DNA of 64,000 nt from Varibaculum cambriense (GTDB lineage Bacteria; Actinomycetota; Actinomycetes; Actinomycetales; Actinomycetaceae), in NCBI RefSeq assembly GCF_022133705.1, contig NZ_JAKNHJ010000001.1, positions 1 to 64,000 of the forward strand, read 5' to 3'. Positions 1-64,000 of this stretch are shown here, in pieces. Made by a program: the position numbers and the translations under genes. Within the stretch, counting starts at the first letter, position 1. The number at the start of each line of letters is the position of its first letter. The notes beneath the pieces were generated by a model that ran no database searches, had not been told where the DNA came from, and worked only from the letters and a program-made list of their open reading frames with translations.

Positions 1-58
<58 letters not shown>

Positions 59-85
59 CCCGCCGGACAGTAATGAAAGAAGGGG

Positions 86-574
86 TTATGCCTTGATTTC
101 TTTAATGACTTTCTGTGCCCAGTCGCGAACTAACTGGTCATCGCGGAAGTCGCCCTCCACTGCACCCCCTAGGCGAGCCACCGTGCGCTCCCGCAAAGAT
201 AGCTCCTCTGGATCCAATCTGCCCGGGAAAGTCACATATTCTTGCGGATCAATATTCAAAAGCACCGGTCCTACCCGTGAAGGATCTTGCACCTTGTCTT
301 CGGGAACCCCCGACAGCCCCACTGAGAATGCCCACAGCGGAGTGCGGCGCAGTTCCGAAGCAAAGCGGCGACAAAAATCATTGGCAGTATCCATCCATTT
401 GGTTAGATAAACCGCTGAGCCAATAATGACTGCCCCGTATCCATCTAGACTGTAGACCTCTTCTGGTTTTTCCAGGTCCACTTCCAGACCGGCATTCTCC
501 AGTTCCTCTACAATAACTTTTCCAACTTCTTCAGTCGCTCCATGCTTGGAGGCGATAGTCACTAAAACCTTCAT
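86..574 (-). CDS. Flavodoxin-domain protein
   Basis: A 162-aa flavodoxin-fold protein of the menaquinone-dependent protoporphyrinogen oxidase (HemG-like)/flavodoxin group, expected to bind FMN in the cytoplasm and carry electrons. The FMN-phosphate loop is visible at residues 8-18 (ASKHGATEEVG), followed by the second nucleotide-loop strand VIIGSAVYLTKW around 49-60. The length fits the family, which runs about 150-180 aa. The ATG at 574 is preceded by a CATACT -10 box with a 6-nt gap, so the mRNA is probably leaderless. The gene is divergent from the membrane protein at 651. The exact electron partner cannot be read from the sequence. Confidence 0.75.
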   Translation of the reverse strand: MKVLVTIASKHGATEEVGKVIVEELENAGLEVDLEKPEEVYSLDGYGAVIIGSAVYLTKWMDTANDFCRRFASELRRTPLWAFSVGLSGVPEDKVQDPSRVGPVLLNIDPQEYVTFPGRLDPEELSLRERTVARLGGAVEGDFRDDQLVRDWAQKVIKEIKA

Positions 575-580
575 GTCTCT

Positions 581-586
581 AGTATG
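581..586 (-). promoter_or_regulatory. -10 box of the flavodoxin gene (leaderless)
   Basis: CATACT on the minus strand, 6 nt upstream of the ATG at 574. With the usual 6-7 nt from -10 box to transcription start, the mRNA begins at the start codon. Confidence 0.45.
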
Positions 587-650
587 ACCATTTTTTTCTT
601 TCTTGTCGCGAAAAGACCGGAATTCCTAAAATTCTCATAGACTTAAAACC

Positions 651-1655
651 ATGGCGATGGTCGATCCTTCCTTCAAAAATGGGCAAAAGCTCACCGATCT
701 CGCTGTGGTATCCAAATATGCCCTGGATCCGGTAGTTATTTGTCGCAGTGCCGGCCTTCATCGCGTTTCTGAACTGGGGCGCGGGTGTACCCGCGATATT
801 TCTTGGCTTTTTTCCCTTCCCGAACAATGCCTTGACCATTTCCTGGCCTCTAAAGAGGGCGAGCGATTCTTAGGGCAACTACGTGCGGATTTACAGCGGC
901 CACTAAAGGTGTGGCTGGGAGGGGGCACCCGAGCAGAAGCCGAACGTTTCTCGCGGATGCTAGGTACCGGAAGAATCTTAGATACCGCGCAATATCCTGA
1001 GGGCAGGGATTATCCCCAGCGACTAGTGGGAGCGATTCTTGCCTGCGAGCAGGAAGAAGATACCAAAATTCCCTGGCTGCTCGATCCTGAAGACCTGGTG
1101 GAAGCCCTTATTGAGCGTTGGGAAGATTTGAGTGTCCACAGCCGGCAGCGAATACGTCGCGCATTCTTAGGAATTGACGCTACCCATCTTCCTCCTAAGA
1201 TCGCCAGCGGCCTGAATGCCTGCGGGATTATCCAGACTCGGCGTTCACCGCTAGTAAAATGGTTAACTGACCCCAAAGTGTTGGCCTACCTGGTGGTAAT
1301 TACCTATTCCAGCCTGCGAGTTTTACCGGTGAGTCTGGTAAAAGAGTTTCATGGATCTCTGCTGGTGCTATGGACCATGGATATTGTTACCGCTATCCCC
1401 TATACCTGGGGAGTACTGGCCATGTTTACCGCCAAGCGCCAATTGGTGCGCATCATAGGTACGTTTACTACCGCGATTACTTTCGCGGCTCCCTACGTAT
1501 ATTTCGCTATGACCGGCAAAGACTACCCCACCTACGTGATAGTAATCGTTATTTTGTTTATTATTTCGGGGTTCTTTGTAGAAGGCTCGAAATATCTACG
1601 CGAACGTTACCTGGTGAATTTTTTGCAAAAACCACAAGAAACCGGCACTAACTGA
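651..1655 (+). CDS. Hypothetical membrane protein
   Basis: A 334-aa protein I do not recognise. The first 200 residues are soluble and charged. The C-terminal third holds four hydrophobic segments at about 210-228, 237-259, 268-287 and 294-311, ending in a basic tail, so the protein probably sits in the cytoplasmic membrane with a large N-terminal cytoplasmic domain. No catalytic motif is evident. ATG codons at 651 and 657 are both possible starts and neither has a clear ribosome-binding site. It is divergent from the flavodoxin gene. Its last 8 nt overlap the convergent phosphatidyltransferase gene. Confidence 0.6.
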   Translation: MAMVDPSFKNGQKLTDLAVVSKYALDPVVICRSAGLHRVSELGRGCTRDISWLFSLPEQCLDHFLASKEGERFLGQLRADLQRPLKVWLGGGTRAEAERFSRMLGTGRILDTAQYPEGRDYPQRLVGAILACEQEEDTKIPWLLDPEDLVEALIERWEDLSVHSRQRIRRAFLGIDATHLPPKIASGLNACGIIQTRRSPLVKWLTDPKVLAYLVVITYSSLRVLPVSLVKEFHGSLLVLWTMDIVTAIPYTWGVLAMFTAKRQLVRIIGTFTTAITFAAPYVYFAMTGKDYPTYVIVIVILFIISGFFVEGSKYLRERYLVNFLQKPQETGTN

Positions 1656-2445
1656 CATTTTTATGCTTTAGTTGCGTCTGCTTGCGTGGGGCTTGCGGAC
1701 CTACAAAAGTACGGATCACACCGTTGCCAATAAAGTAAACGCCGCTAATCCACCATGCCCACCACACCAAGGGGTTACGTTCGGGGAAATAAATAGTGAG
1801 CCAAATAATGCAGGCTAGCCAAATCACCACTGACAAAATATTTAGCCACCGCAGTTTTTCTACCCGGAAAGGATGGCAGAAAGTAAGCGGAGATAGCGTT
1901 AGCACAATAAAGAGCAGCACGATGGTCAGGTTGAACCACCAGGGCAGTGCCACCAGATAGAGATAGAGGATTACGATATTCCAGGCTGCCGGGAATCCCA
2001 CGAAATAGTTATCGGAGCTTTTGGCTTTCTTATTGCAGTAACAGAACATAGAGGAGGCACAAACCGCTACCATCAGCAATTCGGTCACCACTAGATCCAT
2101 TCCCTTACCGGGGATTCCCGGAGCGAACACTAAGGTTTGGGACATGAAAATCGCGGGGATAAACGTCCAGGTCAAATAGTCTACGATCAAATCGAGAGCG
2201 GAACCATCAAACCAGGGAATTACCTCCTTCACCCGGTAGCGCCGCGCCAGAGTGCCGTCCAAGCCATCAACAATCAAGCTAATCGCCAGCCATCCCCACA
2301 TCTGCAGGTAGTCGTGGCGCATTAAGGCAAGTACCGCACAACCAGCCCAGACCACCCCAGAGGCGGTAAAGACATGAACTGCCCAAGCTTTTAGATAGTC
2401 ACTGCGCGTGAACTGAGAATCAACTGTCGCGGGGATCTGTTCCAT
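1648..2445 (-). CDS. CDP-alcohol phosphatidyltransferase, phosphatidylcholine synthase-like
   Basis: A 265-aa integral membrane enzyme of the CDP-alcohol phosphatidyltransferase superfamily. The signature D-x2-DG-x2-AR-x12-G-x3-D-x3-D is intact: D60, D63, G64, A67, R68, G81, D85, D89. The longer spacer between AR and G, and the DY after the last Asp, resemble bacterial phosphatidylcholine synthase (Pcs), which condenses choline with CDP-diacylglycerol. Multiple hydrophobic helices follow. Substrate is inferred from motif spacing only; another polar head group is possible. It stands alone, convergent with the gene upstream in coordinates. Confidence 0.7.
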   Translation of the reverse strand: MEQIPATVDSQFTRSDYLKAWAVHVFTASGVVWAGCAVLALMRHDYLQMWGWLAISLIVDGLDGTLARRYRVKEVIPWFDGSALDLIVDYLTWTFIPAIFMSQTLVFAPGIPGKGMDLVVTELLMVAVCASSMFCYCNKKAKSSDNYFVGFPAAWNIVILYLYLVALPWWFNLTIVLLFIVLTLSPLTFCHPFRVEKLRWLNILSVVIWLACIIWLTIYFPERNPLVWWAWWISGVYFIGNGVIRTFVGPQAPRKQTQLKHKNVS

Positions 2446-2526
2446 AGTCCCTATTTTGCCTTAGGCTTTCAAATACATAAAAACCTGAAACCTTGGCTCT
2501 TTGTTTCTTATAACGAGCGAGGGCGC

Positions 2527-4005
2527 CTAGCCCTCAGTAGACAGGGCTTTGCCCGGCTCGCCGCTCCACACATCGGTGGGTAACTTTGCCGGCAGATAGG
2601 AATTGTTATTAGCTACGAACACCGGTACCGCCTCTTTATCGCGCCGAAGCGATGCCGAATAATCCTTTAAGGCGCCCACTGCCCACTTCCACAGCAGGGT
2701 AATCGCTATCAGATTGGTGATGGTCATAACCGCCATGGCGATATCGACCGCGTTCCACACTAGCGGCAGGGATACCACTGCTCCTAGCACCACCGACGCC
2801 ACAGAAACCATTCGCACCAGCCAAGATGCCCAGGGTTTAGTAGTCACAAACGACATATTCACATCGGAATAGACATAGGCGGCAATAATTGAAGAAAACG
2901 CCAGTACCGAAATAATCAGCAACATTAAATAGGTTGACCAATCCCCCAGCTGGGAGGCTACCGCCACCGTAGTCAACGATGCCGCCTGAGAAGGATCGGT
3001 ACCGGTAAGCACCTCTTTAGGAGCACTCAAAATGATAATGGCGGTGGCAGAACACACGATAATCGTGTCTACGAAAACCCCTAACGATTGGATGAGCCCT
3101 TGGCGCACCGGGTGGGAAACCGTAGCGGTTGCGGCCGCGTTGGGGGCGGTTCCTTGCCCGGCCTCGTTAGAAAATAGACCGCGCTGTACCCCGTTAATCA
3201 AGGCAGCGAAGATTCCGCCCCCGACGCCTCCCCCAAGCGCCCCACCGGTGAAAGCGCTTTTTACGATTAAAGCTAGGATCGCGGGAATCTGCCCAATATT
3301 CATCACCAGGATAATCGCCGCAATAATCACGTAAACCACGGCCATAATGGGAGCCATCCATTCGGTTACCCGCGCTACCGAACGAATTCCTCCTAAAATA
3401 ATCGGAGCCGCAAACACGAACAGAATCACCGCAATAATCGCCGAATGCGTGCCTTGCTGGGCTTCGGTAGTGCCGAGGGTGGCCATAATCGAGCCGGCAA
3501 TGGCATTGGATTGCACGGAAGTGATCACGAAACCACAGGTAATGATAGCGATCACCGCAAAGATGGAACCAAACCAACGTTTGTGCAGCCCCAACCACAT
3601 ATAGTAGGCCGGACCTCCTCGGAAAGTACCGTCCTCGTTTTGGACTTTAAAAATCTGTGCCAGGGTGGATTCCATAAAGGAGGTAGCCATCCCCACTAGC
3701 GCTACTATCCACATCCAGAAGATCGCGCCCGGCCCGCCGATGATGAGGGCGGCCGCCACCCCGAAGACGTTGCCCACTCCCACGCGAGCCGCCAGGGAAA
3801 TAGTGAAAGCCTGGAAGGAGGAGATTCCTCCGCGGGAATCTTTACGAGAGGACAACACTACCTGCCACATATGGCGGAAGAGCCGGAATTGCACTCCCCG
3901 GGTAATCACCGTGTAGAAAATCCCCAGGCCGATTAGGATCCAGATTTCGCCGTAGAGGGCGATGGCATCGGCTATCTGTTTAACGATTGCGGCGGCTTGA
4001 TCCAC
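2527..4005 (-). CDS. Sodium:alanine symporter (AGCS family)
   Basis: A 492-aa amino acid:cation symporter that imports alanine or glycine with Na+. Family-typical pieces are present: the GGISSFQAFTISLAARVG region near residue 58, GGPGAIFWMW near 89, GGPAYYMWLG near 130, and the NEAGQGTAPNAAATA motif near 280. About ten or eleven transmembrane helices are apparent, and the length matches AlsT/DagA/GlyP proteins. The start is a GTG at 4005 with an AAAGGAAAAG ribosome-binding site about 7 nt upstream. It is divergent from the helicase gene at 4122. Confidence 0.92.
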   Translation of the reverse strand: MDQAAAIVKQIADAIALYGEIWILIGLGIFYTVITRGVQFRLFRHMWQVVLSSRKDSRGGISSFQAFTISLAARVGVGNVFGVAAALIIGGPGAIFWMWIVALVGMATSFMESTLAQIFKVQNEDGTFRGGPAYYMWLGLHKRWFGSIFAVIAIITCGFVITSVQSNAIAGSIMATLGTTEAQQGTHSAIIAVILFVFAAPIILGGIRSVARVTEWMAPIMAVVYVIIAAIILVMNIGQIPAILALIVKSAFTGGALGGGVGGGIFAALINGVQRGLFSNEAGQGTAPNAAATATVSHPVRQGLIQSLGVFVDTIIVCSATAIIILSAPKEVLTGTDPSQAASLTTVAVASQLGDWSTYLMLLIISVLAFSSIIAAYVYSDVNMSFVTTKPWASWLVRMVSVASVVLGAVVSLPLVWNAVDIAMAVMTITNLIAITLLWKWAVGALKDYSASLRRDKEAVPVFVANNNSYLPAKLPTDVWSGEPGKALSTEG

Positions 4006-4109
4006 GCTATTCTTTTCCTTTCATCCGCCCAAAAATCTTTTCGGCGTCCTTATTAGGACAATCCGGCAGGATGAGGTTACGCAAACGTGTCCACACTGCG
4101 GAAGCTGGT

Positions 4110-4115
4110 TACAAT
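4110..4115 (+). promoter_or_regulatory. -10 box of the helicase gene (leaderless)
   Basis: TACAAT, 6 nt before the ATG at 4122. It decides the start: an in-frame extension to 3987 would lie upstream of the promoter. Confidence 0.55.
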
Positions 4116-4121
4116 AGCCGC

Positions 4122-6740
4122 ATGAGTATTGCGCCCCTAAATCAGCTACTGGACGATTTAGAGGACGCGGGTAAGCTGGATGACCCCTTAGAAGTCCTGG
4201 CGGGGTTCAGCAATTGGGCGACCTCCACCCACCGAGCCTTGTATCCCCATCAAGAGGAAGCCGCTACCGAAATTTTTGCCGGTCACCACGTGATTGCGGC
4301 GACTCCTACTGGTTCGGGAAAATCTATGATCGCCTTAGCGGGGCATTTGGCGGCGCTGGCGAAAGATCAGCGTTCTTACTACACCGCCCCTATTAAAGCG
4401 TTAGTGTCTGAGAAGTTTTTTGACCTAGTAGAACTGTTTGGAGCCCGGAATGTGGGGATGATTACCGGCGATATTTCTCTGAATGCGGAAGCCCCGATTA
4501 TTTGCTGCACCGCGGAAATCTTGGCTAACCAGTCACTGCGTGATGGCGCTGAGCTAGATGCCGGGGTAGTCATCATGGATGAGTTCCACTTTTACGGCGA
4601 CCCTGACCGCGGTTGGGCTTGGCAGGTCCCGCTGCTGGAACTGCCGAAAGTCCAGTTTGTGTTAATGTCGGCGACCTTGGGGAACGTCGATTTTTTCATT
4701 CGGGACTTGGAAGAGCGCAGCGGGAGGGAAGTGACGCTCGTTGACGGAGCCTCCCGTCCGGTTCCTCTGGAAATGGAATATAGCGAGGACGACTCCCAGT
4801 ACCTGTTAGAAAGCCTGGTCAAGGCGGGACGCTGGCCGATCTACCTAGTGCATTTTGCCCAAAATGACGCGGTGAAAACCGCGGCGGGGTTGGCGTCTGC
4901 TAATCTGCTAGACCGCGAAAAGCGGGAAAAAATCGCTGCCCACTTAAAAGGAGTCCATTTCACCAAGGGATTCGGGCAGACTCTCTCGCGGCTATTACGC
5001 CTAGGGGTGGGGGTGCATCATGCGGGTATGTTGCCTCGTTACCGCCTGTTGGTGGAACAATTGGCGCAGCGGGGACTGCTAGCGGTGATTTGCGGGACGG
5101 ACACTTTAGGGGTGGGGATAAATGTCCCTATCCGCACTGTGGTGTTTACTTCCCTAGTCAAGTTCGATGGGCGCCGCCAGCGGCACCTCACGGCCCGGGA
5201 GTTCCATCAGATTGCCGGCAGAGCCGGGCGCGCCGGGTTCGACACTATGGGGTTTGTGGTGGTGCAGGCGCCGCCCGAGGTGATTGAGGCCAAGAAATTG
5301 GCGGCGAAAGGCCAAAAACGCAAGGGCACGTCCTCTTCCAATAGCCAAAAGCCGAAGGTGTCCTGGGGACGTTCTACTTTTGAACGCCTGGTCGCTGCCC
5401 AGCCAGAAGCGCTGCGTTCTCATTTCCGGATTGACCATTCCTTAGCGCTTAACGTCCTTTCCGGTGGGCGGGACTCCGGGGAACATTTGCTGTGGCTGGC
5501 GCGCAATAACCATGACGCTCCGCAAGAGGCCAACCCTCATTTGCGCCGTTTAGGGCAGGTTTATTCCTCATTAAAACAGGCGGAAGTGGTTCAACATTTA
5601 CCTGCTGAAAAGGCGGGCAGCCGCGGACGCCTAGTGCTCACCCATGACTTGCCGGAAGATTTTGCCCTTAACCAGCCGTTATCGCCTTTCGCTCTGGCAG
5701 CTTTAGATCTATTGGATCCCGATAGCCCCGATTACGCTCTAGATTTAGTTTCGATTGTGGAGTCGGTGTTGGAGGACCCCCGCCAGGTGCTGATTGCCCA
5801 GCAAAAGGCGCAGCGCGACCAGGTCTATCAAAAGTTGCGTTCCGAGGGCGTGGAATACCACCAGCGTCAGGAAATCCTAGAGGAAACCACCTGGCCGCAG
5901 CCTCTCAAAGAACTGATTGCCGGGGCATTTAAGACTTTCGCGCATTCTAATCCTTGGGTTTATGGCTCTGAGCCCTCCCCCAAATCGGTGGTGCGCTATC
6001 TGGTAGAAAATGCGCTGACCTTTACCCAGTTTATTTCTCGTTTCGAACTTGCCCGCAGTGAGGGCGTGGTACTGCGCTACCTGACCGACGCCTATCGCGC
6101 CCTGGGACAAATCGTGCCGCCGGAGAAGCGCAATGATGACTTCGACCAGTTATTGATCTGGCTGGGCAACACGGTTAAGGGCGTGGATTCCTCGCTGCTA
6201 GACGAATGGGAGGCGCTAGCCAGCGGGAAACGCCGGGAAAGCCCCGCGGAGGACGCCCAGGAGGAACCCGCCTTTGGCAGCGGAGAAAACCAGCTGCCTA
6301 GCGCTAATCCCTTCGCTTTGCGCCGCCAGTTCCGTAACGTCGTCTGGCAGCGCGTAGAAGCCATAGCCTTCGACAGTTTGCCGCGCCTTGCGGCTTGCCA
6401 AGATTTACATCCCGATGGGAGTGCCTGGTCGGATGAGGAGCGCGGGGCTCTCCTGGATGATTATTGGGAACGCTACGATGACTTGCCACTAGATCAGGGG
6501 GCGCGCGCCAGTAGCCACGCGGTGATTAGGGAGGGCGACCAGGCGCGAGAGCTGCTTTCTCGCTACCTTCCTGCCGATAGCAACTTGCTGGACGGCAGGA
6601 AGGTTTGGGCGTTACTGCAAGAAGTGGATGACGGCAGCGGGCTATGGGAATGGCGAATGTTATTTGCCCTGGATATCGCGGAAACTGATGAGAGTGGGCG
6701 GCTACAACCGTACTTGGTGGCCTACGGAGATATCACCTAG
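4122..6740 (+). CDS. Ski2-like DEAD/DEAH-box helicase with DUF3516-type C-terminus
   Basis: An 872-aa superfamily 2 helicase, probably ATP-dependent on RNA. The motifs are complete: Q-like YPHQ, Walker A ATPTGSGKS at 60-68, DEFH at 153-156, SAT at 183-185, GVHHAGMLPRYR near 297-308, and motif VI QIAGRAGRAG at 363-372. The long C-terminal half matches the actinobacterial DUF3516 helicases and differs from mycobacterial HelY by its shorter linker. The ATG at 4122 is chosen because a -10 box ends 6 nt upstream and homology begins there. The gene is alone on its strand, followed after about 60 nt by yggS with its own promoter. Confidence 0.88.
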   Translation: MSIAPLNQLLDDLEDAGKLDDPLEVLAGFSNWATSTHRALYPHQEEAATEIFAGHHVIAATPTGSGKSMIALAGHLAALAKDQRSYYTAPIKALVSEKFFDLVELFGARNVGMITGDISLNAEAPIICCTAEILANQSLRDGAELDAGVVIMDEFHFYGDPDRGWAWQVPLLELPKVQFVLMSATLGNVDFFIRDLEERSGREVTLVDGASRPVPLEMEYSEDDSQYLLESLVKAGRWPIYLVHFAQNDAVKTAAGLASANLLDREKREKIAAHLKGVHFTKGFGQTLSRLLRLGVGVHHAGMLPRYRLLVEQLAQRGLLAVICGTDTLGVGINVPIRTVVFTSLVKFDGRRQRHLTAREFHQIAGRAGRAGFDTMGFVVVQAPPEVIEAKKLAAKGQKRKGTSSSNSQKPKVSWGRSTFERLVAAQPEALRSHFRIDHSLALNVLSGGRDSGEHLLWLARNNHDAPQEANPHLRRLGQVYSSLKQAEVVQHLPAEKAGSRGRLVLTHDLPEDFALNQPLSPFALAALDLLDPDSPDYALDLVSIVESVLEDPRQVLIAQQKAQRDQVYQKLRSEGVEYHQRQEILEETTWPQPLKELIAGAFKTFAHSNPWVYGSEPSPKSVVRYLVENALTFTQFISRFELARSEGVVLRYLTDAYRALGQIVPPEKRNDDFDQLLIWLGNTVKGVDSSLLDEWEALASGKRRESPAEDAQEEPAFGSGENQLPSANPFALRRQFRNVVWQRVEAIAFDSLPRLAACQDLHPDGSAWSDEERGALLDDYWERYDDLPLDQGARASSHAVIREGDQARELLSRYLPADSNLLDGRKVWALLQEVDDGSGLWEWRMLFALDIAETDESGRLQPYLVAYGDIT

Positions 6741-6785
6741 GGCGCTGCTGGCGCTAGCACCCTGTCAGTGATTTGCCACGCCCAG

Positions 6786-6791
6786 TAGAGT
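6786..6791 (+). promoter_or_regulatory. -10 box of the yggS-like gene (leaderless)
   Basis: TAGAGT, 6 nt before the ATG at 6798. No other ribosome-binding site is needed if the transcript is leaderless. Confidence 0.45.
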
Positions 6792-6797
6792 GGAGTT

Positions 6798-7520
6798 ATG
6801 GATATCGCAACCGGGATTGAACAAGTAGACCAGCGGATCTCTAAAGCCTGTGAGCAGGCGGGACGGGAGCGCAGCGAAGTTACTTTAGAGCTGGCGGTGA
6901 AAACCCGCACCAGTGAGCAGATTATTGCGGCCGCTAAGGAGCTGAAAAAACGCGGACTGCCGGTAGTGCTGGGGCATAACCATGTCCAGGAAGCCCAAGC
7001 TACCAATGAGGCGGTGCGGGCAGCAGATCTGGGCGCGGAAGTTCATATGATCGGTCGCCTGCAGGGCAATAAAATTACTGCCGCCCTCAAGGTCTGTGAC
7101 CTGGTCGAAACGGTGGATTCTCTGAAAACTGCCCAGCGTCTGGTGCGCCGCCTCGAGGCCAACTATCCCGGGCGGGTTCTCCCCTGCTTTATCGAAGTGA
7201 ATTGCTCACGCGAAGCCTCCAAAGAGGGAATCAACCCCGAGGACGCCTGGGAGTTAACCCAGCAAGTGCTACAAATGGAGCAGCTGAGCTTGCGCGGATT
7301 TATGACCATTGGGGCGCTCAGCCCTGATGAAGAGCGGATTCGCGAGTCCTTTAGGATTTTGCGGGATTTGCGAGATCGCACGCTTGCTGCCGGAGGACCC
7401 GGGCAAGATGCGCGCGAACTATCGATGGGAATGTCCCAGGATTTAGAAATCGCGATTAGCGAGGACGCAACTATGGTGCGGATCGGCACCGATGTTTTCG
7501 GCGCGCGCGATTACCGTTAA
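6798..7520 (+). CDS. YggS-family pyridoxal phosphate homeostasis protein
   Basis: A 240-aa member of the YggS/PROSC family, a PLP-binding TIM-barrel protein that buffers free pyridoxal phosphate. The Schiff-base lysine is in LELAVKTR near residue 35. Later strands show HMIGRLQGNKI near 83, PCFIEVNCSREASKEGI near 134, LRGFMTIGALSP near 167, and the C-terminal LSMGMSQDLEIAI (204-216), a phosphate-binding segment. The usual GENYVQE motif reads GHNHVQE, a mild divergence. In many actinobacteria yggS lies with ftsZ; here it stands alone downstream of the helicase. Convergent with the SepX-like gene. Confidence 0.88.
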   Translation: MDIATGIEQVDQRISKACEQAGRERSEVTLELAVKTRTSEQIIAAAKELKKRGLPVVLGHNHVQEAQATNEAVRAADLGAEVHMIGRLQGNKITAALKVCDLVETVDSLKTAQRLVRRLEANYPGRVLPCFIEVNCSREASKEGINPEDAWELTQQVLQMEQLSLRGFMTIGALSPDEERIRESFRILRDLRDRTLAAGGPGQDARELSMGMSQDLEIAISEDATMVRIGTDVFGARDYR

Positions 7521-7550
7521 GGTTTTGTCTGCCGCTCAATCCGCAGTCGG

Positions 7551-8843
7551 TTAGTTTGCAATCCGCCGGTTATCTAGGATTGCTTCCACATCTACTGGCT
7601 TGCTTTGTGCCACCAGCTGCGCGGTAGTCAAAGACTCTTCGCTATGCGGATGCGGACGCGAAGGACGATAAGGAGCCTTGTTTTGGGTCGCCAAATGCTC
7701 CGCGAGTAGCTCAGAGGCATCTACGTCACGGCGCGCTAGTCGCGGTTTGAGGGCGTAGATTGGTTTCGGCATCGGCGTTGGCGTCCAAGTATGGTCAGCT
7801 TCTGCCTGGTTTTCTGCTGCCTCCTCTGTATGACTTGTAACTGCCGCGGTCTCCGCTTTCTCGGTAGCATCCGCGCTGCTGTCCTCAGCCGAGATTTCGG
7901 TAATCTCCGCTAACGTAGTGGTTTCTTTCTCGGCTACAGCGGCGGCAACGGGCTCTTTATCCTCGCTGACTTTTTCTTCTACTAAGGTAACTGCGGCGCT
8001 TTCTTCGCCTGTTTCTAAGTGGCTCTGCGAATGGCTGGATGCCATTTCCCGAGGAGTTTCCTTAGCCGTTTCTTCTGCTTGCTCTGCGGTCTCGTCCTCG
8101 TGAATTACAAAGTATTCCCGCAAGGTGGCGGCGCGCCTGGCAGCAGCAGCCAGCTTTCCGAGTGCTGTCTGTCCCCGGTTTTCCCCGCCCGATTCTGCTT
8201 TCAGTTCGTTACCTGTAGCTGTAGTGCTCTTTTGATGTTTTTCGGTGCTGGCAGCAGCCTCGCTAGCTTCGGCCTCAGCGTGCATTTGTGCGAATTTCTT
8301 TTCGCTGGCACTTACGCGATGTCCTTTTGCGGGACGGGTCTCGAGGGCGTGAATAAGTTCTTGGGCTCGCTGATCATTTTCCCGGCCGGCTTTGGCAGCT
8401 CGTGCCCCCAGAAATAGCGTTCCCGCAATGGTAGCGAGCGGAATAAGTGTCCACCACCAGGAAAGCAGACTTACCGCGGCCGCCGTAACCAGCACCATAC
8501 CTATCGCGAACTGTACCGTAACCAAGGTGAGACGGCGACGCGCAGCTTGTGATCGCCGCTCAATCTGCCGAGCCCGGGTAAGCCGAGCGGACATCAGTTC
8601 ACTGTGGTCACGCTGGGTTGGTGCTACTGGTCGCTGCATGGTTCCTCCTAATACTGGGGGGTTTACGCTGTAGCGTTGCCGCTTTTGCGCCGGTTGCTGC
8701 GTGTTAAGTACCCGCAAATTTGCGCTAAAACGGTCATCGCCATGAGATTGGGTTTGCCGCCGCTTGGAGTCAATCAAGAGAGGTAGGTAGATACCCCCCA
8801 AAATTAAGACCAATATCGGCAAAGCCAATCCAATAAACTCCAC
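7551..8843 (-). CDS. SepX/GlpR-like divisome membrane protein
   Basis: A 430-aa membrane protein. A first helix at about 6-24 is followed by LPLLIDSKRR and a DDRFSANLRVL stretch. This matches the actinobacterial pattern of a helix, a basic stop-transfer and a D-RFS-x-A-RVL motif found in SepX (Streptomyces) and GlpR (Corynebacterium, gephyrin-like-protein receptor). A basic region (about 78-103) leads to a hydrophobic hairpin at about 108-150. The remainder is a long acidic, Ala/Glu/Thr-rich disordered tail ending in a conserved-looking PRLARRDVDASELLAEHLA. The neighbours are rimJ and the MoeA-like Glp gene, the same trio as in mycobacteria. Start is GTG at 8843 with a TATTTT box 6 nt upstream. 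Function is inferred from family and context. Confidence 0.72.
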   Translation of the reverse strand: MEFIGLALPILVLILGGIYLPLLIDSKRRQTQSHGDDRFSANLRVLNTQQPAQKRQRYSVNPPVLGGTMQRPVAPTQRDHSELMSARLTRARQIERRSQAARRRLTLVTVQFAIGMVLVTAAAVSLLSWWWTLIPLATIAGTLFLGARAAKAGRENDQRAQELIHALETRPAKGHRVSASEKKFAQMHAEAEASEAAASTEKHQKSTTATGNELKAESGGENRGQTALGKLAAAARRAATLREYFVIHEDETAEQAEETAKETPREMASSHSQSHLETGEESAAVTLVEEKVSEDKEPVAAAVAEKETTTLAEITEISAEDSSADATEKAETAAVTSHTEEAAENQAEADHTWTPTPMPKPIYALKPRLARRDVDASELLAEHLATQNKAPYRPSRPHPHSEESLTTAQLVAQSKPVDVEAILDNRRIAN

Positions 8844-8849
8844 ATATCA

Positions 8850-8855
8850 AAAATA
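8850..8855 (-). promoter_or_regulatory. -10 box of the SepX/GlpR-like gene (leaderless)
   Basis: TATTTT on the minus strand, 6 nt from the GTG at 8843. The gene therefore has its own promoter and does not depend on readthrough from moeA-rimJ. Confidence 0.5.
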
Positions 8856-9095
8856 GGGGATTTAGGCGCCAGATTCTCTCTTCATAAAGGCGTGTTGAGC
8901 AGGGAAAGTTATTAAATCTTTAGCAAATCGCAACATCTATAACAATCACACCAATAGCCACATTTTTTCTTTATTTTGGCTCGCAGCTACCCGCGGAAGA
9001 AACCTATTGTTTAAGTAATCTCACGCGAGTTCTTAGGTTCTAGTGATGGTTGCAACACCAAGTTTGAAAGGATAGTTCAACGGTGTTGTACGAGT

Positions 9096-9125
9096 ATGCG
9101 GGGGTCAGTTGACTGACCCCCGCAT
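9096..9125 (-). terminator. Hairpin downstream of moeA-rimJ
   Basis: A perfect 13-bp stem, ATGCGGGGGTCAG paired with CTGACCCCCGCAT around a TTGA loop, 31 nt after the rimJ stop codon. There is no U-tract on the minus strand, so it may stabilise the mRNA 3' end or act as a weak bidirectional terminator. Confidence 0.6.
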
Positions 9126-9156
9126 CAAAAGCCGAGCAAAACCCAGGACAGTTCAG

Positions 9157-9873
9157 CTACCTCCCGTCCTCGTCGGCTATAGCTACCGGCTCCCCTCGTT
9201 TAAGGCACGCCCTGTTTTCTAGTTGCGCCAGGTATCCACCCGGTGGGATTTCCTCAGCGGTAGCCGCATATCCAAGGTGATCAGCCCAGCTTCCCGCAAT
9301 GCAATAGAAACTGTTTTTTCGCCCCTCAAACCGCAGCCCCAGTTTCTGTACTACCCGCAAAGACACTTTATTTTCGGGACGAATATTTATTTCTACGCGG
9401 TGCAGGCGGGGAGCCCCTAAACATAAATCCAACACCATCGCCACCGCCGTAGTAATCACCCCGCGACCACTATATTCCTCCGCTACCCAATAGCCCAGGT
9501 TTCCCGAGTGCGAGGCTCCCAGGGCAATATCCCCGATAGTAACCTGCCCCACTAGCTGCTCATCAGCATAAACGCCAAACGGATAGTAACGGCGCTGACG
9601 CACCAGGCGGGCACTACGGCGAATGAACGCTTCCAGCTCCATATCGTCTGGGGGATAGCCGGGAGCAATGCTGGCTTCCCAAGGCGCTAACCAACGCTCA
9701 TTATCGGCTCTTACCTGCGCCGCCTGACGATGATCCCGCGCCACCATTTCTTTAATGGACAGGCGATTTACAGGCGGATCACCCGGTTTAATCAGGCCGC
9801 GAGCTACCGGATTATCCAAGTGCGCATAGTAACGCGGCCTGCGCCTAAAAGTTAAACGCTCGTAAAGCAACAC
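9157..9873 (-). CDS. RimJ/RimL-family GNAT N-acetyltransferase
   Basis: A 238-aa GNAT acetyltransferase of the RimJ type, which acetylates protein N-termini or small molecules from acetyl-CoA. The core is visible: VGQVTIGDIALG near 127, GYWVAEEYSGRGVITTAV near 144-161 (the acetyl-CoA loop, with EEYSGRG in the Q/R-x2-G-x-G/A position), HRVEINIRPENKVSLRVVQKLG near 175-194, and FEGRKNSFYCIAGSWADHLGYA. It follows the moeA-like gene by 6 nt and must be in its operon. The moeA-rimJ-SepX order recurs across actinobacteria, so a role near division or cell-envelope growth is plausible but unproven. Confidence 0.85.
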   Translation of the reverse strand: MLLYERLTFRRRPRYYAHLDNPVARGLIKPGDPPVNRLSIKEMVARDHRQAAQVRADNERWLAPWEASIAPGYPPDDMELEAFIRRSARLVRQRRYYPFGVYADEQLVGQVTIGDIALGASHSGNLGYWVAEEYSGRGVITTAVAMVLDLCLGAPRLHRVEINIRPENKVSLRVVQKLGLRFEGRKNSFYCIAGSWADHLGYAATAEEIPPGGYLAQLENRACLKRGEPVAIADEDGR

Positions 9874-9879
9874 GGTGCC

Positions 9880-11091
9880 CTAATCTAGCACCATGCAGTG
9901 GAAATAGTCGCCCTCCGAGACGGAAGTTACCGCCTCGGGGATAACCGCCAGTGCATTCGCCCTCGCCATGGTAGAGAGTAAAAGATCTTCTGGCTCGCCA
10001 GTTAGACGCGCGCGATAACCACTATCGGGTGCACCCACGATTTTCACGGGCACAAACTGGCGCCTACCAGCCGGGGAACGCCAACCGCGATCTACTCGCG
10101 CCCGCAAGGAAGGACGATACAGTTCATCCCAACCAGCCATATGCCGCAGGCAGGGGCGCACAAAAATCTCGTAGCTGATCTGGGCGGCTACCGGATTTCC
10201 GGGGAGGCAAAAAATCGGGGTACCCTCCCCGACAGTGCCATAACCGAGTTGTTTACCGGGGGTCATCGCCACATTGTCGAAGCGGGCAGTCCCTAAAGGA
10301 GCTAGCACCTCTTTCACCGTGTCGGCGCTACCGTAGGAAAGTCCCCCGGTGGTGATAATAATATCTGCCCGAACTAGCTGGTCTTCAATAGTTTCCGAGA
10401 GCGCCTTTTGTTCATCAGGTACTGCCGCCACTCGGAAAGTGTCAGCGCGCGCATCGGCTACCGCAGACGAAAGCGCGTGCCCATTAGCATCGAAGACTGC
10501 CCCGGCGCGGATCGGTTTGCCCGGTTCGATAAGTTCATCTCCGATAGACAAAATCACTACCCGAGGACGGGGACGCACCGTCACCCGTAGGCGTCCTACT
10601 CCCGCCAGTAACGCTACTTGCCGCGACCCAATACGCGATCCGGCACGTAAAATGGGGGTGCCCGCACTTACGTCTTGGCCGCGTCGCAAAATGTTTTTTC
10701 CCTTGGCGCAGGCAGATAAAATTTGTACCCGCGCCGGACCTTGGTCAGTTTCCTCCAAAGGCACCACCGTGTCGGCTCCCACCGGCAAGGGAGCGCCCGA
10801 AGCTATCCGGACTGCACTGTTTTCCACCAATGTGCACGGTTCTGCATCCCCGGCTTTCACCTCAGCGATCACATCCAGGAAGACCTGGCGCATTTTGCCG
10901 GCTCCCCCCACGTCTTGGGAACGCACCGCATAACCGTCCAAAGTCGCCTGGTCGGTAACCGGTAAATCGAAAGGTGCACTCACGTCCTCAGCTAGGACAC
11001 ACCCCACCGCGTCTGGCAACAACACGTCTAGGGGATCCAGCGGAGCCACTAGGGAAAGACAAGTATTCAAATGTTCCGCAACCGTGCGCAT
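9880..11091 (-). CDS. MoeA/Glp (gephyrin-like) molybdotransferase-family protein
   Basis: A 403-aa MoeA-family protein. In classical MoeA the domain inserts molybdate into molybdopterin-AMP. In corynebacteria the paralogue Glp instead binds FtsZ and the receptor GlpR. Motifs: PVTDQATLDGYAVR near 43-56, SGAPLPVGADTVVP near 93, VVILSIGDELIEPGKPI near 183, ITTGGLSYGSADTVKEV near 246, MTPGKQLGYG near 277, and FCLPGNPVAAQISYEIFVRP near 293. Adjacent rimJ and SepX/GlpR-like genes favour the Glp role. No other molybdopterin gene lies in the window. Divergent from 5-FCL by about 100 nt. Confidence 0.85.
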   Translation of the reverse strand: MRTVAEHLNTCLSLVAPLDPLDVLLPDAVGCVLAEDVSAPFDLPVTDQATLDGYAVRSQDVGGAGKMRQVFLDVIAEVKAGDAEPCTLVENSAVRIASGAPLPVGADTVVPLEETDQGPARVQILSACAKGKNILRRGQDVSAGTPILRAGSRIGSRQVALLAGVGRLRVTVRPRPRVVILSIGDELIEPGKPIRAGAVFDANGHALSSAVADARADTFRVAAVPDEQKALSETIEDQLVRADIIITTGGLSYGSADTVKEVLAPLGTARFDNVAMTPGKQLGYGTVGEGTPIFCLPGNPVAAQISYEIFVRPCLRHMAGWDELYRPSLRARVDRGWRSPAGRRQFVPVKIVGAPDSGYRARLTGEPEDLLLSTMARANALAVIPEAVTSVSEGDYFHCMVLD

Positions 11092-11180
11092 TACCCCTCC
11101 AAAGTCTAGTACTATTACCAGGTTACCTGCCGGAGTCTTTGCCGCGATGGCGAAAAGCCGACTGTGGTTAAACGAGCGAC

Positions 11181-11186
11181 TATCAT
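11181..11186 (+). promoter_or_regulatory. -10 box of the 5-FCL gene (leaderless)
   Basis: TATCAT, 6 nt before the ATG at 11193. Confidence 0.5.
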
Positions 11187-11192
11187 TGACTC

Positions 11193-11813
11193 ATGGGTTC
11201 TGTGAACAGTAAGCCGGAACTGCGAAAAAAATTTCTTGACCGGCGTCGCTTAACGTTTTCCCCTACCCAACGTGTCCAGGCAGAATCGCAAGTGCTCCAG
11301 GCTGCCAGGCCACTATTAGCTTCCCTAAAACCCGGCGAGGTCGTAGCCAGTTATATTTCTTTCGACACCGAAGTTCCAACCTTCTTACTCAACGAAGCCA
11401 TTTTGGATTCCGGGTTGAAACTAGTTGTCCCTTGCGATTTGGAGCAGCCCCGTTGGGGACAATTAGATCCGGTGCAACACACCCGCGCCCTATATCGCCG
11501 TTTCAACCCCCACCCACCACTGGTGTCTCGAGAAATGCAGTGCGATCACCTGGCAAAACTGGGGTTAAAGGTGATTTTCTTACCGGCTTTAGCAGTAGAT
11601 AGGACGCAGGTACGTCTGGGACGAGGAGCCGGTTGGTACGACCAGGCTTTGGCGCACTGCGATTTGACTGGTTCCACTCGCCCCCAGTTGATCGCCTTAA
11701 CCCATGACTGGGAAGTTTTACAGGCGGGGACGCTGCCTCATGAACCGCATGACCAGTTAGTTGATCAGGTACTTACTTCCTCGGGGCGTTTGCAAAAACT
11801 AGGCAGCGAGTAA
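11193..11813 (+). CDS. 5-formyltetrahydrofolate cyclo-ligase
   Basis: A 206-aa enzyme of the 5-FCL/MTHFS family that converts 5-formyl-THF and ATP to 5,10-methenyl-THF. An N-terminal KPELRKKFLDRRRLTF helix carries the ATP-contacting arginines. SYISFDTEVPT lies near 56, and the diagnostic C-terminal loop RLGRGAGWYDQAL near 142-154 replaces the common RLGYGGGYYDR. The length is standard. Divergent from Glp/MoeA and followed by the SAF and MscL genes, the order seen in mycobacteria around the moeA1 locus. The galU gene often found here is absent. Confidence 0.9.
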   Translation: MGSVNSKPELRKKFLDRRRLTFSPTQRVQAESQVLQAARPLLASLKPGEVVASYISFDTEVPTFLLNEAILDSGLKLVVPCDLEQPRWGQLDPVQHTRALYRRFNPHPPLVSREMQCDHLAKLGLKVIFLPALAVDRTQVRLGRGAGWYDQALAHCDLTGSTRPQLIALTHDWEVLQAGTLPHEPHDQLVDQVLTSSGRLQKLGSE

Positions 11814-12061
11814 CTCTCTGGTTAGTGCGGTGACCAAGGTTCCGTTCTGAGCGTTTCCCCTACGAGGCGCAAAAATACGGCTTTCTTCTCGGTCTACCTT
11901 GTCCCAGGTTTCAGCGGTTCTTAAAAGCCGTCGATGACCCGGCGGTTAATGGTTTTCTGCAGCTATGGTTTTCCCTGTCCCCAAGGGGTAATAGCCGCAA
12001 TGTTTTCCGGCGGATTATCTCGGCTTTCCCTAACGGTCAGGAAACCAACAAAAATCTGGTT

Positions 12062-12736
12062 ATGCGCGAGTTCCTTTGGCGTTGGCGACGCACTATCGCC
12101 CTAGCAGCCGCAGTTGCAGTAGCCGTCAGCCTACTGCGTTTAGTGTTGCCCCAAGTGGTCACGAAACCACTATTAATTGCCGCCACCGATATTCCACCAG
12201 GAACCATTATTGACGCTGGCCAAGTAACTGTGAAAGAGATTCCCGTGGCCGCCCTGCCACCTCAGGCTTATAAGAAACCTTCCCAGGCAGTCGGTCAGCG
12301 GACAGCCGTTCCCATCGCTGCCGGCACTACCCTGTTTCCGGCCTTATTTTCTTCTTCTCCTTTTTCACGACAATCCTATAGAGGGAAAGTGATTTTGGCA
12401 CTACCTTTGCGAGAAAGCGATCAAGGCCTGGCCGGCGCCGGTGATGAAGTGATTTTCTTCCTCGCAAATGATCAAGATAGTAGCTCTGCCCCCGATACCA
12501 GCCCGGACACTACTAATCCGCAAACTATTCCCGAGGGCGGGGCGAGAAAATCTGCGGAGAATACGGGACTCTCCGCGCAAATCACGGCGCAAGTATTATC
12601 AGTCAGCGCCGCTAGCGGATCTTTGACGGGCGGGCAAAAAACCGCCACCATTGAGGTTGCGGTTAAACCCAGTGAGGCTGGACGCCTGGTAGAAGCCAGC
12701 AAATCAGAACCGCTACAATTGGCCAGGACAGGTTAA
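12062..12736 (+). CDS. SAF-domain (CpaB/RcpC-like) membrane-anchored protein
   Basis: A 224-aa protein with one N-terminal transmembrane helix (about 12-31) and an extracytoplasmic SAF domain (about 38-100: KPLLIAATDIPPGTIIDAG through VGQRTAVPIAAGTTL), the fold shared by CpaB pilus proteins and antifreeze/SAF lyases. The second half is a beta-rich, Ser/Thr/Pro-rich region. The ATG at 12062 is the only usable start; the frame is open upstream to about 11834 but contains no ATG, GTG or TTG. The 248-bp gap before it has no gene that I can see; an fmdB gene sometimes sits there in relatives. Seventeen nt separate it from mscL. Confidence 0.75.
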   Translation: MREFLWRWRRTIALAAAVAVAVSLLRLVLPQVVTKPLLIAATDIPPGTIIDAGQVTVKEIPVAALPPQAYKKPSQAVGQRTAVPIAAGTTLFPALFSSSPFSRQSYRGKVILALPLRESDQGLAGAGDEVIFFLANDQDSSSAPDTSPDTTNPQTIPEGGARKSAENTGLSAQITAQVLSVSAASGSLTGGQKTATIEVAVKPSEAGRLVEASKSEPLQLARTG

Positions 12737-12753
12737 TTACAAAAAAATGAGGA

Positions 12754-13194
12754 ATGATGAGTAAAGACAATACTGGTTTCATTGCTGGATTCAAAGAATT
12801 TATTTCCCGTGGAAACGCCATCGACCTAGCAGTTGGGGTTGTTATTGGTGCCGCTTTTGGCGCAGTAGTCACCGCCATCGTTGACAAATTCATTAACCCG
12901 CTAATTGCAGGGCTAGTGGGTAAACCTAACTTCGATAATGTTTTAGAGTTCCATCTCGGTAACGCTACCGTGCAACCGGGAGCGATTATTACCGCCCTGG
13001 TTAACTTCCTGCTAGTCGCCCTGGCGATTTATACCTGCATTATTGTGCCGATGAATAAGCTCATGCGGATGCGTGACGCTAAAGCTAAAGCCGATGAAGA
13101 AGCCGAAGAACCCAAAGCAGATCCCCAAGTGGAACTGCTAACCGAAATCCGCGACCTCCTACAATCCGAAAAATCCGCCTCCCAAAACAGCTAA
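12754..13194 (+). CDS. mscL: Large-conductance mechanosensitive channel MscL
   Basis: A 146-aa membrane channel that opens under hypo-osmotic stress. The N-terminal amphipathic helix GFIAGFKEFISRGNAIDLA is followed by TM1 VGVVIGAAFGAVVTAIVDKF (about 27-46), a periplasmic loop LIAGLVGKPNFDNVLEF, and TM2 near 72-97. The acidic helical tail ending LLTEIRDLLQSEK is typical. Two ATG codons at 12754 and 12757 follow the ribosome-binding site TGAGGA; either may start. Just downstream of the SAF gene and probably cotranscribed. The 3' side opens into a region of structured repeats. Confidence 0.95.
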   Translation: MMSKDNTGFIAGFKEFISRGNAIDLAVGVVIGAAFGAVVTAIVDKFINPLIAGLVGKPNFDNVLEFHLGNATVQPGAIITALVNFLLVALAIYTCIIVPMNKLMRMRDAKAKADEEAEEPKADPQVELLTEIRDLLQSEKSASQNS

Positions 13195-13257
13195 CCTAGT
13201 CCCGGTCTGGCTCGGGTTGCGCGGGGGAAAGTTTGTCCTCCCGTAGGCCTCCGCGCA

Positions 13258-13358
13258 CAGGGGCGGATTTTGCCTCTCGCCCCGAAATCCGGAAAATGCT
13301 CTGGCATTTTCACGGATTTAGTGCCCGGAGCCTACCCTGCGGCATAAATCCGCCCCTG
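13258..13358 (-). repeat. Double-stem hairpin repeat, copy B
   Basis: The outer 13-bp stem is CAGGGGCGGATTT (13258-13270) paired with 13346-13358. The inner stem pairs AAATCCGGAAAATGC with GCATTTTCACGGATTT (one bulge) around TCTG. Read on the minus strand it has the same order as copies A and C: outer arm, GGGCA-ending spacer, inner stem, GGGGCGAGAGG spacer, outer arm. Both stems differ from A and C yet still pair. Confidence 0.75.
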
Positions 13359-13409
13359 CACGCTAGTTGCGTACCTTACGAGAATCTCGCGCCAGCTATG
13401 CCCCTTGCG

Positions 13410-13444
13410 CGGAGGAGAAGTTTTATCCGAGCAGGCTAGGTGGG
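13410..13444 (+). repeat. Half copy (D) of the double-stem repeat
   Basis: Contains the 17-nt string TTTTATCCGAGCAGGCT followed by AGGTGGG, matching the 5' half of copy C at 62311-62334 almost exactly (GAGCAGGCGCGGTGGG there). The matching 3' half is not found downstream, so this is a truncated or decayed copy. Confidence 0.6.
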
Positions 13445-13496
13445 TATCTGGCGGTTCTTGTTCCCGTATAGCCCCTTACTTAGGTGGTACCAGCGA

Positions 13497-13605
13497 GCGG
13501 GGAGCCTGGGTTTTATCCGAGTGGGCGCGGCGGGCATAAGAATTCGGAAAACGCCGCTACGTTTTCCGAATTTCTTGGGCGGGAGGAAAAACCCAGGCTC
13601 CCCGC
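13497..13605 (+). repeat. Double-stem hairpin repeat, copy A
   Basis: The outer stem is 18 bp and perfect: GCGGGGAGCCTGGGTTTT (13497-13514) against 13588-13605. The inner stem is 13 bp and perfect: AATTCGGAAAACG (13541-13553) against 13560-13572, loop CCGCTA. The internal-loop strands are 13515-13540 (ending GGCGGGCATAAG) and 13573-13587 (CTTGGGCGGGAGG core). The spacers are nearly identical to copy C, 48.8 kb away. Confidence 0.85.
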
Positions 13606-13648
13606 GCCCTGCTAGGCTCCCTACGTCCAGCCCCGCGCCGCCGCACAA

Positions 13649-15940
13649 TCAGCTAGGCAGGTTTTCTTTGGCTTGGCGAGTGCGCTGGTCGTAATCCTCC
13701 ACGCTGTTGACAGAATTTCCCCCCAACGGGGAGGAAACCAAGGGAACCTTCTTGAAAGTCAAGGCCGGATCGTAGGGCATGGGGCGCTGGCCTTTGCGGC
13801 GCGCGGTGGAAATGACGGTTGCCACCCAGGCCAGGAGCGTCCAGATCGCTAGCACCAGTAATGCTTTGCCGAAATGTAGCTCTCCGCCGGCAATCGCGGC
13901 GCGGATAGTGCGTGCCACATGGGTCATGGGCAACAGGGGGCTGAGGAACTGGAAGAACTTCGGAGCGGTTTCTACCGGGAAAGTTGCACCGGTGGAGGTG
14001 ATTTGCAGGCACAGCAGGATTACTGAAAGGGCGCGTCCTCGATATCCGAGAGCGGCTACGCAGGCTTGGTTGATCGCTACGAATCCGATAGAGGCTAATA
14101 CTGCTATTAACAATAATGCCCCGAAATTTTGGGCATCTAGCTTTAGGAATAGTTGCATGCCAGTTACTACCGTAACCGCTTGCAGAGTACCGAAGAGTGT
14201 CCCGATGGACATGGAGCGGAAACCGCAACTCCAGAAGCTTTCTTCGGGGTGGCGCCGTAAATCTAGGGCGGGGAAGATCAAGAAGATGGCGATCCCGCCG
14301 ATCCACAGACATAGCGCCATAAAGAAGGGGGCGAATCCGGCACCGTTATGGCGTACCGGGTTTTGCCGTACCGATTCCACATCAGCTACCCCGCTTGCCG
14401 CTTCAGAGACTTTTTTAGCCTGTGTCTGGTCTACGGTGGGTACTTGCTCGGCACCATCGCGTAATCCCTCTTTTAGGTTAGAAGCACCGGTGGTTAACTG
14501 GTCGATTCCGCCCGCTAACTGTTTTCCGCCATCGGCGGCTTTTTCAGCTCCGGCGGTTAGGGAATCCAATCCGCCGCTGAGAGCGTTGACTCCCGTACGC
14601 AGCTGCGCGGAGTTTTTGTCTAGGGTAGCGGCTCCGGCAGAAAGCTTTTGTATCCCTTGTTGTGCCTGTTCTAATCCGTTGGCGAGGGCGAATGTACCAT
14701 CTCGTAAGGTAGGCTTTTGGAGTCCGCTCTTCGTTTTTGTAGTCAGAGCCGTTTGCCTACTCAGTTCCTTTACTCCCTGGTCAGCGGCGTTCAATTTGTG
14801 CTTTAACTCTTGCGGATCAACCTGGGATAGTTTGTCCGCCATGGTCAGCAGGCCTTGACCTTTGCTGATATTTTCGGACAGTTCTTTAAGGGATATGCCT
14901 TGTTTCTTGGCCAGTTCACTGAGCAGCTGGCATTGGGGGAAGGTAGGAAGCGCCACCGGGGGAACCTGTGCGCATTTGTCCGCCGCCTGCTTAAACTCAT
15001 TCAATAACTGGTTGATTTTGGCGGTGTCGATATTGGCTTGCGAAAGCGGGGTTAACAGGTCAACCAGGTCGTTTCCACTTTTAGCCAGTTTGCTAACTTC
15101 CGGTTGCATAGCGGCTATCTGCTGGTGAATCTGGGCCACTCCGCCGTCAACTTGTTTGGCTCCGGCCGCTAGCTTCGGCATATTGTGATTTAGCTGCCCC
15201 AAACCGGAATTGAGACTGGAAACTCCGCCAGTATAGGCGGTGATTCCATCCTTTAGTTTCAGGGAACCGTTACGAATTTTAACGCTGCCATCAGCTAGTT
15301 CTCCTAATCCCACCACCAGGGTATCGGCACCACTCCCTAACTGATCTCCGCCCTCGCTAAGTTGCCCGGCGCCAGAGGCCGCATCGAGGAACCCCTCTTT
15401 AAGCGAGCCGGTAGAAAGCAACAGCTGATCGATATATCCGGCAGCACCCTCATTAGATAGCGCCGCTTGGAGAGCTAATGCCGCCGAGGTGGCCATCGTG
15501 CCTTGCAAATAGTTCACCGAGTCATCGGTTCGCAACTCTAATTGAGCCTTTTTTGCGGGGACTTTATTTTCGGGGTCTGCAAGTTTTGAATAAGAACTAG
15601 AAAGATTATTGGGGATGAGCAGTAGCGCCTTATAGGTGCCATCCTTTAGCCCGGATTTAGCTTGCGGCAGAGAAGCTTTGGTCCAGTCGAAGCCGGGAGC
15701 ATCATCTTTATAGAGTTCTTTTTCTAGGCTTTCACCCAGTTTCAGAGTTTTGTCCCCATTAGCGCCGATGGCGTCGGCTGGTTGATCCAGGTTTACCACT
15801 GCGGCTTTCAGCAGGTTGACCCGCTGCATTGGATCCTCGTATGCCCAGGTAAACAGGCCGGAATACATCAACGGGATCACCAGGATACCGAGAATCACCA
15901 CTATGTTGGAAAGAGTGTTCCAACGGTATTTCTTCCCCAT
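13649..15940 (-). CDS. YhgE/Pip-family membrane protein
   Basis: A 763-aa protein of the YhgE/Pip (phage infection protein) group in the ABC-2 superfamily. A single N-terminal helix (about 13-33) leads to a large extracytoplasmic region (about 40-545). That region contains tandem heptad-like, glycine-rich coiled segments of the LxxGxxxLxxGaxqLxxG type (for example LSEGGDQLGSGADTL and LTAGAEKAADGGKQL). A C-terminal bundle of five or six helices (about 550-735) follows, with the typical PVETAPKFFQFLSPLLPMTHV motif near 655. Start ATG follows GGAGG. Relatives occur in secretion and phage-receptor settings; the cargo here is unknown. Confidence 0.85.
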   Translation of the reverse strand: MGKKYRWNTLSNIVVILGILVIPLMYSGLFTWAYEDPMQRVNLLKAAVVNLDQPADAIGANGDKTLKLGESLEKELYKDDAPGFDWTKASLPQAKSGLKDGTYKALLLIPNNLSSSYSKLADPENKVPAKKAQLELRTDDSVNYLQGTMATSAALALQAALSNEGAAGYIDQLLLSTGSLKEGFLDAASGAGQLSEGGDQLGSGADTLVVGLGELADGSVKIRNGSLKLKDGITAYTGGVSSLNSGLGQLNHNMPKLAAGAKQVDGGVAQIHQQIAAMQPEVSKLAKSGNDLVDLLTPLSQANIDTAKINQLLNEFKQAADKCAQVPPVALPTFPQCQLLSELAKKQGISLKELSENISKGQGLLTMADKLSQVDPQELKHKLNAADQGVKELSRQTALTTKTKSGLQKPTLRDGTFALANGLEQAQQGIQKLSAGAATLDKNSAQLRTGVNALSGGLDSLTAGAEKAADGGKQLAGGIDQLTTGASNLKEGLRDGAEQVPTVDQTQAKKVSEAASGVADVESVRQNPVRHNGAGFAPFFMALCLWIGGIAIFLIFPALDLRRHPEESFWSCGFRSMSIGTLFGTLQAVTVVTGMQLFLKLDAQNFGALLLIAVLASIGFVAINQACVAALGYRGRALSVILLCLQITSTGATFPVETAPKFFQFLSPLLPMTHVARTIRAAIAGGELHFGKALLVLAIWTLLAWVATVISTARRKGQRPMPYDPALTFKKVPLVSSPLGGNSVNSVEDYDQRTRQAKENLPS

Positions 15941-16008
15941 TGTGCCTCCGATTTTTCTGGACTCACCTTTTATCTGACCACTTACGATATGTTGGCGTGC
16001 TTGCGGCG

Positions 16009-16533
16009 TTAACTATCGGTATTTTCGGTTTTCTGATAGTAAATAACCTTCCAGCGACAGTCCCCGGAAATAGGACGGAACTGACTATCGGAACGATCTG
16101 GATCTACTGCCCATAGCTGCGGAGAAATAGTGGGGGCATGGGCGTAACTGGGGTCGTCTCCCACATCTAAATCCAGGTAGGTGACGACTAGCTCGTCAGC
16201 TATCTCCATTCCTTCCTCATAGAGGCGAGCGCCCCCGGTGATCCAACAATTTTGTGCGCCCGTTGCTTGGGAGAGGGCGAGTGCTTGCGGAATAGAGGTC
16301 GCAATTTTTGCTCCGCTGGCCTGGTAATTCTCGCGGCTAGTTAGCACAATGTTTAATCGCCCCGGCAGGGCTCGTTTCCCTAAAGCCTCAAAGGAGCGGC
16401 GCCCCATAATAATCGGGTTTCCGATAGTGGTGGCTTTGAAATGTTTAAAGTCAGCCGGAACGTGCCAGAGCATTCCCTGACCATTGCCGATTACGCGGTG
16501 CGCGGCCTGCGCCCAGATCATGCCGATCTTCAT
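16009..16533 (-). CDS. folA: Dihydrofolate reductase
   Basis: A 174-aa DHFR, reducing dihydrofolate to tetrahydrofolate with NADPH. Conserved elements: IGMIWAQAAHRVIG at 3-16, the WHVPADFKHFK active-site helix at 23-33 with the catalytic acidic residue (Asp27 of that helix), MGRRSFEALGKRALPGRLNIVLTS near 43-66, and the NADPH-binding WITGGARLYEEGM near 97. The start follows a GGAGG site. It lies 8 nt after thyA, so dihydrofolate made by ThyA is regenerated by the next gene in the operon. Confidence 0.95.
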   Translation of the reverse strand: MKIGMIWAQAAHRVIGNGQGMLWHVPADFKHFKATTIGNPIIMGRRSFEALGKRALPGRLNIVLTSRENYQASGAKIATSIPQALALSQATGAQNCWITGGARLYEEGMEIADELVVTYLDLDVGDDPSYAHAPTISPQLWAVDPDRSDSQFRPISGDCRWKVIYYQKTENTDS

Positions 16534-16541
16534 TTTGCCTC

Positions 16542-17366
16542 CTAAACCGCGATTGGAGCTTTAATAGTCGGGTGGTGGCGGTAGTTCTCAATCTCGACAT
16601 CTTCCCACTTATAGGCATAAAGATTATCGGCCGGACGCAAATGTAAAGTGGGGAAGGGGTAGGGCTCACGGGATAGTTGCTCGCGCACCTGCTCCACATG
16701 ATTGTTGTAAATATGGCAATCCCCGCCCGTCCAAATCAGATCCCCGACTTCCAGCCCGCTTTGTTGAGCGAGCATATGGGTGAGTAAAGAATAGGAAGCG
16801 ATATTAAAGGGAACCCCCAGGAACATATCGCAGGACCGCTGATATACCTGCAAGGACAGGCGTCCGCCGGCTACGTAGGCTTGGAATAGCAGGTGGCAGG
16901 GGGCTAATGCCATTTTGTCCAGCTCAGAAACATTCCAAGCAGATACCAGCATCCGGCGCGAGGACGGGTCGTTCTTAATGGTAGAAAGCAGGTTTTCGAT
17001 CTGATCGATATTGCCTTTCGGGCTGGGCCAAGAACGCCACTGCACTCCGTAAACTGGCCCTAGCTCGCCCTCGGCATCCGCCCAATCATCCCAGATGTGA
17101 ACCTTTTTTTCCTGCAGAGGACGGACATTAGAAGTTCCGGATAAGAACCAGAACAGTTCCTCCGCAACTCCGCGCATAAATACCCTTTTAGTGGTAATCA
17201 GGGGGAAGGAATCCGCCAAGTTATAGCGCAGCTGGGCTCCGAAAAGTGAGCGGGTGCCAGTTCCGGTGCGATCTGCTTTCTCGTTGCCAGAATCTAGGAT
17301 TTTGGCCAGTAAGTCCTCGTATTGTCTATCTGCCACGCCCTTACCTTTCGCTAGTTGTTTGTCCAT
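16542..17366 (-). CDS. thyA: Thymidylate synthase ThyA
   Basis: A 274-aa thymidylate synthase that methylates dUMP with methylene-THF. The catalytic cysteine is C157 in [10 protein letters not shown]. Other motifs: [12 protein letters not shown] at 32-43, [11 protein letters not shown] near 70, the [21 protein letters not shown] phosphate/substrate region near 175, and GDCHIYNNH near 214. The first ~10 residues exceed the family's usual start. A GTG at codon 11 with AAAGGTAAGG upstream is an alternative, and a TAGAAT box abuts the first ATG. Operon with folA. Confidence 0.95.
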
Positions 17367-17453
17367 ATTCTAGCCGGTTACTAGGCAATCGCGCTCTAGG
17401 GCTATTGGAGGGCGGGAACGAGGCGAACAGGCAATCCCTAAGACAATATCGCT

Positions 17454-18284
17454 TTAATCAGCGAAGAAATCTATTTTTTCACTGGAGGAAGTAGCAGGAT
17501 CTGAAGTTAGATCTATCACCGGTGCCAGCTCTACCATTAGATCCTGGGCGGATATATCGCGTACCGGTCCTAAGGCGGCCTTCAGACCTTCGGCAGTTCG
17601 CCGCGCTACCGCCTTGCCGGACAGATAACCTACCCCGGCACCAATCCCGAAAGGAATTAGGCGTCCGGCGATCCGGCCGGCAGTGCGCCGGTATAGTTTC
17701 TTAGATGCGTATTTCATCAGGGCTTTGTTTACCTGCCCCAAGGTGGGGGAGGAGAGGTTCTTCAGGGAGGTGCGTGCCCAAGCTAGAGTGCTGAGCCCCA
17801 ACTGATCGGAAACAATCGCGGCGCCCTCTTCACCTAGCAGGCTAGATAGCACTAGGGCTCGGCGTTGTTCCCGATCGGCAGGACGCACTCCGTGCAGGCG
17901 GGAGACCCCCAAAATATAGATGGTGGTCTGCACGGCGTAGGCCGCTAGTTCCCCGGCAGTAAGCCCCAACGCCACCCCGGTGCCACCCCCCGGCAGAGCC
18001 GCTCCTGCTCCCACTGCAGAAGAAGCGTAGGCGGTGCGTTTAATGTATTGCTTCGTTAATATCTTTTCCAGATCACCGGCATCTGCCTGCGGATTAGCCT
18101 TGGCTAGTTGTAACAATTTGTGGTCAACATGTTCACCAGGAATGTCGAGGACTGCATCCACTACTTCCCCAAAACTAGAGGCGTGACGAACTTTGGTCAC
18201 CGACTCGCGCAGCGCCGCCGCCAGCTGTTTTTGGGAGGCGCGATTCTCGGAGCGAAAAAACTGGGGAGTTTTAAAATCAAACAT
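17454..18284 (-). CDS. EcsC-family protein
   Basis: A 276-aa protein with features of the EcsC family: an alanine/glycine-rich hydrophobic centre (about 88-125, SSAVGAGAALPGGGTGVAL then LAAYAVQTTIYILGVSRLHG), followed by a helical C-terminal half with another glycine-rich hydrophobic stretch (GRLIPFGIGAGVGYLSGKA near 214). Function in this family is unknown. Start ATG with AGGAG 9 nt upstream. It is single, with its own strand break on both sides: divergent from the DUF2505 gene and 87 bp upstream of thyA on the same strand. Confidence 0.6.
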   Translation of the reverse strand: MFDFKTPQFFRSENRASQKQLAAALRESVTKVRHASSFGEVVDAVLDIPGEHVDHKLLQLAKANPQADAGDLEKILTKQYIKRTAYASSAVGAGAALPGGGTGVALGLTAGELAAYAVQTTIYILGVSRLHGVRPADREQRRALVLSSLLGEEGAAIVSDQLGLSTLAWARTSLKNLSSPTLGQVNKALMKYASKKLYRRTAGRIAGRLIPFGIGAGVGYLSGKAVARRTAEGLKAALGPVRDISAQDLMVELAPVIDLTSDPATSSSEKIDFFAD

Positions 18285-18417
18285 CTAGGGGTTCTCCTGG
18301 CTAACTTAGTAGTTGAAGCGGATACGATTGAAATAGCTTATGGTTATTTAGGGTAGTCGCCTGTGAGGGACGTGGCGAGCCTGAATGCAAATTAGGTACC
18401 GTAGAAAGGAAGAACGC

Positions 18418-18936
18418 TTGCGGGATTTCGAGCTAGAAGTTGAGTATCCGGCCTCGCCAGCACGGGTTTGTCAAATGCTCACTGATCCGCAGTTCTTGGA
18501 GTTTCGCTGGAGGCAAATCTCGCAGGTTAAATGTGAAGTCCAGGTGGAACAGGCCGGTAGTGAAACCTTTGTGTCCCGAGCAAAAGTTGACCTGGCGGAG
18601 CTAAAAACTCCAGCTACCTACGCGCGGTTACTTCCCGACCAGCTAGAGATCGAAGTGGTGGAGAACTGGCTTAGCAGTCCCTGCCCCGACCGTATTGCTC
18701 ACGGCGACTTTGAAGTGCGTTTCGGCAAGGTTCCGGTGCAGGTAAAAGCCAAGAGTCTTCTGGAGGCTTCCCCGCAGGGGGCAGAGAAAACCTTGCGAAA
18801 GATTTCCGGAACGCTCCAGGTGAATATGCCGCTTATCGGGGGGAAAGTCGAACGGGAACTTCTGTCGCATCTACAAATTTTTTCTGGGGGAGAAGAAGCA
18901 GCTGCGCGACTTTGGCTGGCTAATAACGCTGGCTAA
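18418..18936 (+). CDS. DUF2505-domain protein
   Basis: A 172-aa START/SRPBCC-like protein of the actinobacterial DUF2505 family. FELEVEYPASPARVCQMLTDPQFLEFRW at the N-terminus matches the family's opening strand and helix, and the rest is a beta-rich lipid-pocket fold. The TTG at 18418 is preferred to the ATG at 18385: it has AAGGAAG 5 nt upstream and begins exactly at the conserved FELEVEY. No membrane segments or catalytic residues are evident. Ligand unknown. It precedes the histidine kinase by about 80 nt, but that gene has its own promoter. Confidence 0.7.
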   Translation: MRDFELEVEYPASPARVCQMLTDPQFLEFRWRQISQVKCEVQVEQAGSETFVSRAKVDLAELKTPATYARLLPDQLEIEVVENWLSSPCPDRIAHGDFEVRFGKVPVQVKAKSLLEASPQGAEKTLRKISGTLQVNMPLIGGKVERELLSHLQIFSGGEEAAARLWLANNAG

Positions 18937-19001
18937 GAGGCTTTCAGTCAGCTTAAAGGCTTAACAAATAGCTCCCGGATTCCGTAAGCGGGCACCTAGC
19001 A

Positions 19002-19007
19002 TAGACT
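19002..19007 (+). promoter_or_regulatory. -10 box of the histidine kinase gene (leaderless)
   Basis: TAGACT, 7 nt before the GTG at 19015. It supports GTG at 19015 as start rather than ATG at 19024. Confidence 0.45.
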
Positions 19008-19014
19008 GGTAGTC

Positions 19015-20472
19015 GTGAGTGGGATGCGAGAATTGATCCGCCAATACGGTAAGGATCTATCAGAAAGCGATATCGACCATCTACATATGTTGGTTGGGGA
19101 CTGGCAGGTACTCTCTGACATTGGCAGTGCTGACCTGATTTTATGGATACCTGATGACCAGGGGCGTTTTGTAGCGATTGCACATGCTCGACCCGGATCG
19201 GGGTTTACTATCCATCTTGATGATGTGGTGGGGCTATCAGCTTCTCCGAAACGTTCAGCGATGCTAGCTGCAGCTTTTGCCCCTAACTCTGGGCCAACGG
19301 TGCCCGAAGTTCGGTGGGCGGGATCCTATTCGGTGATCGCCAGCGCCCTTCCAGTAAGGCATAACGGACGAGTGGTGGCGGCACTTACTCAAGAGGTAAA
19401 CATTCAATCTTTGCGGGTTTTTGAACAGCAAGAACAGTGGTTTCACAGAACCGCGAATCTCTTGTGTGAAATGATTTCTGATGGAGTTTTCCCTAACACT
19501 GCTATTCCGCCGGCTACGACTCACGGGATGCCACGCTTAATCGATGGTGCCATTAATTTGGATGCTGAAGGGCGGGTGCTGGATCTTACCCCGAATGCCC
19601 GATCCTGTCTGCGCCGCCTGGGGGTACGTGAAGAGGTTAATGGGGCGGTTCTGGCGGAACTAATCACCGAAGTGATTCAAGAGCAGACTGAGGTAGATGA
19701 GGCTCTACCCGTGGTGGTTATGGGGAAAGCGTCTTGGGTATCAGAAGTAGAATCTTTTTCCGGGATTATCTCTTTTCGGGCGTTGCCGCTAGAACAGGAT
19801 GGTAAACGGATCGGCGCACTATTGCTGTGTCGGGACGTAACGGAGATGCGTCGCCGCGAACGTGAGTTGATGACTAAGGATGCCACTATTCGCGAGATTC
19901 ATCATCGCGTCAAGAATAATCTCCAGACGGTTTCTGCGCTTTTGCGTATGCAGATTAGACGGTCGGAATCCTCAGAGGTGCAAGCTGCACTGGGGGAGGC
20001 TGAACGGCGGGTGGCGGCGATTGCCCGCGTACATGAAGAACTATCGCAAACCGTGGATGAAACCGTCGAGTTTGACAATATGATCTCTCGGCTGTTGCGG
20101 ATGGCGGCCGCCATGGCGACTACCGACCAAGCAGTGGAAACTGCTTTTACCGGCAGTTTTGGGATGGTGGATGCCGATGCGGCCTCGGCGTTAGCGGTGG
20201 TGATTTCCGAGTTGGTGGCCAACGCGGTAGAACACGGCTTAGGCCAGCGCGGTGGCAAAGTAACCTTGGAGGCTAAACGAGATGGAAACCAACTGGATGC
20301 GTGGGTGCGAGATGATGGATGCGGTCTGGGGGATGAGCCTCTAAACGGACTTGGGACGTCGATTGTACGCACTTTGGTGCGCGGTAATTTGAAAGGCACT
20401 ATTGAGTGGAGTTGTCCCGAACAAGGTACCCAGGTTCATATCCACGCCCTAGTTCAGGAGGCGGTTAATTAG
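19015..20472 (+). CDS. PdtaS-type sensor histidine kinase
   Basis: A 485-aa cytoplasmic sensor kinase with the layout of actinobacterial PdtaS: an N-terminal GAF-like domain (about 1-155), a PAS-like domain (about 170-280), a HisKA_2 phosphoacceptor helix with IREIHHRVKNNLQ at 292-304 (H296/H297), and a HATPase_c domain with ELVANAVEHG (N-box) near 402 and DDGCGLG near 440. PdtaS signals to an ANTAR-domain RNA-binding antiterminator, PdtaR; no such regulator lies in this window. Its stop is immediately followed by tatD, so the two genes are cotranscribed. Confidence 0.87.
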   Translation: MSGMRELIRQYGKDLSESDIDHLHMLVGDWQVLSDIGSADLILWIPDDQGRFVAIAHARPGSGFTIHLDDVVGLSASPKRSAMLAAAFAPNSGPTVPEVRWAGSYSVIASALPVRHNGRVVAALTQEVNIQSLRVFEQQEQWFHRTANLLCEMISDGVFPNTAIPPATTHGMPRLIDGAINLDAEGRVLDLTPNARSCLRRLGVREEVNGAVLAELITEVIQEQTEVDEALPVVVMGKASWVSEVESFSGIISFRALPLEQDGKRIGALLLCRDVTEMRRRERELMTKDATIREIHHRVKNNLQTVSALLRMQIRRSESSEVQAALGEAERRVAAIARVHEELSQTVDETVEFDNMISRLLRMAAAMATTDQAVETAFTGSFGMVDADAASALAVVISELVANAVEHGLGQRGGKVTLEAKRDGNQLDAWVRDDGCGLGDEPLNGLGTSIVRTLVRGNLKGTIEWSCPEQGTQVHIHALVQEAVN

Positions 20473-21411
20473 ATGGGAAAATCACGTAAACGACGGGGCT
20501 GGCCCCAGCTGCCCGCGCCTTTGGCGGGCAAAGTTGTAGATAACCATACCCATTTGCCCCTGTGGGAAGAGCAGATTCCCCTGGTAGAGGGGGTGCGGCT
20601 GAGTCTGGAAGAACAACTGGAGCGGGCGCAAAAAGTGGGGGTAAGCGCCCTGATCACCTCGGGCTGTCAGGTAGATGAGCTAGCTCCTACCATTCGGGTG
20701 AGTCAGGATCATCCCCAGGTGTTTTGCTCCTTGGCAATTCACCCTAATGAGGCGGCTTTACATGCGAAGGTGGTAGCTACCGCCCCCGATGGGCAAACTT
20801 ATCAGCTGCAGCCTTGGCACGAGCAATATTCCCTTGAAGAAGCGGTTGAGCAGGTATATAAGGCCGCAACTTCTTCAACTAAAACGGTAGCTATTGGGGA
20901 GAGCGGGCTAGATTATTTCCGTACTTCCCCGCAGGGCAGGCAGGCGCAACAACAGGGTTTTCGAATGCATATTTCTTTAGCGAAAGAACTGGGATTGCCC
21001 TTGCAGATTCATGACCGGGAGGCGCACGCGGATACTATTCGGATTCTGCTCGAGGAAGGCGCCCCGGAACGGACGGTGTTTCACTGCTTTAGCGGAGATA
21101 GTGAGATGGCGCAGGTGCTAGCCGACAATGGTTGGTATGCCTCGATTGCCGGACCGGTTACCTATAACGCCAATGAGTGGCTGCGCGAGGCGGCGCGGGC
21201 GATGCCTTCTTCGCTTTTGCTGGTAGAAACCGATGCTCCCTATTTAACGCCCCATCCGCATCGCGGGCAGCCGAATGCCTCCTATATGACGGTGTGGACG
21301 GTGCGCAAATTGGCAGAAATCACTGGTTCTACGGAAATCGATATGGCACAGCAGCTGCTAAATAATACCCGCGAGGTTTATGGAGGGGCGGTCACGGATT
21401 TCGCTGATTAG
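20473..21411 (+). CDS. TatD-family metal-dependent deoxyribonuclease
   Basis: A 312-aa TatD/YcfH hydrolase, a TIM-barrel metal enzyme with 3'-5' exonuclease activity. The metal ligands are visible: DNHTHLPL near 23, GESGLDYFR near 142, QIHDREAH near 178, FHCFSGD near 201, and ETDAPYLTPHPHRG near 249. It begins right after the kinase stop; the GGAGG ribosome-binding site lies inside the kinase 3' end. TatD next to RpfB and KsgA is a classic actinobacterial order. Confidence 0.92.
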   Translation: MGKSRKRRGWPQLPAPLAGKVVDNHTHLPLWEEQIPLVEGVRLSLEEQLERAQKVGVSALITSGCQVDELAPTIRVSQDHPQVFCSLAIHPNEAALHAKVVATAPDGQTYQLQPWHEQYSLEEAVEQVYKAATSSTKTVAIGESGLDYFRTSPQGRQAQQQGFRMHISLAKELGLPLQIHDREAHADTIRILLEEGAPERTVFHCFSGDSEMAQVLADNGWYASIAGPVTYNANEWLREAARAMPSSLLLVETDAPYLTPHPHRGQPNASYMTVWTVRKLAEITGSTEIDMAQQLLNNTREVYGGAVTDFAD

Positions 21412-21583
21412 GGGACGATTAAAGCATCTTCACAAACCTGGGTTTAGGTATTAAAATAAGTGCTGGTATTCCGATAGCTGTAGGTCACAAACAGGTAGTA
21501 ATTTTATAACGATCAGGTTACAGTTAGAGGGAAGTTAGAGATATTACCGAGTTATCGGTACCAGCGACACAGTGAGGAACCAC
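21412..21583 (+). promoter_or_regulatory. Promoter/leader region of the RpfB-like gene
   Basis: About 170 bp of AT-rich sequence between tatD and the RpfB-like gene. It contains a GGTCACAAACAGG element (21483-21495) just before TTTTATAACG, which could be a -10 region near 21505. In mycobacteria rpfB is controlled by MtrA through GTCACA-type boxes; the resemblance is suggestive only. The ribosome-binding site GAGGAAC precedes the GTG at 21584. No ydaO/c-di-AMP riboswitch is recognisable. Confidence 0.35.
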
Positions 21584-22675
21584 GTGAGCAGGAAACATCG
21601 ACGCACCAGCGCGAAAATGACGGCGATCTTTGCTGGTATCGCCGCCGTCATCGTCTTGGGTGGGGGTGTCGCCGTGGCCAGCGAATACAAGACGGTCACG
21701 GTTACGGTTGATGGGGCTAGCCGCCAAGTACAAACCATGAATCGGACTGTGGAACAGGTGGTTTCGGATATGGGAATCAAAGTTGGTCAATACGACCAGG
21801 TGGTTCCCGCCCTCGATACTCAGATGTCTCGTAACCAAAAGATCAAAATTGTCCATGCTCGTCCGGTGGTGTTACAAGGAACCAAGGACGCGAAGATTGA
21901 TTGGGGAGTAGACGACCACGATTCTCCCAAGCTAAAGGCAACTTTCCGGGTTGACGGCAAGGAAGTTAACGGTACCTACCAAGAGGGCGCAGATCCGCGG
22001 GTAGCGGCGCAGGCCGCCGGGATTGAATTAGCCGCTCTGGATCGGGTAGTCGTGGAGGAAACCAGCTCCGATGCAGCCACCATCAAGGTTTCTCGCGTGG
22101 AGCGCGGGATCACTAAGCAGGAACAGGTTTCAGCTCCTCCCGTTAAAGAAGTAGCAGATCAAACCTTAGCGCCCGGAACCAAAGTCGTAGAGGATGAAGG
22201 CAAAGAAGAAGTCACTGCGAAAAGTACTTTCGTCGAAAAAGTTGATGGTGCGGTGGCCTTCCAATCGCCAGAGCAAGTAACTACCTTAGTTAAAGCCGAA
22301 CCGAAGATCGTGCGGGTGGGGCCGGCAGATACTTCTTCCTCAGAAGAAACTGACTATGGACCCGTAGTGCCGGCGGGACAAGCACAAGAGATCGCCCATG
22401 AAAAGGTAATTGCTCGCGGATGGTCTGAAGGGCAGTTTACCTGCCTAGTTAAGCTATGGAACCGGGAATCGGGATGGAATGCTGCCGCGCGAAATCCCAG
22501 TTCCGGTGCCTATGGGATTCCCCAGGCTCTGCCAGCGGGCAAAATGGCTTCTGCCGGTGCCGATTGGCGTACGAACGCCGCCACCCAGATCGAGTGGGGA
22601 CTAGGTTATATCGCGGGACGCTACGGTGACCCCTGCGGTGCCTGGCAGCATTCAGAACGGGTCAACTGGTACTAG
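21584..22675 (+). CDS. RpfB-like cell-wall protein with DUF348, G5 and lysozyme-like domains
   Basis: A 363-aa secreted or membrane-anchored protein. An N-terminal helix (about 13-35, MTAIFAGIAAVIVLGGGVAV) is a signal anchor. Two ubiquitin-like DUF348 repeats (about 40-85 and 100-150) precede a G5-like segment (about 160-240, with VERGITKQEQV). The C-terminal ~80 residues form a transglycosylase-like domain with LVKLWNRESGWNAAARNPSSG (catalytic Glu in RESGW) and a YGIPQALPAGKM motif. This SLT-like end replaces the true Rpf domain of mycobacterial RpfB. GTG at 21584 is favoured by GAGG upstream; a GTG at 21572 also exists. Confidence 0.82.
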   Translation: MSRKHRRTSAKMTAIFAGIAAVIVLGGGVAVASEYKTVTVTVDGASRQVQTMNRTVEQVVSDMGIKVGQYDQVVPALDTQMSRNQKIKIVHARPVVLQGTKDAKIDWGVDDHDSPKLKATFRVDGKEVNGTYQEGADPRVAAQAAGIELAALDRVVVEETSSDAATIKVSRVERGITKQEQVSAPPVKEVADQTLAPGTKVVEDEGKEEVTAKSTFVEKVDGAVAFQSPEQVTTLVKAEPKIVRVGPADTSSSEETDYGPVVPAGQAQEIAHEKVIARGWSEGQFTCLVKLWNRESGWNAAARNPSSGAYGIPQALPAGKMASAGADWRTNAATQIEWGLGYIAGRYGDPCGAWQHSERVNWY

Positions 22676-22687
22676 TAAGCTAGAGGA

Positions 22688-24787
22688 GTGGAAAAAAATC
22701 TCCCCGTTAATTTGCTGACCGCCAGCGTGATCCATCAGCTGTGCCACAAGCTTGATATCCGTCCAACCAAACAGTTGGGACAAAACTTTGTTACTGAGCC
22801 TAGCGCTATCCGTAAGATCGTGCGGGAAGCGGGCATCCAGCCTGGCGACCAAGTGCTGGAAGTTGGCCCGGGATTAGGATCGCTAACTTTAGGTCTGCTA
22901 GAAGCCGAAGCCCAGGTAGTGGCCTGCGAGATCGATTCGCGGCTCGCCAGTTTTTTACCGGCAACTATTCGCGCTCACGCCCCGAGCGCTGCCAATAACC
23001 TGTACTTGATTCAAAAAGATGCGTTAAAACTGCTCCCGGCGGATTTAACAGGATTATCAAGTATCGCGGAGGGGGCTAAGGAAGCTGGCAATGAGCGCGA
23101 GGGGAATGTCTCGGATGCGTCCTCGGGATTGAGCAGAGATTTTTCCCCCACGGTTTTGGTATCTAATCTGCCCTATAACGTAGCAGTTCCCGTATTGCTG
23201 CATTTATTTGCGACTTTCCCCAGCATTGAACGCGCCTTAGTGATGGTGCAAAAAGAAGTAGCCCAGCGTCTTTGCGCCCGCCCCGGCACAAAGATCTACG
23301 GGGTGCCGAGCGTGAAAATCGCCTGGTACGGTAGGGCGCGGATGGGATCCGATATTTCTCGGCGCGTTTTTTATCCGCAACCGAACGTGGATTCGGCGCT
23401 GGTAGAAATTACTCGAAGAACCCAACCCGGCTTGCCCTCCCCAGGAGTGAATAAGACCGAGGACGTGTCAAGTGAGGCAGCATTAGGGACACAGGCGGGG
23501 TTAACAGCGCCACAAGCAACTGAGCGGGAAGCAGTTTTCAATCTGATTGACCAGGCATTTGCCTCCCGGCGCAAGATGCTGCGGGCAGGACTCAAAACTT
23601 GGGCTCAGCCCTTAGCGGCGGTTCCCCTGCTAAAAGCCGGGGGAATCGATCCTACCCAGCGCGCAGAAAACCTGGAGATCAAGGATTTTGCGGTACTTGC
23701 CCGGCTGCGGAAGGCGCTAATTGCAGGTTTTGAAAATCTAGCGGAGAGCGTGGCAACTCCCGGCGAGCAAATCCCTACAGAAGCAGTAACCGCGCCTGAT
23801 GACACGCCTAATTGCGACGCTAACGCCAAAGGGAAAACCAGCATTGCCAGCGCGAACGGTAAAATCAATCTGGCTTTGGCTTGCGGTAAGTCTCTAGATG
23901 GCTACCACGACCTCACAACGGTATTCCAAGCGGTGAACGTGCGAGAAACCGTGAAGATTACTTTGCGGCCCCGTGATATTGAGCTGCAGACGTTTTTTAG
24001 CGCGCCCCCCGGGGCGGTGGGGTATGACAGTGCTCGTGATCAAGAGGCGCTTGCGGACTTAGATCCGCTTAACAATCTCGCAACCCGGGCGTTTTTGCTG
24101 GTAGCCTCCCGTTGTGGTTACCAAGGGGGAGCTCGAATCCAGGTGACAAAACAGGTACCGGTAGCAGCCGGTATGGCGGGCGGATCTGCTGATGGGGCAG
24201 CGGCATTGCTGGCCGCTAACCAGGTACTGCAAGCCGGACTTAACCGAAAGGAATTAGCCGAACTAGGAGCAAGCCTGGGAGCGGACGTGCCCTTTGGTCT
24301 TTATGGGGGAACTTGTTTTGGGGATCGTCATGGGGATCGGATTACCCCCTTGCCGCCCGCAAAACCCTTACACCTAGTGGTCGCGGTTTCCCCACAAACT
24401 CTGCCTACCCCACAAGTTTTTAAACAATTTGACCAGCAGGAAGCGGCGCGCGCTTCGCTTCCAAAACTAGCGGATTTAGCTGCGCTGCTAACGGCAGTTT
24501 ATACCGGGGACTTTGCGGCTTTAAGTGAGTTAGTTTTCAACGATCTGCAACTGCCGGCGTTGAAACTGCTTCCCGAGTTAACCGCAACTTTAGAGGCGGC
24601 GAAAGAGCAAGGGGCGTTGCCCTTTATCTCTGGATCTGGCCCCAGCGTGGCCTGTCTGGTAGAAACCGCAGATCAGGCAACTAAATTGGCGACCTCACTG
24701 GCGCAGCTAGAGCAGGTTGCCTATGCCTTGCCGCTGGCTTTTAGCGCTGGTGACCCCGATATAGCTGGAAAGCAGTGGTTAGCGTGA
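22688..24787 (+). CDS. KsgA-IspE fusion: 16S rRNA dimethyltransferase + CDP-ME kinase
   Basis: A 699-aa single reading frame joining two enzymes that are normally separate. Residues about 14-345 are KsgA/RsmA, which dimethylates two adenines near the 16S 3' end: LGQNF at 30-34, the SAM loop LEVGPGLGSLTLG at 57-69, and NLPYNV at 160-165. It has two low-complexity inserts (about 122-152 and 247-278). A hydrophilic linker (about 352-385) leads to IspE (about 386-699), the GHMP kinase of the MEP pathway: SANGKINLALACG at 388-400, PVAAGMAGGSADGAA at 491-505, and SGSGPSVACL near 643. No stop or restart codon with a ribosome-binding site separates the halves. Start is GTG 12 nt after rpfB; its GAGG is unusually close. 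Confidence 0.88.
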   Translation: MEKNLPVNLLTASVIHQLCHKLDIRPTKQLGQNFVTEPSAIRKIVREAGIQPGDQVLEVGPGLGSLTLGLLEAEAQVVACEIDSRLASFLPATIRAHAPSAANNLYLIQKDALKLLPADLTGLSSIAEGAKEAGNEREGNVSDASSGLSRDFSPTVLVSNLPYNVAVPVLLHLFATFPSIERALVMVQKEVAQRLCARPGTKIYGVPSVKIAWYGRARMGSDISRRVFYPQPNVDSALVEITRRTQPGLPSPGVNKTEDVSSEAALGTQAGLTAPQATEREAVFNLIDQAFASRRKMLRAGLKTWAQPLAAVPLLKAGGIDPTQRAENLEIKDFAVLARLRKALIAGFENLAESVATPGEQIPTEAVTAPDDTPNCDANAKGKTSIASANGKINLALACGKSLDGYHDLTTVFQAVNVRETVKITLRPRDIELQTFFSAPPGAVGYDSARDQEALADLDPLNNLATRAFLLVASRCGYQGGARIQVTKQVPVAAGMAGGSADGAAALLAANQVLQAGLNRKELAELGASLGADVPFGLYGGTCFGDRHGDRITPLPPAKPLHLVVAVSPQTLPTPQVFKQFDQQEAARASLPKLADLAALLTAVYTGDFAALSELVFNDLQLPALKLLPELTATLEAAKEQGALPFISGSGPSVACLVETADQATKLATSLAQLEQVAYALPLAFSAGDPDIAGKQWLA

Positions 24788-26655
24788 GCGTTTTTCTAGC
24801 CGGAACCCATGAAGCCGGCGCCCTCGCCGGACCCCGCCGTCTCCTGGAGGGAATAACTGTCAGCTTGTCTCCCGGGGATCGCATCGGGATTCTAGGCCCT
24901 AATGGAGCGGGAAAATCGACGCTATTGCGTCTGCTTAGCGGAACTCAAGAACCCGATAGTGGCAGTGTTACCTATGCCCCTGAGGTAAGTTTTGCGAGCC
25001 TTTCTCAACAGCAGAGGCTCGATCCCGCTCTTACAGTGAAACAAGCAGTTCACGGCAATATACCCGACTACCAGTGGGCATCTAAACCGCATTTGCGGCA
25101 AATCGATGAGGGAATCCTGCCGGATATAGATCTGGAGACCAAATGTGGGGAATTGTCTGGGGGACAGGAACGCCGGGTAGCCTTGGCACGTACCCTGGGC
25201 AAAGATGCCCCCATTTTGGCTTTAGATGAACCCACTAACCATTTAGATGTAGAGGGGGTAGCTTGGCTAGCTGACTACCTCAATAACCGTGTCGGATCCG
25301 CAAACGGAGCACTAGTGGTGGTTACCCACGACCGTTGGTTTTTGGATGCAGTTTGTAACCGGATTTGGGAGGTAGTTCCCGGAGTTGATCCCGGATATGG
25401 CCGGGAGCAGATTCCCGGCCACGTGGAGGAATATGAAGGCTCCTATGCTGCCTATGTGCTTGCCCGAATGGAGCGGGCCAGACAAGCCCAAGTGGCGGAA
25501 GAAAAACGCCAAAACCAGTTGCGCAAAGAGTTAGCCTGGCTGCGGCGGGGAGCCCCGGCGCGTACCTCGAAACCGAAGTTTCGCATTGACGCTGCTGAAG
25601 CCTTGATTAGCGATGTTCCCCCTTTGCGTGACAGCGTAGAGTTAGTGCGCTTGGCCTCCGCACGCTTGGGTAAGCGAGTGATCGAGCTAGAGGACGTATC
25701 TTTTTCCTATCCCGGATCAAAGCGAAAAATCTTGAATCAGGTTACTTGGCGACTAAATCCCGGAGGGCGAGTAGGCGTAATCGGGGTTAACGGAGCGGGT
25801 AAATCCACTTTGCTGGGGATAATGAGCGGAGAACTTACCCCTAGCGCCGGCAAGGTTAAACGCGGAAAAACCGTACAGCTGGCCACCTTAGAGCAAACTC
25901 CCGAAATCCCTGGTATGAATCCCGATTTACGAGTCGTGGAAGCAATTTCCCAGATTAAAGAGCGAATCCAGTGGGGGGAACAAGAAATAACTGCCGCCAA
26001 ACTGGTAGAAAAACTAGGGTTTAGTAAAGAGCGCGCCTGGACGCGGGTAAGTGATCTCTCCGGTGGGGAAATGCGGCGGTTGCAGATTGCTTCCCAGCTG
26101 CTGGCAGAACCTAATGTGCTGATCCTGGATGAGCCCACTAATGACCTGGATACCGACACTTTGGCACAGTTAGAGGATCTGCTCGATTCTTTCCCCGGTA
26201 CCCTGGTGGTGGTCAGTCACGACCGCTACCTGCTGCAAAGGGTGACCGATTCCCAAGTGGCGCTGCTGGCAGACGGTACTTTAGCGGCGCTGCCCGGCGG
26301 GGTGGAACAGTATTTGCAGCTGCGAGCCACCGCCCAGAAAACCGCAGACGCAGGTAAGGGGACTAACGCCAATAAGACCAGCGGTGAGGATAGCGAGGCA
26401 ACTAACAAGCAGGCGCAAAAAAGCGGGGCTGAGATTTATCGGGCACGCAAAGAGCTTTCGGCGACTGAAAAGAAACTGGATAAGCTGCAACAACAGCTCA
26501 AGCGATTAGATCATGAGTTAAGCGAAGGGGCAGCCGATACTTCCCCGGAGGGATTAGCGCACCTGCAAAAACTTAATCAGCGCCGCGGCCAATTGGTCAG
26601 CGAAGCCGAAGAGCTGGAAGAGGCCTGGTTGCGCCTGTCAGAAACTTTGGAATAA
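24784..26655 (+). CDS. ABC-F family ATPase
   Basis: A soluble ~623-aa protein with two ABC ATPase domains and no membrane segments, as in EttA/ABC-F ribosome-associated ATPases. First domain: GPNGAGKST, LSGGQERRVALA, and LALDEPTNHLD. Second: GVNGAGKST, LSGGEMRRLQIA, and LILDEPTNDLD. Between them is a charged linker with RRGAPARTSKPKFR. The C-terminus (about 530-623) is an ATEKKLDKLQQQLKRLDHEL coiled coil. GTG at 24784 gives a GTGA 4-nt overlap with the KsgA-IspE stop; an upstream GTG at 24775 is also possible. Translationally coupled to the fusion gene. Confidence 0.9.
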   Translation: MSVFLAGTHEAGALAGPRRLLEGITVSLSPGDRIGILGPNGAGKSTLLRLLSGTQEPDSGSVTYAPEVSFASLSQQQRLDPALTVKQAVHGNIPDYQWASKPHLRQIDEGILPDIDLETKCGELSGGQERRVALARTLGKDAPILALDEPTNHLDVEGVAWLADYLNNRVGSANGALVVVTHDRWFLDAVCNRIWEVVPGVDPGYGREQIPGHVEEYEGSYAAYVLARMERARQAQVAEEKRQNQLRKELAWLRRGAPARTSKPKFRIDAAEALISDVPPLRDSVELVRLASARLGKRVIELEDVSFSYPGSKRKILNQVTWRLNPGGRVGVIGVNGAGKSTLLGIMSGELTPSAGKVKRGKTVQLATLEQTPEIPGMNPDLRVVEAISQIKERIQWGEQEITAAKLVEKLGFSKERAWTRVSDLSGGEMRRLQIASQLLAEPNVLILDEPTNDLDTDTLAQLEDLLDSFPGTLVVVSHDRYLLQRVTDSQVALLADGTLAALPGGVEQYLQLRATAQKTADAGKGTNANKTSGEDSEATNKQAQKSGAEIYRARKELSATEKKLDKLQQQLKRLDHELSEGAADTSPEGLAHLQKLNQRRGQLVSEAEELEEAWLRLSETLE

Positions 26656-26732
26656 GCCGGGGTTGTCCCGGGTGCCCCAGCTGATAGCTAGAAACAGCCC
26701 GTAGGGGGAGAGGTAGTTGAAAAGTCGCCGGC

Positions 26733-27269
26733 TTAGCGCAGAGGGCGCACCGGGGTGCCCTCGAAAGGTAGCAATAATCGCCGCAACAGGCCAGATAATT
26801 CTTTTCTTTCGTCCTCGTCCAAAGGAGCTACTAACTCGGACTCGCGCTGGAGGAGTTCCTTGAGAGCCGAATCGACCCGCGTAACCCCCTCTTCAGTAAG
26901 AGTTACCAGCACTGCCCGGCGATCATGCGGGGAAGGGGTGCGTTTGACTAGCCCCTTTTTTTCTAAGCGGTCAATCCGGTTAGTCATCGTGCCGGAAGAA
27001 ACCAAGAGTTCCTGCAACAAGGTGCCCGGGGTTAAAGAATAGGGCGCGGCGGCGCGGCGCAGTACCGACAAAACGTCGAACTCCCACGGTTCCATACCTT
27101 GAGTGTTGAAGGCTTCTTTACGCGCCAAATCCAAGTGGCGAGCTAAACGTGCAACTCGCGAATAAACCTCCATAGGAGATACATCCAGATCGGGACGTTC
27201 AATCTGCCAAGCAAGGACGATACGGTCGACTTCGTCAGTGGCATCGGAGGAATTATTCTGTGAAATCAC
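26733..27269 (-). CDS. MarR-family transcriptional regulator
   Basis: A 178-aa winged-helix repressor. The DNA-binding region spans about 62-130: FDVLSVLRRAAAPYSLTPGTL, LLVSSGTMTNRIDRLEKKGLV (recognition helix) and the wing RTPSPHDRRAVLVTLTEEG. Ligand unknown. Start is GTG at 27269 with a TAAACT box 6 nt upstream. A CTTGA/TCGAG inverted repeat overlaps the promoter spacer, fitting autoregulation. No obvious target gene is adjacent; the next gene downstream in coordinates is a tRNA. Confidence 0.85.
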   Translation of the reverse strand: MISQNNSSDATDEVDRIVLAWQIERPDLDVSPMEVYSRVARLARHLDLARKEAFNTQGMEPWEFDVLSVLRRAAAPYSLTPGTLLQELLVSSGTMTNRIDRLEKKGLVKRTPSPHDRRAVLVTLTEEGVTRVDSALKELLQRESELVAPLDEDERKELSGLLRRLLLPFEGTPVRPLR

Positions 27270-27275
27270 AAGCTA

Positions 27276-27300
27276 AGTTTACTTGAAGTCGAGACAATGG
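27276..27300 (-). promoter_or_regulatory. marR-like promoter with overlapping operator candidate
   Basis: TAAACT (27276-27281, minus strand) lies 6 nt from the GTG, so the transcript is probably leaderless. CTTGAAGTCGAG (27283-27294) is a near-palindrome (CTTGA/TCGAG) of the type bound by MarR dimers. A second palindrome, TTAGGT-TT-ACCTAA, lies at about 27335-27348. Confidence 0.4.
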
Positions 27301-27566
27301 TCTATGTCTGATTGCCATGAATATGGTCACGAAGTTAGGTTTACCTAAAATATGGATCTGGACACAGAAAATGGGTGCTTTTGCCGCGTTTTTTATTTTT
27401 ACTCCCTGGGGTTCTAACGCCGGTTAGCTCTCGCTTTTCCTGCTGGCGTGGAGTTACTTCCCAGAGCTGGGGTGGTAGAAAGATCGGCAAAATAATTCGG
27501 AACAGCTACAGGGGAAGGGGCGCGGTTTTAGGAAACTTTTTCGAATGTGTAAGATAGAGGAAGTAT

Positions 27567-27638
27567 TCCGCCCTGGTGTATAGGTAACACGCGGGCTTTT
27601 GGTGCCTTGAGAGCCGGGTTCGAATCCTGGGGGCGGAA
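27567..27638 (+). tRNA. tRNA-Gln (anticodon TTG)
   Basis: A 72-nt cloverleaf. The acceptor stem TCCGCCC (27567-27573) pairs with GGGCGGA (27631-27637), discriminator A. The anticodon loop TTTTGGT gives anticodon TTG, decoding CAA. The T arm is CCGGG-TTCGAAT-CCTGG. The U1-A72 pair is typical of glutamine tRNAs. Placement just before glmU-prs matches other actinobacteria. CCA is not encoded. Confidence 0.93.
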
Positions 27639-27693
27639 CTGGCATTTCGAGTGCCTACTATTTCCAATCCGGCTACCTGTAAGGGGTCAAATC

Positions 27694-28713
27694 GTGGAAA
27701 ATACGCCGTCTGCAGCGATTGTTTTAGCAGCTGGTAAAGGTACTCGGATGAAATCTACTCGTCCAAAAGTTTTGCACCCCTTGGCAGGTAAAGCACTATT
27801 GGGGCATGCTTTGGATGCAGTTGCTGCCTTGGATCCCACCTCATTATGTGTTGTAATCCGCCATGAACGGCAGGCGGTTGCCCAGTATGTTAACCAGTAT
27901 TATCCACAGGCAGTCTTAGCTGATCAAGATGAAATTCCGGGAACCGGGCGGGCGGTGCAATGCGCTCTGGATAAACTGGCGCAGCAGGGTGAACTGGCAG
28001 GTACTGTCGTTATCACTTCGGGTGATGTGCCCCTGCTAGAAAGTTCTACCCTGGAAAAATTGCTGGAAAGCCACCAGCTATCCGGTAATCAGGTGACGGT
28101 GCTAACCACCCAGGTACCAGACCCCAGCGGATACGGGAGGGTAATCCGTTCCGATTCGGGCGCAGTAACCGCCATTATCGAGGATCGTGACTGCAATGAA
28201 GACCAACGCAGTATCCGAGAAATTAATGCCGGGATCTATGCCTTTGACGCCCAGTTCTTAAACCAGGCACTTTCTGGCCTCGGTACCGATAATGATCAGG
28301 GCGAGGTGTACCTGACTGACACTATCGCTCTGGCGGCTAGTAACGGGCGGGCAGGAGCCTATCTGATCACTGACTATATGCAGGCCGAGGGTTGTAATGA
28401 CCGGGCTCAGCTAGCAGGATTGCACCGCGAATATAACCGGCGGATCCTTAACCAGCTGATGAAAGCGGGAGTGAGCATCGTTGACCCCGAAACCACTTGG
28501 ATTGAAAAAAGCGTCAAGATTGCTGCCGATGCCCTGGTTTTGCCCGGATGCGATTTGCATGGAAACACGGTGATTGCTCCCGGAGCGGAGATTGGCCCGT
28601 TTACTTCCCTCACCGATGTAAAAGTTGGGGAGGGCGCGCGGGTGCGTAGGTGTGATTTACGGGCGGTAAATCTTGCCAGCGGTTCCAACCACACATGCGA
28701 AACCAATCTCTAA
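27694..28713 (+). CDS. glmU: GlmU N-terminal uridyltransferase, lacking the acetyltransferase domain
   Basis: A 339-aa protein equal to the first three quarters of GlmU. The pyrophosphorylase domain that makes UDP-GlcNAc from GlcNAc-1-P is complete: the signature AAGKGTRMKSTRPKVLHPLAGK at about 10-31, ITSGDVPLLE near 108, YGRVIR near 143, and the REINAGIYAFD region near 176. Only a few coils of the left-handed beta-helix follow, ending ARVRRCDLRAVNLASGSNH. The ~120-residue acetyltransferase catalytic part is missing. Only 71 bp separate it from prs and no lost frame continues it. GTG at 27694 is preferred because it lies past the tRNA. Confidence 0.85.
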   Translation: MENTPSAAIVLAAGKGTRMKSTRPKVLHPLAGKALLGHALDAVAALDPTSLCVVIRHERQAVAQYVNQYYPQAVLADQDEIPGTGRAVQCALDKLAQQGELAGTVVITSGDVPLLESSTLEKLLESHQLSGNQVTVLTTQVPDPSGYGRVIRSDSGAVTAIIEDRDCNEDQRSIREINAGIYAFDAQFLNQALSGLGTDNDQGEVYLTDTIALAASNGRAGAYLITDYMQAEGCNDRAQLAGLHREYNRRILNQLMKAGVSIVDPETTWIEKSVKIAADALVLPGCDLHGNTVIAPGAEIGPFTSLTDVKVGEGARVRRCDLRAVNLASGSNHTCETNL

Positions 28714-28784
28714 GACGCATGAGGACTTGTACAATCAAATTAACGGTATGGCGAATTTTAACCGAAAGTGAAAGGTAACACTCA

Positions 28785-29762
28785 ATGACGGGGATTAAAT
28801 CTGCAGGTCAGAAACACCTTCTGATTGTACCGGGACGGGCATACCCCGAACTTGCCCAAGGAATTGCTGAAGAGCTCCATACTGAAGTGCTACCGACCGT
28901 TGCCTATGACTTTGCCAATGGCGAGATTTACGTACGCTTCTCGGAGTCAGTCCGGGGGGCGGACTGCTACGTGGTGCAATCCCATACTGCACCTTTGAAC
29001 AAGTGGGTAATGGAACAGATGATTATGGTGGATGCCCTCAAACGGGCATCGGCAGCGCGCATCACTGTAGTAGCACCCTTCTTCCCCTACGCGCGACAAG
29101 ATAAGAAGCATCAGGGACGCGAACCAATCTCTGCCCGCCTAATCGCCGACCTATTCAAAACTGCTGGTGCTGACCGGTTGATGAGTGTCGACCTGCACGC
29201 CGCCCAGGAGCAGGGATTCTTTGATGGTCCGTGGGATCACCTTTATGCGCAGCCGGTGCTGATTGATTATGTTAAACGGCGGGTAGACCAAACCAATCTG
29301 ACGATTGTTTCTCCCGATGCCGGGCGGATTCGGGTGGCAGAAAAATGGGCTAATAAGCTAGGAGGATGCGAACTAGCTTTCGTTCATAAGACTCGGGATA
29401 CCACCCGTCCCAATGTGGCGGTAGCTCACCGGGTAGTAGGTACGGTTGAGGGACGCACCTGCGTTCTGGTTGATGATCTGATTGATACTGGCGGCACTAT
29501 CGCGGAAGCGGTGAAAGTGCTACTCCATTCGGGGGCGAAAGATGTGATTGTGGCAGCCACACACGGGGTACTTTCTCCGCCTGCCGCCGAGAGGCTTTCT
29601 ACCTGTGGGGCTCGCGAAATTATTGTTACCGACACTCTGCCGATTTCAGCAGATAAGCGTTTCCCGCAGCTAACGATCCTGCCAATCGCGCCCCTACTGG
29701 CCAGCGCGATTCGCACCGTGTTCGATGACGGCTCCGTAACCGCCCTCTTCGATCAGGAATAG
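28785..29762 (+). CDS. prs: Ribose-phosphate pyrophosphokinase
   Basis: A 325-aa PRPP synthetase that makes 5-phosphoribosyl diphosphate from ribose-5-phosphate and ATP for nucleotide, His and Trp synthesis. Motifs: FANGEIYVRF near 43, PFFPYARQDKK near 95, the DLHAAQEQGFF ATP-binding segment near 132, and the PRPP loop VLVDDLIDTGGTIAEA near 227-242. Start ATG with GTGAAAGG 8-9 nt upstream. It follows glmU as in mycobacteria, 71 bp away. Confidence 0.96.
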   Translation: MTGIKSAGQKHLLIVPGRAYPELAQGIAEELHTEVLPTVAYDFANGEIYVRFSESVRGADCYVVQSHTAPLNKWVMEQMIMVDALKRASAARITVVAPFFPYARQDKKHQGREPISARLIADLFKTAGADRLMSVDLHAAQEQGFFDGPWDHLYAQPVLIDYVKRRVDQTNLTIVSPDAGRIRVAEKWANKLGGCELAFVHKTRDTTRPNVAVAHRVVGTVEGRTCVLVDDLIDTGGTIAEAVKVLLHSGAKDVIVAATHGVLSPPAAERLSTCGAREIIVTDTLPISADKRFPQLTILPIAPLLASAIRTVFDDGSVTALFDQE

Positions 29763-29770
29763 AAATCCTC

Positions 29771-29801
29771 TGGCAATAAATGTGAGTTGCCAAACCTTTT
29801 A
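29771..29801 (+). terminator. Weak hairpin downstream of prs
   Basis: TGGCAA (29771-29776) can pair with TTGCCA (29787-29792), followed by AAACCTTTT. A short stem with a short T-run: a weak intrinsic terminator at best. Confidence 0.4.
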
Positions 29802-29829
29802 GTCCTTCCGAGTTTACCTGACCGGTTGG

Positions 29830-29955
29830 GGACTATATCCTAAAGCTAGGTTGCCTCGGCGAGGGCGCATCTGCGCCGTTATCGACGTGGCCGTGGGGAA
29901 ACCCACGTCCTCCGGGGTTCCGCAAATATCTGTAATCCTAAGGAGGAGCGTAAAT
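29830..29955 (+). promoter_or_regulatory. Structured 5' leader of rplY
   Basis: After a likely -10 region (TATATC, 29834-29839) the leader forms two hairpins: GGCGCA/TGCGCC (29864-29877) and GACGTGG/CCACGTC (29884-29909). CCTCC at 29909-29913 can pair with the ribosome-binding site GGAGG at 29942-29946. This is the layout of a translational switch, plausibly autoregulation by L25. The switch is inference. Confidence 0.45.
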
Positions 29956-30579
29956 ATGGCTTCAGAGCTATCTGCACAACTACGTAATGAAACCGGTAAA
30001 GGCGCAGCGCGTCGTGCTCGTCGCGCCGGCCAGATTCCGGCGGTACTCTATGGGCACACCGTAGAAGAAAACCTGCACCTTAACCTGCCGGGACACGACA
30101 CTTTCCTGATCGTAAAAGATAACCCGAACGCGATTATTAACCTAGACATTGACGGGGAAAAGCACCTGGTACTGTTAAAGGAAATCCAGCGTCACCCGGT
30201 ACGCCGCGATATTCTGCACATTGACCTGCTAGCGGTAAGCCGCGACGAAAAAGTGGAAGTGGAAGTTCCGGTTACGGTTACGGGCGAGCCTGCCCCGGGC
30301 ACCGTGGTCAACCTGGAAATCTTCGACCTGCCGGTACAGGTATCTCCGCTGGAGATTCCCGAAGAAATCGTTATCAACGTCGAAGGCTGGGAAGAAGGCC
30401 ACGTACTACGCGCTGGCGAGCTAGAGCTGCCTGCAGACGTAGTCACCACGTTGGATGACGATCACGACGTACTCTCGATTACTCTGCCCGAAGAAATGCC
30501 GGAGGAGCCGGCTGCTGAAGAGGGCGAAGAAGGCGAAGAGGCTGCTGAGGAAGAAGCTAAGGAAGAATCCGAAGAGTAA
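29956..30579 (+). CDS. rplY: 50S ribosomal protein L25/general stress protein Ctc
   Basis: A 207-aa L25 protein of the Ctc (TL5) type, which binds 5S rRNA. The N-terminal domain (about 1-90) has ETGKGAARRARRAGQIPAVLYG and RHPVRRDILHIDLLAV. The C-terminal CTC domain (about 95-180) holds PVTVTGEPAPGTV. The tail is a very acidic Glu/Ala run (about 182-207). ATG at 29956 follows a strong AAGGAGGAGCG site; an upstream in-frame extension to 29851 covers the structured leader and is rejected. Followed by a strong terminator and then pth. Confidence 0.94.
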   Translation: MASELSAQLRNETGKGAARRARRAGQIPAVLYGHTVEENLHLNLPGHDTFLIVKDNPNAIINLDIDGEKHLVLLKEIQRHPVRRDILHIDLLAVSRDEKVEVEVPVTVTGEPAPGTVVNLEIFDLPVQVSPLEIPEEIVINVEGWEEGHVLRAGELELPADVVTTLDDDHDVLSITLPEEMPEEPAAEEGEEGEEAAEEEAKEESEE

Positions 30580-30592
30580 CCACTGCTTTTAT

Positions 30593-30630
30593 GGTTCGGG
30601 GAGGGCGGTAGCCCTCCCCGAAACCAATTT
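30593..30630 (+). terminator. Terminator after rplY
   Basis: GGTTCGGGGAGGG (30593-30605) pairs with CCCTCCCCGAAACC (30612-30625) with a single bulge around CGGTAG. It is followed by AATTT. A very stable GC stem 14 nt after the stop codon. Confidence 0.7.
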
Positions 30631-30661
30631 AGTGGGGTAGGACGTTAATTTGGGGGTTGAA

Positions 30662-31258
30662 ATGGAGTCATCTTGGCTGGTGATTGGCCTGGGTAATCCA
30701 GGAGAAAAATACGTGGGAACCCGCCATAATGCCGGTCATCTGACGATTGACCACTTGGCGCAATCCCAAGGAGAACAGCTACGACGCCATAAAACTGGCT
30801 GCCAGGTAGCAAGCTTACATCTGGGCATACCAGGCAGTCCTGGACCTACGGTGCATCTGGCGAAGCTGGATTCCTATATGAATACCTCAGGAATTCCCAC
30901 CGCTAAACTGGTGAATTTTTTTGGAATCGATCCTACCCAAAATCTGCTGGTAGTCCACGATGAACTCGATTTAGTGGCTTACGATTTACGGCTTAAACGC
31001 GGAGGAGGTGAAGGCGGACACAACGGTCTGCGCTCCATCAGTCAGAACCTGGGAACTAAAGACTATGCACGCCTGCGGATCGGGATCGGTCGTCCTCATC
31101 CGAGGCAAGATCCCGCTGACTATGTGCTTTCCCGTTTTCCCCGCGGGGAACAAGGATCCCTTAACGAGGCTTTAGAGCGCGCTGGACAAGCGATAACCGA
31201 AGTGGTGACCCAGGGTTTTGTCCGGGCGCAGCAGCGTGTGAACTCTCACGCTATTTAG
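30662..31258 (+). CDS. pth: Peptidyl-tRNA hydrolase
   Basis: A 198-aa Pth, which frees tRNA from prematurely released peptidyl-tRNA. Signature GLGNPGEKYVGTRHNAGH lies near 9-26 (catalytic His in RHNAGH), and LAKLDSYMNTSG near 63, VVHDELDLVAYDLRLKRGGG near 94, and GGEGGHNGLRSISQNLGTKDYARLRIGIGRP near 112-142 follow. ATG at 30662 is favoured; a TTG at 30650 in the same frame is less likely. Position after rplY is the standard actinobacterial order. Confidence 0.95.
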   Translation: MESSWLVIGLGNPGEKYVGTRHNAGHLTIDHLAQSQGEQLRRHKTGCQVASLHLGIPGSPGPTVHLAKLDSYMNTSGIPTAKLVNFFGIDPTQNLLVVHDELDLVAYDLRLKRGGGEGGHNGLRSISQNLGTKDYARLRIGIGRPHPRQDPADYVLSRFPRGEQGSLNEALERAGQAITEVVTQGFVRAQQRVNSHAI

Positions 31259-31280
31259 TACCGTTAAATTGGCAGCTAAC

Positions 31281-32390
31281 CTAGTTATCGGCTGAGGCCG
31301 GGCTGATCTTTACCTTCGCTTCTTTCGCGTCCAAGCCCGGCAGCGGCCCCGCATCATGCCCTAATTGGGCTTGCAAATCAACCAAACTAGCCAGGGTGGG
31401 AGATAGTAGAGCTTCTTGCACATCCGGAACCAGGGGCAGTAAATCCATCTGCACCTGGCAGGCAAGCCCTAACCCTTTCGCAATTGCGGACTTATCGGCA
31501 CCGCTAAAACCGGAGTAGGGCTGATAAGTTGCTTCGCGAGGATCAGAATCTAACTGGGCAACAAGTTGTTGTATCTGGCGCAGCAGCAGGGGAGTGACCA
31601 CGTTAGAAACCAGGTTTTTTAACTGCACATCCTGGCTTTGCGCAACGTTTTTCTCGATATTAAATCGCAGGGAATCTAGTTGTTTAATACTGCGGGAAAT
31701 CTGGTTTTTTTCCTGCTGACTTAAGGGTGTTTTGGCCCGCTTCTGTGGGTTTTTGGCGGCTGGGGTGGCGCGATGCCACTTACCTTCTCGGTAGCTTTTC
31801 GCCTCCAGCGGGGTGGTTTTGGCAGGCGGTAGCGTAAGAGAAGAAGCTGCCGCGATCTGCTTATTTTCTCGCTCCATCGCCACCCCGGTAGCGAATAGTA
31901 TTTTTGCTAAGTCCTCGGTTTCCTTAGCACGCGCGGTATCCTCCTTGTCGCCCTCACTAGCTGCTAGCTGCTGGCGCGACAGTAAAGTAAGTGCCCCGGC
32001 GTCATTTAAGATATCAGCCTGGCAATTAGCCAGTTTATGGACTAAAGCTTGCCCATTTCCGGGGACGCGATAGTCGGCAGGCTCTGGCAGGGCCTCTGGT
32101 TTTTCTCTGCCCGAAAGTTTCACTTCCTGGGTGGGCCAGCGTTGCCCCAGGACTTTACTGCGGGTTGTGAAGTGATTTTTAAAAGCCGCTAACTTTGGGT
32201 CAGAGCTAAAAACAGTTTCGATGCCACTAGCAATCGCTTCTTGACAGTAACTGGCACGATAGCGTGCCATCTGGGTTAGGCTTGCGTTCACTGCGTCGCC
32301 GGAACCATCATCAATCCGCACCCCGCAGCCAGAAAGGCTCAGCGAAGCAACTAATATCCCAGTAAGGGGAACAATCCAGGTTTTCTTCAT
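31281..32390 (-). CDS. Putative lipoprotein
   Basis: A ~369-aa secreted protein I do not recognise. The signal peptide MKKTWIVPLTGILVASLSLSGCG ends in the lipobox LSLSGC, so the mature protein would be lipid-anchored at Cys22. The rest is alpha-helical, rich in Ala/Gln/Leu, without a known motif. An ATG at 32417, nine codons further up, is possible; the later ATG gives the more typical signal peptide. It sits between pth and rimP on the opposite strand and is divergent from rimP. Confidence 0.6.
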   Translation of the reverse strand: MKKTWIVPLTGILVASLSLSGCGVRIDDGSGDAVNASLTQMARYRASYCQEAIASGIETVFSSDPKLAAFKNHFTTRSKVLGQRWPTQEVKLSGREKPEALPEPADYRVPGNGQALVHKLANCQADILNDAGALTLLSRQQLAASEGDKEDTARAKETEDLAKILFATGVAMERENKQIAAASSLTLPPAKTTPLEAKSYREGKWHRATPAAKNPQKRAKTPLSQQEKNQISRSIKQLDSLRFNIEKNVAQSQDVQLKNLVSNVVTPLLLRQIQQLVAQLDSDPREATYQPYSGFSGADKSAIAKGLGLACQVQMDLLPLVPDVQEALLSPTLASLVDLQAQLGHDAGPLPGLDAKEAKVKISPASADN

Positions 32391-32464
32391 CAAAGTTAAG
32401 TTTGCCACGGGTAACATGTTTTTTGAAATGATAAAACGGTAAGGCGAACAAGAGACGAGGAAAA

Positions 32465-32929
32465 ATGACTAAACCTAGAACCAAGTTGGAAAATGAACTT
32501 GTTGATCTGCTGCGCCCAGATTGCGAAGCGGCCGGCCTCTACCTAGAGGAAGTATCGCTAAAGCGAGCCGGAAAATACACCCGCCTGGTGGTAACGGTAG
32601 ATTTACCGCGCGGACCGGGCGCGGTAAATGAAGAACAGCTATCACAAGTAACTTTGGAGATTTCCCGGCATTTAGATGAAGCTGACCCGATTAAAGGAAC
32701 CTATAACCTGGAGGTCTCTACCCCCGGAATTGAGCGGCCTTTAGAGGAGGAACGCCAATTTTCTAGGGCAATTGGACATCGGGTAAAAGTGAAAAAATGT
32801 GATGGTACCCGCGAAGAGGGTAAGCTGGTGGATACAACAACTGAAGACATCGAATTGGAAACTGCCACTGGCCGGCGCACTATCGCTCTAACAGATATTG
32901 CGCACGCCCAAATGGTGGTGCAGTTCTAA
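32465..32929 (+). CDS. rimP: Ribosome maturation factor RimP
   Basis: A 154-aa 30S assembly factor. N-terminal alpha/beta domain: LEEVSLKRAGKYTRLVVTVD near 27-46 and ISRHLDEADPIKGTYNLEVSTPGIERPL near 65-92, the family hallmark. The C-terminal SH3-like barrel contains GHRVKVKKCDGTREEGKLV near 100. The start follows GACGAGGAAAA. It heads the rimP-nusA-infB cluster, 17 nt before nusA. Confidence 0.92.
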   Translation: MTKPRTKLENELVDLLRPDCEAAGLYLEEVSLKRAGKYTRLVVTVDLPRGPGAVNEEQLSQVTLEISRHLDEADPIKGTYNLEVSTPGIERPLEEERQFSRAIGHRVKVKKCDGTREEGKLVDTTTEDIELETATGRRTIALTDIAHAQMVVQF

Positions 32930-32946
32930 AGCTCGTAAGGAGCATC

Positions 32947-33939
32947 ATGGATATTGATATGGCCGCTTTACGGATGGTAGAGGCGGAGAAGGGCGTCAGT
33001 CTCGATACCCTTATGGCTGCTATCGAAGACGCTTTACTAAAGGCGTACCACAATGCCCCGGGAGCACTTGAGGACGCGCGAGTAGAAGTCGATCGCAAAA
33101 ATGGCCATGTAATGGTGATGGCAGCGGAAATCGATGAAGATGGCAATAAGATCGGCGAATTCGATGACACTCCTTCGGGGTTCGGACGGATCGCTACTAC
33201 CACTGCCCGCTCCATTATTATGCAGCGGCTGCGGGAAGCCGAGGATGAGCAGGTACTGGGCTCTTTTAGGGATAAAAAGGGCGAAGTGGTTTCCGGGATT
33301 ATCCAGCAGAGCCGAGATAAAGATGTCGTGGTGGTAAAAGTTGGCGAATTCGAGGCGGTTTTGCCGAAAGCCGAGCAGGTTCCAGGCGAGCAATATCGCC
33401 ACGGGCAGTGGATCCGGGCAGTAGTAGTAAAAACTATGATGGGTGAAAAAGGGGCACGGATCGAGGTTTCGCGTCGCCACCCGGATCTGGTGCGGGGGCT
33501 ATTTTCTCGGGAAGTCCCCGAGATTACCTCGGGTGATGTGGTGATCGAGTCGGTGGCGCGAGAAGCTGGCTACCGTACCAAGATTGCGGTGCGTTCTACT
33601 CGTCCTAATATCAATGCTAAAGGGGCTTGTATCGGGCCGATGGGACGGCGGGTACGAGCCGTGATGAATGAGCTTAACCACGAAAAAATCGACATTGTCG
33701 ACTATTCCGAGGACGTGGCTACTTTCGTCGCTAATGCGCTCTCACCTGCGCATGTTACGTCTGTCACGGTAGAACCCGCCGAGCATGTATTGGCACATGT
33801 GGTGGTTCCAGATTTCCAGCTATCTTTAGCTATCGGCAAAGAAGGACAAAACGCGCGTCTAGCTGCTCGTTTAACGGGAGCGAAGATTGATATTAGGTCT
33901 GATATGGATCTTGAAACCGCCAGTGAGGAAGTGCAATAG
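32947..33939 (+). CDS. nusA: Transcription termination/antitermination factor NusA
   Basis: A 330-aa NusA of the short actinobacterial form: an N-terminal RNA-polymerase-binding domain (about 1-120), an S1 domain (about 130-200, [20 protein letters not shown]), and two KH domains with [15 protein letters not shown] near 225 and [23 protein letters not shown] near 294-316. It lacks the C-terminal acidic repeats of enterobacterial NusA, as expected in this phylum. ATG follows AAGGAGCATC. Normally ylxR would follow; here a structured leader and infB follow instead. Confidence 0.95.
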
Positions 33940-34000
33940 CCGATTTCTATGTGCTCGCCCTACTGTAGGTGGCTTCGGCTTATTGCAGTCAAGGCGCTAG

Positions 34001-34243
34001 TATAGATATCGGAACCTAACTTTGGTTGCAATGGACGCACCGGTTCTAGGCCTTGCCTGACCGGTGCTTTCTTGTGGCTAGGCTAGGGTCGTTTAAGTAA
34101 GGTTACCGGCATCTACCCCCCAGTGGATGCCCGATACAGGAAAGCAGGGTTGGAAGCTGATGGTCACCCGATGAGCAACCAGCGATGATCTGCCAATTTA
34201 AGCAATAGCCTGCTCCATGCTGGGCAGGCCAGCAAGGAGAATT
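34001..34243 (+). promoter_or_regulatory. Structured leader upstream of infB, with internal promoter
   Basis: The 304-bp nusA-infB gap holds a TATAGA box (34001-34006) shortly before the terminator at 34037. Then come three further stems: GGCATC/GATGCC (about 34109-34132), TGGT/ACCA (near 34160-34180) and GCCTGC/GCAGGC (near 34209-34230). The last lies just before the AAGGAG site of infB. Promoter plus early terminator resembles an attenuator or a short RNA; no known riboswitch is recognised, and no ylxR gene is present. Confidence 0.4.
34037..34074 (+). terminator. Intrinsic terminator between nusA and infB
   Basis: GCACCGGT (34037-34044) pairs with ACCGGTGC (34060-34067), a perfect 8-bp stem, followed by TTTCTTG. 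It may end nusA transcripts or act as an attenuator for the promoter just upstream. Confidence 0.65.
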
Positions 34244-37060
34244 GTGGCAAAACTTAGAGTTCATGAGTTAGCGAAAGAGCTCGGAACCACTTCGAAAATT
34301 GTGCTGCAGGCACTAAAAGAGTCGGGGGAGTTCGTTAAAAGCGCGTCCTCGACTATTGAGGCTCCGGTGGCGCGGAAAATGCGAGAGCATTTTGCCAAGC
34401 TAGCGGAAGAGGTCGAAACGGCAGCACCCAAGGTGAAAGCGGCAAAGAAGAAAGTCGCTAGTTCCGTCGCTAAAACCAAAGTCGCGAAGGCGCGGGCGGC
34501 AAAGGATGCGAAACCAGCTGCCCCCAAACCGGCGGATCGGGTCGAGCCGGAAAGTGAGGCGGATAAGGCACAGCCGGAGAATAAGACGGAAGCGCCTGCA
34601 CCTGCTAAAAAACCTGCCACTAGCGCGGCGCCTAAACCAGGGCCGAAGCCGGCTGTTAAGCCGGCTGCGAAACCAGCCAAGGCGAAGGCATCAGAGAAGT
34701 CGACGCGTCCCGGTCCTAAACCCGGTAAGACAGGCGCTAAACCTGGTCCTAAACCAGCTCCGCGTCCGGGCGGTCCGCGCCCGGGTAATAATCCTTTTGC
34801 TTCAGCGCAGGGAATGCCACGACCGGGCGGTCCGCGCCCAGGCAATAATCCTTTCGCCTCTTCACAGGGAATGCCGCGTCCCGGCGGCAGCTCTGGGCAA
34901 CGTAAGAACTCCGGTCGGGGTCGTCCCGGGCGGGGAAATCGGCGTGGCTCCAGTGCCACTCCGAATGTGATGCCGGCGCATTCCGCGACGGATCCGATGA
35001 TGGATCAACCGGCTCCCTCCCGTGGTCAGCGCCGCGGCGGAGGCGGGCAAGGCGGTCCTGGTGGTTCGGGCGGTCCGGGTCGTCCCGGCGGTCACAAGAT
35101 GAATAACCGTGGTCGCGGCGGTTTCGGTGCCACTCAAGGGGCATTCGGTCGCGGCGGATCCTCGAAAGCTAAACGCCGTAAGTCCAAACGCGCTAAACGC
35201 GCCGAGTACGAGCAACAAACCGCTCCCAAGATTGGCGGCGTGCAGGTTCCTCACGGGGATGGCTCTACGCCTTTGCGTCTGCGTTCGGGGGCTTCACTAG
35301 CGGATATGGCCGATCGGATCGATTGTGATCCCGCATCCTTGGTTACCGTGCTGATGACCTTGGGGGAGATGGCTACCTCTAACCAGTCTTTGGACGAGGA
35401 TACTTTGATGACCCTCGGCTCGGAACTGGGCTATCAAGTACAGGTAGTTTCCCCCGAGGACGAAGACCGCGAACTGCTGGAATCCTTTGATATTGACCTG
35501 AAAGAGGAAGAGCAAAGCGATGAAGAGGACGCCTTGCCGCGTCCTCCGGTGGTTACGGTTATGGGTCACGTTGACCACGGTAAAACCAAGCTTTTGGACG
35601 CGATTCGCGATACCGACGTGGTGGGCGGAGAGCACGGCGGGATCACTCAGCATATTGGTGCTTACCAGGTAAACATTGATATGGATGATACTCGCCGCGC
35701 GATTACCTTCATCGACACCCCCGGTCACGAGGCGTTCACCGCTATGCGTGCGCGCGGGGCGGAGGTTACCGATATTGCGATTTTGGTGGTAGCTGCTGAT
35801 GACGGGGTAATGCCTCAGACAGTGGAGGCAATCAACCACGCTCAGGCCGCTAATGTGCCGATTGTGGTCGCGGTCAACAAGGTTGATAAGCCGGAAGCCA
35901 ACCCGGATAAGGTTCGGGGGCAACTGACCGAATACGGTTTGGTGTCTGAGGAATACGGCGGCGACGTAATGTTCGTGGATGTTTCAGCTAAACAGCGTAA
36001 AGGAATCCACGAATTGTTAGAAGCGGTGCTGCTGACCGCGGATGCTGCTTTAGAGCTGAAAGCTAATCCGGATGCGGCAGCCCGCGGGGTAGCGATCGAA
36101 ACTCGCCTGGATAAGGGACGCGGCGCGGTGGCCACCATTTTGGTGCAGCGCGGTACCCTGCGCGTGGGCGATTCGATCGTGGTGGGCTCGTCTCATGGAC
36201 GCGTGCGCGCTATGCTCGACGAATACGGTAACCAGGTTGAGGAAGCCGGCCCCTCATTCCCCACGGCAGTGCTGGGACTTACCAGTGTCCCGGGAGCAGG
36301 TGACTCTCTGCTGGTAGCCGAAGATGAACGTACTGCCCGCCAGATTGCCGATAAACGTCAGGCACAGCAACGTGCTGCTCAACTGGGCAAACGCCGCAAG
36401 CGGATTTCGCTGGAAGATTTCAATGCTGCTTTGGAGCAGGGCAAGGTAGATACTTTGAACCTGATTTTGAAGGGCGACGTCTCTGGTGCGGTCGAAGCTT
36501 TGGAAGACTCACTGCTAAAGATCGATGTGGGTGAGGAAGTGCAGTTGCGGATTATTCACCGTGGCGTGGGCGCTATCACCCAAAACGATATCAACCTGGC
36601 CAGCGTGGACAACGCGGTAGTTATCGGCTTCAACGTTCGCCCGGCACAGCGCGTAGCCGAATACGCTGATTCTGAAGGCGTTGATATGCGGTTCTACAAC
36701 GTTATTTACCAGGCGATTGAAGATGTCGAGAGCGCTATGAAAGGTATGCTCAAACCCATCTACGAAGAAAAGCAAATGGGGATGGCAGAAATCTTGCAAG
36801 TGTTCCGCTCTTCCAAGTTCGGTAATATCGCCGGTTCGGTGGTGCGTGAGGGTCTGATCAAGCGCGGCGCGAAAGCTCGCTTGGTGCGTGACGGCGTGGT
36901 AGTGGAACCGGAACTGCAGATTTCTTCTTTGCGGCGCGAAAAAGACGATGTCACCGAAGTTCGCGAAGGCTTCGAATGCGGTATTTCGCTCGGATTCAAA
37001 GAAATCAAGGTCGGAGACCAAATCGAAACCTGGGAAATGGTGGAGAAACCGCGCGATTAG
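34244..37060 (+). CDS. infB: Translation initiation factor IF-2
   Basis: A 938-aa GTPase that brings fMet-tRNA to the 30S subunit. The N-terminus begins [22 protein letters not shown] (IF2_N), followed by a Lys/Ala/Pro region and a Gly/Pro/Arg-rich region with two near-identical [12 protein letters not shown] repeats. A second IF2_N segment lies near 348. The G domain has GHVDHGKT near 441, DTPGHEAF near 487, and NKVDKPEAN near 544. The conserved C-domains follow to [11 protein letters not shown] at 34244 is chosen: AAGGAG lies 7 nt upstream and the protein then starts at the family's usual [13 protein letters not shown]. Confidence 0.96.
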
Positions 37061-37070
37061 CATTACTGGT

Positions 37071-37109
37071 CGGTTTTCCGGACGCCCTGATTGGGTGTCC
37101 GGAAAACCG
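37071..37109 (+). terminator. Very stable hairpin between infB and rbfA
   Basis: A 17-bp stem: CGGTTTTCCGGACGCCC (37071-37087) pairs with 37093-37109 (one G-U pair) around TGATT. No U-tract follows; the next bases are CATTAGG and then the rbfA ribosome-binding site. More likely an mRNA processing or stability element than a true terminator. Confidence 0.6.
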
Positions 37110-37129
37110 CATTAGGTAAAGGAGTTTTC

Positions 37130-37705
37130 ATGGCTGATCAGGCTCGCAGACGCAAAGTAGAAGAGCGGATTCAAAATACGGTGGCGCGGCTTTTAGAACG
37201 GCGCATCAAAGATCCACGCATCGGTTTCATTACCATCACGGATTGTAAAGTCACCGGGGATCTGCAACATGCCACCGTTTTTTATACGGTTTTCGGAGAC
37301 GAGGACGACCGTAAGAATACCGCGCGTGCGTTAAATAGCGCGAAAGGCTTGATCCGTTCGGAGGTAGGTAAGGCGCTGGGAATTCGTCTTACCCCCACTA
37401 TCGAGTTCGCGCTAGATGCTCTGCCCGAACAGGCCGCCAGTTTCGAGGAGAAATTGGCTAGTGCCCTGCAGTCTGACCAACAGCTGCGGGGAACTTCGCA
37501 GGCGGCCTCCTATGCCGGGGAAGCTGACCCTTATCGCAAGCCGCGGCAGAAGAAGGTTTACGAACCAGAATCACTCGTGCCTACTTTCACCGAGTTTACG
37601 CTTGGCGATGAGGACGCAGCTGCGGGAGAGACAACCGCTGAGGCTGCGGAATATCCGGATAACGGGACTAAAGATTTCCCAGAAGATTCCGACTTAGAAA
37701 GTTAA
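37130..37705 (+). CDS. rbfA: Ribosome-binding factor A
   Basis: A 191-aa 30S maturation factor. The KH-like core is at about 1-115: RRRKVEERIQNTVARLLERRIKDPR, FITITDCKVTGDLQHATVFYTVFG and RSEVGKALGIRLTPTIEFALD. The remaining ~75 residues form an acidic, disordered tail, longer than in Gram-negatives. ATG at 37130 has AAAGGAG 6 nt upstream; a GTG-type extension to 37091 would run into the hairpin and is rejected. Nine nt before truB. Confidence 0.93.
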   Translation: MADQARRRKVEERIQNTVARLLERRIKDPRIGFITITDCKVTGDLQHATVFYTVFGDEDDRKNTARALNSAKGLIRSEVGKALGIRLTPTIEFALDALPEQAASFEEKLASALQSDQQLRGTSQAASYAGEADPYRKPRQKKVYEPESLVPTFTEFTLGDEDAAAGETTAEAAEYPDNGTKDFPEDSDLES

Positions 37706-37714
37706 GTAACCCAG

Positions 37715-38761
37715 GTGCTAGACGCGCTTAATCAGGCTCCAGATTTTGCTCCCGCGGGCGCAGATCTGCAAGTTCCTCGTGCCGATAATACTGCCCCTGC
37801 TGGGGTAATTGCGGTTGATAAACCCCTGGGGGTTACCAGTCATGATGTAGTGGCGCGCCTGCGCCGCTTGGCGGGAACTCGCAAGGTGGGACATGCCGGA
37901 ACCCTAGATCCGGCGGCCTCGGGAGTATTAGTTGCCGGTATTGGGCGGGGAACCAAACTCTTGCAATACCTGCAAGGGCAAAAGAAAACTTATGTTACCC
38001 GGGTGTGCTTCGGGGTAGAAACCGATAGCGAGGACGCCGAAGGCACCATTACTGAGACCCGCGGAGCTACGCTAGCGGATCTGGACAGGCTGGAAAGCGC
38101 GCTTTCCTCTTGGCGCGGACAGGTAATGCAGGTGCCGAGCGCTTTTTCTGCTCTGAAGATCCGCGGTAAACGGGCAGCGGATCGAGTCCGCGCCGGGGAA
38201 GAAGTCCGGATGGAGCCCCGCCCGATTACTATCTATGAACTACTTAGCCTGGGCGAGCCGAAAGCGGGTGAACTGGCAGGTACACCGGTGGTTTACCAGG
38301 ACTTGGAAGTTACCTGTTCGGCAGGTACCTATGTTCGCGCCCTCGGAAGGGATCTGGGAAACCAATTGGGGGTAGGGGCGCATCTGGTGGCGCTGCGCCG
38401 CCTTCAGGTCGGCTCCTTTAGCGTTAGCGGCGCTGCCAGATCCGATGCGCCTTTTAACGCCTATAGCCTGGCTGAGTTATCTGGGTTGGTAACGGCAGGC
38501 GGGGAACTGCCGGTAGTGAGCCTGGATCAGATCTGCCAGCATCTGTTCCCCAGCTGCCAGGTAACCCCCGAAGTTATCACCGCTTTAGGTTATGGCCAGC
38601 GCCCGCAAATCTCCGCTGAAGTTTCCCGCGAACTGGAAAAAGAGGATTCAAATGCGGCCGAAAAAATCTATGGTTTGTATTTGCCCGGGCAACAGATATC
38701 GCTATTGGCGTCGCCAGTGGAGGGCAAGTGGCGTTCTGTACTAAGTTTACAAAGTAACTAA
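37715..38761 (+). CDS. truB: tRNA pseudouridine55 synthase
   Basis: A 348-aa TruB that makes pseudouridine at tRNA position 55. Motif I is VIAVDKPLGVTSHDVV near 31, and catalytic Asp65 lies in GHAGTLDPAASGVL. RTYVRALGRDLG appears as GTYVRALGRDLGNQLG near 204. The N-terminal ~28 residues are a nonconserved extension. The start is GTG at 37715. It is followed after 9 nt by a very small gene with a strong ribosome-binding site. Confidence 0.93.
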   Translation: MLDALNQAPDFAPAGADLQVPRADNTAPAGVIAVDKPLGVTSHDVVARLRRLAGTRKVGHAGTLDPAASGVLVAGIGRGTKLLQYLQGQKKTYVTRVCFGVETDSEDAEGTITETRGATLADLDRLESALSSWRGQVMQVPSAFSALKIRGKRAADRVRAGEEVRMEPRPITIYELLSLGEPKAGELAGTPVVYQDLEVTCSAGTYVRALGRDLGNQLGVGAHLVALRRLQVGSFSVSGAARSDAPFNAYSLAELSGLVTAGGELPVVSLDQICQHLFPSCQVTPEVITALGYGQRPQISAEVSRELEKEDSNAAEKIYGLYLPGQQISLLASPVEGKWRSVLSLQSN

Positions 38762-38770
38762 AGGAGGATC

Positions 38771-38923
38771 ATGAGCGAAGAAAACAAAGGTACTTGCGGA
38801 TGCGGTTGCGGTTGCGGCGGTAAAGGCAAAGGTCGCAAGACTGCGGAAGAAAAACGCACCGGGGAACTGGGCGTGCCGGCGAATGGGCGGCCAGAACTGA
38901 GCGTGCGGCAAAGCGAAAAGTAG
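38771..38923 (+). CDS. 50-aa cysteine-rich small protein between truB and ribF
   Basis: A short gene with an excellent AAGGAGG site 4 nt before its ATG, 9 nt after truB and 3 nt before the ribF start. The protein begins MSEENKGTCGCGCGCGGKGK, with four cysteines alternating with glycine, then a Lys/Arg-rich stretch and a charged C-terminus. The Cys-Gly ladder suggests metal or Fe-S binding; function is unknown. Its reading frame is bounded tightly by its neighbours, which supports a real, translationally coupled gene. Confidence 0.7.
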   Translation: MSEENKGTCGCGCGCGGKGKGRKTAEEKRTGELGVPANGRPELSVRQSEK

Positions 38924-38926
38924 ATC

Positions 38927-39916
38927 GTGGAAATCTGGACCGACTCCCCGAGGCTGGAACCAGGCCAGCGCACCGTGGCTGCCATCGGGATTTTCGATGG
39001 GGTACATAAGGGACACACCCGGATTTTGAAAACCGTAGTAGAGCGGGCACGGCGCGCGGGAATAAAAGCGGTGGCGATTACTTTTGATCCCCATCCCTCC
39101 CACCTGCATCATCCGGACAACCCCACGCTTTTGATTCAGCCACTTCCTGATCGCCTCGACGCGATGGCAGCACTAGGACTGGATGCCACCTGGGTGGTGC
39201 CCTACACCTGGGATTTAGCTAATCAAAGTCCCCAGTGGTTCATTGACCACTATTTTGTGCAGGGGCTGCAGGTTAAAGAGCTCGTGGTCGGCGAAGATAT
39301 GCAATTCGGTAGAGGTAACCAAGGCAATATCGAGACTTTGCGTGAGGCTGGCCGAACCCAGGATTTTCAAGTTATTGAAGTTGCCGATATTACCGACCAG
39401 GCCTTGCGCCGTTATTCCTCTACCCGGGTGCGTGCATGTCTAGCTGAAGGTGATGTGGAAGGGGCAGCCCAGATTTTAGGGCGTAGCTACCGGCTGCGCG
39501 GAATCGTGGAACGGGGTTTCCGCCGCGGCCGTCAGCTGGGGTTTCCTACCGCCAATCTGGGGAACACCCAGGGGTTAGCGATTCCCGCCGATGGAGTATA
39601 CGCGGGTCGGTTAATCCGTTCAGTACCGGGAACTAACGCGGTGGAGCATCTGCCGGCCGCTATTTCGGTAGGCACTAATCCGCAGTTTTCTGGGGACAAG
39701 GTTACGGTAGAAGCGCATGTGCTGGGGCGAGCTGACCTTGATCTTTATGACGAGCCGGTCGCGATAGATTTTATTGCTCATCTGCGAGACATGCTCAAGC
39801 TAGAGAGCGTAGAAAAGCTGCAGGCACAAATGGATGAAGATCTGCGGGCTTGCAGTGAAATTTTGGGGGTTCCTCCAGCAGGCAGGGTTGATCCCAAAGA
39901 AGTAACTGCGCTCTAA
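38927..39916 (+). CDS. ribF: Bifunctional riboflavin kinase/FAD synthetase
   Basis: A 329-aa RibF: riboflavin to FMN, then FAD. The N-terminal FAD-synthetase domain shows AIGIFDGVHKGHTRIL near 19 (HxGH nucleotidyltransferase motif), FDPHPS near 50, GEDMQFGRGNQGN near 120 and SSTRVRACLAEGDVEGA near 165. The C-terminal riboflavin kinase domain has RGRQLGFPTANL near 201 and YDEPVAIDFIAHLRDM near 275. GTG at 38927 lies 3 nt after the small cysteine-rich gene, so coupling is likely. It is the last gene of the cluster; rpsO is not next. Convergent with the transporter gene 20 nt away. Confidence 0.93.
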   Translation: MEIWTDSPRLEPGQRTVAAIGIFDGVHKGHTRILKTVVERARRAGIKAVAITFDPHPSHLHHPDNPTLLIQPLPDRLDAMAALGLDATWVVPYTWDLANQSPQWFIDHYFVQGLQVKELVVGEDMQFGRGNQGNIETLREAGRTQDFQVIEVADITDQALRRYSSTRVRACLAEGDVEGAAQILGRSYRLRGIVERGFRRGRQLGFPTANLGNTQGLAIPADGVYAGRLIRSVPGTNAVEHLPAAISVGTNPQFSGDKVTVEAHVLGRADLDLYDEPVAIDFIAHLRDMLKLESVEKLQAQMDEDLRACSEILGVPPAGRVDPKEVTAL

Positions 39917-39936
39917 GTCTGCTGGTCGGCAACTGT

Positions 39937-41523
39937 TTACAACACCATCACGATCTGTACCAATACGATTTTTGCGATGATTCCGAGGGCGAAGGTGGCG
40001 GAATATCCGGATTCGCAACGCTCATCGGGGATGGTGGTCTGTACGTGACTGAGGATTGCCGGCTGCCCCACGAAACCGGCAATCGCACCCGCCATTCGGG
40101 CAGTCGATAGCCCCAAGAATTTTCCGAGCAACCAGAATGCCACTAGCACTGGCACCATCCCGGCAGCCGCCAGTAACCCGATTTTTATTCCGGTAAGGGA
40201 AAAAGCTTTGGCCGCGAAGGCTTGCCCAGAAGATAAACCTACTGCCGCCAGGAATAGCACCAGCCCCATTTGCCGCAACATATTATTTGCCGAGGGCGCG
40301 AGAGAGAATACCAACGGCCCCAACCGGTCAATACGCCCAAGTATTAATCCCACCACCAGCGGTCCGGCAGCGGCGCCTAACGCGAGTGAGCCCAAAGAGC
40401 CCAGAGGAATCGAGATTAACCCTAGCGCCACCCCGGCGGCGATCCCCAGCCCAAATGGCAGATAATCGATAGCCGAGATTTTGTGTTCCGAATCCCCAAA
40501 AGTTTTAGCGATATCTGCTTCGCGTTCTACCGGATAAACCACCAGTACCCGATCTCCCAGCTGCAGGCGGGTTCCGGCGGTAGCAAGTATATCGGTATCG
40601 CCGCGGCGCACCCGGGTAAGTAATGATTGGAAACGAGCCGGCAAAAACAGATTAGCGACTGGGGTGCCTACTAGGCGGGTATTTGATACCGTGAAGCGGC
40701 TAAAGTTCACCGCCGTGCGGTCATTGGAGATATCTTCTTCTATCGGTTTTCCTAGCGCCTGCCCGGCAGTTTTAACCGCATCCGGAATTCCCACCAGGAA
40801 CGCTAAGTCACCTTCTTTTAGTTCCCCATCGGGGTGAGCCACCCGCATTTTGCCGTCCCGTAGCAGATAGGAAATCCGCAGCCCGCCTTCCGAAGACCCC
40901 ACGACCTCGGCAATCCCCGGGATTTCCTGGATGCGCCTGGGGTTTTCTACTCGAATAGTTTGGGTAGCTAGCCCCGCAGCGGAAGCGGGATCGGGATCGT
41001 TTTTCGCTGGAAGTTTTACCCGCATGAGTGCCGTTACTACCACCATGGTGACGATTACCCCCACCGGGTAGGCGATCGCGTATCCTACTGCCGGCTGGGC
41101 GCTTCCTCCCGCCGCATCGGTCGCGGCAGCTAAAGCGGGGGTGGTGGTTAGCGAACCGGCAAACATGCCTCCCAGTAGCGGGGAATTCAGTCCCAAGGCT
41201 TTGCCTCCGAAGGCCACAATCAAGGCATAAAGGGCAAGCAAAGCAACTGCCCCAATCAAAAGGGGTGCTTGTTTGCGCAGGTCGCGGAAGAACGAAGCGC
41301 CTGCAGCCAGGCCGATAGTGTAGACAAATAGTGCCAGGCCGATGGCAGATACCAGGGAAAGATTCTCCCCAAGCGCTGGGTCGAGGGCGCCAGCGGCAAG
41401 ACCTACGAATAAGGCTCCGGCTGCTCCAAACTTTAACGGTCCGAACGGGATCGAACCGAAAAGGGTGCCGAGGGCGATCACTAAAAATAGGGTCAATAGG
41501 GGAGAAGAAGCGAGTATTTCCAT
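39937..41523 (-). CDS. AspT/YidE-type transporter with two TrkA-C domains
   Basis: A ~528-aa membrane protein of the aspartate:alanine exchanger (AAE/AspT) family. Two hydrophobic halves of about five helices each (about 1-175 and 365-528), each with a glycine-rich GLAxGAxFFxxL-type duplication motif, flank a cytoplasmic region. That region holds two RCK_C/TrkA-C domains (about 195-275 and 285-365, the second with LQLGDRVLVVYPVE), which suggests ligand gating. Substrate unknown; amino-acid or small carboxylate exchange is the family norm. ATG follows AAAGAGGTG. Divergent from nothing close; it ends 20 nt from ribF. Confidence 0.87.
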   Translation of the reverse strand: MEILASSPLLTLFLVIALGTLFGSIPFGPLKFGAAGALFVGLAAGALDPALGENLSLVSAIGLALFVYTIGLAAGASFFRDLRKQAPLLIGAVALLALYALIVAFGGKALGLNSPLLGGMFAGSLTTTPALAAATDAAGGSAQPAVGYAIAYPVGVIVTMVVVTALMRVKLPAKNDPDPASAAGLATQTIRVENPRRIQEIPGIAEVVGSSEGGLRISYLLRDGKMRVAHPDGELKEGDLAFLVGIPDAVKTAGQALGKPIEEDISNDRTAVNFSRFTVSNTRLVGTPVANLFLPARFQSLLTRVRRGDTDILATAGTRLQLGDRVLVVYPVEREADIAKTFGDSEHKISAIDYLPFGLGIAAGVALGLISIPLGSLGSLALGAAAGPLVVGLILGRIDRLGPLVFSLAPSANNMLRQMGLVLFLAAVGLSSGQAFAAKAFSLTGIKIGLLAAAGMVPVLVAFWLLGKFLGLSTARMAGAIAGFVGQPAILSHVQTTIPDERCESGYSATFALGIIAKIVLVQIVMVL

Positions 41524-41646
41524 CACCTCTTTAGGATAGCCAGGTTAATCTGCAAAATGCATTTTGCCATGTCAGCTAGCTGGCTCTGGCCAATATGATC
41601 CTTTAGCTTGGCGGGAGGCAAAGAGTAACTGCCGCCAGCCTGCGGG

Positions 41647-42555
41647 CTATTTCTCGCCGGTTGAGCTTGCGTTTTCGCTTTGATCCAGAGCCGCTACTAA
41701 CGAGGGGAGGACTTCGTGCGCCAGGTTCTCGATTTGGGTTTGCAGTATTGGAGCCAGCCGGTTTTGTAATTCGCTGCGCTCCATGGAGGCTACCGGCTCT
41801 AACTGGACGATATAGCGCATCGTTGCCACCCCGTAAATCATGGACATTAGAATTTCGATAAGCGCTTGAAAATTGGTTTCCAATTCCTCGTTCACCTCTT
41901 GTCCGGAAGCTATTTGCAAAGTATTCAAGACTTCCGCGCCCCCTTTTAACAGATTTTCACTCATATAGGCGCGAAAACGTTGGGTGGTTTCGGAATCGGT
42001 AATTAGGGCGCGCATTAGGGCTTTCATTCGATCTTTCGTCAGGCGCTCTTCGTAGAGGGTAAAAGCAAAATCAAGTAGACGATCGGCTATTCCCTCAAGT
42101 CCGGGTTCCCATAGCTGCAGGATTTGCTGCAAGGGATCTAGGGGTAAATCAAAACAATCTCGAAAGAGCCGCTGCTTAGAGCCGAAGTAATAGCTAACCA
42201 TCGCCGGGTCACAACCCGCTCCCTTAGCAATCGAACGCATCGTGGTGCCGTCGTAGCCGCGGGCAATGAACTGGGATTCGGCAACCCGCTTAATCTGTTC
42301 GCGCATTTTCCCGCGCGCTCCCCGCGGCCCCCTCTCGCGTCCAGGGGAACTCTTGGCTGTTTTTTGGGCAGGAGATGAGGCTTTCGCCTTCTTAGCTCCC
42401 GGCTCTAAATCCCGAGTGCGCGAATTAGCTAACATTTCCTTTTCGTAATCATCGGTAGCTAATTCATCGTCCCCGGAACTATCTCGGCGGACTCTTTTTT
42501 GCCTGCTCGTGCGTTCTTGCTGGTCGTCGCGGTTTTCTCTGGGTTTCGCATTCAT
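41647..42555 (-). CDS. TetR-family regulator with long basic N-terminal extension
   Basis: A 302-aa repressor. The TetR HTH is at about 83-130 (MREQIKRVAESQFIARGYDG, then SIAKGAGCDPAMVSYYFGSKQ). It is preceded by an 80-residue Lys/Arg/Ser/Asp-rich, probably disordered extension that the family does not usually have. The ligand domain (about 135-280) is of the DUF/tetracyclin_rep C-terminal type. ATG at 42555 has TAGAAT 6 nt upstream. It is divergent from the giant CoA-dehydratase activase, its most likely target. Confidence 0.82.
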   Translation of the reverse strand: MNAKPRENRDDQQERTSRQKRVRRDSSGDDELATDDYEKEMLANSRTRDLEPGAKKAKASSPAQKTAKSSPGRERGPRGARGKMREQIKRVAESQFIARGYDGTTMRSIAKGAGCDPAMVSYYFGSKQRLFRDCFDLPLDPLQQILQLWEPGLEGIADRLLDFAFTLYEERLTKDRMKALMRALITDSETTQRFRAYMSENLLKGGAEVLNTLQIASGQEVNEELETNFQALIEILMSMIYGVATMRYIVQLEPVASMERSELQNRLAPILQTQIENLAHEVLPSLVAALDQSENASSTGEK

Positions 42556-42561
42556 AGTTTT

Positions 42562-42567
42562 ATTCTA
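42562..42567 (-). promoter_or_regulatory. -10 box of the tetR-like gene (leaderless)
   Basis: TAGAAT on the minus strand, 6 nt from the ATG at 42555. The short intergenic space is shared with the divergent activase gene, so both promoters could answer to the same operator. Confidence 0.45.
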
Positions 42568-42637
42568 ATTTCAACACCTAGTGAATTTAGCGTTTTCAGC
42601 TTACCTTGAGGTGGTGATAACGACTCCGGGAGATGCT

Positions 42638-45600
42638 ATGAGTAAGACAACTGCCCCCTTTGAACTCGCGGGCGGAGATGACCTGTCCTCAAGTAAGGAC
42701 TCTCATACGCTCAAACTGGGCATCGATATCGGTTCCACCACGGTAAAAGCGGTGCTACTTGCGGGGCGGCAAGTAATCTTTTCCGACTATCGCCGCCACC
42801 ACGCGGATGTGCGCGGGGAACTGGCCGGCTTGCTGCGCGATATTAACGCCGCTCACCCGGGAATCAGCGTAAAAGCCGCGGTTACCGGTTCCGGGGGGCT
42901 ATCGGTTGCCGGAGCCATGAAAGTACCTTTCGTGCAAGAAGTTATTGCCGGTACCAAAGCGGTGGGCGATACTCACCCGCAAACCGATGTGATTATCGAA
43001 CTGGGTGGGGAAGACGCCAAGATTACCTATCTGCATCCCACTCCGGAGCAGCGCATGAACGGTACCTGTGCGGGAGGCACCGGGGCTTTTATCGACCAGA
43101 TGGCCACCTTGCTACACACCGACGCCTCCGGTCTAGACAAACTGGCCGCGCGCGCCAATCAGCTTTACCCGATTGCCTCGCGTTGCGGGGTGTTCGCGAA
43201 AACCGACCTGCAGCCCCTGCTTAACGAGGGTGCGGCGCATGAAGATCTCGCGGCCTCGATCTTTACCGCGGTCGCCACCCAAACCATTGCGGGACTGGCC
43301 TGTGGACGCCCGATTCGCGGAAACGTCATGTTCCTGGGCGGGCCGCTGCACTTCCTCCCTAATCTGCGCAAAGCTTATGAGGAGCTGCTCCCCAAAGCCG
43401 ATAGTTTCTTCACCCCCGAACATGCCGAACTTTACGTGGCCTTAGGGGCAGCCTTAAGCGCTGATAAAGGGGATTCGCGAAGTCTAGAGCAGTTAATAAG
43501 CGACCTGACCACCGGGAAAATTGACACTGATTCCAAGCGGATGCGCCCGCTATTTGCGAATGAAGAAGAACTCGCGGAATTCCGTGACCGCCACGACAAG
43601 GAAGTAATCCCGCAACTACCATTATCCCAGGCGCGGGGACGCTGCTTCCTGGGGGTAGATTCCGGATCTACCACGATTAAAGCAGTCGTGATTGACCAGG
43701 ATAAACGGATCGTGTTCACTCACTATGCTTCTAACGAGGGTGACCCGGTTTCCGCGGCAGTCGAGATTGTGCGGCGTATCCGCACTGAACTTCCCGAGGG
43801 CGCCTATATTGGGCGCGCCTGCTCTACCGGCTACGGGGAGGGGCTGGTGAAAACCGCCCTCAACTTAGAGCAAGGGGAAGTAGAAACTATGGCGCATTTC
43901 CGCGCCGCTGAAGACCTGCTGCCCGGGGTGTCTTCGGTGATTGATATCGGCGGGCAAGATATGAAATATCTGAAGATTCGCGCTGGAGCCGTGGATTCTA
44001 TCTCGGTGAACGAGGCTTGTTCGTCTGGTTGTGGATCTTTCTTGCAGACCTTTGCGGCCACTATGGGAACCAGTGTGCAAAGCTTTGCTGCGGACGCGGT
44101 AGCTGCCAAAGCGCCGGTGGATTTGGGGACGCGCTGCACCGTGTTTATGAACTCTTCGGTCAAGCAGGCACAAAAAGAGGGCGCGAGCCCGAAAGATATT
44201 GCGGCTGGGCTGTCTTATTCGGTGGTGCGTAACGCCCTCTATAAAGTTATTAAACTCAAAACCCCGGAAGAACTGGGGGAAAAGGTAGTTGTTCAGGGGG
44301 GAACTTTCCTTAACGATGCAGTCCTGCGGGCTTTCGAGCTGCTCACTAAGCGGGAAGTGGTGCGCCCTAATATTGCCGGTTTGATGGGCGCCTATGGGGC
44401 GGCATTGATTGCGAAACAAGGTGATGACGGCCAGGGTGAATCCACTTTGGCCACCCTAGAGGATTTGGAGAAATTCCAGGTAGAGACTACCCGCAAGACC
44501 TGTAGGCTGTGTCAAAACCACTGCCAGATGACTATTTCTACTTTCTCTAATGGGGAGCGGCACGTGTCGGGGAACCGCTGTGAACGCGGTGCCTCTTTAG
44601 AAAAAGTTCCGAAGAAGTCCGCGCTGCCGAACCTGTTTGATTGGAAATATAAGCGGATTTTCGGGTATCGCCGCCTGACCGAAAAGAAAGCATTCCGCGG
44701 GGATATCGGGATTCCCCGGGTACTGAATATGTACGAAAACTATCCGCTGTGGTTCACCATGCTCACCAAGCTGGGCTTTAGGGTGATGGTGTCGGGACGC
44801 TCCAATCATGACCTGTTCGAGACGGGGATGGAGTCGATTCCCTCCGAAAATATTTGTTACCCCGCGAAACTGGTGCATGGGCATATCGAGTCCCTAATTA
44901 AGAAAGGGATAAAAACTATTTTTTATCCCTCGGTGATTTATGAACAACAGCTGGTGGAAGGGACCGATAACTGTTACAACTGCCCGGTGGTGGGTACCTA
45001 TCCCGAGGTTATTCGCAACAATATGGAGTCGGTGCAAGATAGCGACGTCCGCCTGATCAGCCCCTTCTTGAACCTGGGGAATCGAGAGTTCCTTCCCAAG
45101 CGAATCGCGGAAGTATTCGCTGATTGGAACGTGACGGAAGCGGAAGCGAAAGCCGCCCTGGATGCGGCCTGGGAAGAAGATGCCGCCGTCAAGGCAGAGA
45201 TTCGGGAGAAAGGCCGCGAAGCTTTAGCGTGGATTCGCGAAAACGGGGTGCGCGGGATTGTGCTGGCCGGACGTCCCTATCACCTGGATCCGGAGGTTAA
45301 CCACGGGATTCCGGAGTTGATTATCGGATTAGGAATGGCGGTATTTACCGAAGATTCGGTGCTCGATGGCCGCCTGGAGCGACCCTTGCGGGTGCGTGAC
45401 CAGTGGGCTTACCACTCGCGCCTCTACGAGGCCGCCGCCCGGGTGGGCGACGAACCCGATCTGGAACTGGTGCAGCTAAACTCTTTTGGTTGCGGAGTAG
45501 ATGCAATCACCGCTGACCAGGTACAAGAGATTTTGGAAGGACGCGGCGACGTCCACACTGTCCTCAAGATTGACGAGGTCTCGAACCTGGGAGCCGCCCG

Positions 45601-47215
45601 GATTCGTCTGCGCTCCCTAGATGCGGCCACCAGGGAGCGGGAAAGCTCCACGGTGCTTACCTATCCCAGTGCCGATCGAATCGGTGACCCCGATGCGGCG
45701 CCCAGAGAGTCAGAGGAAGCGGCAGTTCCTACTCGCATAGATCCGGCAGCCGAAGCTGCGGAGGAAGAAGCCCGCCTGGCGAAAGCCGGTCACTTGCAGG
45801 TGCGCTCGCAGTTCACCGAGCAGATGCGCAAAGATGGTTGGGAGATTCTGGTTCCCCAAATGGCGCCGATCCAGTTCCGTCTGGCGCAGCCGGTGGTGCG
45901 GCGTGCCGGTTTGAATGTACGTTTGCTGGAACATACTTCCCGCGAATCAATGGAAACTGGCCTCAAGTTCGTAAACAACGATTCTTGTTATCCCGCGATT
46001 GTGGTGATCGGGCAGCTGATAGAGGAGTTTACTTCCGGGCGCGCTCACCCAGATAAAACTGCGGTCGCGATTTCGCAGACCGGAGGAATGTGCCGGGCAA
46101 CTAACTATGCATCCTTGCTGCGTAAAGGGTTGCGGGATGCCGGGTATCCGCAGGTGCCGGTGATTGCGGCCTCGGTACAAGGGATCGAGGAAAATCCGGG
46201 ATTCCAGCTGTCTTGGGCGGAAATCCACCGGATTTTGCAAGCTATCTGTTTAGGTGACATGCTGCAGACCATGCTTTTGCGCATTCGCCCCTACGAGCTG
46301 GTGAAAGGCTCCGCTATGGAGCTTTATCGGCGCTGGGATCAGATTATCCAGGAATGGTTTGCGGCTGGAAAATACTCGGCGACTTGGGGCGGGCGTCTCA
46401 GCTATTCCCGCTTGATTAAGGAATGTGTCAAAGAGTTTGACGCATTGGCGTTGAACGATGAACCGCGCCGTCCCCGGGTTGGTTTGGTGGGAGAAATCCT
46501 GGTGAAGTTCCACCCGGACGCAAATAATCACGCGGTGAGGGTGATTGAGGAAGAAGGCTGCGAAGCGGAGCTGCCTACCTTGATTCAGTTCTTCCATTAT
46601 TCTTTGGCCAGCGGAAACTTTGAGCGGAATGAAATGGGGCATTCCCGTAAACAGAAGTTAGCGATGGATGCGGGGCTGTGGGCCTTAGAGCGCTACGAGG
46701 ACGCGATTCGCCGGGCTTTTGAAAAGACTAACGGCAAGTTCGAGATGCACCGGAGAATCAAAGACATGGCGGCGCGTTCTGTCGATATTGCAGGCATGGG
46801 TAATCAGGCTGGTGAAGGCTGGTATTTGACCGCAGAAATGGTGGACATGATTGAGCATGGCTGCCCCAACATTATTTGCGCCCAGCCTTTTGGCTGCCTG
46901 CCGAACCATGTGATTGGCAAGGGTATGTTCCGGGCGTTGCGTAACCGTTATCCGCAGGCCAATGTGGTGGCGGTCGATTATGATCCGGGTGCTTCGGAAG
47001 TTAATCAGCTGAACCGGATCAAGTTGATGATTGCGACCGCTCTGCGCGGCGAGGAAGTTGCTGATGATTTTGAGGATCTGCCCGAGGGTGCGAGCGGAGG
47101 CGGCTGCGGATGCGCGTCCTCGTGTGGAAGCGGAGTGCAGTGGAATTCTGAGGTTCAAGTCAGCCCTGCCGGTAGGCGTTCCCTGCCGATTACCCCGGTG
47201 AGCGCCGCACGCTAA
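42638..47215 (+). CDS. Giant 2-hydroxyacyl-CoA dehydratase activase-type protein
   Basis: A 1525-aa protein combining two ASKHA-type activator domains and a dehydratase-like C-terminus. Activator 1 (about 20-290) has LGIDIGSTTVKAVLL and NGTCAGGTGAFIDQMA. Activator 2 (about 330-590) has FLGVDSGSTTIKAVVID and EACSSGCGSFLQTFA. A cysteine cluster KTCRLCQNHCQM lies near 625, a likely [4Fe-4S] site. It is followed by a DUF2229 region (about 690-960) and a dehydratase D-like region to the end, with GCPNIICAQPFGCLPNHV near 1408. The tail GGGCGCASSCGSG carries more cysteines. Such activases use ATP to inject electrons. ATG with GGGAG at 42628; a GTG at 42581 is possible. Confidence 0.8.
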   Translation: MSKTTAPFELAGGDDLSSSKDSHTLKLGIDIGSTTVKAVLLAGRQVIFSDYRRHHADVRGELAGLLRDINAAHPGISVKAAVTGSGGLSVAGAMKVPFVQEVIAGTKAVGDTHPQTDVIIELGGEDAKITYLHPTPEQRMNGTCAGGTGAFIDQMATLLHTDASGLDKLAARANQLYPIASRCGVFAKTDLQPLLNEGAAHEDLAASIFTAVATQTIAGLACGRPIRGNVMFLGGPLHFLPNLRKAYEELLPKADSFFTPEHAELYVALGAALSADKGDSRSLEQLISDLTTGKIDTDSKRMRPLFANEEELAEFRDRHDKEVIPQLPLSQARGRCFLGVDSGSTTIKAVVIDQDKRIVFTHYASNEGDPVSAAVEIVRRIRTELPEGAYIGRACSTGYGEGLVKTALNLEQGEVETMAHFRAAEDLLPGVSSVIDIGGQDMKYLKIRAGAVDSISVNEACSSGCGSFLQTFAATMGTSVQSFAADAVAAKAPVDLGTRCTVFMNSSVKQAQKEGASPKDIAAGLSYSVVRNALYKVIKLKTPEELGEKVVVQGGTFLNDAVLRAFELLTKREVVRPNIAGLMGAYGAALIAKQGDDGQGESTLATLEDLEKFQVETTRKTCRLCQNHCQMTISTFSNGERHVSGNRCERGASLEKVPKKSALPNLFDWKYKRIFGYRRLTEKKAFRGDIGIPRVLNMYENYPLWFTMLTKLGFRVMVSGRSNHDLFETGMESIPSENICYPAKLVHGHIESLIKKGIKTIFYPSVIYEQQLVEGTDNCYNCPVVGTYPEVIRNNMESVQDSDVRLISPFLNLGNREFLPKRIAEVFADWNVTEAEAKAALDAAWEEDAAVKAEIREKGREALAWIRENGVRGIVLAGRPYHLDPEVNHGIPELIIGLGMAVFTEDSVLDGRLERPLRVRDQWAYHSRLYEAAARVGDEPDLELVQLNSFGCGVDAITADQVQEILEGRGDVHTVLKIDEVSNLGAARIRLRSLDAATRERESSTVLTYPSADRIGDPDAAPRESEEAAVPTRIDPAAEAAEEEARLAKAGHLQVRSQFTEQMRKDGWEILVPQMAPIQFRLAQPVVRRAGLNVRLLEHTSRESMETGLKFVNNDSCYPAIVVIGQLIEEFTSGRAHPDKTAVAISQTGGMCRATNYASLLRKGLRDAGYPQVPVIAASVQGIEENPGFQLSWAEIHRILQAICLGDMLQTMLLRIRPYELVKGSAMELYRRWDQIIQEWFAAGKYSATWGGRLSYSRLIKECVKEFDALALNDEPRRPRVGLVGEILVKFHPDANNHAVRVIEEEGCEAELPTLIQFFHYSLASGNFERNEMGHSRKQKLAMDAGLWALERYEDAIRRAFEKTNGKFEMHRRIKDMAARSVDIAGMGNQAGEGWYLTAEMVDMIEHGCPNIICAQPFGCLPNHVIGKGMFRALRNRYPQANVVAVDYDPGASEVNQLNRIKLMIATALRGEEVADDFEDLPEGASGGGCGCASSCGSGVQWNSEVQVSPAGRRSLPITPVSAAR

Positions 47216-47287
47216 GACTGGTGAATTACTAGCCGAGGACACCCCGTTGTGACCCCGGTAATACCGATATTAACCCTTATGTCAGCA

Positions 47288-47328
47288 GCGCGCAGGGGAG
47301 TGTCCAGCTTTTTCTGCGCGCATTTTAT
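47288..47328 (+). terminator. Terminator after the activase gene
   Basis: GCGCGCAG (47288-47295) pairs with CTGCGCGC (47314-47321), followed by ATTTTATT. An outer GGACAC...GTGTCC pairing (about 47238-47306) could form an alternative fold. Confidence 0.6.
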
Positions 47329-47590
47329 TCCTGGGAGGTAGGGGAAGTCTCGACTTCAAAAAGTTCCAGGAGGGCGCGGAAAGTATCTTGCCCGTCTAAG
47401 CAGGTATCAAGTAGGAATCCTGGTTGCGCTTCGTATTCTTTTAAGCCGCGGTAGTAATAGTACTTTTTACAATCTTCAATAATAAAAGGCACTAGATTGT
47501 GTTTTAGGCATTCCTTAAAGGCAATCAACCGTCCTACGCGCCCATTTCCATCCTGAAAAGGGTGGAATTCCAGGCGCGCTCTGTAAATTT
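47325..47590 (-). pseudogene. 5'-truncated Fic-domain gene
   Basis: On the minus strand the sequence encodes YRARLEFHPFQDGNGRVGR and continues for about 70 residues to a stop at 47325. HPFQDGNGRVGR is the intact Fic AMPylation motif HPFx(D/E)GNGRxGR. Immediately upstream, at about 47593-47595, the frame meets a stop codon and everything N-terminal of the motif, including any start, is gone. A TTG at 47528 could start a fragment but would lack the motif. It lies at the left edge of the island next to a strong inverted repeat, and has only general motif similarity to the intact Fic gene at 49079. Confidence 0.8.
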
Positions 47591-47629
47591 ATTATTGAAA
47601 CTTCCGCAGGCGCGTATGCCTAAGACCCG

Positions 47630-47677
47630 AAAATCTTTACTTCTCACGGCAAGAAAACAGCAAAAAGTAAAGATTTT
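47630..47677. repeat. 13-bp inverted repeat at the island edge
   Basis: AAAATCTTTACTT (47630-47642) pairs perfectly with AAGTAAAGATTTT (47665-47677) over a 22-nt loop. A further GTAAAGAT copy follows at about 47691. It separates the Fic remnant from the toxin gene and resembles the end structure left by a mobile element or a bidirectional terminator. No transposase is present. Confidence 0.6.
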
Positions 47678-47734
47678 AAGGGAGTAAGGTAAAGATACGA
47701 GTGAGTTTCTGGATGTTTCAAATCAGAATCAGCG

Positions 47735-48040
47735 CTATAGTTCCTTTCCCTGGAACAGCTGCCTATGAGAACCTATGCGAATGAACCTGATGGTCTGGTT
47801 TTTTCGTAGCTGGTGATAGACCACTACCACGTCGAACACGCCTTCCTGTAAATGTAAACCCCAATAGCCGGTGTAAGTTCCCCTTGGGTTGGTTAGCTGA
47901 TGAGGATTGTAGGTAGGCGGTATCTCCCCGATTTCCTCAACAGTGTAGATTAGCTCGCGTATTTCGTCTTTGATGTGGGGCTGATGGCGAACTATCTGCT
48001 TAAAGTCAGTTTGGAACTGGCGGTCAAAAATGATTTTCAT
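47735..48040 (-). CDS. YafQ/RelE-family mRNA interferase toxin
   Basis: A 101-aa RelE-superfamily toxin of the YafQ group, which cleaves mRNA on the ribosome. The family layout is clear: an N-terminal helix QFQTDFKQIVRHQPHIKDEI, the LTNPRGTYTGYWGLHLQEGVFDVVVVYHQL sheet core (51-80), and the final RFIRIGSHRQLF, where the terminal His and Phe provide active-site residues. It overlaps the antitoxin stop by 4 nt, so it is made by coupled translation. Confidence 0.87.
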   Translation of the reverse strand: MKIIFDRQFQTDFKQIVRHQPHIKDEIRELIYTVEEIGEIPPTYNPHQLTNPRGTYTGYWGLHLQEGVFDVVVVYHQLRKNQTIRFIRIGSHRQLFQGKEL

Positions 48041-48336
48041 GCTAGGGAGTCCAGAAAATCTGCCGCCTGGTTTGCGTCCTCAAAAACTGCTCCATCTTCC
48101 GGATCTTTACCTTCGATAACTCTTTGCGTGTGTGCCAGGGCGTGAGCTGTCTGTGCATTGGGAGTGTAGGTGAGGGCGGGACGGATCGGTAACGCCTGCT
48201 CTCGCACCGCTTGCTTTAAGAACATATTGAGTGCGGTTGTCATATCAAGCCCAAGGTCATCGAAAAGCTTCTCGGCAGACCGCTTGGTTTTTAGGTCTGT
48301 TCGGAAGTTAATTCTGGTGGCTGTGGAAGTATTCAT
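48037..48336 (-). CDS. RelB/DinJ-family antitoxin
   Basis: A ~99-aa antitoxin. The N-terminal ribbon-helix-helix has ATRINFRTDLKTKRSAEKLFDDLGLDMTTALNMFLKQ, typical of DinJ/RelB, and the C-terminus (HALAHTQRVIEGKDPEDGAVF, then ADFLDSL) wraps the toxin. ATG at 48336 is preferred to the ATG at 48345 because AGGATG lies 6-7 nt upstream. It precedes the toxin, with a 4-nt overlap. Part of its 3' end is echoed in the Fic gene at 49079. Confidence 0.85.
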   Translation of the reverse strand: MNTSTATRINFRTDLKTKRSAEKLFDDLGLDMTTALNMFLKQAVREQALPIRPALTYTPNAQTAHALAHTQRVIEGKDPEDGAVFEDANQAADFLDSLA

Positions 48337-48345
48337 GCCAATCAT

Positions 48346-48400
48346 CCTATAGTCCGATAGAAGTACCTTGTACTTATATTGTACTCCGAATGCTGCGGTT
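48346..48400 (-). promoter_or_regulatory. relB-like operator/promoter
   Basis: Three GTAC sites at 48363, 48370 and 48381 flank TACAAT and TATAAG on the minus strand. A CTAT/ATAG repeat lies at 48347-48360. Evenly spaced short half-sites before a ribbon-helix-helix antitoxin fit autorepression by the RelB-YafQ complex. Confidence 0.4.
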
Positions 48401-48454
48401 AGTTAATACCTAGGCGTACTTGAGTTCGTGATTCCCCTCAGATGGCTTAGGTGG

Positions 48455-48460
48455 TACAGT
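48455..48460 (+). promoter_or_regulatory. -10 box of vapB (leaderless)
   Basis: TACAGT, 6 nt before the ATG at 48467. It decides the start: the in-frame codons further up (from 48428) lie upstream of the promoter. Confidence 0.45.
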
Positions 48461-48466
48461 CATAGC

Positions 48467-48709
48467 ATGAGTACCACGTATGCCGCTGCTGTGGGAGATC
48501 GCGGGCGTTTAGTGATCCCTTCGGCGCTACGCCACAGCCAAAAGTGGGAACAGGGCACCCAGCTATTGATGTTAGATACCCCAAACGGGGTTATCACCAT
48601 GACCCAAAAGCAAGCTAAGCAGCTAATAAAGAAACAAATTGGGGCAGGCAGCCTGGTGGAGGAACTGCTGACGGAGCGTCGCAACGCCGCTCAGAAAGAA
48701 TCTCTCTAA
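48467..48709 (+). CDS. vapB: AbrB/VapB-type antitoxin
   Basis: An 80-aa antitoxin. The swapped-hairpin AbrB fold is visible at the N-terminus: VGDRGRLVIPSALRHSQKWEQGTQLLML (about 9-36). The helical C-terminus would block the toxin. The stop overlaps the toxin start by one base (TAATG), the usual coupled vapBC arrangement. Confidence 0.83.
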   Translation: MSTTYAAAVGDRGRLVIPSALRHSQKWEQGTQLLMLDTPNGVITMTQKQAKQLIKKQIGAGSLVEELLTERRNAAQKESL

Positions 48710-49071
48710 TGTTTGTTTTAGATGCTTCCGCTCTCTTGGCTTTCTTGCAAGAGGAACCCGGCTGGCAGCGGGTAGAGCAGGCTCTGGGGCAAGGCGTGGT
48801 CGGCGCGGCTAACTGGTCTGAGGTTACCCAAAAACTACTCGCTCGTGGGGTTGATAATTCCCTGGCTACTAATTTGTTGTTTTCCTATGGTTTGAAAGTG
48901 GAAAGCGTAAGCGAATCTGACGCAGTCGCGGCAGCGAAACTATGGTACCCCGGGACGAACCTCTCCTTAGGTGATCGGCTCTGCCTCGCCCTCGGAAAAC
49001 GTTTAAATGCCACCGTCTTGACCGCCGACAAAGCCTGGGGTGAGGGCGCAGGGATCGAGCAAATCCGCTAG
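48709..49071 (+). CDS. vapC: PIN-domain VapC toxin
   Basis: A 120-aa PIN ribonuclease. The four acidic residues for the Mg2+ site are present: D5 (VLDASAL), E38 (WSEV), D93 (SLGDRLCLAL) and D111 (LTADKAW). The length is typical. Stop codon TAG at 49069-49071 lies inside a direct repeat that continues into the end of the convergent fic gene. Confidence 0.87.
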   Translation: MFVLDASALLAFLQEEPGWQRVEQALGQGVVGAANWSEVTQKLLARGVDNSLATNLLFSYGLKVESVSESDAVAAAKLWYPGTNLSLGDRLCLALGKRLNATVLTADKAWGEGAGIEQIR

Positions 49072-49093
49072 CTGCCCCTCAGCTAGCTGCCCC
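49068..49093. repeat. 11-bp direct repeat at the vapC/fic junction
   Basis: CTAGCTGCCCC at 49068-49078 and 49083-49093, separated by TCAG. It contains the vapC stop codon and the fic stop codon lies at its spacer. It reads like a recombination scar or small duplication. Confidence 0.6.
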
Positions 49094-50422
49094 ATCTTCG
49101 GGATCTTTACCTGCGATAACTCTTTGCGCATGAGTCAGGGCGCGAGCTGTCAAAGCGTTAGGTACCGCGCGGCGCGGGGCAGAGGCCAGGGTATCCCACT
49201 GGGTAGAGGCAAGGCGGCGTTCGCTGCCGCTGATCAGGTCAAACAAATCTGGTTGCCACCAGCCGCGTTGCCCACGCCCGATACTAAGCGGCGCCACTAT
49301 TCCCGCCGCAACTAAATCTTTAGCAGCGTTCTCGATAGCGGGGCGAGAAACCTTTAAGGCTTGAGCGGCAGAAGCGATAGTGAACATCGGCAGGTTGGGC
49401 AGTTGCTCCCGCAAACGGTTAGCGGCCGCATCAATGCGCAGGGCCCGGTGGTGCTCACGGAGGTACCAGGCATCCAGGCGCGCCTTCCAATCGGCTTGCA
49501 ACTGTTCAACTTGGTTCTTAAGACTTTCGGAAATGGTGAGCGCAATCTGGCAAGCATCCAAGAATACTTTGATCCACCGATTCACCGCTGATATTGCCTG
49601 GTCGCTGCGGGGGGAGGCGAGGTGGCGGTAGGAGGAAAGCGCGTCCTCATAAAGGTCAGTTCTGGTAGCGAGCGCCAAAGATAGCGGCAGGGTAGCCCCC
49701 TGGGTGAGGCCGCGGCGAGTTAAAACAATATGGATCAGCGCCCGCCCGATACGGCCGTTGCCATCGGGGAAGGGATGGATGGATTCGAACTGCGCGTGCA
49801 CCAGCGCCGCCTGTAGCAGCGGGCCGTGCTCCGCCCCATTTAAATACTTGACCAGGTCATTTAATAAGACATCGAGGTGTTCGGGCGAGGGCGGGATATA
49901 GCTGGCAGCTAGGGGATGGTAGGAGCTGCCCCCTAGCCAGTTTTGGCCGCTGCGGATCCCTTGCCAAGTTTCCTCGTGGATTAGCTTCTCCTGCAAATCC
50001 ACAATGTCCGCAAGTGAAACCGTCTCGGCGTTAGCTAATTTGCTGGTTGCGTCCTCTAATATCTGGATATTGCGGATGACGTCCCCGGCGGTGCTGCGCG
50101 GATCGGTGCCGCTTTTTTCTTTCAGCTCGGCACGAGCCAGTTCGCGCGGAGCAACCTGTAATCCCTCGATATTGCTGGAGGCGATAGCTTCACCGCGCAG
50201 GATTAGTCGTGCCAAAGACTCCATCCCTAGTTGTGAGATTAGTGGGGAAAACGCCAGGATTTTCCGCTCCAAAAGGGCAGCGGCAGCCGAGTTTTCTTCG
50301 GTAATCACAATATTTTCCGCCAGCAGGTCAGGGACGTAGGAGCGGTAATCGCCGCTGCGCCGGCCTTCCCGAGAAAACGCAGACGAATTCGCTTCCCAAT
50401 GCCGTTTTTCGTAATGCCCCAT
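49079..50422 (-). CDS. Fic-domain AMPylase, class II
   Basis: A 447-aa Fic protein. A Fic_N region (about 25-150) contains the inhibitory motif SSNIEG (S/T-x3-E-G), which places it in class II with its own inhibitor helix. The active site is HPFPDGNGRIGRALIHIV near 228-245 (HPFx[D/E]GNGRxGR). A winged-helix-like segment (about 335-395) follows. It transfers AMP to target hydroxyls; targets unknown. The ATG at 50422 has GGGAGG 7 nt upstream. The last ~26 residues (from PNALTARALTHAQRVIAGKD) match the RelB antitoxin tail. Confidence 0.88.
   Translation of the reverse strand: MGHYEKRHWEANSSAFSREGRRSGDYRSYVPDLLAENIVITEENSAAAALLERKILAFSPLISQLGMESLARLILRGEAIASSNIEGLQVAPRELARAELKEKSGTDPRSTAGDVIRNIQILEDATSKLANAETVSLADIVDLQEKLIHEETWQGIRSGQNWLGGSSYHPLAASYIPPSPEHLDVLLNDLVKYLNGAEHGPLLQAALVHAQFESIHPFPDGNGRIGRALIHIVLTRRGLTQGATLPLSLALATRTDLYEDALSSYRHLASPRSDQAISAVNRWIKVFLDACQIALTISESLKNQVEQLQADWKARLDAWYLREHHRALRIDAAANRLREQLPNLPMFTIASAAQALKVSRPAIENAAKDLVAAGIVAPLSIGRGQRGWWQPDLFDLISGSERRLASTQWDTLASAPRRAVPNALTARALTHAQRVIAGKDPEDGAAS
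49088..49150. repeat. relB-like DNA at the 3' end of fic
   Basis: 52 of 60 bases in 49091-49150 match 48091-48150, the 3' part of the relB-like antitoxin, in the same orientation and frame. Both encode a THAQRVIAGKDPEDGA/HTQRVIEGKDPEDGA peptide. The fic gene has therefore acquired its C-terminus from an antitoxin gene copy. Confidence 0.85.
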
Positions 50423-50558
50423 GTGTTCGCCTCCCCGGGATTTAGTCTTCCGCCACCATTGCAGCGGCGCTGCCGTCATTGCCGTTGTTTCCGATATCTC
50501 CGGTATCGGCGGTATCGGGGTAAGTCTTACTCTATTTTCGCACTTAAAACGAGGTAAT

Positions 50559-50678
50559 TGCAAGGATAAGACTTATCCTTGCAAAAGTGAGGGGCGGGTG
50601 AAAGGATAAATGCTATCCTTACAAAACTTGGGGGCGGTTGTAAGCGTAAGCCGTAGCTTTTCACCGCGAGGGCGGATT
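50559..50678. repeat. Three 40-bp tandem units with palindromic cores (operator array)
   Basis: Unit 1 (50559-50598) contains a perfect 13-bp palindrome, arms TTGCAAGGATAAG and CTTATCCTTGCAA around one A (50558-50584). Unit 2 (50599-50638) has AAGGATA/TATCCTT around AATGC. Unit 3 (50639-50678) keeps TGTAAG and CTTTTCA. Each unit then ends in a GGGGCGG-like G-rich block. Spacing is exactly 40 bp, about four helical turns, so a dimeric repressor could bind each unit on the same face. Confidence 0.85.
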
Positions 50679-50756
50679 TGGGGGTAACCGAACTAGGGGT
50701 AACCGAGGATGCCAACCGATTTCGGAACCTTCGGTAAAGCCTCTGTGAGCTCGCGC

Positions 50757-50762
50757 TAGACT
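50757..50762 (+). promoter_or_regulatory. -10 box of the acyltransferase gene (leaderless)
   Basis: TAGACT, 6 nt before the ATG at 50769, downstream of the operator array. Confidence 0.5.
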
Positions 50763-50768
50763 TTAGCC

Positions 50769-52748
50769 ATGACAAAAGATGAATGTTCCCCGCAATCTTT
50801 GTCCGAAACACCGCAGGCGCCAGGAAAAACTGTTACTGAGCGAGGCCCGAGCTCACGGATCAAAGCATTGGACGGGATGCGCGCGTTAGCAATAGTCGCA
50901 GTAGTTCTCTACCACCTGCGCCCCAGCGTGTTACCTGGTGGGTTTATCGGGGTGACCGTATTCTTCGTGCTCTCCGGGTTCTTGATTACTCGCTCCGTTG
51001 CCGGCGCCCTCGATAAGGGAACTTTTTCTTACTGGCGCTATTTGTTGCGGCGTTTTTGGCGGCTGTTTTTCCCGATAGATATCACTATTGCGCTTAGTGC
51101 GACGCTTACCTATCTATTCGCGCCCAGCCTGCTGCTGAAAGTGCAAAGTGACTGTCTACCAGCGACCTTGTTTGTCAGTAACTGGTTTTATATTTTCCGC
51201 AACGTCCCCTTTTTCGCGGCGGCAGGGCTGCCTTCCCCGCTCACCCACCTGTGGTTCCTGGGGGTGCTGGCGCAGTTCTATGTGGTCTGGCCACTGATTG
51301 TTTACCTATTGCTGAAAGTGAGGCGGGCAGCCCCAGCGATTACCGCGGTCTTGATTTTGGCATCTGCGGCGGCAATGGCGATCTTTTGGATGGCGGGAGA
51401 GGACGTAACCCACGCCTACTACGGGCTGGATACTCGTGCCGCAGAGCTACTGATGGGTGCGTTCTTGGCATTTATCATTCCCCAGGTTTCCTCGCCGAGT
51501 TCCGGGTTCGCTGCTAAAACTACGGGCAGGGGAGGAATGCCACTGCAGGTGCTGGCAGTCGGTTGCCTCGTTTCGTTACTAGTTTTCGCCTTCTGGGGCA
51601 GCGGGGAGATGCCGGCGATGTACCTCGGCGGGTTCCTGCTGGCGGCAATCCTCAGTGCGCTAATAATCAGGGTGACTGTTTTAGAGGACGCGGTCATTTC
51701 AAAACTGCTAAGTAACCCGGTTTTTAACTACCTGGGTTCGCGCTCCTTCGCCCTCTACCTGGTGCATTTCCCAATCCTGCTGATGCTGAATCCGGCTACC
51801 CGCACAGTTACGCCCTCCTGGTGGCAGCAACTTTTGCAGCTACTGCTAGTGGCAGTTGCGGCAGAAGTTTTCTATCACCTGGCAGAAGCGCCCGCCACTT
51901 TGCTAAGTGCCCTTTGGAAAAAACCGGGGGAGAAGAAAGTCGCGAAACTAAAGGCGCAGAGCTGGCTGCGCAAACTCCAGCTCACGGTGTTTGCAGTGCT
52001 TTCGGTGCTGTCGCTGGTAGTGACAGCAGTACTGGCGTTTTACCCCGCTAATTGGGAACAGATAGCTAAAAACCGGGCGGTGCAATTGCGTCCCGAACTT
52101 GCCGCTACTGCCGCTCCCTCCCCGCAGGTAGAGAAGCATACAGTTAAAGACGAGGACGAGAAAGACAAGGCGCAAGAAAAGCCGGAAGAAGAGCCCAAAG
52201 GGATAAAACCGGTGGCCAAGAAGGTTCCCAATAACTTGGACACCACCGGGTGGCAGATCGATCCCACCACCGGTACCTGCAACGCCGACGTCCTTATTAT
52301 TGGGGATTCGGTAACTGACGAGGCTACCCCGGCGATTAAGAAAGTGTTGCCAAACGCGGTAGTCGACGGAAAAACTAGTCGCCAAATCCAGCGCGGCCCG
52401 GAGGTACTTGCTAGATACCAGAATCAGGGGATTCGACCCCGGGTCTTGGTGTATGCCTTAGGCAGTAATGGGGTGTTATACGGCGACCGGCTGGTGCAAA
52501 ATCTGATCGACACCGCCCAAGGCCGGCCAATGTTCCTGGTAACTATCCGCGATCCTAATCCTTTGCAAGACATCAATAACGAAATATTGAACCGCCTGGC
52601 AAACAATAATCCGAATGTAGGGATTATCGACTGGTGGGCGGCCAGCGAAGGACATCGAGAATACCTGGTAGATGATGGCACCCACCCCACCAATGCGGGA
52701 GCCGCCGTGATAGCCAACCTCTACAAGCAAGCCCTGTGTGGGCAGTAG
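50769..52748 (+). CDS. OatA-like acyltransferase with SGNH domain
   Basis: A 659-aa membrane protein of the acyltransferase-3/OatA type, which O-acetylates peptidoglycan or another surface sugar. The N-terminal half (about 30-430) has ten or eleven helices, with the motif IKALDGMRALAIVAVVLYHLRP near 28-49 (catalytic His in YHLRP) and FFVLSGFLITR near 65. An extracytoplasmic SGNH hydrolase-like domain (about 500-659) has VLIIGDSVTDEATPAI near 511 and DGTHPTNAGAAVIANLY near 636, supplying Ser and Asp/His. Divergent from fic with the operator array between them. Confidence 0.88.
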   Translation: MTKDECSPQSLSETPQAPGKTVTERGPSSRIKALDGMRALAIVAVVLYHLRPSVLPGGFIGVTVFFVLSGFLITRSVAGALDKGTFSYWRYLLRRFWRLFFPIDITIALSATLTYLFAPSLLLKVQSDCLPATLFVSNWFYIFRNVPFFAAAGLPSPLTHLWFLGVLAQFYVVWPLIVYLLLKVRRAAPAITAVLILASAAAMAIFWMAGEDVTHAYYGLDTRAAELLMGAFLAFIIPQVSSPSSGFAAKTTGRGGMPLQVLAVGCLVSLLVFAFWGSGEMPAMYLGGFLLAAILSALIIRVTVLEDAVISKLLSNPVFNYLGSRSFALYLVHFPILLMLNPATRTVTPSWWQQLLQLLLVAVAAEVFYHLAEAPATLLSALWKKPGEKKVAKLKAQSWLRKLQLTVFAVLSVLSLVVTAVLAFYPANWEQIAKNRAVQLRPELAATAAPSPQVEKHTVKDEDEKDKAQEKPEEEPKGIKPVAKKVPNNLDTTGWQIDPTTGTCNADVLIIGDSVTDEATPAIKKVLPNAVVDGKTSRQIQRGPEVLARYQNQGIRPRVLVYALGSNGVLYGDRLVQNLIDTAQGRPMFLVTIRDPNPLQDINNEILNRLANNNPNVGIIDWWAASEGHREYLVDDGTHPTNAGAAVIANLYKQALCGQ

Positions 52749-52768
52749 GGAGTTAGGCGCAGCTAGGA

Positions 52769-52793
52769 AACTACTCGAAATTCTCGAGTAGTT
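52769..52793 (+). terminator. Hairpin after the acyltransferase
   Basis: A perfect 10-bp stem, AACTACTCGA with TCGAGTAGTT, loop AATTC, 20 nt after the stop codon. No U-tract follows. Confidence 0.5.
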
Positions 52794-52925
52794 CGACTAG
52801 CAAGTCTTCGAGCAAGGGAATCTGGGTGTGTTGGACACCGGCTGGATTTTTATCCGAAAATATTAATTGTTGCTAACCGCTTCTAACAGCAGAAAAGCTC
52901 TTGTTTTCTATAAATAATTGAAAAC

Positions 52926-52991
52926 GTGTCCCAAAGTACTTGCATCTGTCCCATGGTGTGCCTATGCTTGTGTGTAACGAAAGGGGACACC
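52926..52991 (+). promoter_or_regulatory. Leader of the ietA-like gene with possible ribosome-binding-site sequestration
   Basis: TATAAA (52909-52914) is a likely -10 box, so the message would begin near 52921. GTGTCCC at 52926-52932 is complementary to GGGACAC at 52984-52990, which overlaps the AAAGGGG ribosome-binding site of the TTG at 52992. A stem would hide the site until something opens it. The fold is inference. Confidence 0.35.
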
Positions 52992-54044
52992 TTGAAGAAA
53001 CGCAATGTAATCAATCTGATCAGGTATCACGAAGACAGAAATGAATCTGCATTCCGCGCTGAGGCGTCAGAAATTGCCCGTGACTTTGAGGCTGCCGGTG
53101 ACGTGGAGCTAGCTGCATATATTATGGCTCTCATTTCGGATGCTAACGCGTTTGTTCCACAAGCTTTGAGGGAGGACGGGGGAGATTTTCTCCGTCGCTT
53201 TGAGTCTGCTTCAGCACCGTTGCCTCTCCCGGAGGCTATAGCCATGGATGTGACCGGTGTATGCAATGCGATCTCCCACAATGTCGGGGTGAATAAGTTT
53301 TTGTTCCAAGGCCCTCCGGGTACCGGGAAAACTCAGACATCTCGCCAAATCGCCAGAATAACCAATCGTGAGCTTTATCTGGTGGATTTTAACGCGGTTA
53401 TTGACAGCAAACTTGGACAAACAGGTAAGAATATAGGTCGCCTTTTCGCGGAAATAAACGATATGCGACACCCCGATAAGGCAGTGGTTTTGTTCGATGA
53501 AATAGATGCCCTGGCGCTTGATCGGGTAAATAACCATGATGTTCGGGAAATGGGTAGAGCCACTTCGGCATTATTAAAGGAACTCGACTCTCTAAATGAA
53601 CAGGTGGTATTGATAGCTACTACAAATCTTTATGAAGAGCTAGATAAAGCCCTCGTCAGAAGATTTGATTCCATCATTGATTTTGGTCGCTACGGCAGGG
53701 ACGACCTGTTAGAAATTTCTGAAGTGATGTTGAGCGGATTGTTGGACAAGTTCAAAAATGTGGCTCGCAATGTACGCTTGTTCCGAAAAATCATGAATCA
53801 AATGCCGGAGATTCCTTATCCGGGAGACCTTGAGAATATGCTGCGAACCTCGCTTGCCTTCAGTAAACCTGGTGATCTATACGATTATCTGCGCCGTCTC
53901 TACTCCCAGGTCTGTCCGGGTAAATCTATCAAGGATTATGCGCAGCTGAGTCGGCAAGGTTTCACCTTGCGAGAGATTGAAGTCCTCTCCGAGGTGCCGA
54001 AGACAACTATTTCCCGGGAACTACGGGAGGTGCGTGGTGAATAA
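52992..54044 (+). CDS. ietA: AAA-family ATPase, IetA-like
   Basis: A ~351-aa AAA+ ATPase. Walker A GPPGTGKT at 107-114, Walker B VVLFDEIDAL at 165-174, sensor-1 LIATTNLYEELD near 205, and arginine finger-like DKALVRRFDSII near 217. A small C-terminal HTH-like segment ends QGFTLREIEVLSEVPKTTI. TTG at 52992 with AAAGGGG upstream is preferred; a GTG at 52926 would add a Cys-rich leader. It overlaps the subtilase gene by 8 nt. ATPase plus S8 peptidase is the IetAS arrangement reported in antiviral-defence surveys; the assignment rests on pairing and domains. Confidence 0.78.
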   Translation: MKKRNVINLIRYHEDRNESAFRAEASEIARDFEAAGDVELAAYIMALISDANAFVPQALREDGGDFLRRFESASAPLPLPEAIAMDVTGVCNAISHNVGVNKFLFQGPPGTGKTQTSRQIARITNRELYLVDFNAVIDSKLGQTGKNIGRLFAEINDMRHPDKAVVLFDEIDALALDRVNNHDVREMGRATSALLKELDSLNEQVVLIATTNLYEELDKALVRRFDSIIDFGRYGRDDLLEISEVMLSGLLDKFKNVARNVRLFRKIMNQMPEIPYPGDLENMLRTSLAFSKPGDLYDYLRRLYSQVCPGKSIKDYAQLSRQGFTLREIEVLSEVPKTTISRELREVRGE

Positions 54045-56256
54045 CCTGCTTCAGCTTAAAGGTCAGTTCCATACCAAGGGCGCTGGGCGGCCGGGTTCGC
54101 CCCAACTACCAAAGAATGGGGAAGTTAGTGCGAAACACCTGCTAGATTTGCGTCAACAGCTGGTGGAAATAAAGGATTATTGGCGTAAAAAGCAGATTCC
54201 CTTCAATCCCTTGATTAGCGTTTACTATAAAAAAATAACGGCTAAAAGTAACCGAATTCGTCGCTTGCTCGGCGGAGGCAGCTCTAGGGCTAGTAATTCC
54301 ATTGTGGGAGCCCGCTTCGAGGGTTACTTGGACAACACCCACCATGTAATTACCTATTGCGTCAGTGAAACCATAGTTGATGATTCCATTGATGTTTTGG
54401 AAAGCTGCGCAGCAATAGTTGATAAATACGGTGGCAGTATCGATTATGAAATATTGGAGCAAATAAAAAAGACTTTCAAAAAAAAGAAGTGGCCTTATGA
54501 GCCGTCTAAGAGCATCTTTTTACAGGTAATCAGGGATGCTTATTTTGCTGAGCGTTTCGGCATACGCACTCAGCAGGAGGTAGTTGACGGCTGGGTAGTT
54601 GTAAATCTTTACGATACCGGCTACAGCGATGTTCGCGATTTTCTAAATGGTTTGGGTTTAAGGGTCACGCCTGACCAAGTGCTGGGAAACGCTCTCCGGC
54701 TGAGCCCGGATCAATACAGTGTATTGATAGGGAAATATCCCTTCTTGGTATCGATGGCGATTTCCGATATCTCCAAGTTGACTCCCGAAGAGTTCGATGA
54801 GGTGGGTATCAATCCTTTGGATATACCTAAAGCGGGTAATGAACCCATCATCGGAGTAATTGATACCCCGTTTGATGAAAATGTGTATTTTTCCGATTGG
54901 GTTGAGCCAATAAATCTGATTCCCCCTGAAATTGAAATACATCCAGAGGATTGTGCCCACGGCACAAAAGTTACATCGCTTATTGTTGATGGTCCGAGCC
55001 TAGTACCGGACTTGGATGACGGTTGTGGTCGTTTCCGGGTGCGGCACTTCGGGGTTGCTACGGGGTCGCGATCGGATTCGTTTGCATTCATGAGGCGAGT
55101 GAAAAGTATCGTGGAACAGAACCGTGACATTAAAGTATGGAACATTTCCCAGGGTTCTGTGCGAGAGGTAGCGCGTAACTTCGTGTCTCCCGAGGGCGCT
55201 ATTCTGGACGAATTGCAATCTCGTTTTGATGACGTTGTTTTTGTGGTGGCAGGTACCAATCAAACCCATGAAAAGCAACAGAAGATTGGGGCTCCCGCTG
55301 ATTCGATTAACTCCTTGGTCGTAAATGCAACCTCATTTTCGGGTGAAACTGCCAGTTATTCCCGAAGTGGTCCTGTCTTGGAATTCTTCAAAAAACCTGA
55401 CGTCTGCGCAGTTGGTGGCGATCAGGATGTCCCCATGTATACCTATGCAGGAAACGGGGGTTCTTGGGTACAGGGGACTTCTTTTGCGGCACCGTGGATA
55501 GCGCGGAAAATGGCCTATTTGATGCAGATAATGGGATTTAACCGCGAAGTTGCCAAAGCGCTGATAATTGATGCGGCTGCGAGATGGAAATATCGCGAAG
55601 ATTCTAAACGGGGATATGGTCAGGTTCCCATTCGCATAGAGGACGTGGTTCAGTGTAAAGATGATGAAATTAAATTTGTCTTGACGGGGATTGCTGATTC
55701 CTATGAGACTTATAATGTCGATATTCCAGTACCAGTTGTTAATAGCAAGCACCCGTATATTGCGCGTGCCACGTTGTGCTATTTTCCCCCGTGTGACCGC
55801 CGTCAAGGCGTGGACTATACCAGTACTGAATTGGATTTACACTTTGGGCGTATTGATGACAAGGGTAGTTTGATAGCACTTAACAATAATCGCCAAGGTG
55901 AAAATGATGATTACACTACTGAGGCTACGGCGCGCAATAGCTACCGCAAGTGGGATAACGTCAAACATATCGGTGAGGTTTTTCGCAGGGGTCAGCGCGG
56001 TAGGAAGGCATACGGAACACAGATGTGGGGTTTGAAAATCCGCAAGACCAGCCGGTGGGATAATCCTGCGAGTGCCCCATTTGGAAATCTGCGGTTTGGG
56101 ATAGTGGTTACTTTGCGGGAAATGGATGGTGTGAACCGTATAGATGAGTTCATTCAAAAGTGTTCGCTGCGTGGTTGGATTGTGAACAAGGTGGATATAC
56201 AGAACCGCTTGGATATCTACAACGCCGCCGAGGTCGAAATAGATTTTAAAGAATAG
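54037..56256 (+). CDS. ietS: S8 subtilisin-like peptidase, IetS-like
   Basis: A ~739-aa protein with an N-terminal accessory region (about 1-260) and a C-terminal subtilase. The catalytic triad is D276 (GVIDTPFD), H308 (AHGTKV) and S482 (GTSFAAP). The Asp motif reads DTP rather than the usual DTG or DSG. No signal peptide is present, so it acts in the cytoplasm, unusual for a subtilase but as expected for IetS. GTG at 54037 lies 6 nt after CGGGAGG, inside the ATPase 3' end, so the two are coupled. Target protein unknown. Confidence 0.8.
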   Translation: MNNLLQLKGQFHTKGAGRPGSPQLPKNGEVSAKHLLDLRQQLVEIKDYWRKKQIPFNPLISVYYKKITAKSNRIRRLLGGGSSRASNSIVGARFEGYLDNTHHVITYCVSETIVDDSIDVLESCAAIVDKYGGSIDYEILEQIKKTFKKKKWPYEPSKSIFLQVIRDAYFAERFGIRTQQEVVDGWVVVNLYDTGYSDVRDFLNGLGLRVTPDQVLGNALRLSPDQYSVLIGKYPFLVSMAISDISKLTPEEFDEVGINPLDIPKAGNEPIIGVIDTPFDENVYFSDWVEPINLIPPEIEIHPEDCAHGTKVTSLIVDGPSLVPDLDDGCGRFRVRHFGVATGSRSDSFAFMRRVKSIVEQNRDIKVWNISQGSVREVARNFVSPEGAILDELQSRFDDVVFVVAGTNQTHEKQQKIGAPADSINSLVVNATSFSGETASYSRSGPVLEFFKKPDVCAVGGDQDVPMYTYAGNGGSWVQGTSFAAPWIARKMAYLMQIMGFNREVAKALIIDAAARWKYREDSKRGYGQVPIRIEDVVQCKDDEIKFVLTGIADSYETYNVDIPVPVVNSKHPYIARATLCYFPPCDRRQGVDYTSTELDLHFGRIDDKGSLIALNNNRQGENDDYTTEATARNSYRKWDNVKHIGEVFRRGQRGRKAYGTQMWGLKIRKTSRWDNPASAPFGNLRFGIVVTLREMDGVNRIDEFIQKCSLRGWIVNKVDIQNRLDIYNAAEVEIDFKE

Positions 56257-56407
56257 CTTTTATCTTTACAGGAAAAATGCGCATCGGAACCCATCTTGCT
56301 ATCGGAAGCAATTCTTTGGCTTTAGCGGGGGAAGGGGAGAACCGCGCGGCGCAAACAGTCGGTTCGGACTTAGAAGTTACAGTTTGCAAGATAGTGATGA
56401 TTTGCGA

Positions 56408-57547
56408 ATGGAAAACCTCAATCGAAGGATGGTTAAGAAAAACGGTATGACGAAGAATAGTAAAGCTAAAAAGAGCCTCGGGAAAAGCACTTCTCGGACA
56501 ATGGTTAAGCATGATTCCGGGCAGTTCCTGGTATTCACCGCTCAGCCCGGCGCGGGTGTTGAAGTGCGCTATGAGGACGGCACGATTTGGCTGACACAAA
56601 AGCTGATGGCACAGCTGTTTGACGTGGATGTGCGGACAGTCAACGAGCATCTGAAGACCATTTTCTCTTCCGGTGAGTTAAGCCCTGAGGCAACTATCCG
56701 GAATTTCCGGATAGTTCGACAAGAAGGCTCTCGCCAGGTAACTCGCCAAATCCAACATTACAACTTAGACGCGATTATTTCCGTTGGTTACCGCGTAAAT
56801 TCTATTCGCGCTACCCAGTTCCGGCAGTGGGCAACCGCTGTTCTTCGTGACTTCACTTTGCGTGGCTATATTATCGACCGCGACCGTATGGAGTCGGGCA
56901 ACATACTGGGGCATGACTATTTCGAGCAACTGCTCCAAGAAGTACGCGAGATTCGTCTCTCGGAGCGCCGCTTTTACCAAAAGATAACTGATATCTATGC
57001 CACCGCTGTTGACTACAGCCCCAATGCCCCCACCACTAAAACTTTTTTCGCCGCCGTGCAAAACAAACTGCATTATGCGGTGCATGGTCATACCGCTGCG
57101 GAGTTGATTGCCCAGCGAGCTGACGCCGCAAAACCACATATGGGTTTAACGACTTGGAAAAACTCCCCAGACGGGAAAGTCCTAGCCAGCGATGTTACCG
57201 TAGCCAAGAACTACCTCACGAAAGACGAATTGGCAGATTTAGGACGAATCGTTGAAGCCTATCTAAACCTGGCGGAATCACGTGCCAAGCGGCATATTCC
57301 CACCACCATGGAAGAATGGGAAGAATTTCTGAACCGAGTACTCACTCTTGATAGTCGCGAACTTTTAGAGAGCGCCGGGAAAATCTCCAAGAAAATAGCC
57401 GACCATAAAGCCAAAGAAGAACTGGAAAAATATCGGGTGATCCAAGACAGGGAATATCAGTCAGATTTCGACAAGTTCGCTGCCAGAGTCCTGGAGGCCA
57501 CCAGCCACCACGAGGAAGCTAGAGGATACACGGTAGAGGGTGTGTAA
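56408..57547 (+). CDS. RhuM-family protein
   Basis: A ~379-aa protein of the RhuM (virulence_RhuM) family. The N-terminal domain shows IWLTQKLMAQLFDVDVRTVNEHL, TIRNFRIVRQEG and the family's YNLDAIISVGYRVNSIRATQFRQWATAVLR stretch (about 120-150). The C-terminal half is helical. Function is unknown; relatives commonly accompany restriction-modification and Fic genes. The start is uncertain (ATG at 56408, 56429, 56447 or 56501; none has a strong site). A palindrome lies inside the gene at 56692-56716. Confidence 0.78.
   Translation: MENLNRRMVKKNGMTKNSKAKKSLGKSTSRTMVKHDSGQFLVFTAQPGAGVEVRYEDGTIWLTQKLMAQLFDVDVRTVNEHLKTIFSSGELSPEATIRNFRIVRQEGSRQVTRQIQHYNLDAIISVGYRVNSIRATQFRQWATAVLRDFTLRGYIIDRDRMESGNILGHDYFEQLLQEVREIRLSERRFYQKITDIYATAVDYSPNAPTTKTFFAAVQNKLHYAVHGHTAAELIAQRADAAKPHMGLTTWKNSPDGKVLASDVTVAKNYLTKDELADLGRIVEAYLNLAESRAKRHIPTTMEEWEEFLNRVLTLDSRELLESAGKISKKIADHKAKEELEKYRVIQDREYQSDFDKFAARVLEATSHHEEARGYTVEGV
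56692..56716. repeat. 11-bp-arm palindrome inside rhuM
   Basis: AACTATCCGGA, spacer ATT, TCCGGATAGTT. The same arms with spacer AAA recur at 62460-62484. In rhuM the bases encode the TIRNFRIV peptide conserved in the family, so codon constraint may explain the symmetry. Confidence 0.8.
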
Positions 57548-57642
57548 ACCGGCAGGCTGCTTAGGGTAGAGCATTCTTCTCGCGGTAATATCAGGGTATC
57601 TGGGAAGTGTTTTCATCGGCGCGCAAGGGAGAGGGCTACTAG

Positions 57643-59655
57643 ATGTCGCAACAACGCCTGCAACTTACTTGGTATAACAAGGACAAGGCTCTGATTCCTA
57701 CCGAGACCGGCAAATATGGTTACACCTGGGTTGATCCCGCGGATCCGCGTTACTGCGAAACCCATACCCTGGTCTATGACGAACACGTTCAGGGCAAGCA
57801 AACTCCCAAGAGTGAGGAGTTTGAGTATTCTGAGTGTGCTGACCTGGAACCACAAGATGACAACCTGCTGATTTTGGGGGAGAGCGGGGACGTGTTGGAG
57901 GCGCTTACCCGAGTGCCAGAGCTGGCCGAAAAATATGTGGGCAAAGTGAAGCTGATCTATATTGATCCGCCGTTTAATACCGCGCAGACTTTCGCCAATT
58001 ACGAGGACAACCTGGAACACTCGGTGTGGCTGACTATGATGCGTGACCGCTTGCTGCACTTGAAGAAACTCTTGAGTGAGGACGGATCCATTTGGGTACA
58101 TCTGGATGACGTGGAAGTACATAGGATGCGACTGCTCATGGACGAAGTGTTCGGTGCTGGGAATTTCGTAGCTGAAATGCAATGGGAAAAAGCATATGCT
58201 CCAAGTAATAATGCATCTGGTATTCCGATGGTTACAGACACGATTCTCGTTTATCGAAAGACCAGTGCTTTTGAACGCAATAAATTAGCAAGAAATGCGG
58301 CGATGAATTCCCGATACTCCAATCCAGATGGGTCTGCGAGGGGTGCCTGGCGACCTGATAATAAGAGCGCGCGTCACACGAAAGGAAAACGACAACACCC
58401 TGGTGTCTACGGGATACAGCATCCGATTACCGGTGAGATGCTCTACCCAGCCAGCACGTCTAACTGGCGGTTTGAACAAGACACGATGCTGGACATTATG
58501 CGGGAATGGGGGAATTATCATCGGGGCTCTATCACTGAATGTGAATTGGCGGCGCGACGCGAAATAGAAGGCCCGGGAACTGAAATGAGAACAGACGTTC
58601 TGCCACTAGTAATTCCTGATTGGGGCGAAGCTGATAAAGAGCGTGCTCTGCAGCGTTATCTAGAAGGTGATTGGCCTGTGTTTTACTTTGCAGAGAAGGG
58701 ATATGGGGGAATCCAACGGAAAACTTATCTTGCCGATCTTAAAGGAACTATCCCGAAGAATTTCTTGCCCTACGAAGAAGTCGGACACTCTGACTCGGCA
58801 AAAAGAGAAATTCAGATGTTATTTCAAAACGATGTTGCTTTCGCCACCCCCAAGCCGGAGCGCCTCCTAGAGCGGATTATTCATATTGGCTCAAACCCCG
58901 GTGACATTGTCCTAGATTGTTTTGCTGGCAGTGGTACTACGGCGGCGGTGGCGCAGAAGATGGGTCGCCGCTGGGTGACCTGTGAACTGGTCGAGGATAC
59001 TTTTAAACGCTTTACTCGTCCGCGTTTAGAGAAGGTGGTTAACGATAGTGATCCGGGTGGTATTACGCGTACTAAGGGTGAACGCGTTGACGCGACCGAT
59101 GATGGTTTACCGGAGGGACTAAGCGCTGATGATGCGCAGAGGCTGACTTCCTTACTTAACAAGGCCATTAGCGATAGCCCGGAGTTGAAGAAGTCAGCGG
59201 ATATTCGGGCGGTTAAGCAGATGGTGAAGACTCGCCGCTCTAAAGACGTGGTTAATTGGCGTGGGGGTGGCGGTTTTCAGGTGGCGCACTTGTCGCCGGC
59301 TTGTTTTGATTATGATCCGCAGTTGGGGCGAGTGATGCTGACGGCAGAGGCAACCGGGCAGGTGTTGATCGAGTCGGTAGCGGCGAATCTGGGGTTTAGT
59401 TTGTTGCATCCTGATGATGATTATGTGTTTGACGGTCGGCGTGGGAACTCGCTGCTGAAAGTAATTGAGGGGGTGGCAACTGTTGAGGTTGTGGATTGGT
59501 TGGCCTCTCAAATTCAGCCGGGTGAAACGATGGTGTTGGCTGCTACCAGTGTGATGGATGGGGTGCGACAGCATCTACGAAAAAGGGTGAAGGGTTCGCG
59601 GGTGGTTGCCTTGCCGGATGATGTTTTTCCTTTTAGCGCAGGGGGTGAGCGGTAA
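57643..59655 (+). CDS. Type III restriction-modification methyltransferase (Mod)
   Basis: A 670-aa N6-adenine or N4-cytosine methyltransferase of the beta class: motif IV DPPF at 108-111 precedes the SAM motif DCFAGSGTT near 425. The long central stretch (about 170-400) is the target-recognition domain, so the recognition sequence is specific to this gene. ATG follows GGGAGAGG. Its stop overlaps the res start (TAATG). Mod alone methylates; with Res it forms the restriction complex. Confidence 0.92.
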   Translation: MSQQRLQLTWYNKDKALIPTETGKYGYTWVDPADPRYCETHTLVYDEHVQGKQTPKSEEFEYSECADLEPQDDNLLILGESGDVLEALTRVPELAEKYVGKVKLIYIDPPFNTAQTFANYEDNLEHSVWLTMMRDRLLHLKKLLSEDGSIWVHLDDVEVHRMRLLMDEVFGAGNFVAEMQWEKAYAPSNNASGIPMVTDTILVYRKTSAFERNKLARNAAMNSRYSNPDGSARGAWRPDNKSARHTKGKRQHPGVYGIQHPITGEMLYPASTSNWRFEQDTMLDIMREWGNYHRGSITECELAARREIEGPGTEMRTDVLPLVIPDWGEADKERALQRYLEGDWPVFYFAEKGYGGIQRKTYLADLKGTIPKNFLPYEEVGHSDSAKREIQMLFQNDVAFATPKPERLLERIIHIGSNPGDIVLDCFAGSGTTAAVAQKMGRRWVTCELVEDTFKRFTRPRLEKVVNDSDPGGITRTKGERVDATDDGLPEGLSADDAQRLTSLLNKAISDSPELKKSADIRAVKQMVKTRRSKDVVNWRGGGGFQVAHLSPACFDYDPQLGRVMLTAEATGQVLIESVAANLGFSLLHPDDDYVFDGRRGNSLLKVIEGVATVEVVDWLASQIQPGETMVLAATSVMDGVRQHLRKRVKGSRVVALPDDVFPFSAGGER

Positions 59656-62240
59656 TGGCGGGTCGGCTGAATATTAGTTTTGATTCGGACATGCTGGAAG
59701 AAATTAGCGCCCAGTTTGATTTGCGGGCTCCCAATAAAGAAGCACTGCGCCAGCTGGTGTTTACTCTCGATGGGGATTATGACCCGGCGGTGATGCAGGT
59801 GCTCAACCTGGCGACCGGGGTGGGGAAGACCTATTTGATGGCGGCATTCGTGGAGTATTTACGCCGTCAAGGGGTAGGTAACGTGATGATTGTTACCCCT
59901 GGTAAGACGGTGCAGGCGAAGACGGTACAAAACTTTACTGAGGGATCCTCACGCTATATTAAAGGCGCAAATGTGCGACCGGACGTAGTTACTCCCGAAA
60001 ATTACCAACCGTGGACGATTCGCCAGAACGCTCAGGCTCAGTTGTCTTTTGGGCGGGAAGTGCCCATGCTGGCGTTTATTTTCAATATCCAGCAATTGAT
60101 TGCCCCTAAGTCCGAGGATGGGGATACTCATGGCGGTACCCAAGAGGCTATGCGGCGTAAGCCCCGCAGGTTTGATGAGAACGCGGGGGTGCTTTTTGAT
60201 TACCTCAAAAATCTTGATGACCTGGTAGTGATTGCCGATGAGTCGCATCTTTACGGTACGAGCGCGGTAGCGTTTAACGCGGCTCTCAAAGAGTTGGATC
60301 CGGCAGCGGCTATTGGTTTGACTGCCTCGGTGGATAAGAAAACAGATAACGTTATTTTCGAGTATCCGCTCTACCGTGCAATTCAGGATAAGTATGTGAA
60401 GGCTCCGGTGTTGGCGTTCCGCAAGACTGGTTATGGCGCGGGTGAGGCATCGGAGGATCAGCAGTTGCGTGATGCCTTGCAGCTTCGCGAGATTAAACAG
60501 ACCTGTTACGATGCTTACGCGAAAAAGCAAGAGCGCGGTCATGTTAATGCGGTTGCGTTCGTGGTGTGCTCGGATGTGGAGCACGCTACCCAAGTAGCGG
60601 ATTTGTTGCGCACCCCGGAATATCTGGGTAAGGCTGAAGCGGTGCTGCAGGTGGATTCTAAGCATGAGGACGAGAAAACTCAGCGTCTGCTTGATGAGCT
60701 GGATCGGCCTTATTCTCCGGTGTTGGCGGTGGTTAGTGTTAACAAGCTCAAAGAAGGATGGGACGTCAAGAACATTGCCGTGGTGGTGACATTGCGGGCG
60801 ATGGCTTCGGAGGTTTTGACCCAGCAGACTATGGGGCGCGGGCTGCGTTTGCCGTTCGGGAAGTATACGGGGGTGGGGCAGATTGACCAGTTGGATATCA
60901 TCGCCCACCAGTCATTTAGCGAGCTACTGGCCGCCGAGAATGTCCTGCAGCAATTTGGCTTGGAAGAAGCAGTAGCCAGCCAAGATAACACTAAGGTGCG
61001 CGAGGCTATCGAAACAGCCGGTAACGAAAACTCTGCCGTTCCCGCTGCCGCTGACGGTGATAGCGTCAGCCAGCCTACTGGGTTAGCTACCGGTGAAAAT
61101 TTTCCGTTTGAGGATTATGCGGGAGTTTTTTCCGCTCAGGAAGGTTCGGTGCTGGTTGGTGAGCCGGGGGAGCCGGGACTGCCTGGGCTGGGAGTGCGTG
61201 CTATTAGTGAATCTGGGGTAGATGCCGCCCCGGAGCGGGAGCCAGTTACGATTGAGCGTAACCCTGAATTTGCTGAGGTCAGCTACCAGTTCCCAGTGAC
61301 TACGGTTACCGTTAGCCAGCCACCTATTGACTTGTCAGAGATAAGCCCTGACCAGATCGAGCAGGCGGCGCGGAGGGTTACCTCTACTGGTGACGTGTTG
61401 TTGCGTAAAGAAATTGTTGCCGCGTTAGGGAAGAAGCTCCGGGCTGAAGACCGTGAAAGCGCCGAAGTGGATTCAATCCATGTTGATTATTCCGAGGCGC
61501 AAAAGGCCCTGGTCAAATTGGTAATGGACATGCCACTTGTCCCCAAGACAAAACAAGACGTTGTCTACGTATCTAAGCTGCTGGTTCCAACGTTTATGAA
61601 ATTTGCGGCATTGCCGGGCTGGACGGTTAAATCGCTGGCATCTGCGCGCGATGAGTTATCTAAGCTGGTTCGCGATTACATTGCCGAGACGCTGCGCGCT
61701 ACCCGCGAAGTATCCACTATTCACCTGAAAACCCTGCCCGGCTCAGGCTACACCCTACCATTGGGAGAAAAAGTTCATGACCAGATTGATAGCCGCGAAC
61801 AGTTCGTGCGGGGACGGGTTTATGGGGGCTGGTTCAAGTCTCTGTTCGCCGAAGAATCCTTCGACTCCTACACCGGCGAGTACGTACTGGCCAAACTGCT
61901 AAATACTTCGCCGGGAATCGAGTGGTGGCACCGTTTGCACCCGCAAGATGGGGCTTTCGTGTATTACAACTCTAAAGATCGTTATTTCCCAGACTTTGTT
62001 GCCCGCGACAGTGATGGTGTCTACTGGATTATCGAAGGGAAATCAGAGCGCGGACGTGACGATGATCAGGTGCAAGCCAAACGTAAAGCCGCAGAATCAT
62101 TAGTTCGGCGTTTGATTGCCGAGGACGCCTATGCTGATCAAAACTGGGGATACTTAATCGCCTACGAAAATGACACCGCCCGCGCAGATTCCTGGGAAGA
62201 CCTCAAAGCCTTCAGCCAACCAGTCACCAATGTCGTCTAA
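59655..62240 (+). CDS. Type III restriction endonuclease subunit (Res)
   Basis: An 861-aa SF2 translocase-nuclease. Walker A ATGVGKT at 53-59, DESH at 195-198, motif III GLTASV near 220, and motifs V-VI KEGWDVKNIAVVVTLRAM and QQTMGRGLRLPFG near 365-400. The C-terminal PD-(D/E)xK nuclease is intact: PDFVARDSDGVYWIIEGKSE near 779-798. It cuts DNA carrying two unmethylated sites in head-to-head orientation, using ATP. Complete and in frame, so the system should be active. Confidence 0.93.
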   Translation: MAGRLNISFDSDMLEEISAQFDLRAPNKEALRQLVFTLDGDYDPAVMQVLNLATGVGKTYLMAAFVEYLRRQGVGNVMIVTPGKTVQAKTVQNFTEGSSRYIKGANVRPDVVTPENYQPWTIRQNAQAQLSFGREVPMLAFIFNIQQLIAPKSEDGDTHGGTQEAMRRKPRRFDENAGVLFDYLKNLDDLVVIADESHLYGTSAVAFNAALKELDPAAAIGLTASVDKKTDNVIFEYPLYRAIQDKYVKAPVLAFRKTGYGAGEASEDQQLRDALQLREIKQTCYDAYAKKQERGHVNAVAFVVCSDVEHATQVADLLRTPEYLGKAEAVLQVDSKHEDEKTQRLLDELDRPYSPVLAVVSVNKLKEGWDVKNIAVVVTLRAMASEVLTQQTMGRGLRLPFGKYTGVGQIDQLDIIAHQSFSELLAAENVLQQFGLEEAVASQDNTKVREAIETAGNENSAVPAAADGDSVSQPTGLATGENFPFEDYAGVFSAQEGSVLVGEPGEPGLPGLGVRAISESGVDAAPEREPVTIERNPEFAEVSYQFPVTTVTVSQPPIDLSEISPDQIEQAARRVTSTGDVLLRKEIVAALGKKLRAEDRESAEVDSIHVDYSEAQKALVKLVMDMPLVPKTKQDVVYVSKLLVPTFMKFAALPGWTVKSLASARDELSKLVRDYIAETLRATREVSTIHLKTLPGSGYTLPLGEKVHDQIDSREQFVRGRVYGGWFKSLFAEESFDSYTGEYVLAKLLNTSPGIEWWHRLHPQDGAFVYYNSKDRYFPDFVARDSDGVYWIIEGKSERGRDDDQVQAKRKAAESLVRRLIAEDAYADQNWGYLIAYENDTARADSWEDLKAFSQPVTNVV

Positions 62241-62296
62241 CCACGGCATCACCGCCGTCTAGGCTGGTAATGGCAGAAAATAATTTGAGAATAATA

Positions 62297-62406
62297 GCGC
62301 GGGGGATTGGTTTTATCCGAGCAGGCGCGGTGGGCATAAGAATTCGGAAAATGCCTGCGGTCTTTTTCCGAATTCTTGGGCGGGAGGAAAAACCAAGCTC
62401 CCGCGC
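62297..62406 (+). repeat. Double-stem hairpin repeat, copy C
   Basis: The outer stem is GCGCGGGGGATTGGTTTT (62297-62314) against 62389-62406, with a few mismatches and G-T pairs. The inner stem is 14 bp and perfect: AAGAATTCGGAAAA (62338-62351) against 62364-62377. The internal-loop strands ATCCGAGCAGGCGCGGTGGG... and GGGCGGGAGGA are nearly identical to copy A at 13497. Confidence 0.85.
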
Positions 62407-62459
62407 GTAACCGGACAGCTCGAATAGAACTATTGCCCGCGGGATCGGGTGAAGATGGC

Positions 62460-62484
62460 AACTATCCGGAAAATCCGGATAGTT
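62460..62484. repeat. Intergenic copy of the rhuM palindrome
   Basis: AACTATCCGGA, spacer AAA, TCCGGATAGTT; including flanks, GGC before and CG after also match rhuM, so only two bases in about 30 differ. It could be a remnant of a second rhuM gene (one frame reads ATIRKIRIVR) or a mobile palindrome. Confidence 0.8.
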
Positions 62485-62512
62485 CGCGGCAGGATATTGG
62501 GGTGCCACAGTT

Positions 62513-62534
62513 ATCTGGATTTTCCGGATAATTG
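62513..62534. repeat. Third, imperfect palindrome of the same kind
   Basis: TTATCTGG and CCGGATAA around ATTTT, 29 nt after the previous palindrome. The arms share the TATCCGG core with one mismatch. Confidence 0.5.
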
Positions 62535-62630
62535 GTAAGTGCGGCTCCCGGCGTCACTGTAACTGCCTGTTTGGGCAGGGAAAAGTGGCAAAATCAGCTA
62601 AGATGCCCCAAAGAATATAGAGTTTACAGC

Positions 62631-64000
62631 GTGAATATCCCGGTGCAATATCGTTCCTTACTCTCTCCTCCAGAACCACGCGAAGAGCGCTATCAATACG
62701 GACGCTCGCTGCGCGAAACCGTTCCCTTCAGTTCCCTAGCGGCCTGGGTGCCGGCGCCAGACCGCGACCCCATCGCCCTAATCCAAGCCTCCCACCAGGG
62801 CAGAGTCGAGAATCTGATCCCCATCCGGGTAGGGCGCATGGCGTCCTCGCCCTACGGTTTCTTGCGGGGAGCCGCGGTAGTGCAAGCTGCCGATTCGGCT
62901 GCCTTGCCCGCCACCGGGATTCAACCGGTAGTTTGCGGGGATTCCCACCTGGGGAACTTCGGTTTTTACCGTTCCCCCGAAGGGGAACTGGTGATGGATC
63001 TCAACGACTTCGATGAGGCACATACCGGCAGTTGGGAATGGGATCTGCGTCGCCTAACCGCCTCGATTCACGTGGCGGGGCGGGAAAACAGTCTCTCCGA
63101 ATCCAAATGCACCGATGCGGTAATCGCCTGCGTAAACGCCTACCGGGATGAAATTGCTCTGCTGGCGGGGCGTCCCCTCTTTGAACGTGCTTTCAACCGG
63201 ATTGACCTGGAAAAACTTACCTCCAGAGAACTAACTCCCAAGTTGGTGAAAGAGATCGAGCGCGCCGCCGCCAAAGCTATGAAACGTACCTCGGATCGAG
63301 CGCTCCCCAAGTTCGCCCAAGAATCCGAAGGAAGCCTGAAGATTACCCCCGAACCTCCGCTGACCACCCAGATACCCCCAGCTGATTGGGATAACCTGGC
63401 ACGCGCCCTCGACGAATATCTGCACACTATTCCCGCGCAATGGGCGCGAGTATTAGGCGGATACACCCTGGTAGATATTGCGCAGCGGGTAGTAGGGGTA
63501 GGTTCCGTAGGGCTGCGCGCCTATATCGCGCTGCTACAAGGCTCCACGCCCACGGACGTAATCTTCCTGCAACTCAAACAGGCCCGCCGCTCGGTACTGG
63601 CACAATATGTGCACGGATCGAAGGAATGGCACGCCCACCAAGGGCAGCGAGTGGCTGAATATCAAAAAGCGCTACAAACCGTATCGGATCCGCTGCTGGG
63701 GTGGGCGAGCGTCGGGGAGCGACAATACTATGTGCGCCAGTTCCGCAATATGAAAGGAACTGTGCCCCTAGACCGGCTGGGTGCCAAATCATTGTGTGAC
63801 TATGCGGGAATCGTGGGGTTGCTGCTCGCGAAAGGCCACGCTCGTACCCACGGCGCCTCCAAAATCGCCGGCTACCTAGGAAAATCGGATAAACCGGGAC
63901 AAGCTTTCGCCACCTTCGCCCGTGCCTACGCCGACCAGACCGAGGCCGACCACGCCGAGTTTTTGCGAGCTATCAAAGACGGCCGGATGCCCCAGCCCGA
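62631..64000 (+). CDS. DUF2252-domain protein, 3' end beyond the window
   Basis: A frame open from GTG at 62631 to the window's end (at least 456 aa). It matches DUF2252: GRVENLIPIRVGRMASSPYG near 57, VCGDSHLGNFGFYRSPEGE near 102, DLNDFDEAHTGSWEWDLRRL near 124, and a kinase-like LVDIAQRVVGVGSVGLRAY near 280. The family is related to aminoglycoside-phosphotransferase-like kinases, substrate unknown. A TATAGA box lies 9 nt upstream, near-leaderless. Stop codon not in the window. Confidence 0.82.
   Translation, partial: MNIPVQYRSLLSPPEPREERYQYGRSLRETVPFSSLAAWVPAPDRDPIALIQASHQGRVENLIPIRVGRMASSPYGFLRGAAVVQAADSAALPATGIQPVVCGDSHLGNFGFYRSPEGELVMDLNDFDEAHTGSWEWDLRRLTASIHVAGRENSLSESKCTDAVIACVNAYRDEIALLAGRPLFERAFNRIDLEKLTSRELTPKLVKEIERAAAKAMKRTSDRALPKFAQESEGSLKITPEPPLTTQIPPADWDNLARALDEYLHTIPAQWARVLGGYTLVDIAQRVVGVGSVGLRAYIALLQGSTPTDVIFLQLKQARRSVLAQYVHGSKEWHAHQGQRVAEYQKALQTVSDPLLGWASVGERQYYVRQFRNMKGTVPLDRLGAKSLCDYAGIVGLLLAKGHARTHGASKIAGYLGKSDKPGQAFATFARAYADQTEADHAEFLRAIKDGRMPQP

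Follow-up and report, generated by a model that had tools for sequence, protein, structure and literature searches.

E1, an apparently undescribed family of small structured interspersed repeats in Varibaculum

Results

The window analyzed in this study is a stretch of 64,000 nucleotides from Varibaculum cambriense, two intergenic regions of which contain copies, termed A and C, of a folded repeat named E1 (Table 1). Copy A is located between an MscL gene (+) and an ABC2-membrane gene (-), the latter of which we take to be 'YhgE-like', and the 3′ ends of both genes face the repeat. Copy C is flanked by a ResIII gene (+) and a DUF2252 gene (+). An earlier note on this DNA had placed both copies in intergenic DNA beside gene 3′ ends, which applies in full to copy A with its two 3′ ends, whereas copy C adjoins just one.

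Table 1. Positions of E1 copies, E1 remnants and related features in the window and in other loci.
Feature	Position	Strand	Support or remark
E1 copy A, subtype I	13497..13605	+	covariance model, 121.7 bits; outer stem, conserved internal loop, inner hairpin
E1 copy C, subtype I	62297..62406	+	covariance model, 117.5 bits
Third E1 copy, diverged subtype IV	13254..13362	-	covariance model, 53.6 bits; sequence
E1 remnant, left half of subtype II	13407..13447	+	direct repeat D4; sequence
E1 remnant, right half of another copy	~13219-13242	-	by-eye reading
Composite mosaic block of E1 parts	13217..13606	no strand	~13.2-13.6 kb
Varibaculum-like DNA in two other genera of the family	L227:6708-10638 (G198); L226:6361-7793 (G158)		one E1 each
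Second repeat family, examples	L024:1623; L108:2611; L120:5142 (half); L029 1647 (-)		

As described in the earlier note, copies A and C have near-identical loop strands and outer stems that differ in sequence and still pair. The outer stem of copy A is free of mismatches, and that of copy C contains a single A·G mismatch and a single G·U pair. Folding as RNA gave z = -6.1 for copy A and z = -5.0 for copy C in comparison to dinucleotide shuffles. The number of two copies, however, turned out to be too low, as a third, diverged copy and two partial copies had been missed in the same intergenic space as copy A. The third copy is inverted relative to copy A and forms a (-)(+) pair with it. For the left half of subtype II no pairing right half was seen downstream, and the motif of the other remnant is that of solitary E1 right halves at further loci. 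Genome-wide, a blastn search with copy C yielded 53 matches in the host genome (best paralogue E=5.6e-45), and a covariance model (R1) identified 68 non-overlapping E1 copies in the stretches fetched from this genome at a cutoff of 40 bits, including three that are shorter than 95 nt. Given these numbers, chance is excluded, and the relationship of copies A and C as folded elements is real.

Besides E1, the window contains four copies of a 30-nt palindrome of the ACTATCCGGA..TCCGGATAGT type (52766-52795, 56689-56718, 62457-62486 and 62506-62535), which are 73-100% alike, are possibly operator sites and in two cases lie just downstream of copy C. A 76-nt direct repeat with 83% identity occurs at 48087-48162 and, 1 kb apart, at 49087-49162, and a run of ~21 C at ~37-57 might reflect a tract of variable length or an error of the assembly.

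E1 has a length of ~108-110 nt and consists of two hairpins that are stacked around a G-rich loop of conserved sequence. The outermost part is a stem of ~13 pairs with variable sequence, inside which a UUU/AAA run is conserved, including an A that is mostly unpaired. Further inward follow a helix of three pairs, which covaries as well (UCC/GGA, GCC/GGC, GUC/GAC), an asymmetric and near-fixed G-rich internal loop and, innermost, the inner hairpin. Subtypes, for which our own names are used, were split by the loop, with GYGCGGTGGGCATAAG being characteristic of subtype I and GGCTAGGYGGGCGTAA of subtype II; in subtypes III, IV and V, the small helix has GCC or GUC. Form VI, of which seven copies were aligned, is longer (172-178 nt), and its loop contains additional conserved sequence on the 5′ side. 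The G runs of the loop are near-invariant and the spacers between them vary, with one run being absent from form VI. Judged from its sequence, the G-rich core might possibly adopt a two-tier G-quadruplex between the helices. A kink-turn was also considered on account of a tandem G·A next to CC/GG, but is not claimed, as the second helix belonging to such a motif was not seen. For solving the fold of the core, well over a hundred natural variants are available.

In the 58-copy alignment, 21 of 34 pairs had two-sided changes. Altogether, 182 two-sided compensatory cells were counted in comparison to 48.0 in shuffles, none of 500 shuffles was as high, and 95.8% of the cells across the aligned E1 copies were paired; alignment A1 excluded four truncated or duplicate rows. 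Sliding the pairing partners abolished the covariation signal, with this control being somewhat favourable, since the alignment was built without structure but the RNAalifold structure was derived from the same alignment. The earlier note had regarded mutations that break pairing as evidence against the element. Broken pairs or truncations do occur in a minority of the copies (e.g., L013 and L024), as is expected for decaying repeats.

The covariance-model search proposed in the earlier note bore out the element, with many copies each in all five further Varibaculum genomes searched and thus in six genomes in total; the counts outside the host genome are rough, as they may miss copies and include opposite-strand shadow matches. 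A 25-letter loop pattern searched against 84,980 species genomes was found in V. cambriense, in V. vaginae and in a record labelled Tissierella sp. Marseille-P2918. Two further matches of this pattern (L147, L155), from MAGs of a betaproteobacterium and of Pseudonocardia, were not confirmed by the covariance model; they were regarded as stray and did not enter the counts of wobble pairs, genomic context and E1 pairs. A blastn search of 53 genomes outside the genus yielded no match. When a broader model (R2) was applied to 200 genomes of the family, E1 was found in all six Varibaculum genomes drawn and as single copies in two of the 194 others, and in a class-level search of 296 genomes the only match was the host genome itself (0/295 others); both searches used stricter filters, by which weak matches were lost. 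The two single copies outside Varibaculum are situated in stretches ~80-90% identical to Varibaculum DNA, one of which includes the window's next gene after copy A, and gene transfer is the likely origin of these stretches. Carriage by plasmids or phages was rejected, since copy C had no match in the plasmid and phage collections searched; one IMG/VR contig contains the loop pattern, ~0.6 kb into the fetched stretch. Judging from these searches, E1 appears to be nearly restricted to the genus Varibaculum.

Several observations bear on the copying and turnover of E1. One (-)(+) pair, in which form VI is combined with form IV, occurs at both C13 and C8; over its 317 bp the two loci are 99.7% identical, with the identity stopping at the E1 ends. 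This points to recent copying, though gene conversion could also yield such identity. Among the host copies, the identity to the nearest paralogue had a median of 92.7%, and eight of the 63 copies (out of 68) for which it was measurable reached at least 98%. At the C13 site, G002 and G003 contain other E1 copies than G000. Three sites of L120, compared across congeners, displayed presence of E1, decay to right halves, deletion between short shared words and tandem copies, and in G004 an E1 is nested inside another E1 whose arms still pair. Congeners without copies at these three sites look like the result of deletions, with most of them keeping half-elements or end pieces, and a clean empty site was seen neither there nor at the site of copy C. 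Between the same two genes that flank copy C, E1 is absent from G003, where the spacer has ~47 nt versus ~322 nt in the window and differs over a longer stretch than E1. For G002 and G004, only the gene downstream of copy C was matched, and among the matches listed for G001 and G005 there was none to the genes flanking copy C. The genes flanking copy A are non-adjacent in all five relatives, so that the composite block is located at a gene-order breakpoint relative to each of them; window positions 13219-13592 recur in G005 with 87% identity over 374 bp.

At one site, which is orthologous by its alike flanks, a common outer stem is combined with swapped inner hairpins (G000/G003 vs. G002/G004), indicating exchange between E1 copies. 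A scan for copies enclosed by wide pairs returned six cases at four distinct places. Nesting is clear in L210 and L221; it is not clear in L164 and L208, where the left arm on the outside is part of an intact copy, and in the host genome none of six wide pairs contained an inner E1 copy. In many intergenic regions, E1 mosaics are adjoined by, or contain, members of a second folded dispersed repeat family with a variable stem, a GGTAAAAG...CTTTTACC core and a GGGG-rich inner part. GGTAAAAG is present in 117 of 221 loci, a number not equal to the copy number as the loci overlap, and two patterns of this family revealed no intact copy across the window.

E1 copies frequently occur as inverted pairs. 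Of the 42 pairs of neighbours within 400 bp, 28 were arranged as (-)(+), with shares of 16/22 in the host genome and 12/20 in the three named genomes, and only one as (+)(-). The set from the named genomes comprises 90 of 91 matches of at least 50 bits, one having been cut by the locus end, and is biased toward subtypes I and II, as its loci were fetched with a subtype I/II pattern. In the host genome, 41 of 68 copies had a neighbour within 400 bp and 32 were part of (-)(+) pairs.

If the matching arms had originated in DNA only, any one strand would be expected to have as many G·T as A·C mismatches. On the + strand, however, the ratio of G·U to A·C was 47:9 in the outer stem and 32:13 in the inner stem for the host genome (56 copies), 66:31 and 66:25 for the three named genomes (82 copies), and 19:2 and 19:6 for G003/G004 (32 copies), with the inner-stem counts possibly being raised by a U·G pair conserved in the inner helix. 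A cruder first count had given 41:16, with 62 of 68 copies parsed and the 3′ arm misplaced in several of them. As E1 copies are related and not independent, p-values for these counts are just a guide. As G·U was in excess over A·C on the + strand throughout the genome sets, the data argue for this strand being the one that folds, either as RNA or as single-stranded DNA, and the bias fits either form.

Comparison with known RNA families did not yield an assignment. Searched against Rfam, the whole window gave a tRNA as sole match, a permissive scan of 13200-13660 returned 11 matches that were all far under the gathering scores, and six loci with other E1 forms had none; a known RNA family was therefore rejected. 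No description of E1 was found among the papers listed by the literature searches, as judged from the beginnings of their abstracts and from passages of PMC4177395 and PMC8040213.

Y1 (RAYT) or DDE enzymes are the usual explanation for small palindromic repeats of bacteria. The Y1/RAYT transposase domain PF01797 was absent from all six Varibaculum genomes, while the same search matched five of 14 control genomes, and mobilisation by this enzyme was consequently rejected. At the E1 flanks, a GTAG tag was present in 3/67 (5′) and 2/67 (3′) copies and a CGTC tag in 1/67 (5′) and 2/67 (3′), the numbers for the farther flanks being 3/134 and 0/134, respectively. Target-site duplications of at least 3 bp were found in none of 64 copies (1.4 expected), which led to the rejection of a DDE-type MITE. 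With loosened ends, one copy of the same test had a duplication of at least 5 bp (1.0 expected).

Discussion

The earlier note had suggested either a structured RNA or a mobile hairpin element, a suggestion strengthened by the covariation, the differences in presence between species and the recent composite duplication. E1 is apparently an undescribed family of small mobile elements acting in a folded single-stranded form. On balance, the explanation we favour is that of a genus-specific, non-coding interspersed structured repeat, mobilised in trans, REPIN/BIME-like, forming mosaics and tolerated by the host. According to this explanation, one strand of E1 would fold into the outer stem, the asymmetric G-rich internal loop and the inner hairpin, and the fold would be selected because a trans-acting protein, probably the mobilising enzyme, binds the conserved loop of the folded strand. 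The element would then spread through the genomes of Varibaculum, in many cases in the form of inverted pairs whose 3′ ends point outward, its copies would be homogenised by exchange and intergenic DNA as well as gene order would be reshuffled. Most copies would be tolerated at gene 3′ ends and not needed there. Counting against this explanation are the absence of a mobilising enzyme among the Y1 and reverse transcriptase families searched, the lack of target-site duplications and of a clean empty site, and the 27 of 68 host copies without a neighbour within 400 bp. A host function is equally compatible with the position bias and the strong conservation of the structure.

Such a function is the basis of the best competing view, namely that E1 is chiefly a host-functional cis-acting RNA serving as insulator or terminator, which we consider possible but rather unlikely. 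Transcripts heading antisense into the 3′ end of a neighbouring gene would fold the + strand of E1, which would stop the polymerase or recruit a factor, and inverted pairs would insulate both directions. The genomic position of E1 is in line with this: none of the 68 host copies overlaps a predicted ORF (2/90 in the named genomes), and of the 60 host copies with both neighbours typed, 32 are located between convergent, 25 between co-directional and 3 between divergent genes in raw counts. In the named genomes, 36 of 75 typed copies lie between convergent genes. All of these numbers depend on gene calls by a simple codon-usage script, and E1 pairs sharing one intergenic region are not independent. 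Within convergent regions, the 3′ end of E1 is the one closer to the gene end, and hence near a gene running toward it, in 25/32 host copies and 30/36 copies of the named genomes (medians 72 v 222 nt for the latter), and the wobble bias favours the same strand. However, selection against insertion upstream of genes would also result in a convergent bias, between co-directional genes E1 is antisense in only 16 of 25 host copies, a weak excess, and the occupied sites differ between species. Moreover, no T-run follows the stems in the flanks printed, and scans with terminator consensus sequences gave no match at copy A or copy C. Two weak matches (13250-13267 and 13435-13452) overlap the composite block and use neither E1 stem, and the totals were 24 v 22.6 in shuffled sequence for one region and 17 v 9.8 for the other.

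It is quite improbable that the folded strand is under no selection at all, with template switching perfecting quasi-palindromes in DNA and gene conversion making the loops alike. The nearly perfect arms, the indicated conversion between copies and the deletion between short repeats agree with such a process, but template switching has no strand preference, whereas G·U exceeds A·C in both helices and in all three genome sets of, admittedly, related copies. Very improbable is a non-autonomous RNA retroelement similar to a bacterial SINE, the transcript of which would be copied by a reverse transcriptase in trans: the constant folding strand, the missing target-site duplication and the longer, possibly ancestral form with its extra conserved domain are compatible with it, but RVT_1, marking the reverse transcriptase that a group II intron or other retroelement would require in trans, was found in only three of the six genomes and not in that of the host, for which reason this was rejected as the main reading. 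The flanks printed also lack any obvious 3′ signature such as poly(A).

A more far-reaching proposal, which we regard as doubtful, is that E1 represents a new class of structured replicator, a non-coding RNA or folded single strand mobilised in trans. Its core of two helices and a G-rich loop, possibly a G-quadruplex, would be recognised by a dedicated protein of Varibaculum without relationship to the known REP transposases, and the class would have diversified into subtypes and would shape the gene order of the genus. E1 is abundant, structured and seemingly still copied, yet comes without a Y1 gene or target-site duplications, and identifying what copies it would test whether another route of repeat spread exists. 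E1 may also contribute to gene-order change in this human-associated genus.

Among known systems, the closest to E1 are REP/BIME/REPIN sequences, described as extragenic inverted doublets that form hairpins and lie between co-directional and convergent genes, with G·T pairing being taken as support for transcription (PMC3116915, PMC3733652). E1 is similar in being a high-copy extragenic palindrome with several subtypes per genome and mosaics, in having the inverted doublet as unit, in its mainly convergent or co-directional sites, and in its G·T pairs in the stems and single-strand fold. Unlike these sequences, E1 has a core of 108-178 nt versus 20-40 bp, contains a conserved G-rich internal loop between two covarying helices, is sometimes nested, and lacks both the GTAG/CGTC end tag and a Y1/RAYT gene. 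Since it behaves like a REPIN but fails on the tag and on Y1/RAYT, is longer and has a distinct core, E1 is called REPIN-like and not a REPIN.

The sequence and architecture of the pneumococcal BOX, RUP and SPRITE repeats look unrelated to those of E1. They resemble it as several small structured repeat families in one clade that are enriched between convergent genes and turn over slowly, with SPRITE lying close to gene 3′ ends (PMC3049150). According to PMC2229807, RUP has TA ends and target-site duplications, and Correia/NEMIS, ERIC and YPAL mostly have terminal inverted repeats, several of them with TA termini and duplications. E1 differs from Correia/NEMIS, ERIC and YPAL by its variable, covarying termini and missing duplication, and is like them in its size class of ~100-200 bp, its mainly intergenic location and the long stem-loops that would form on transcription (PMC2229807).
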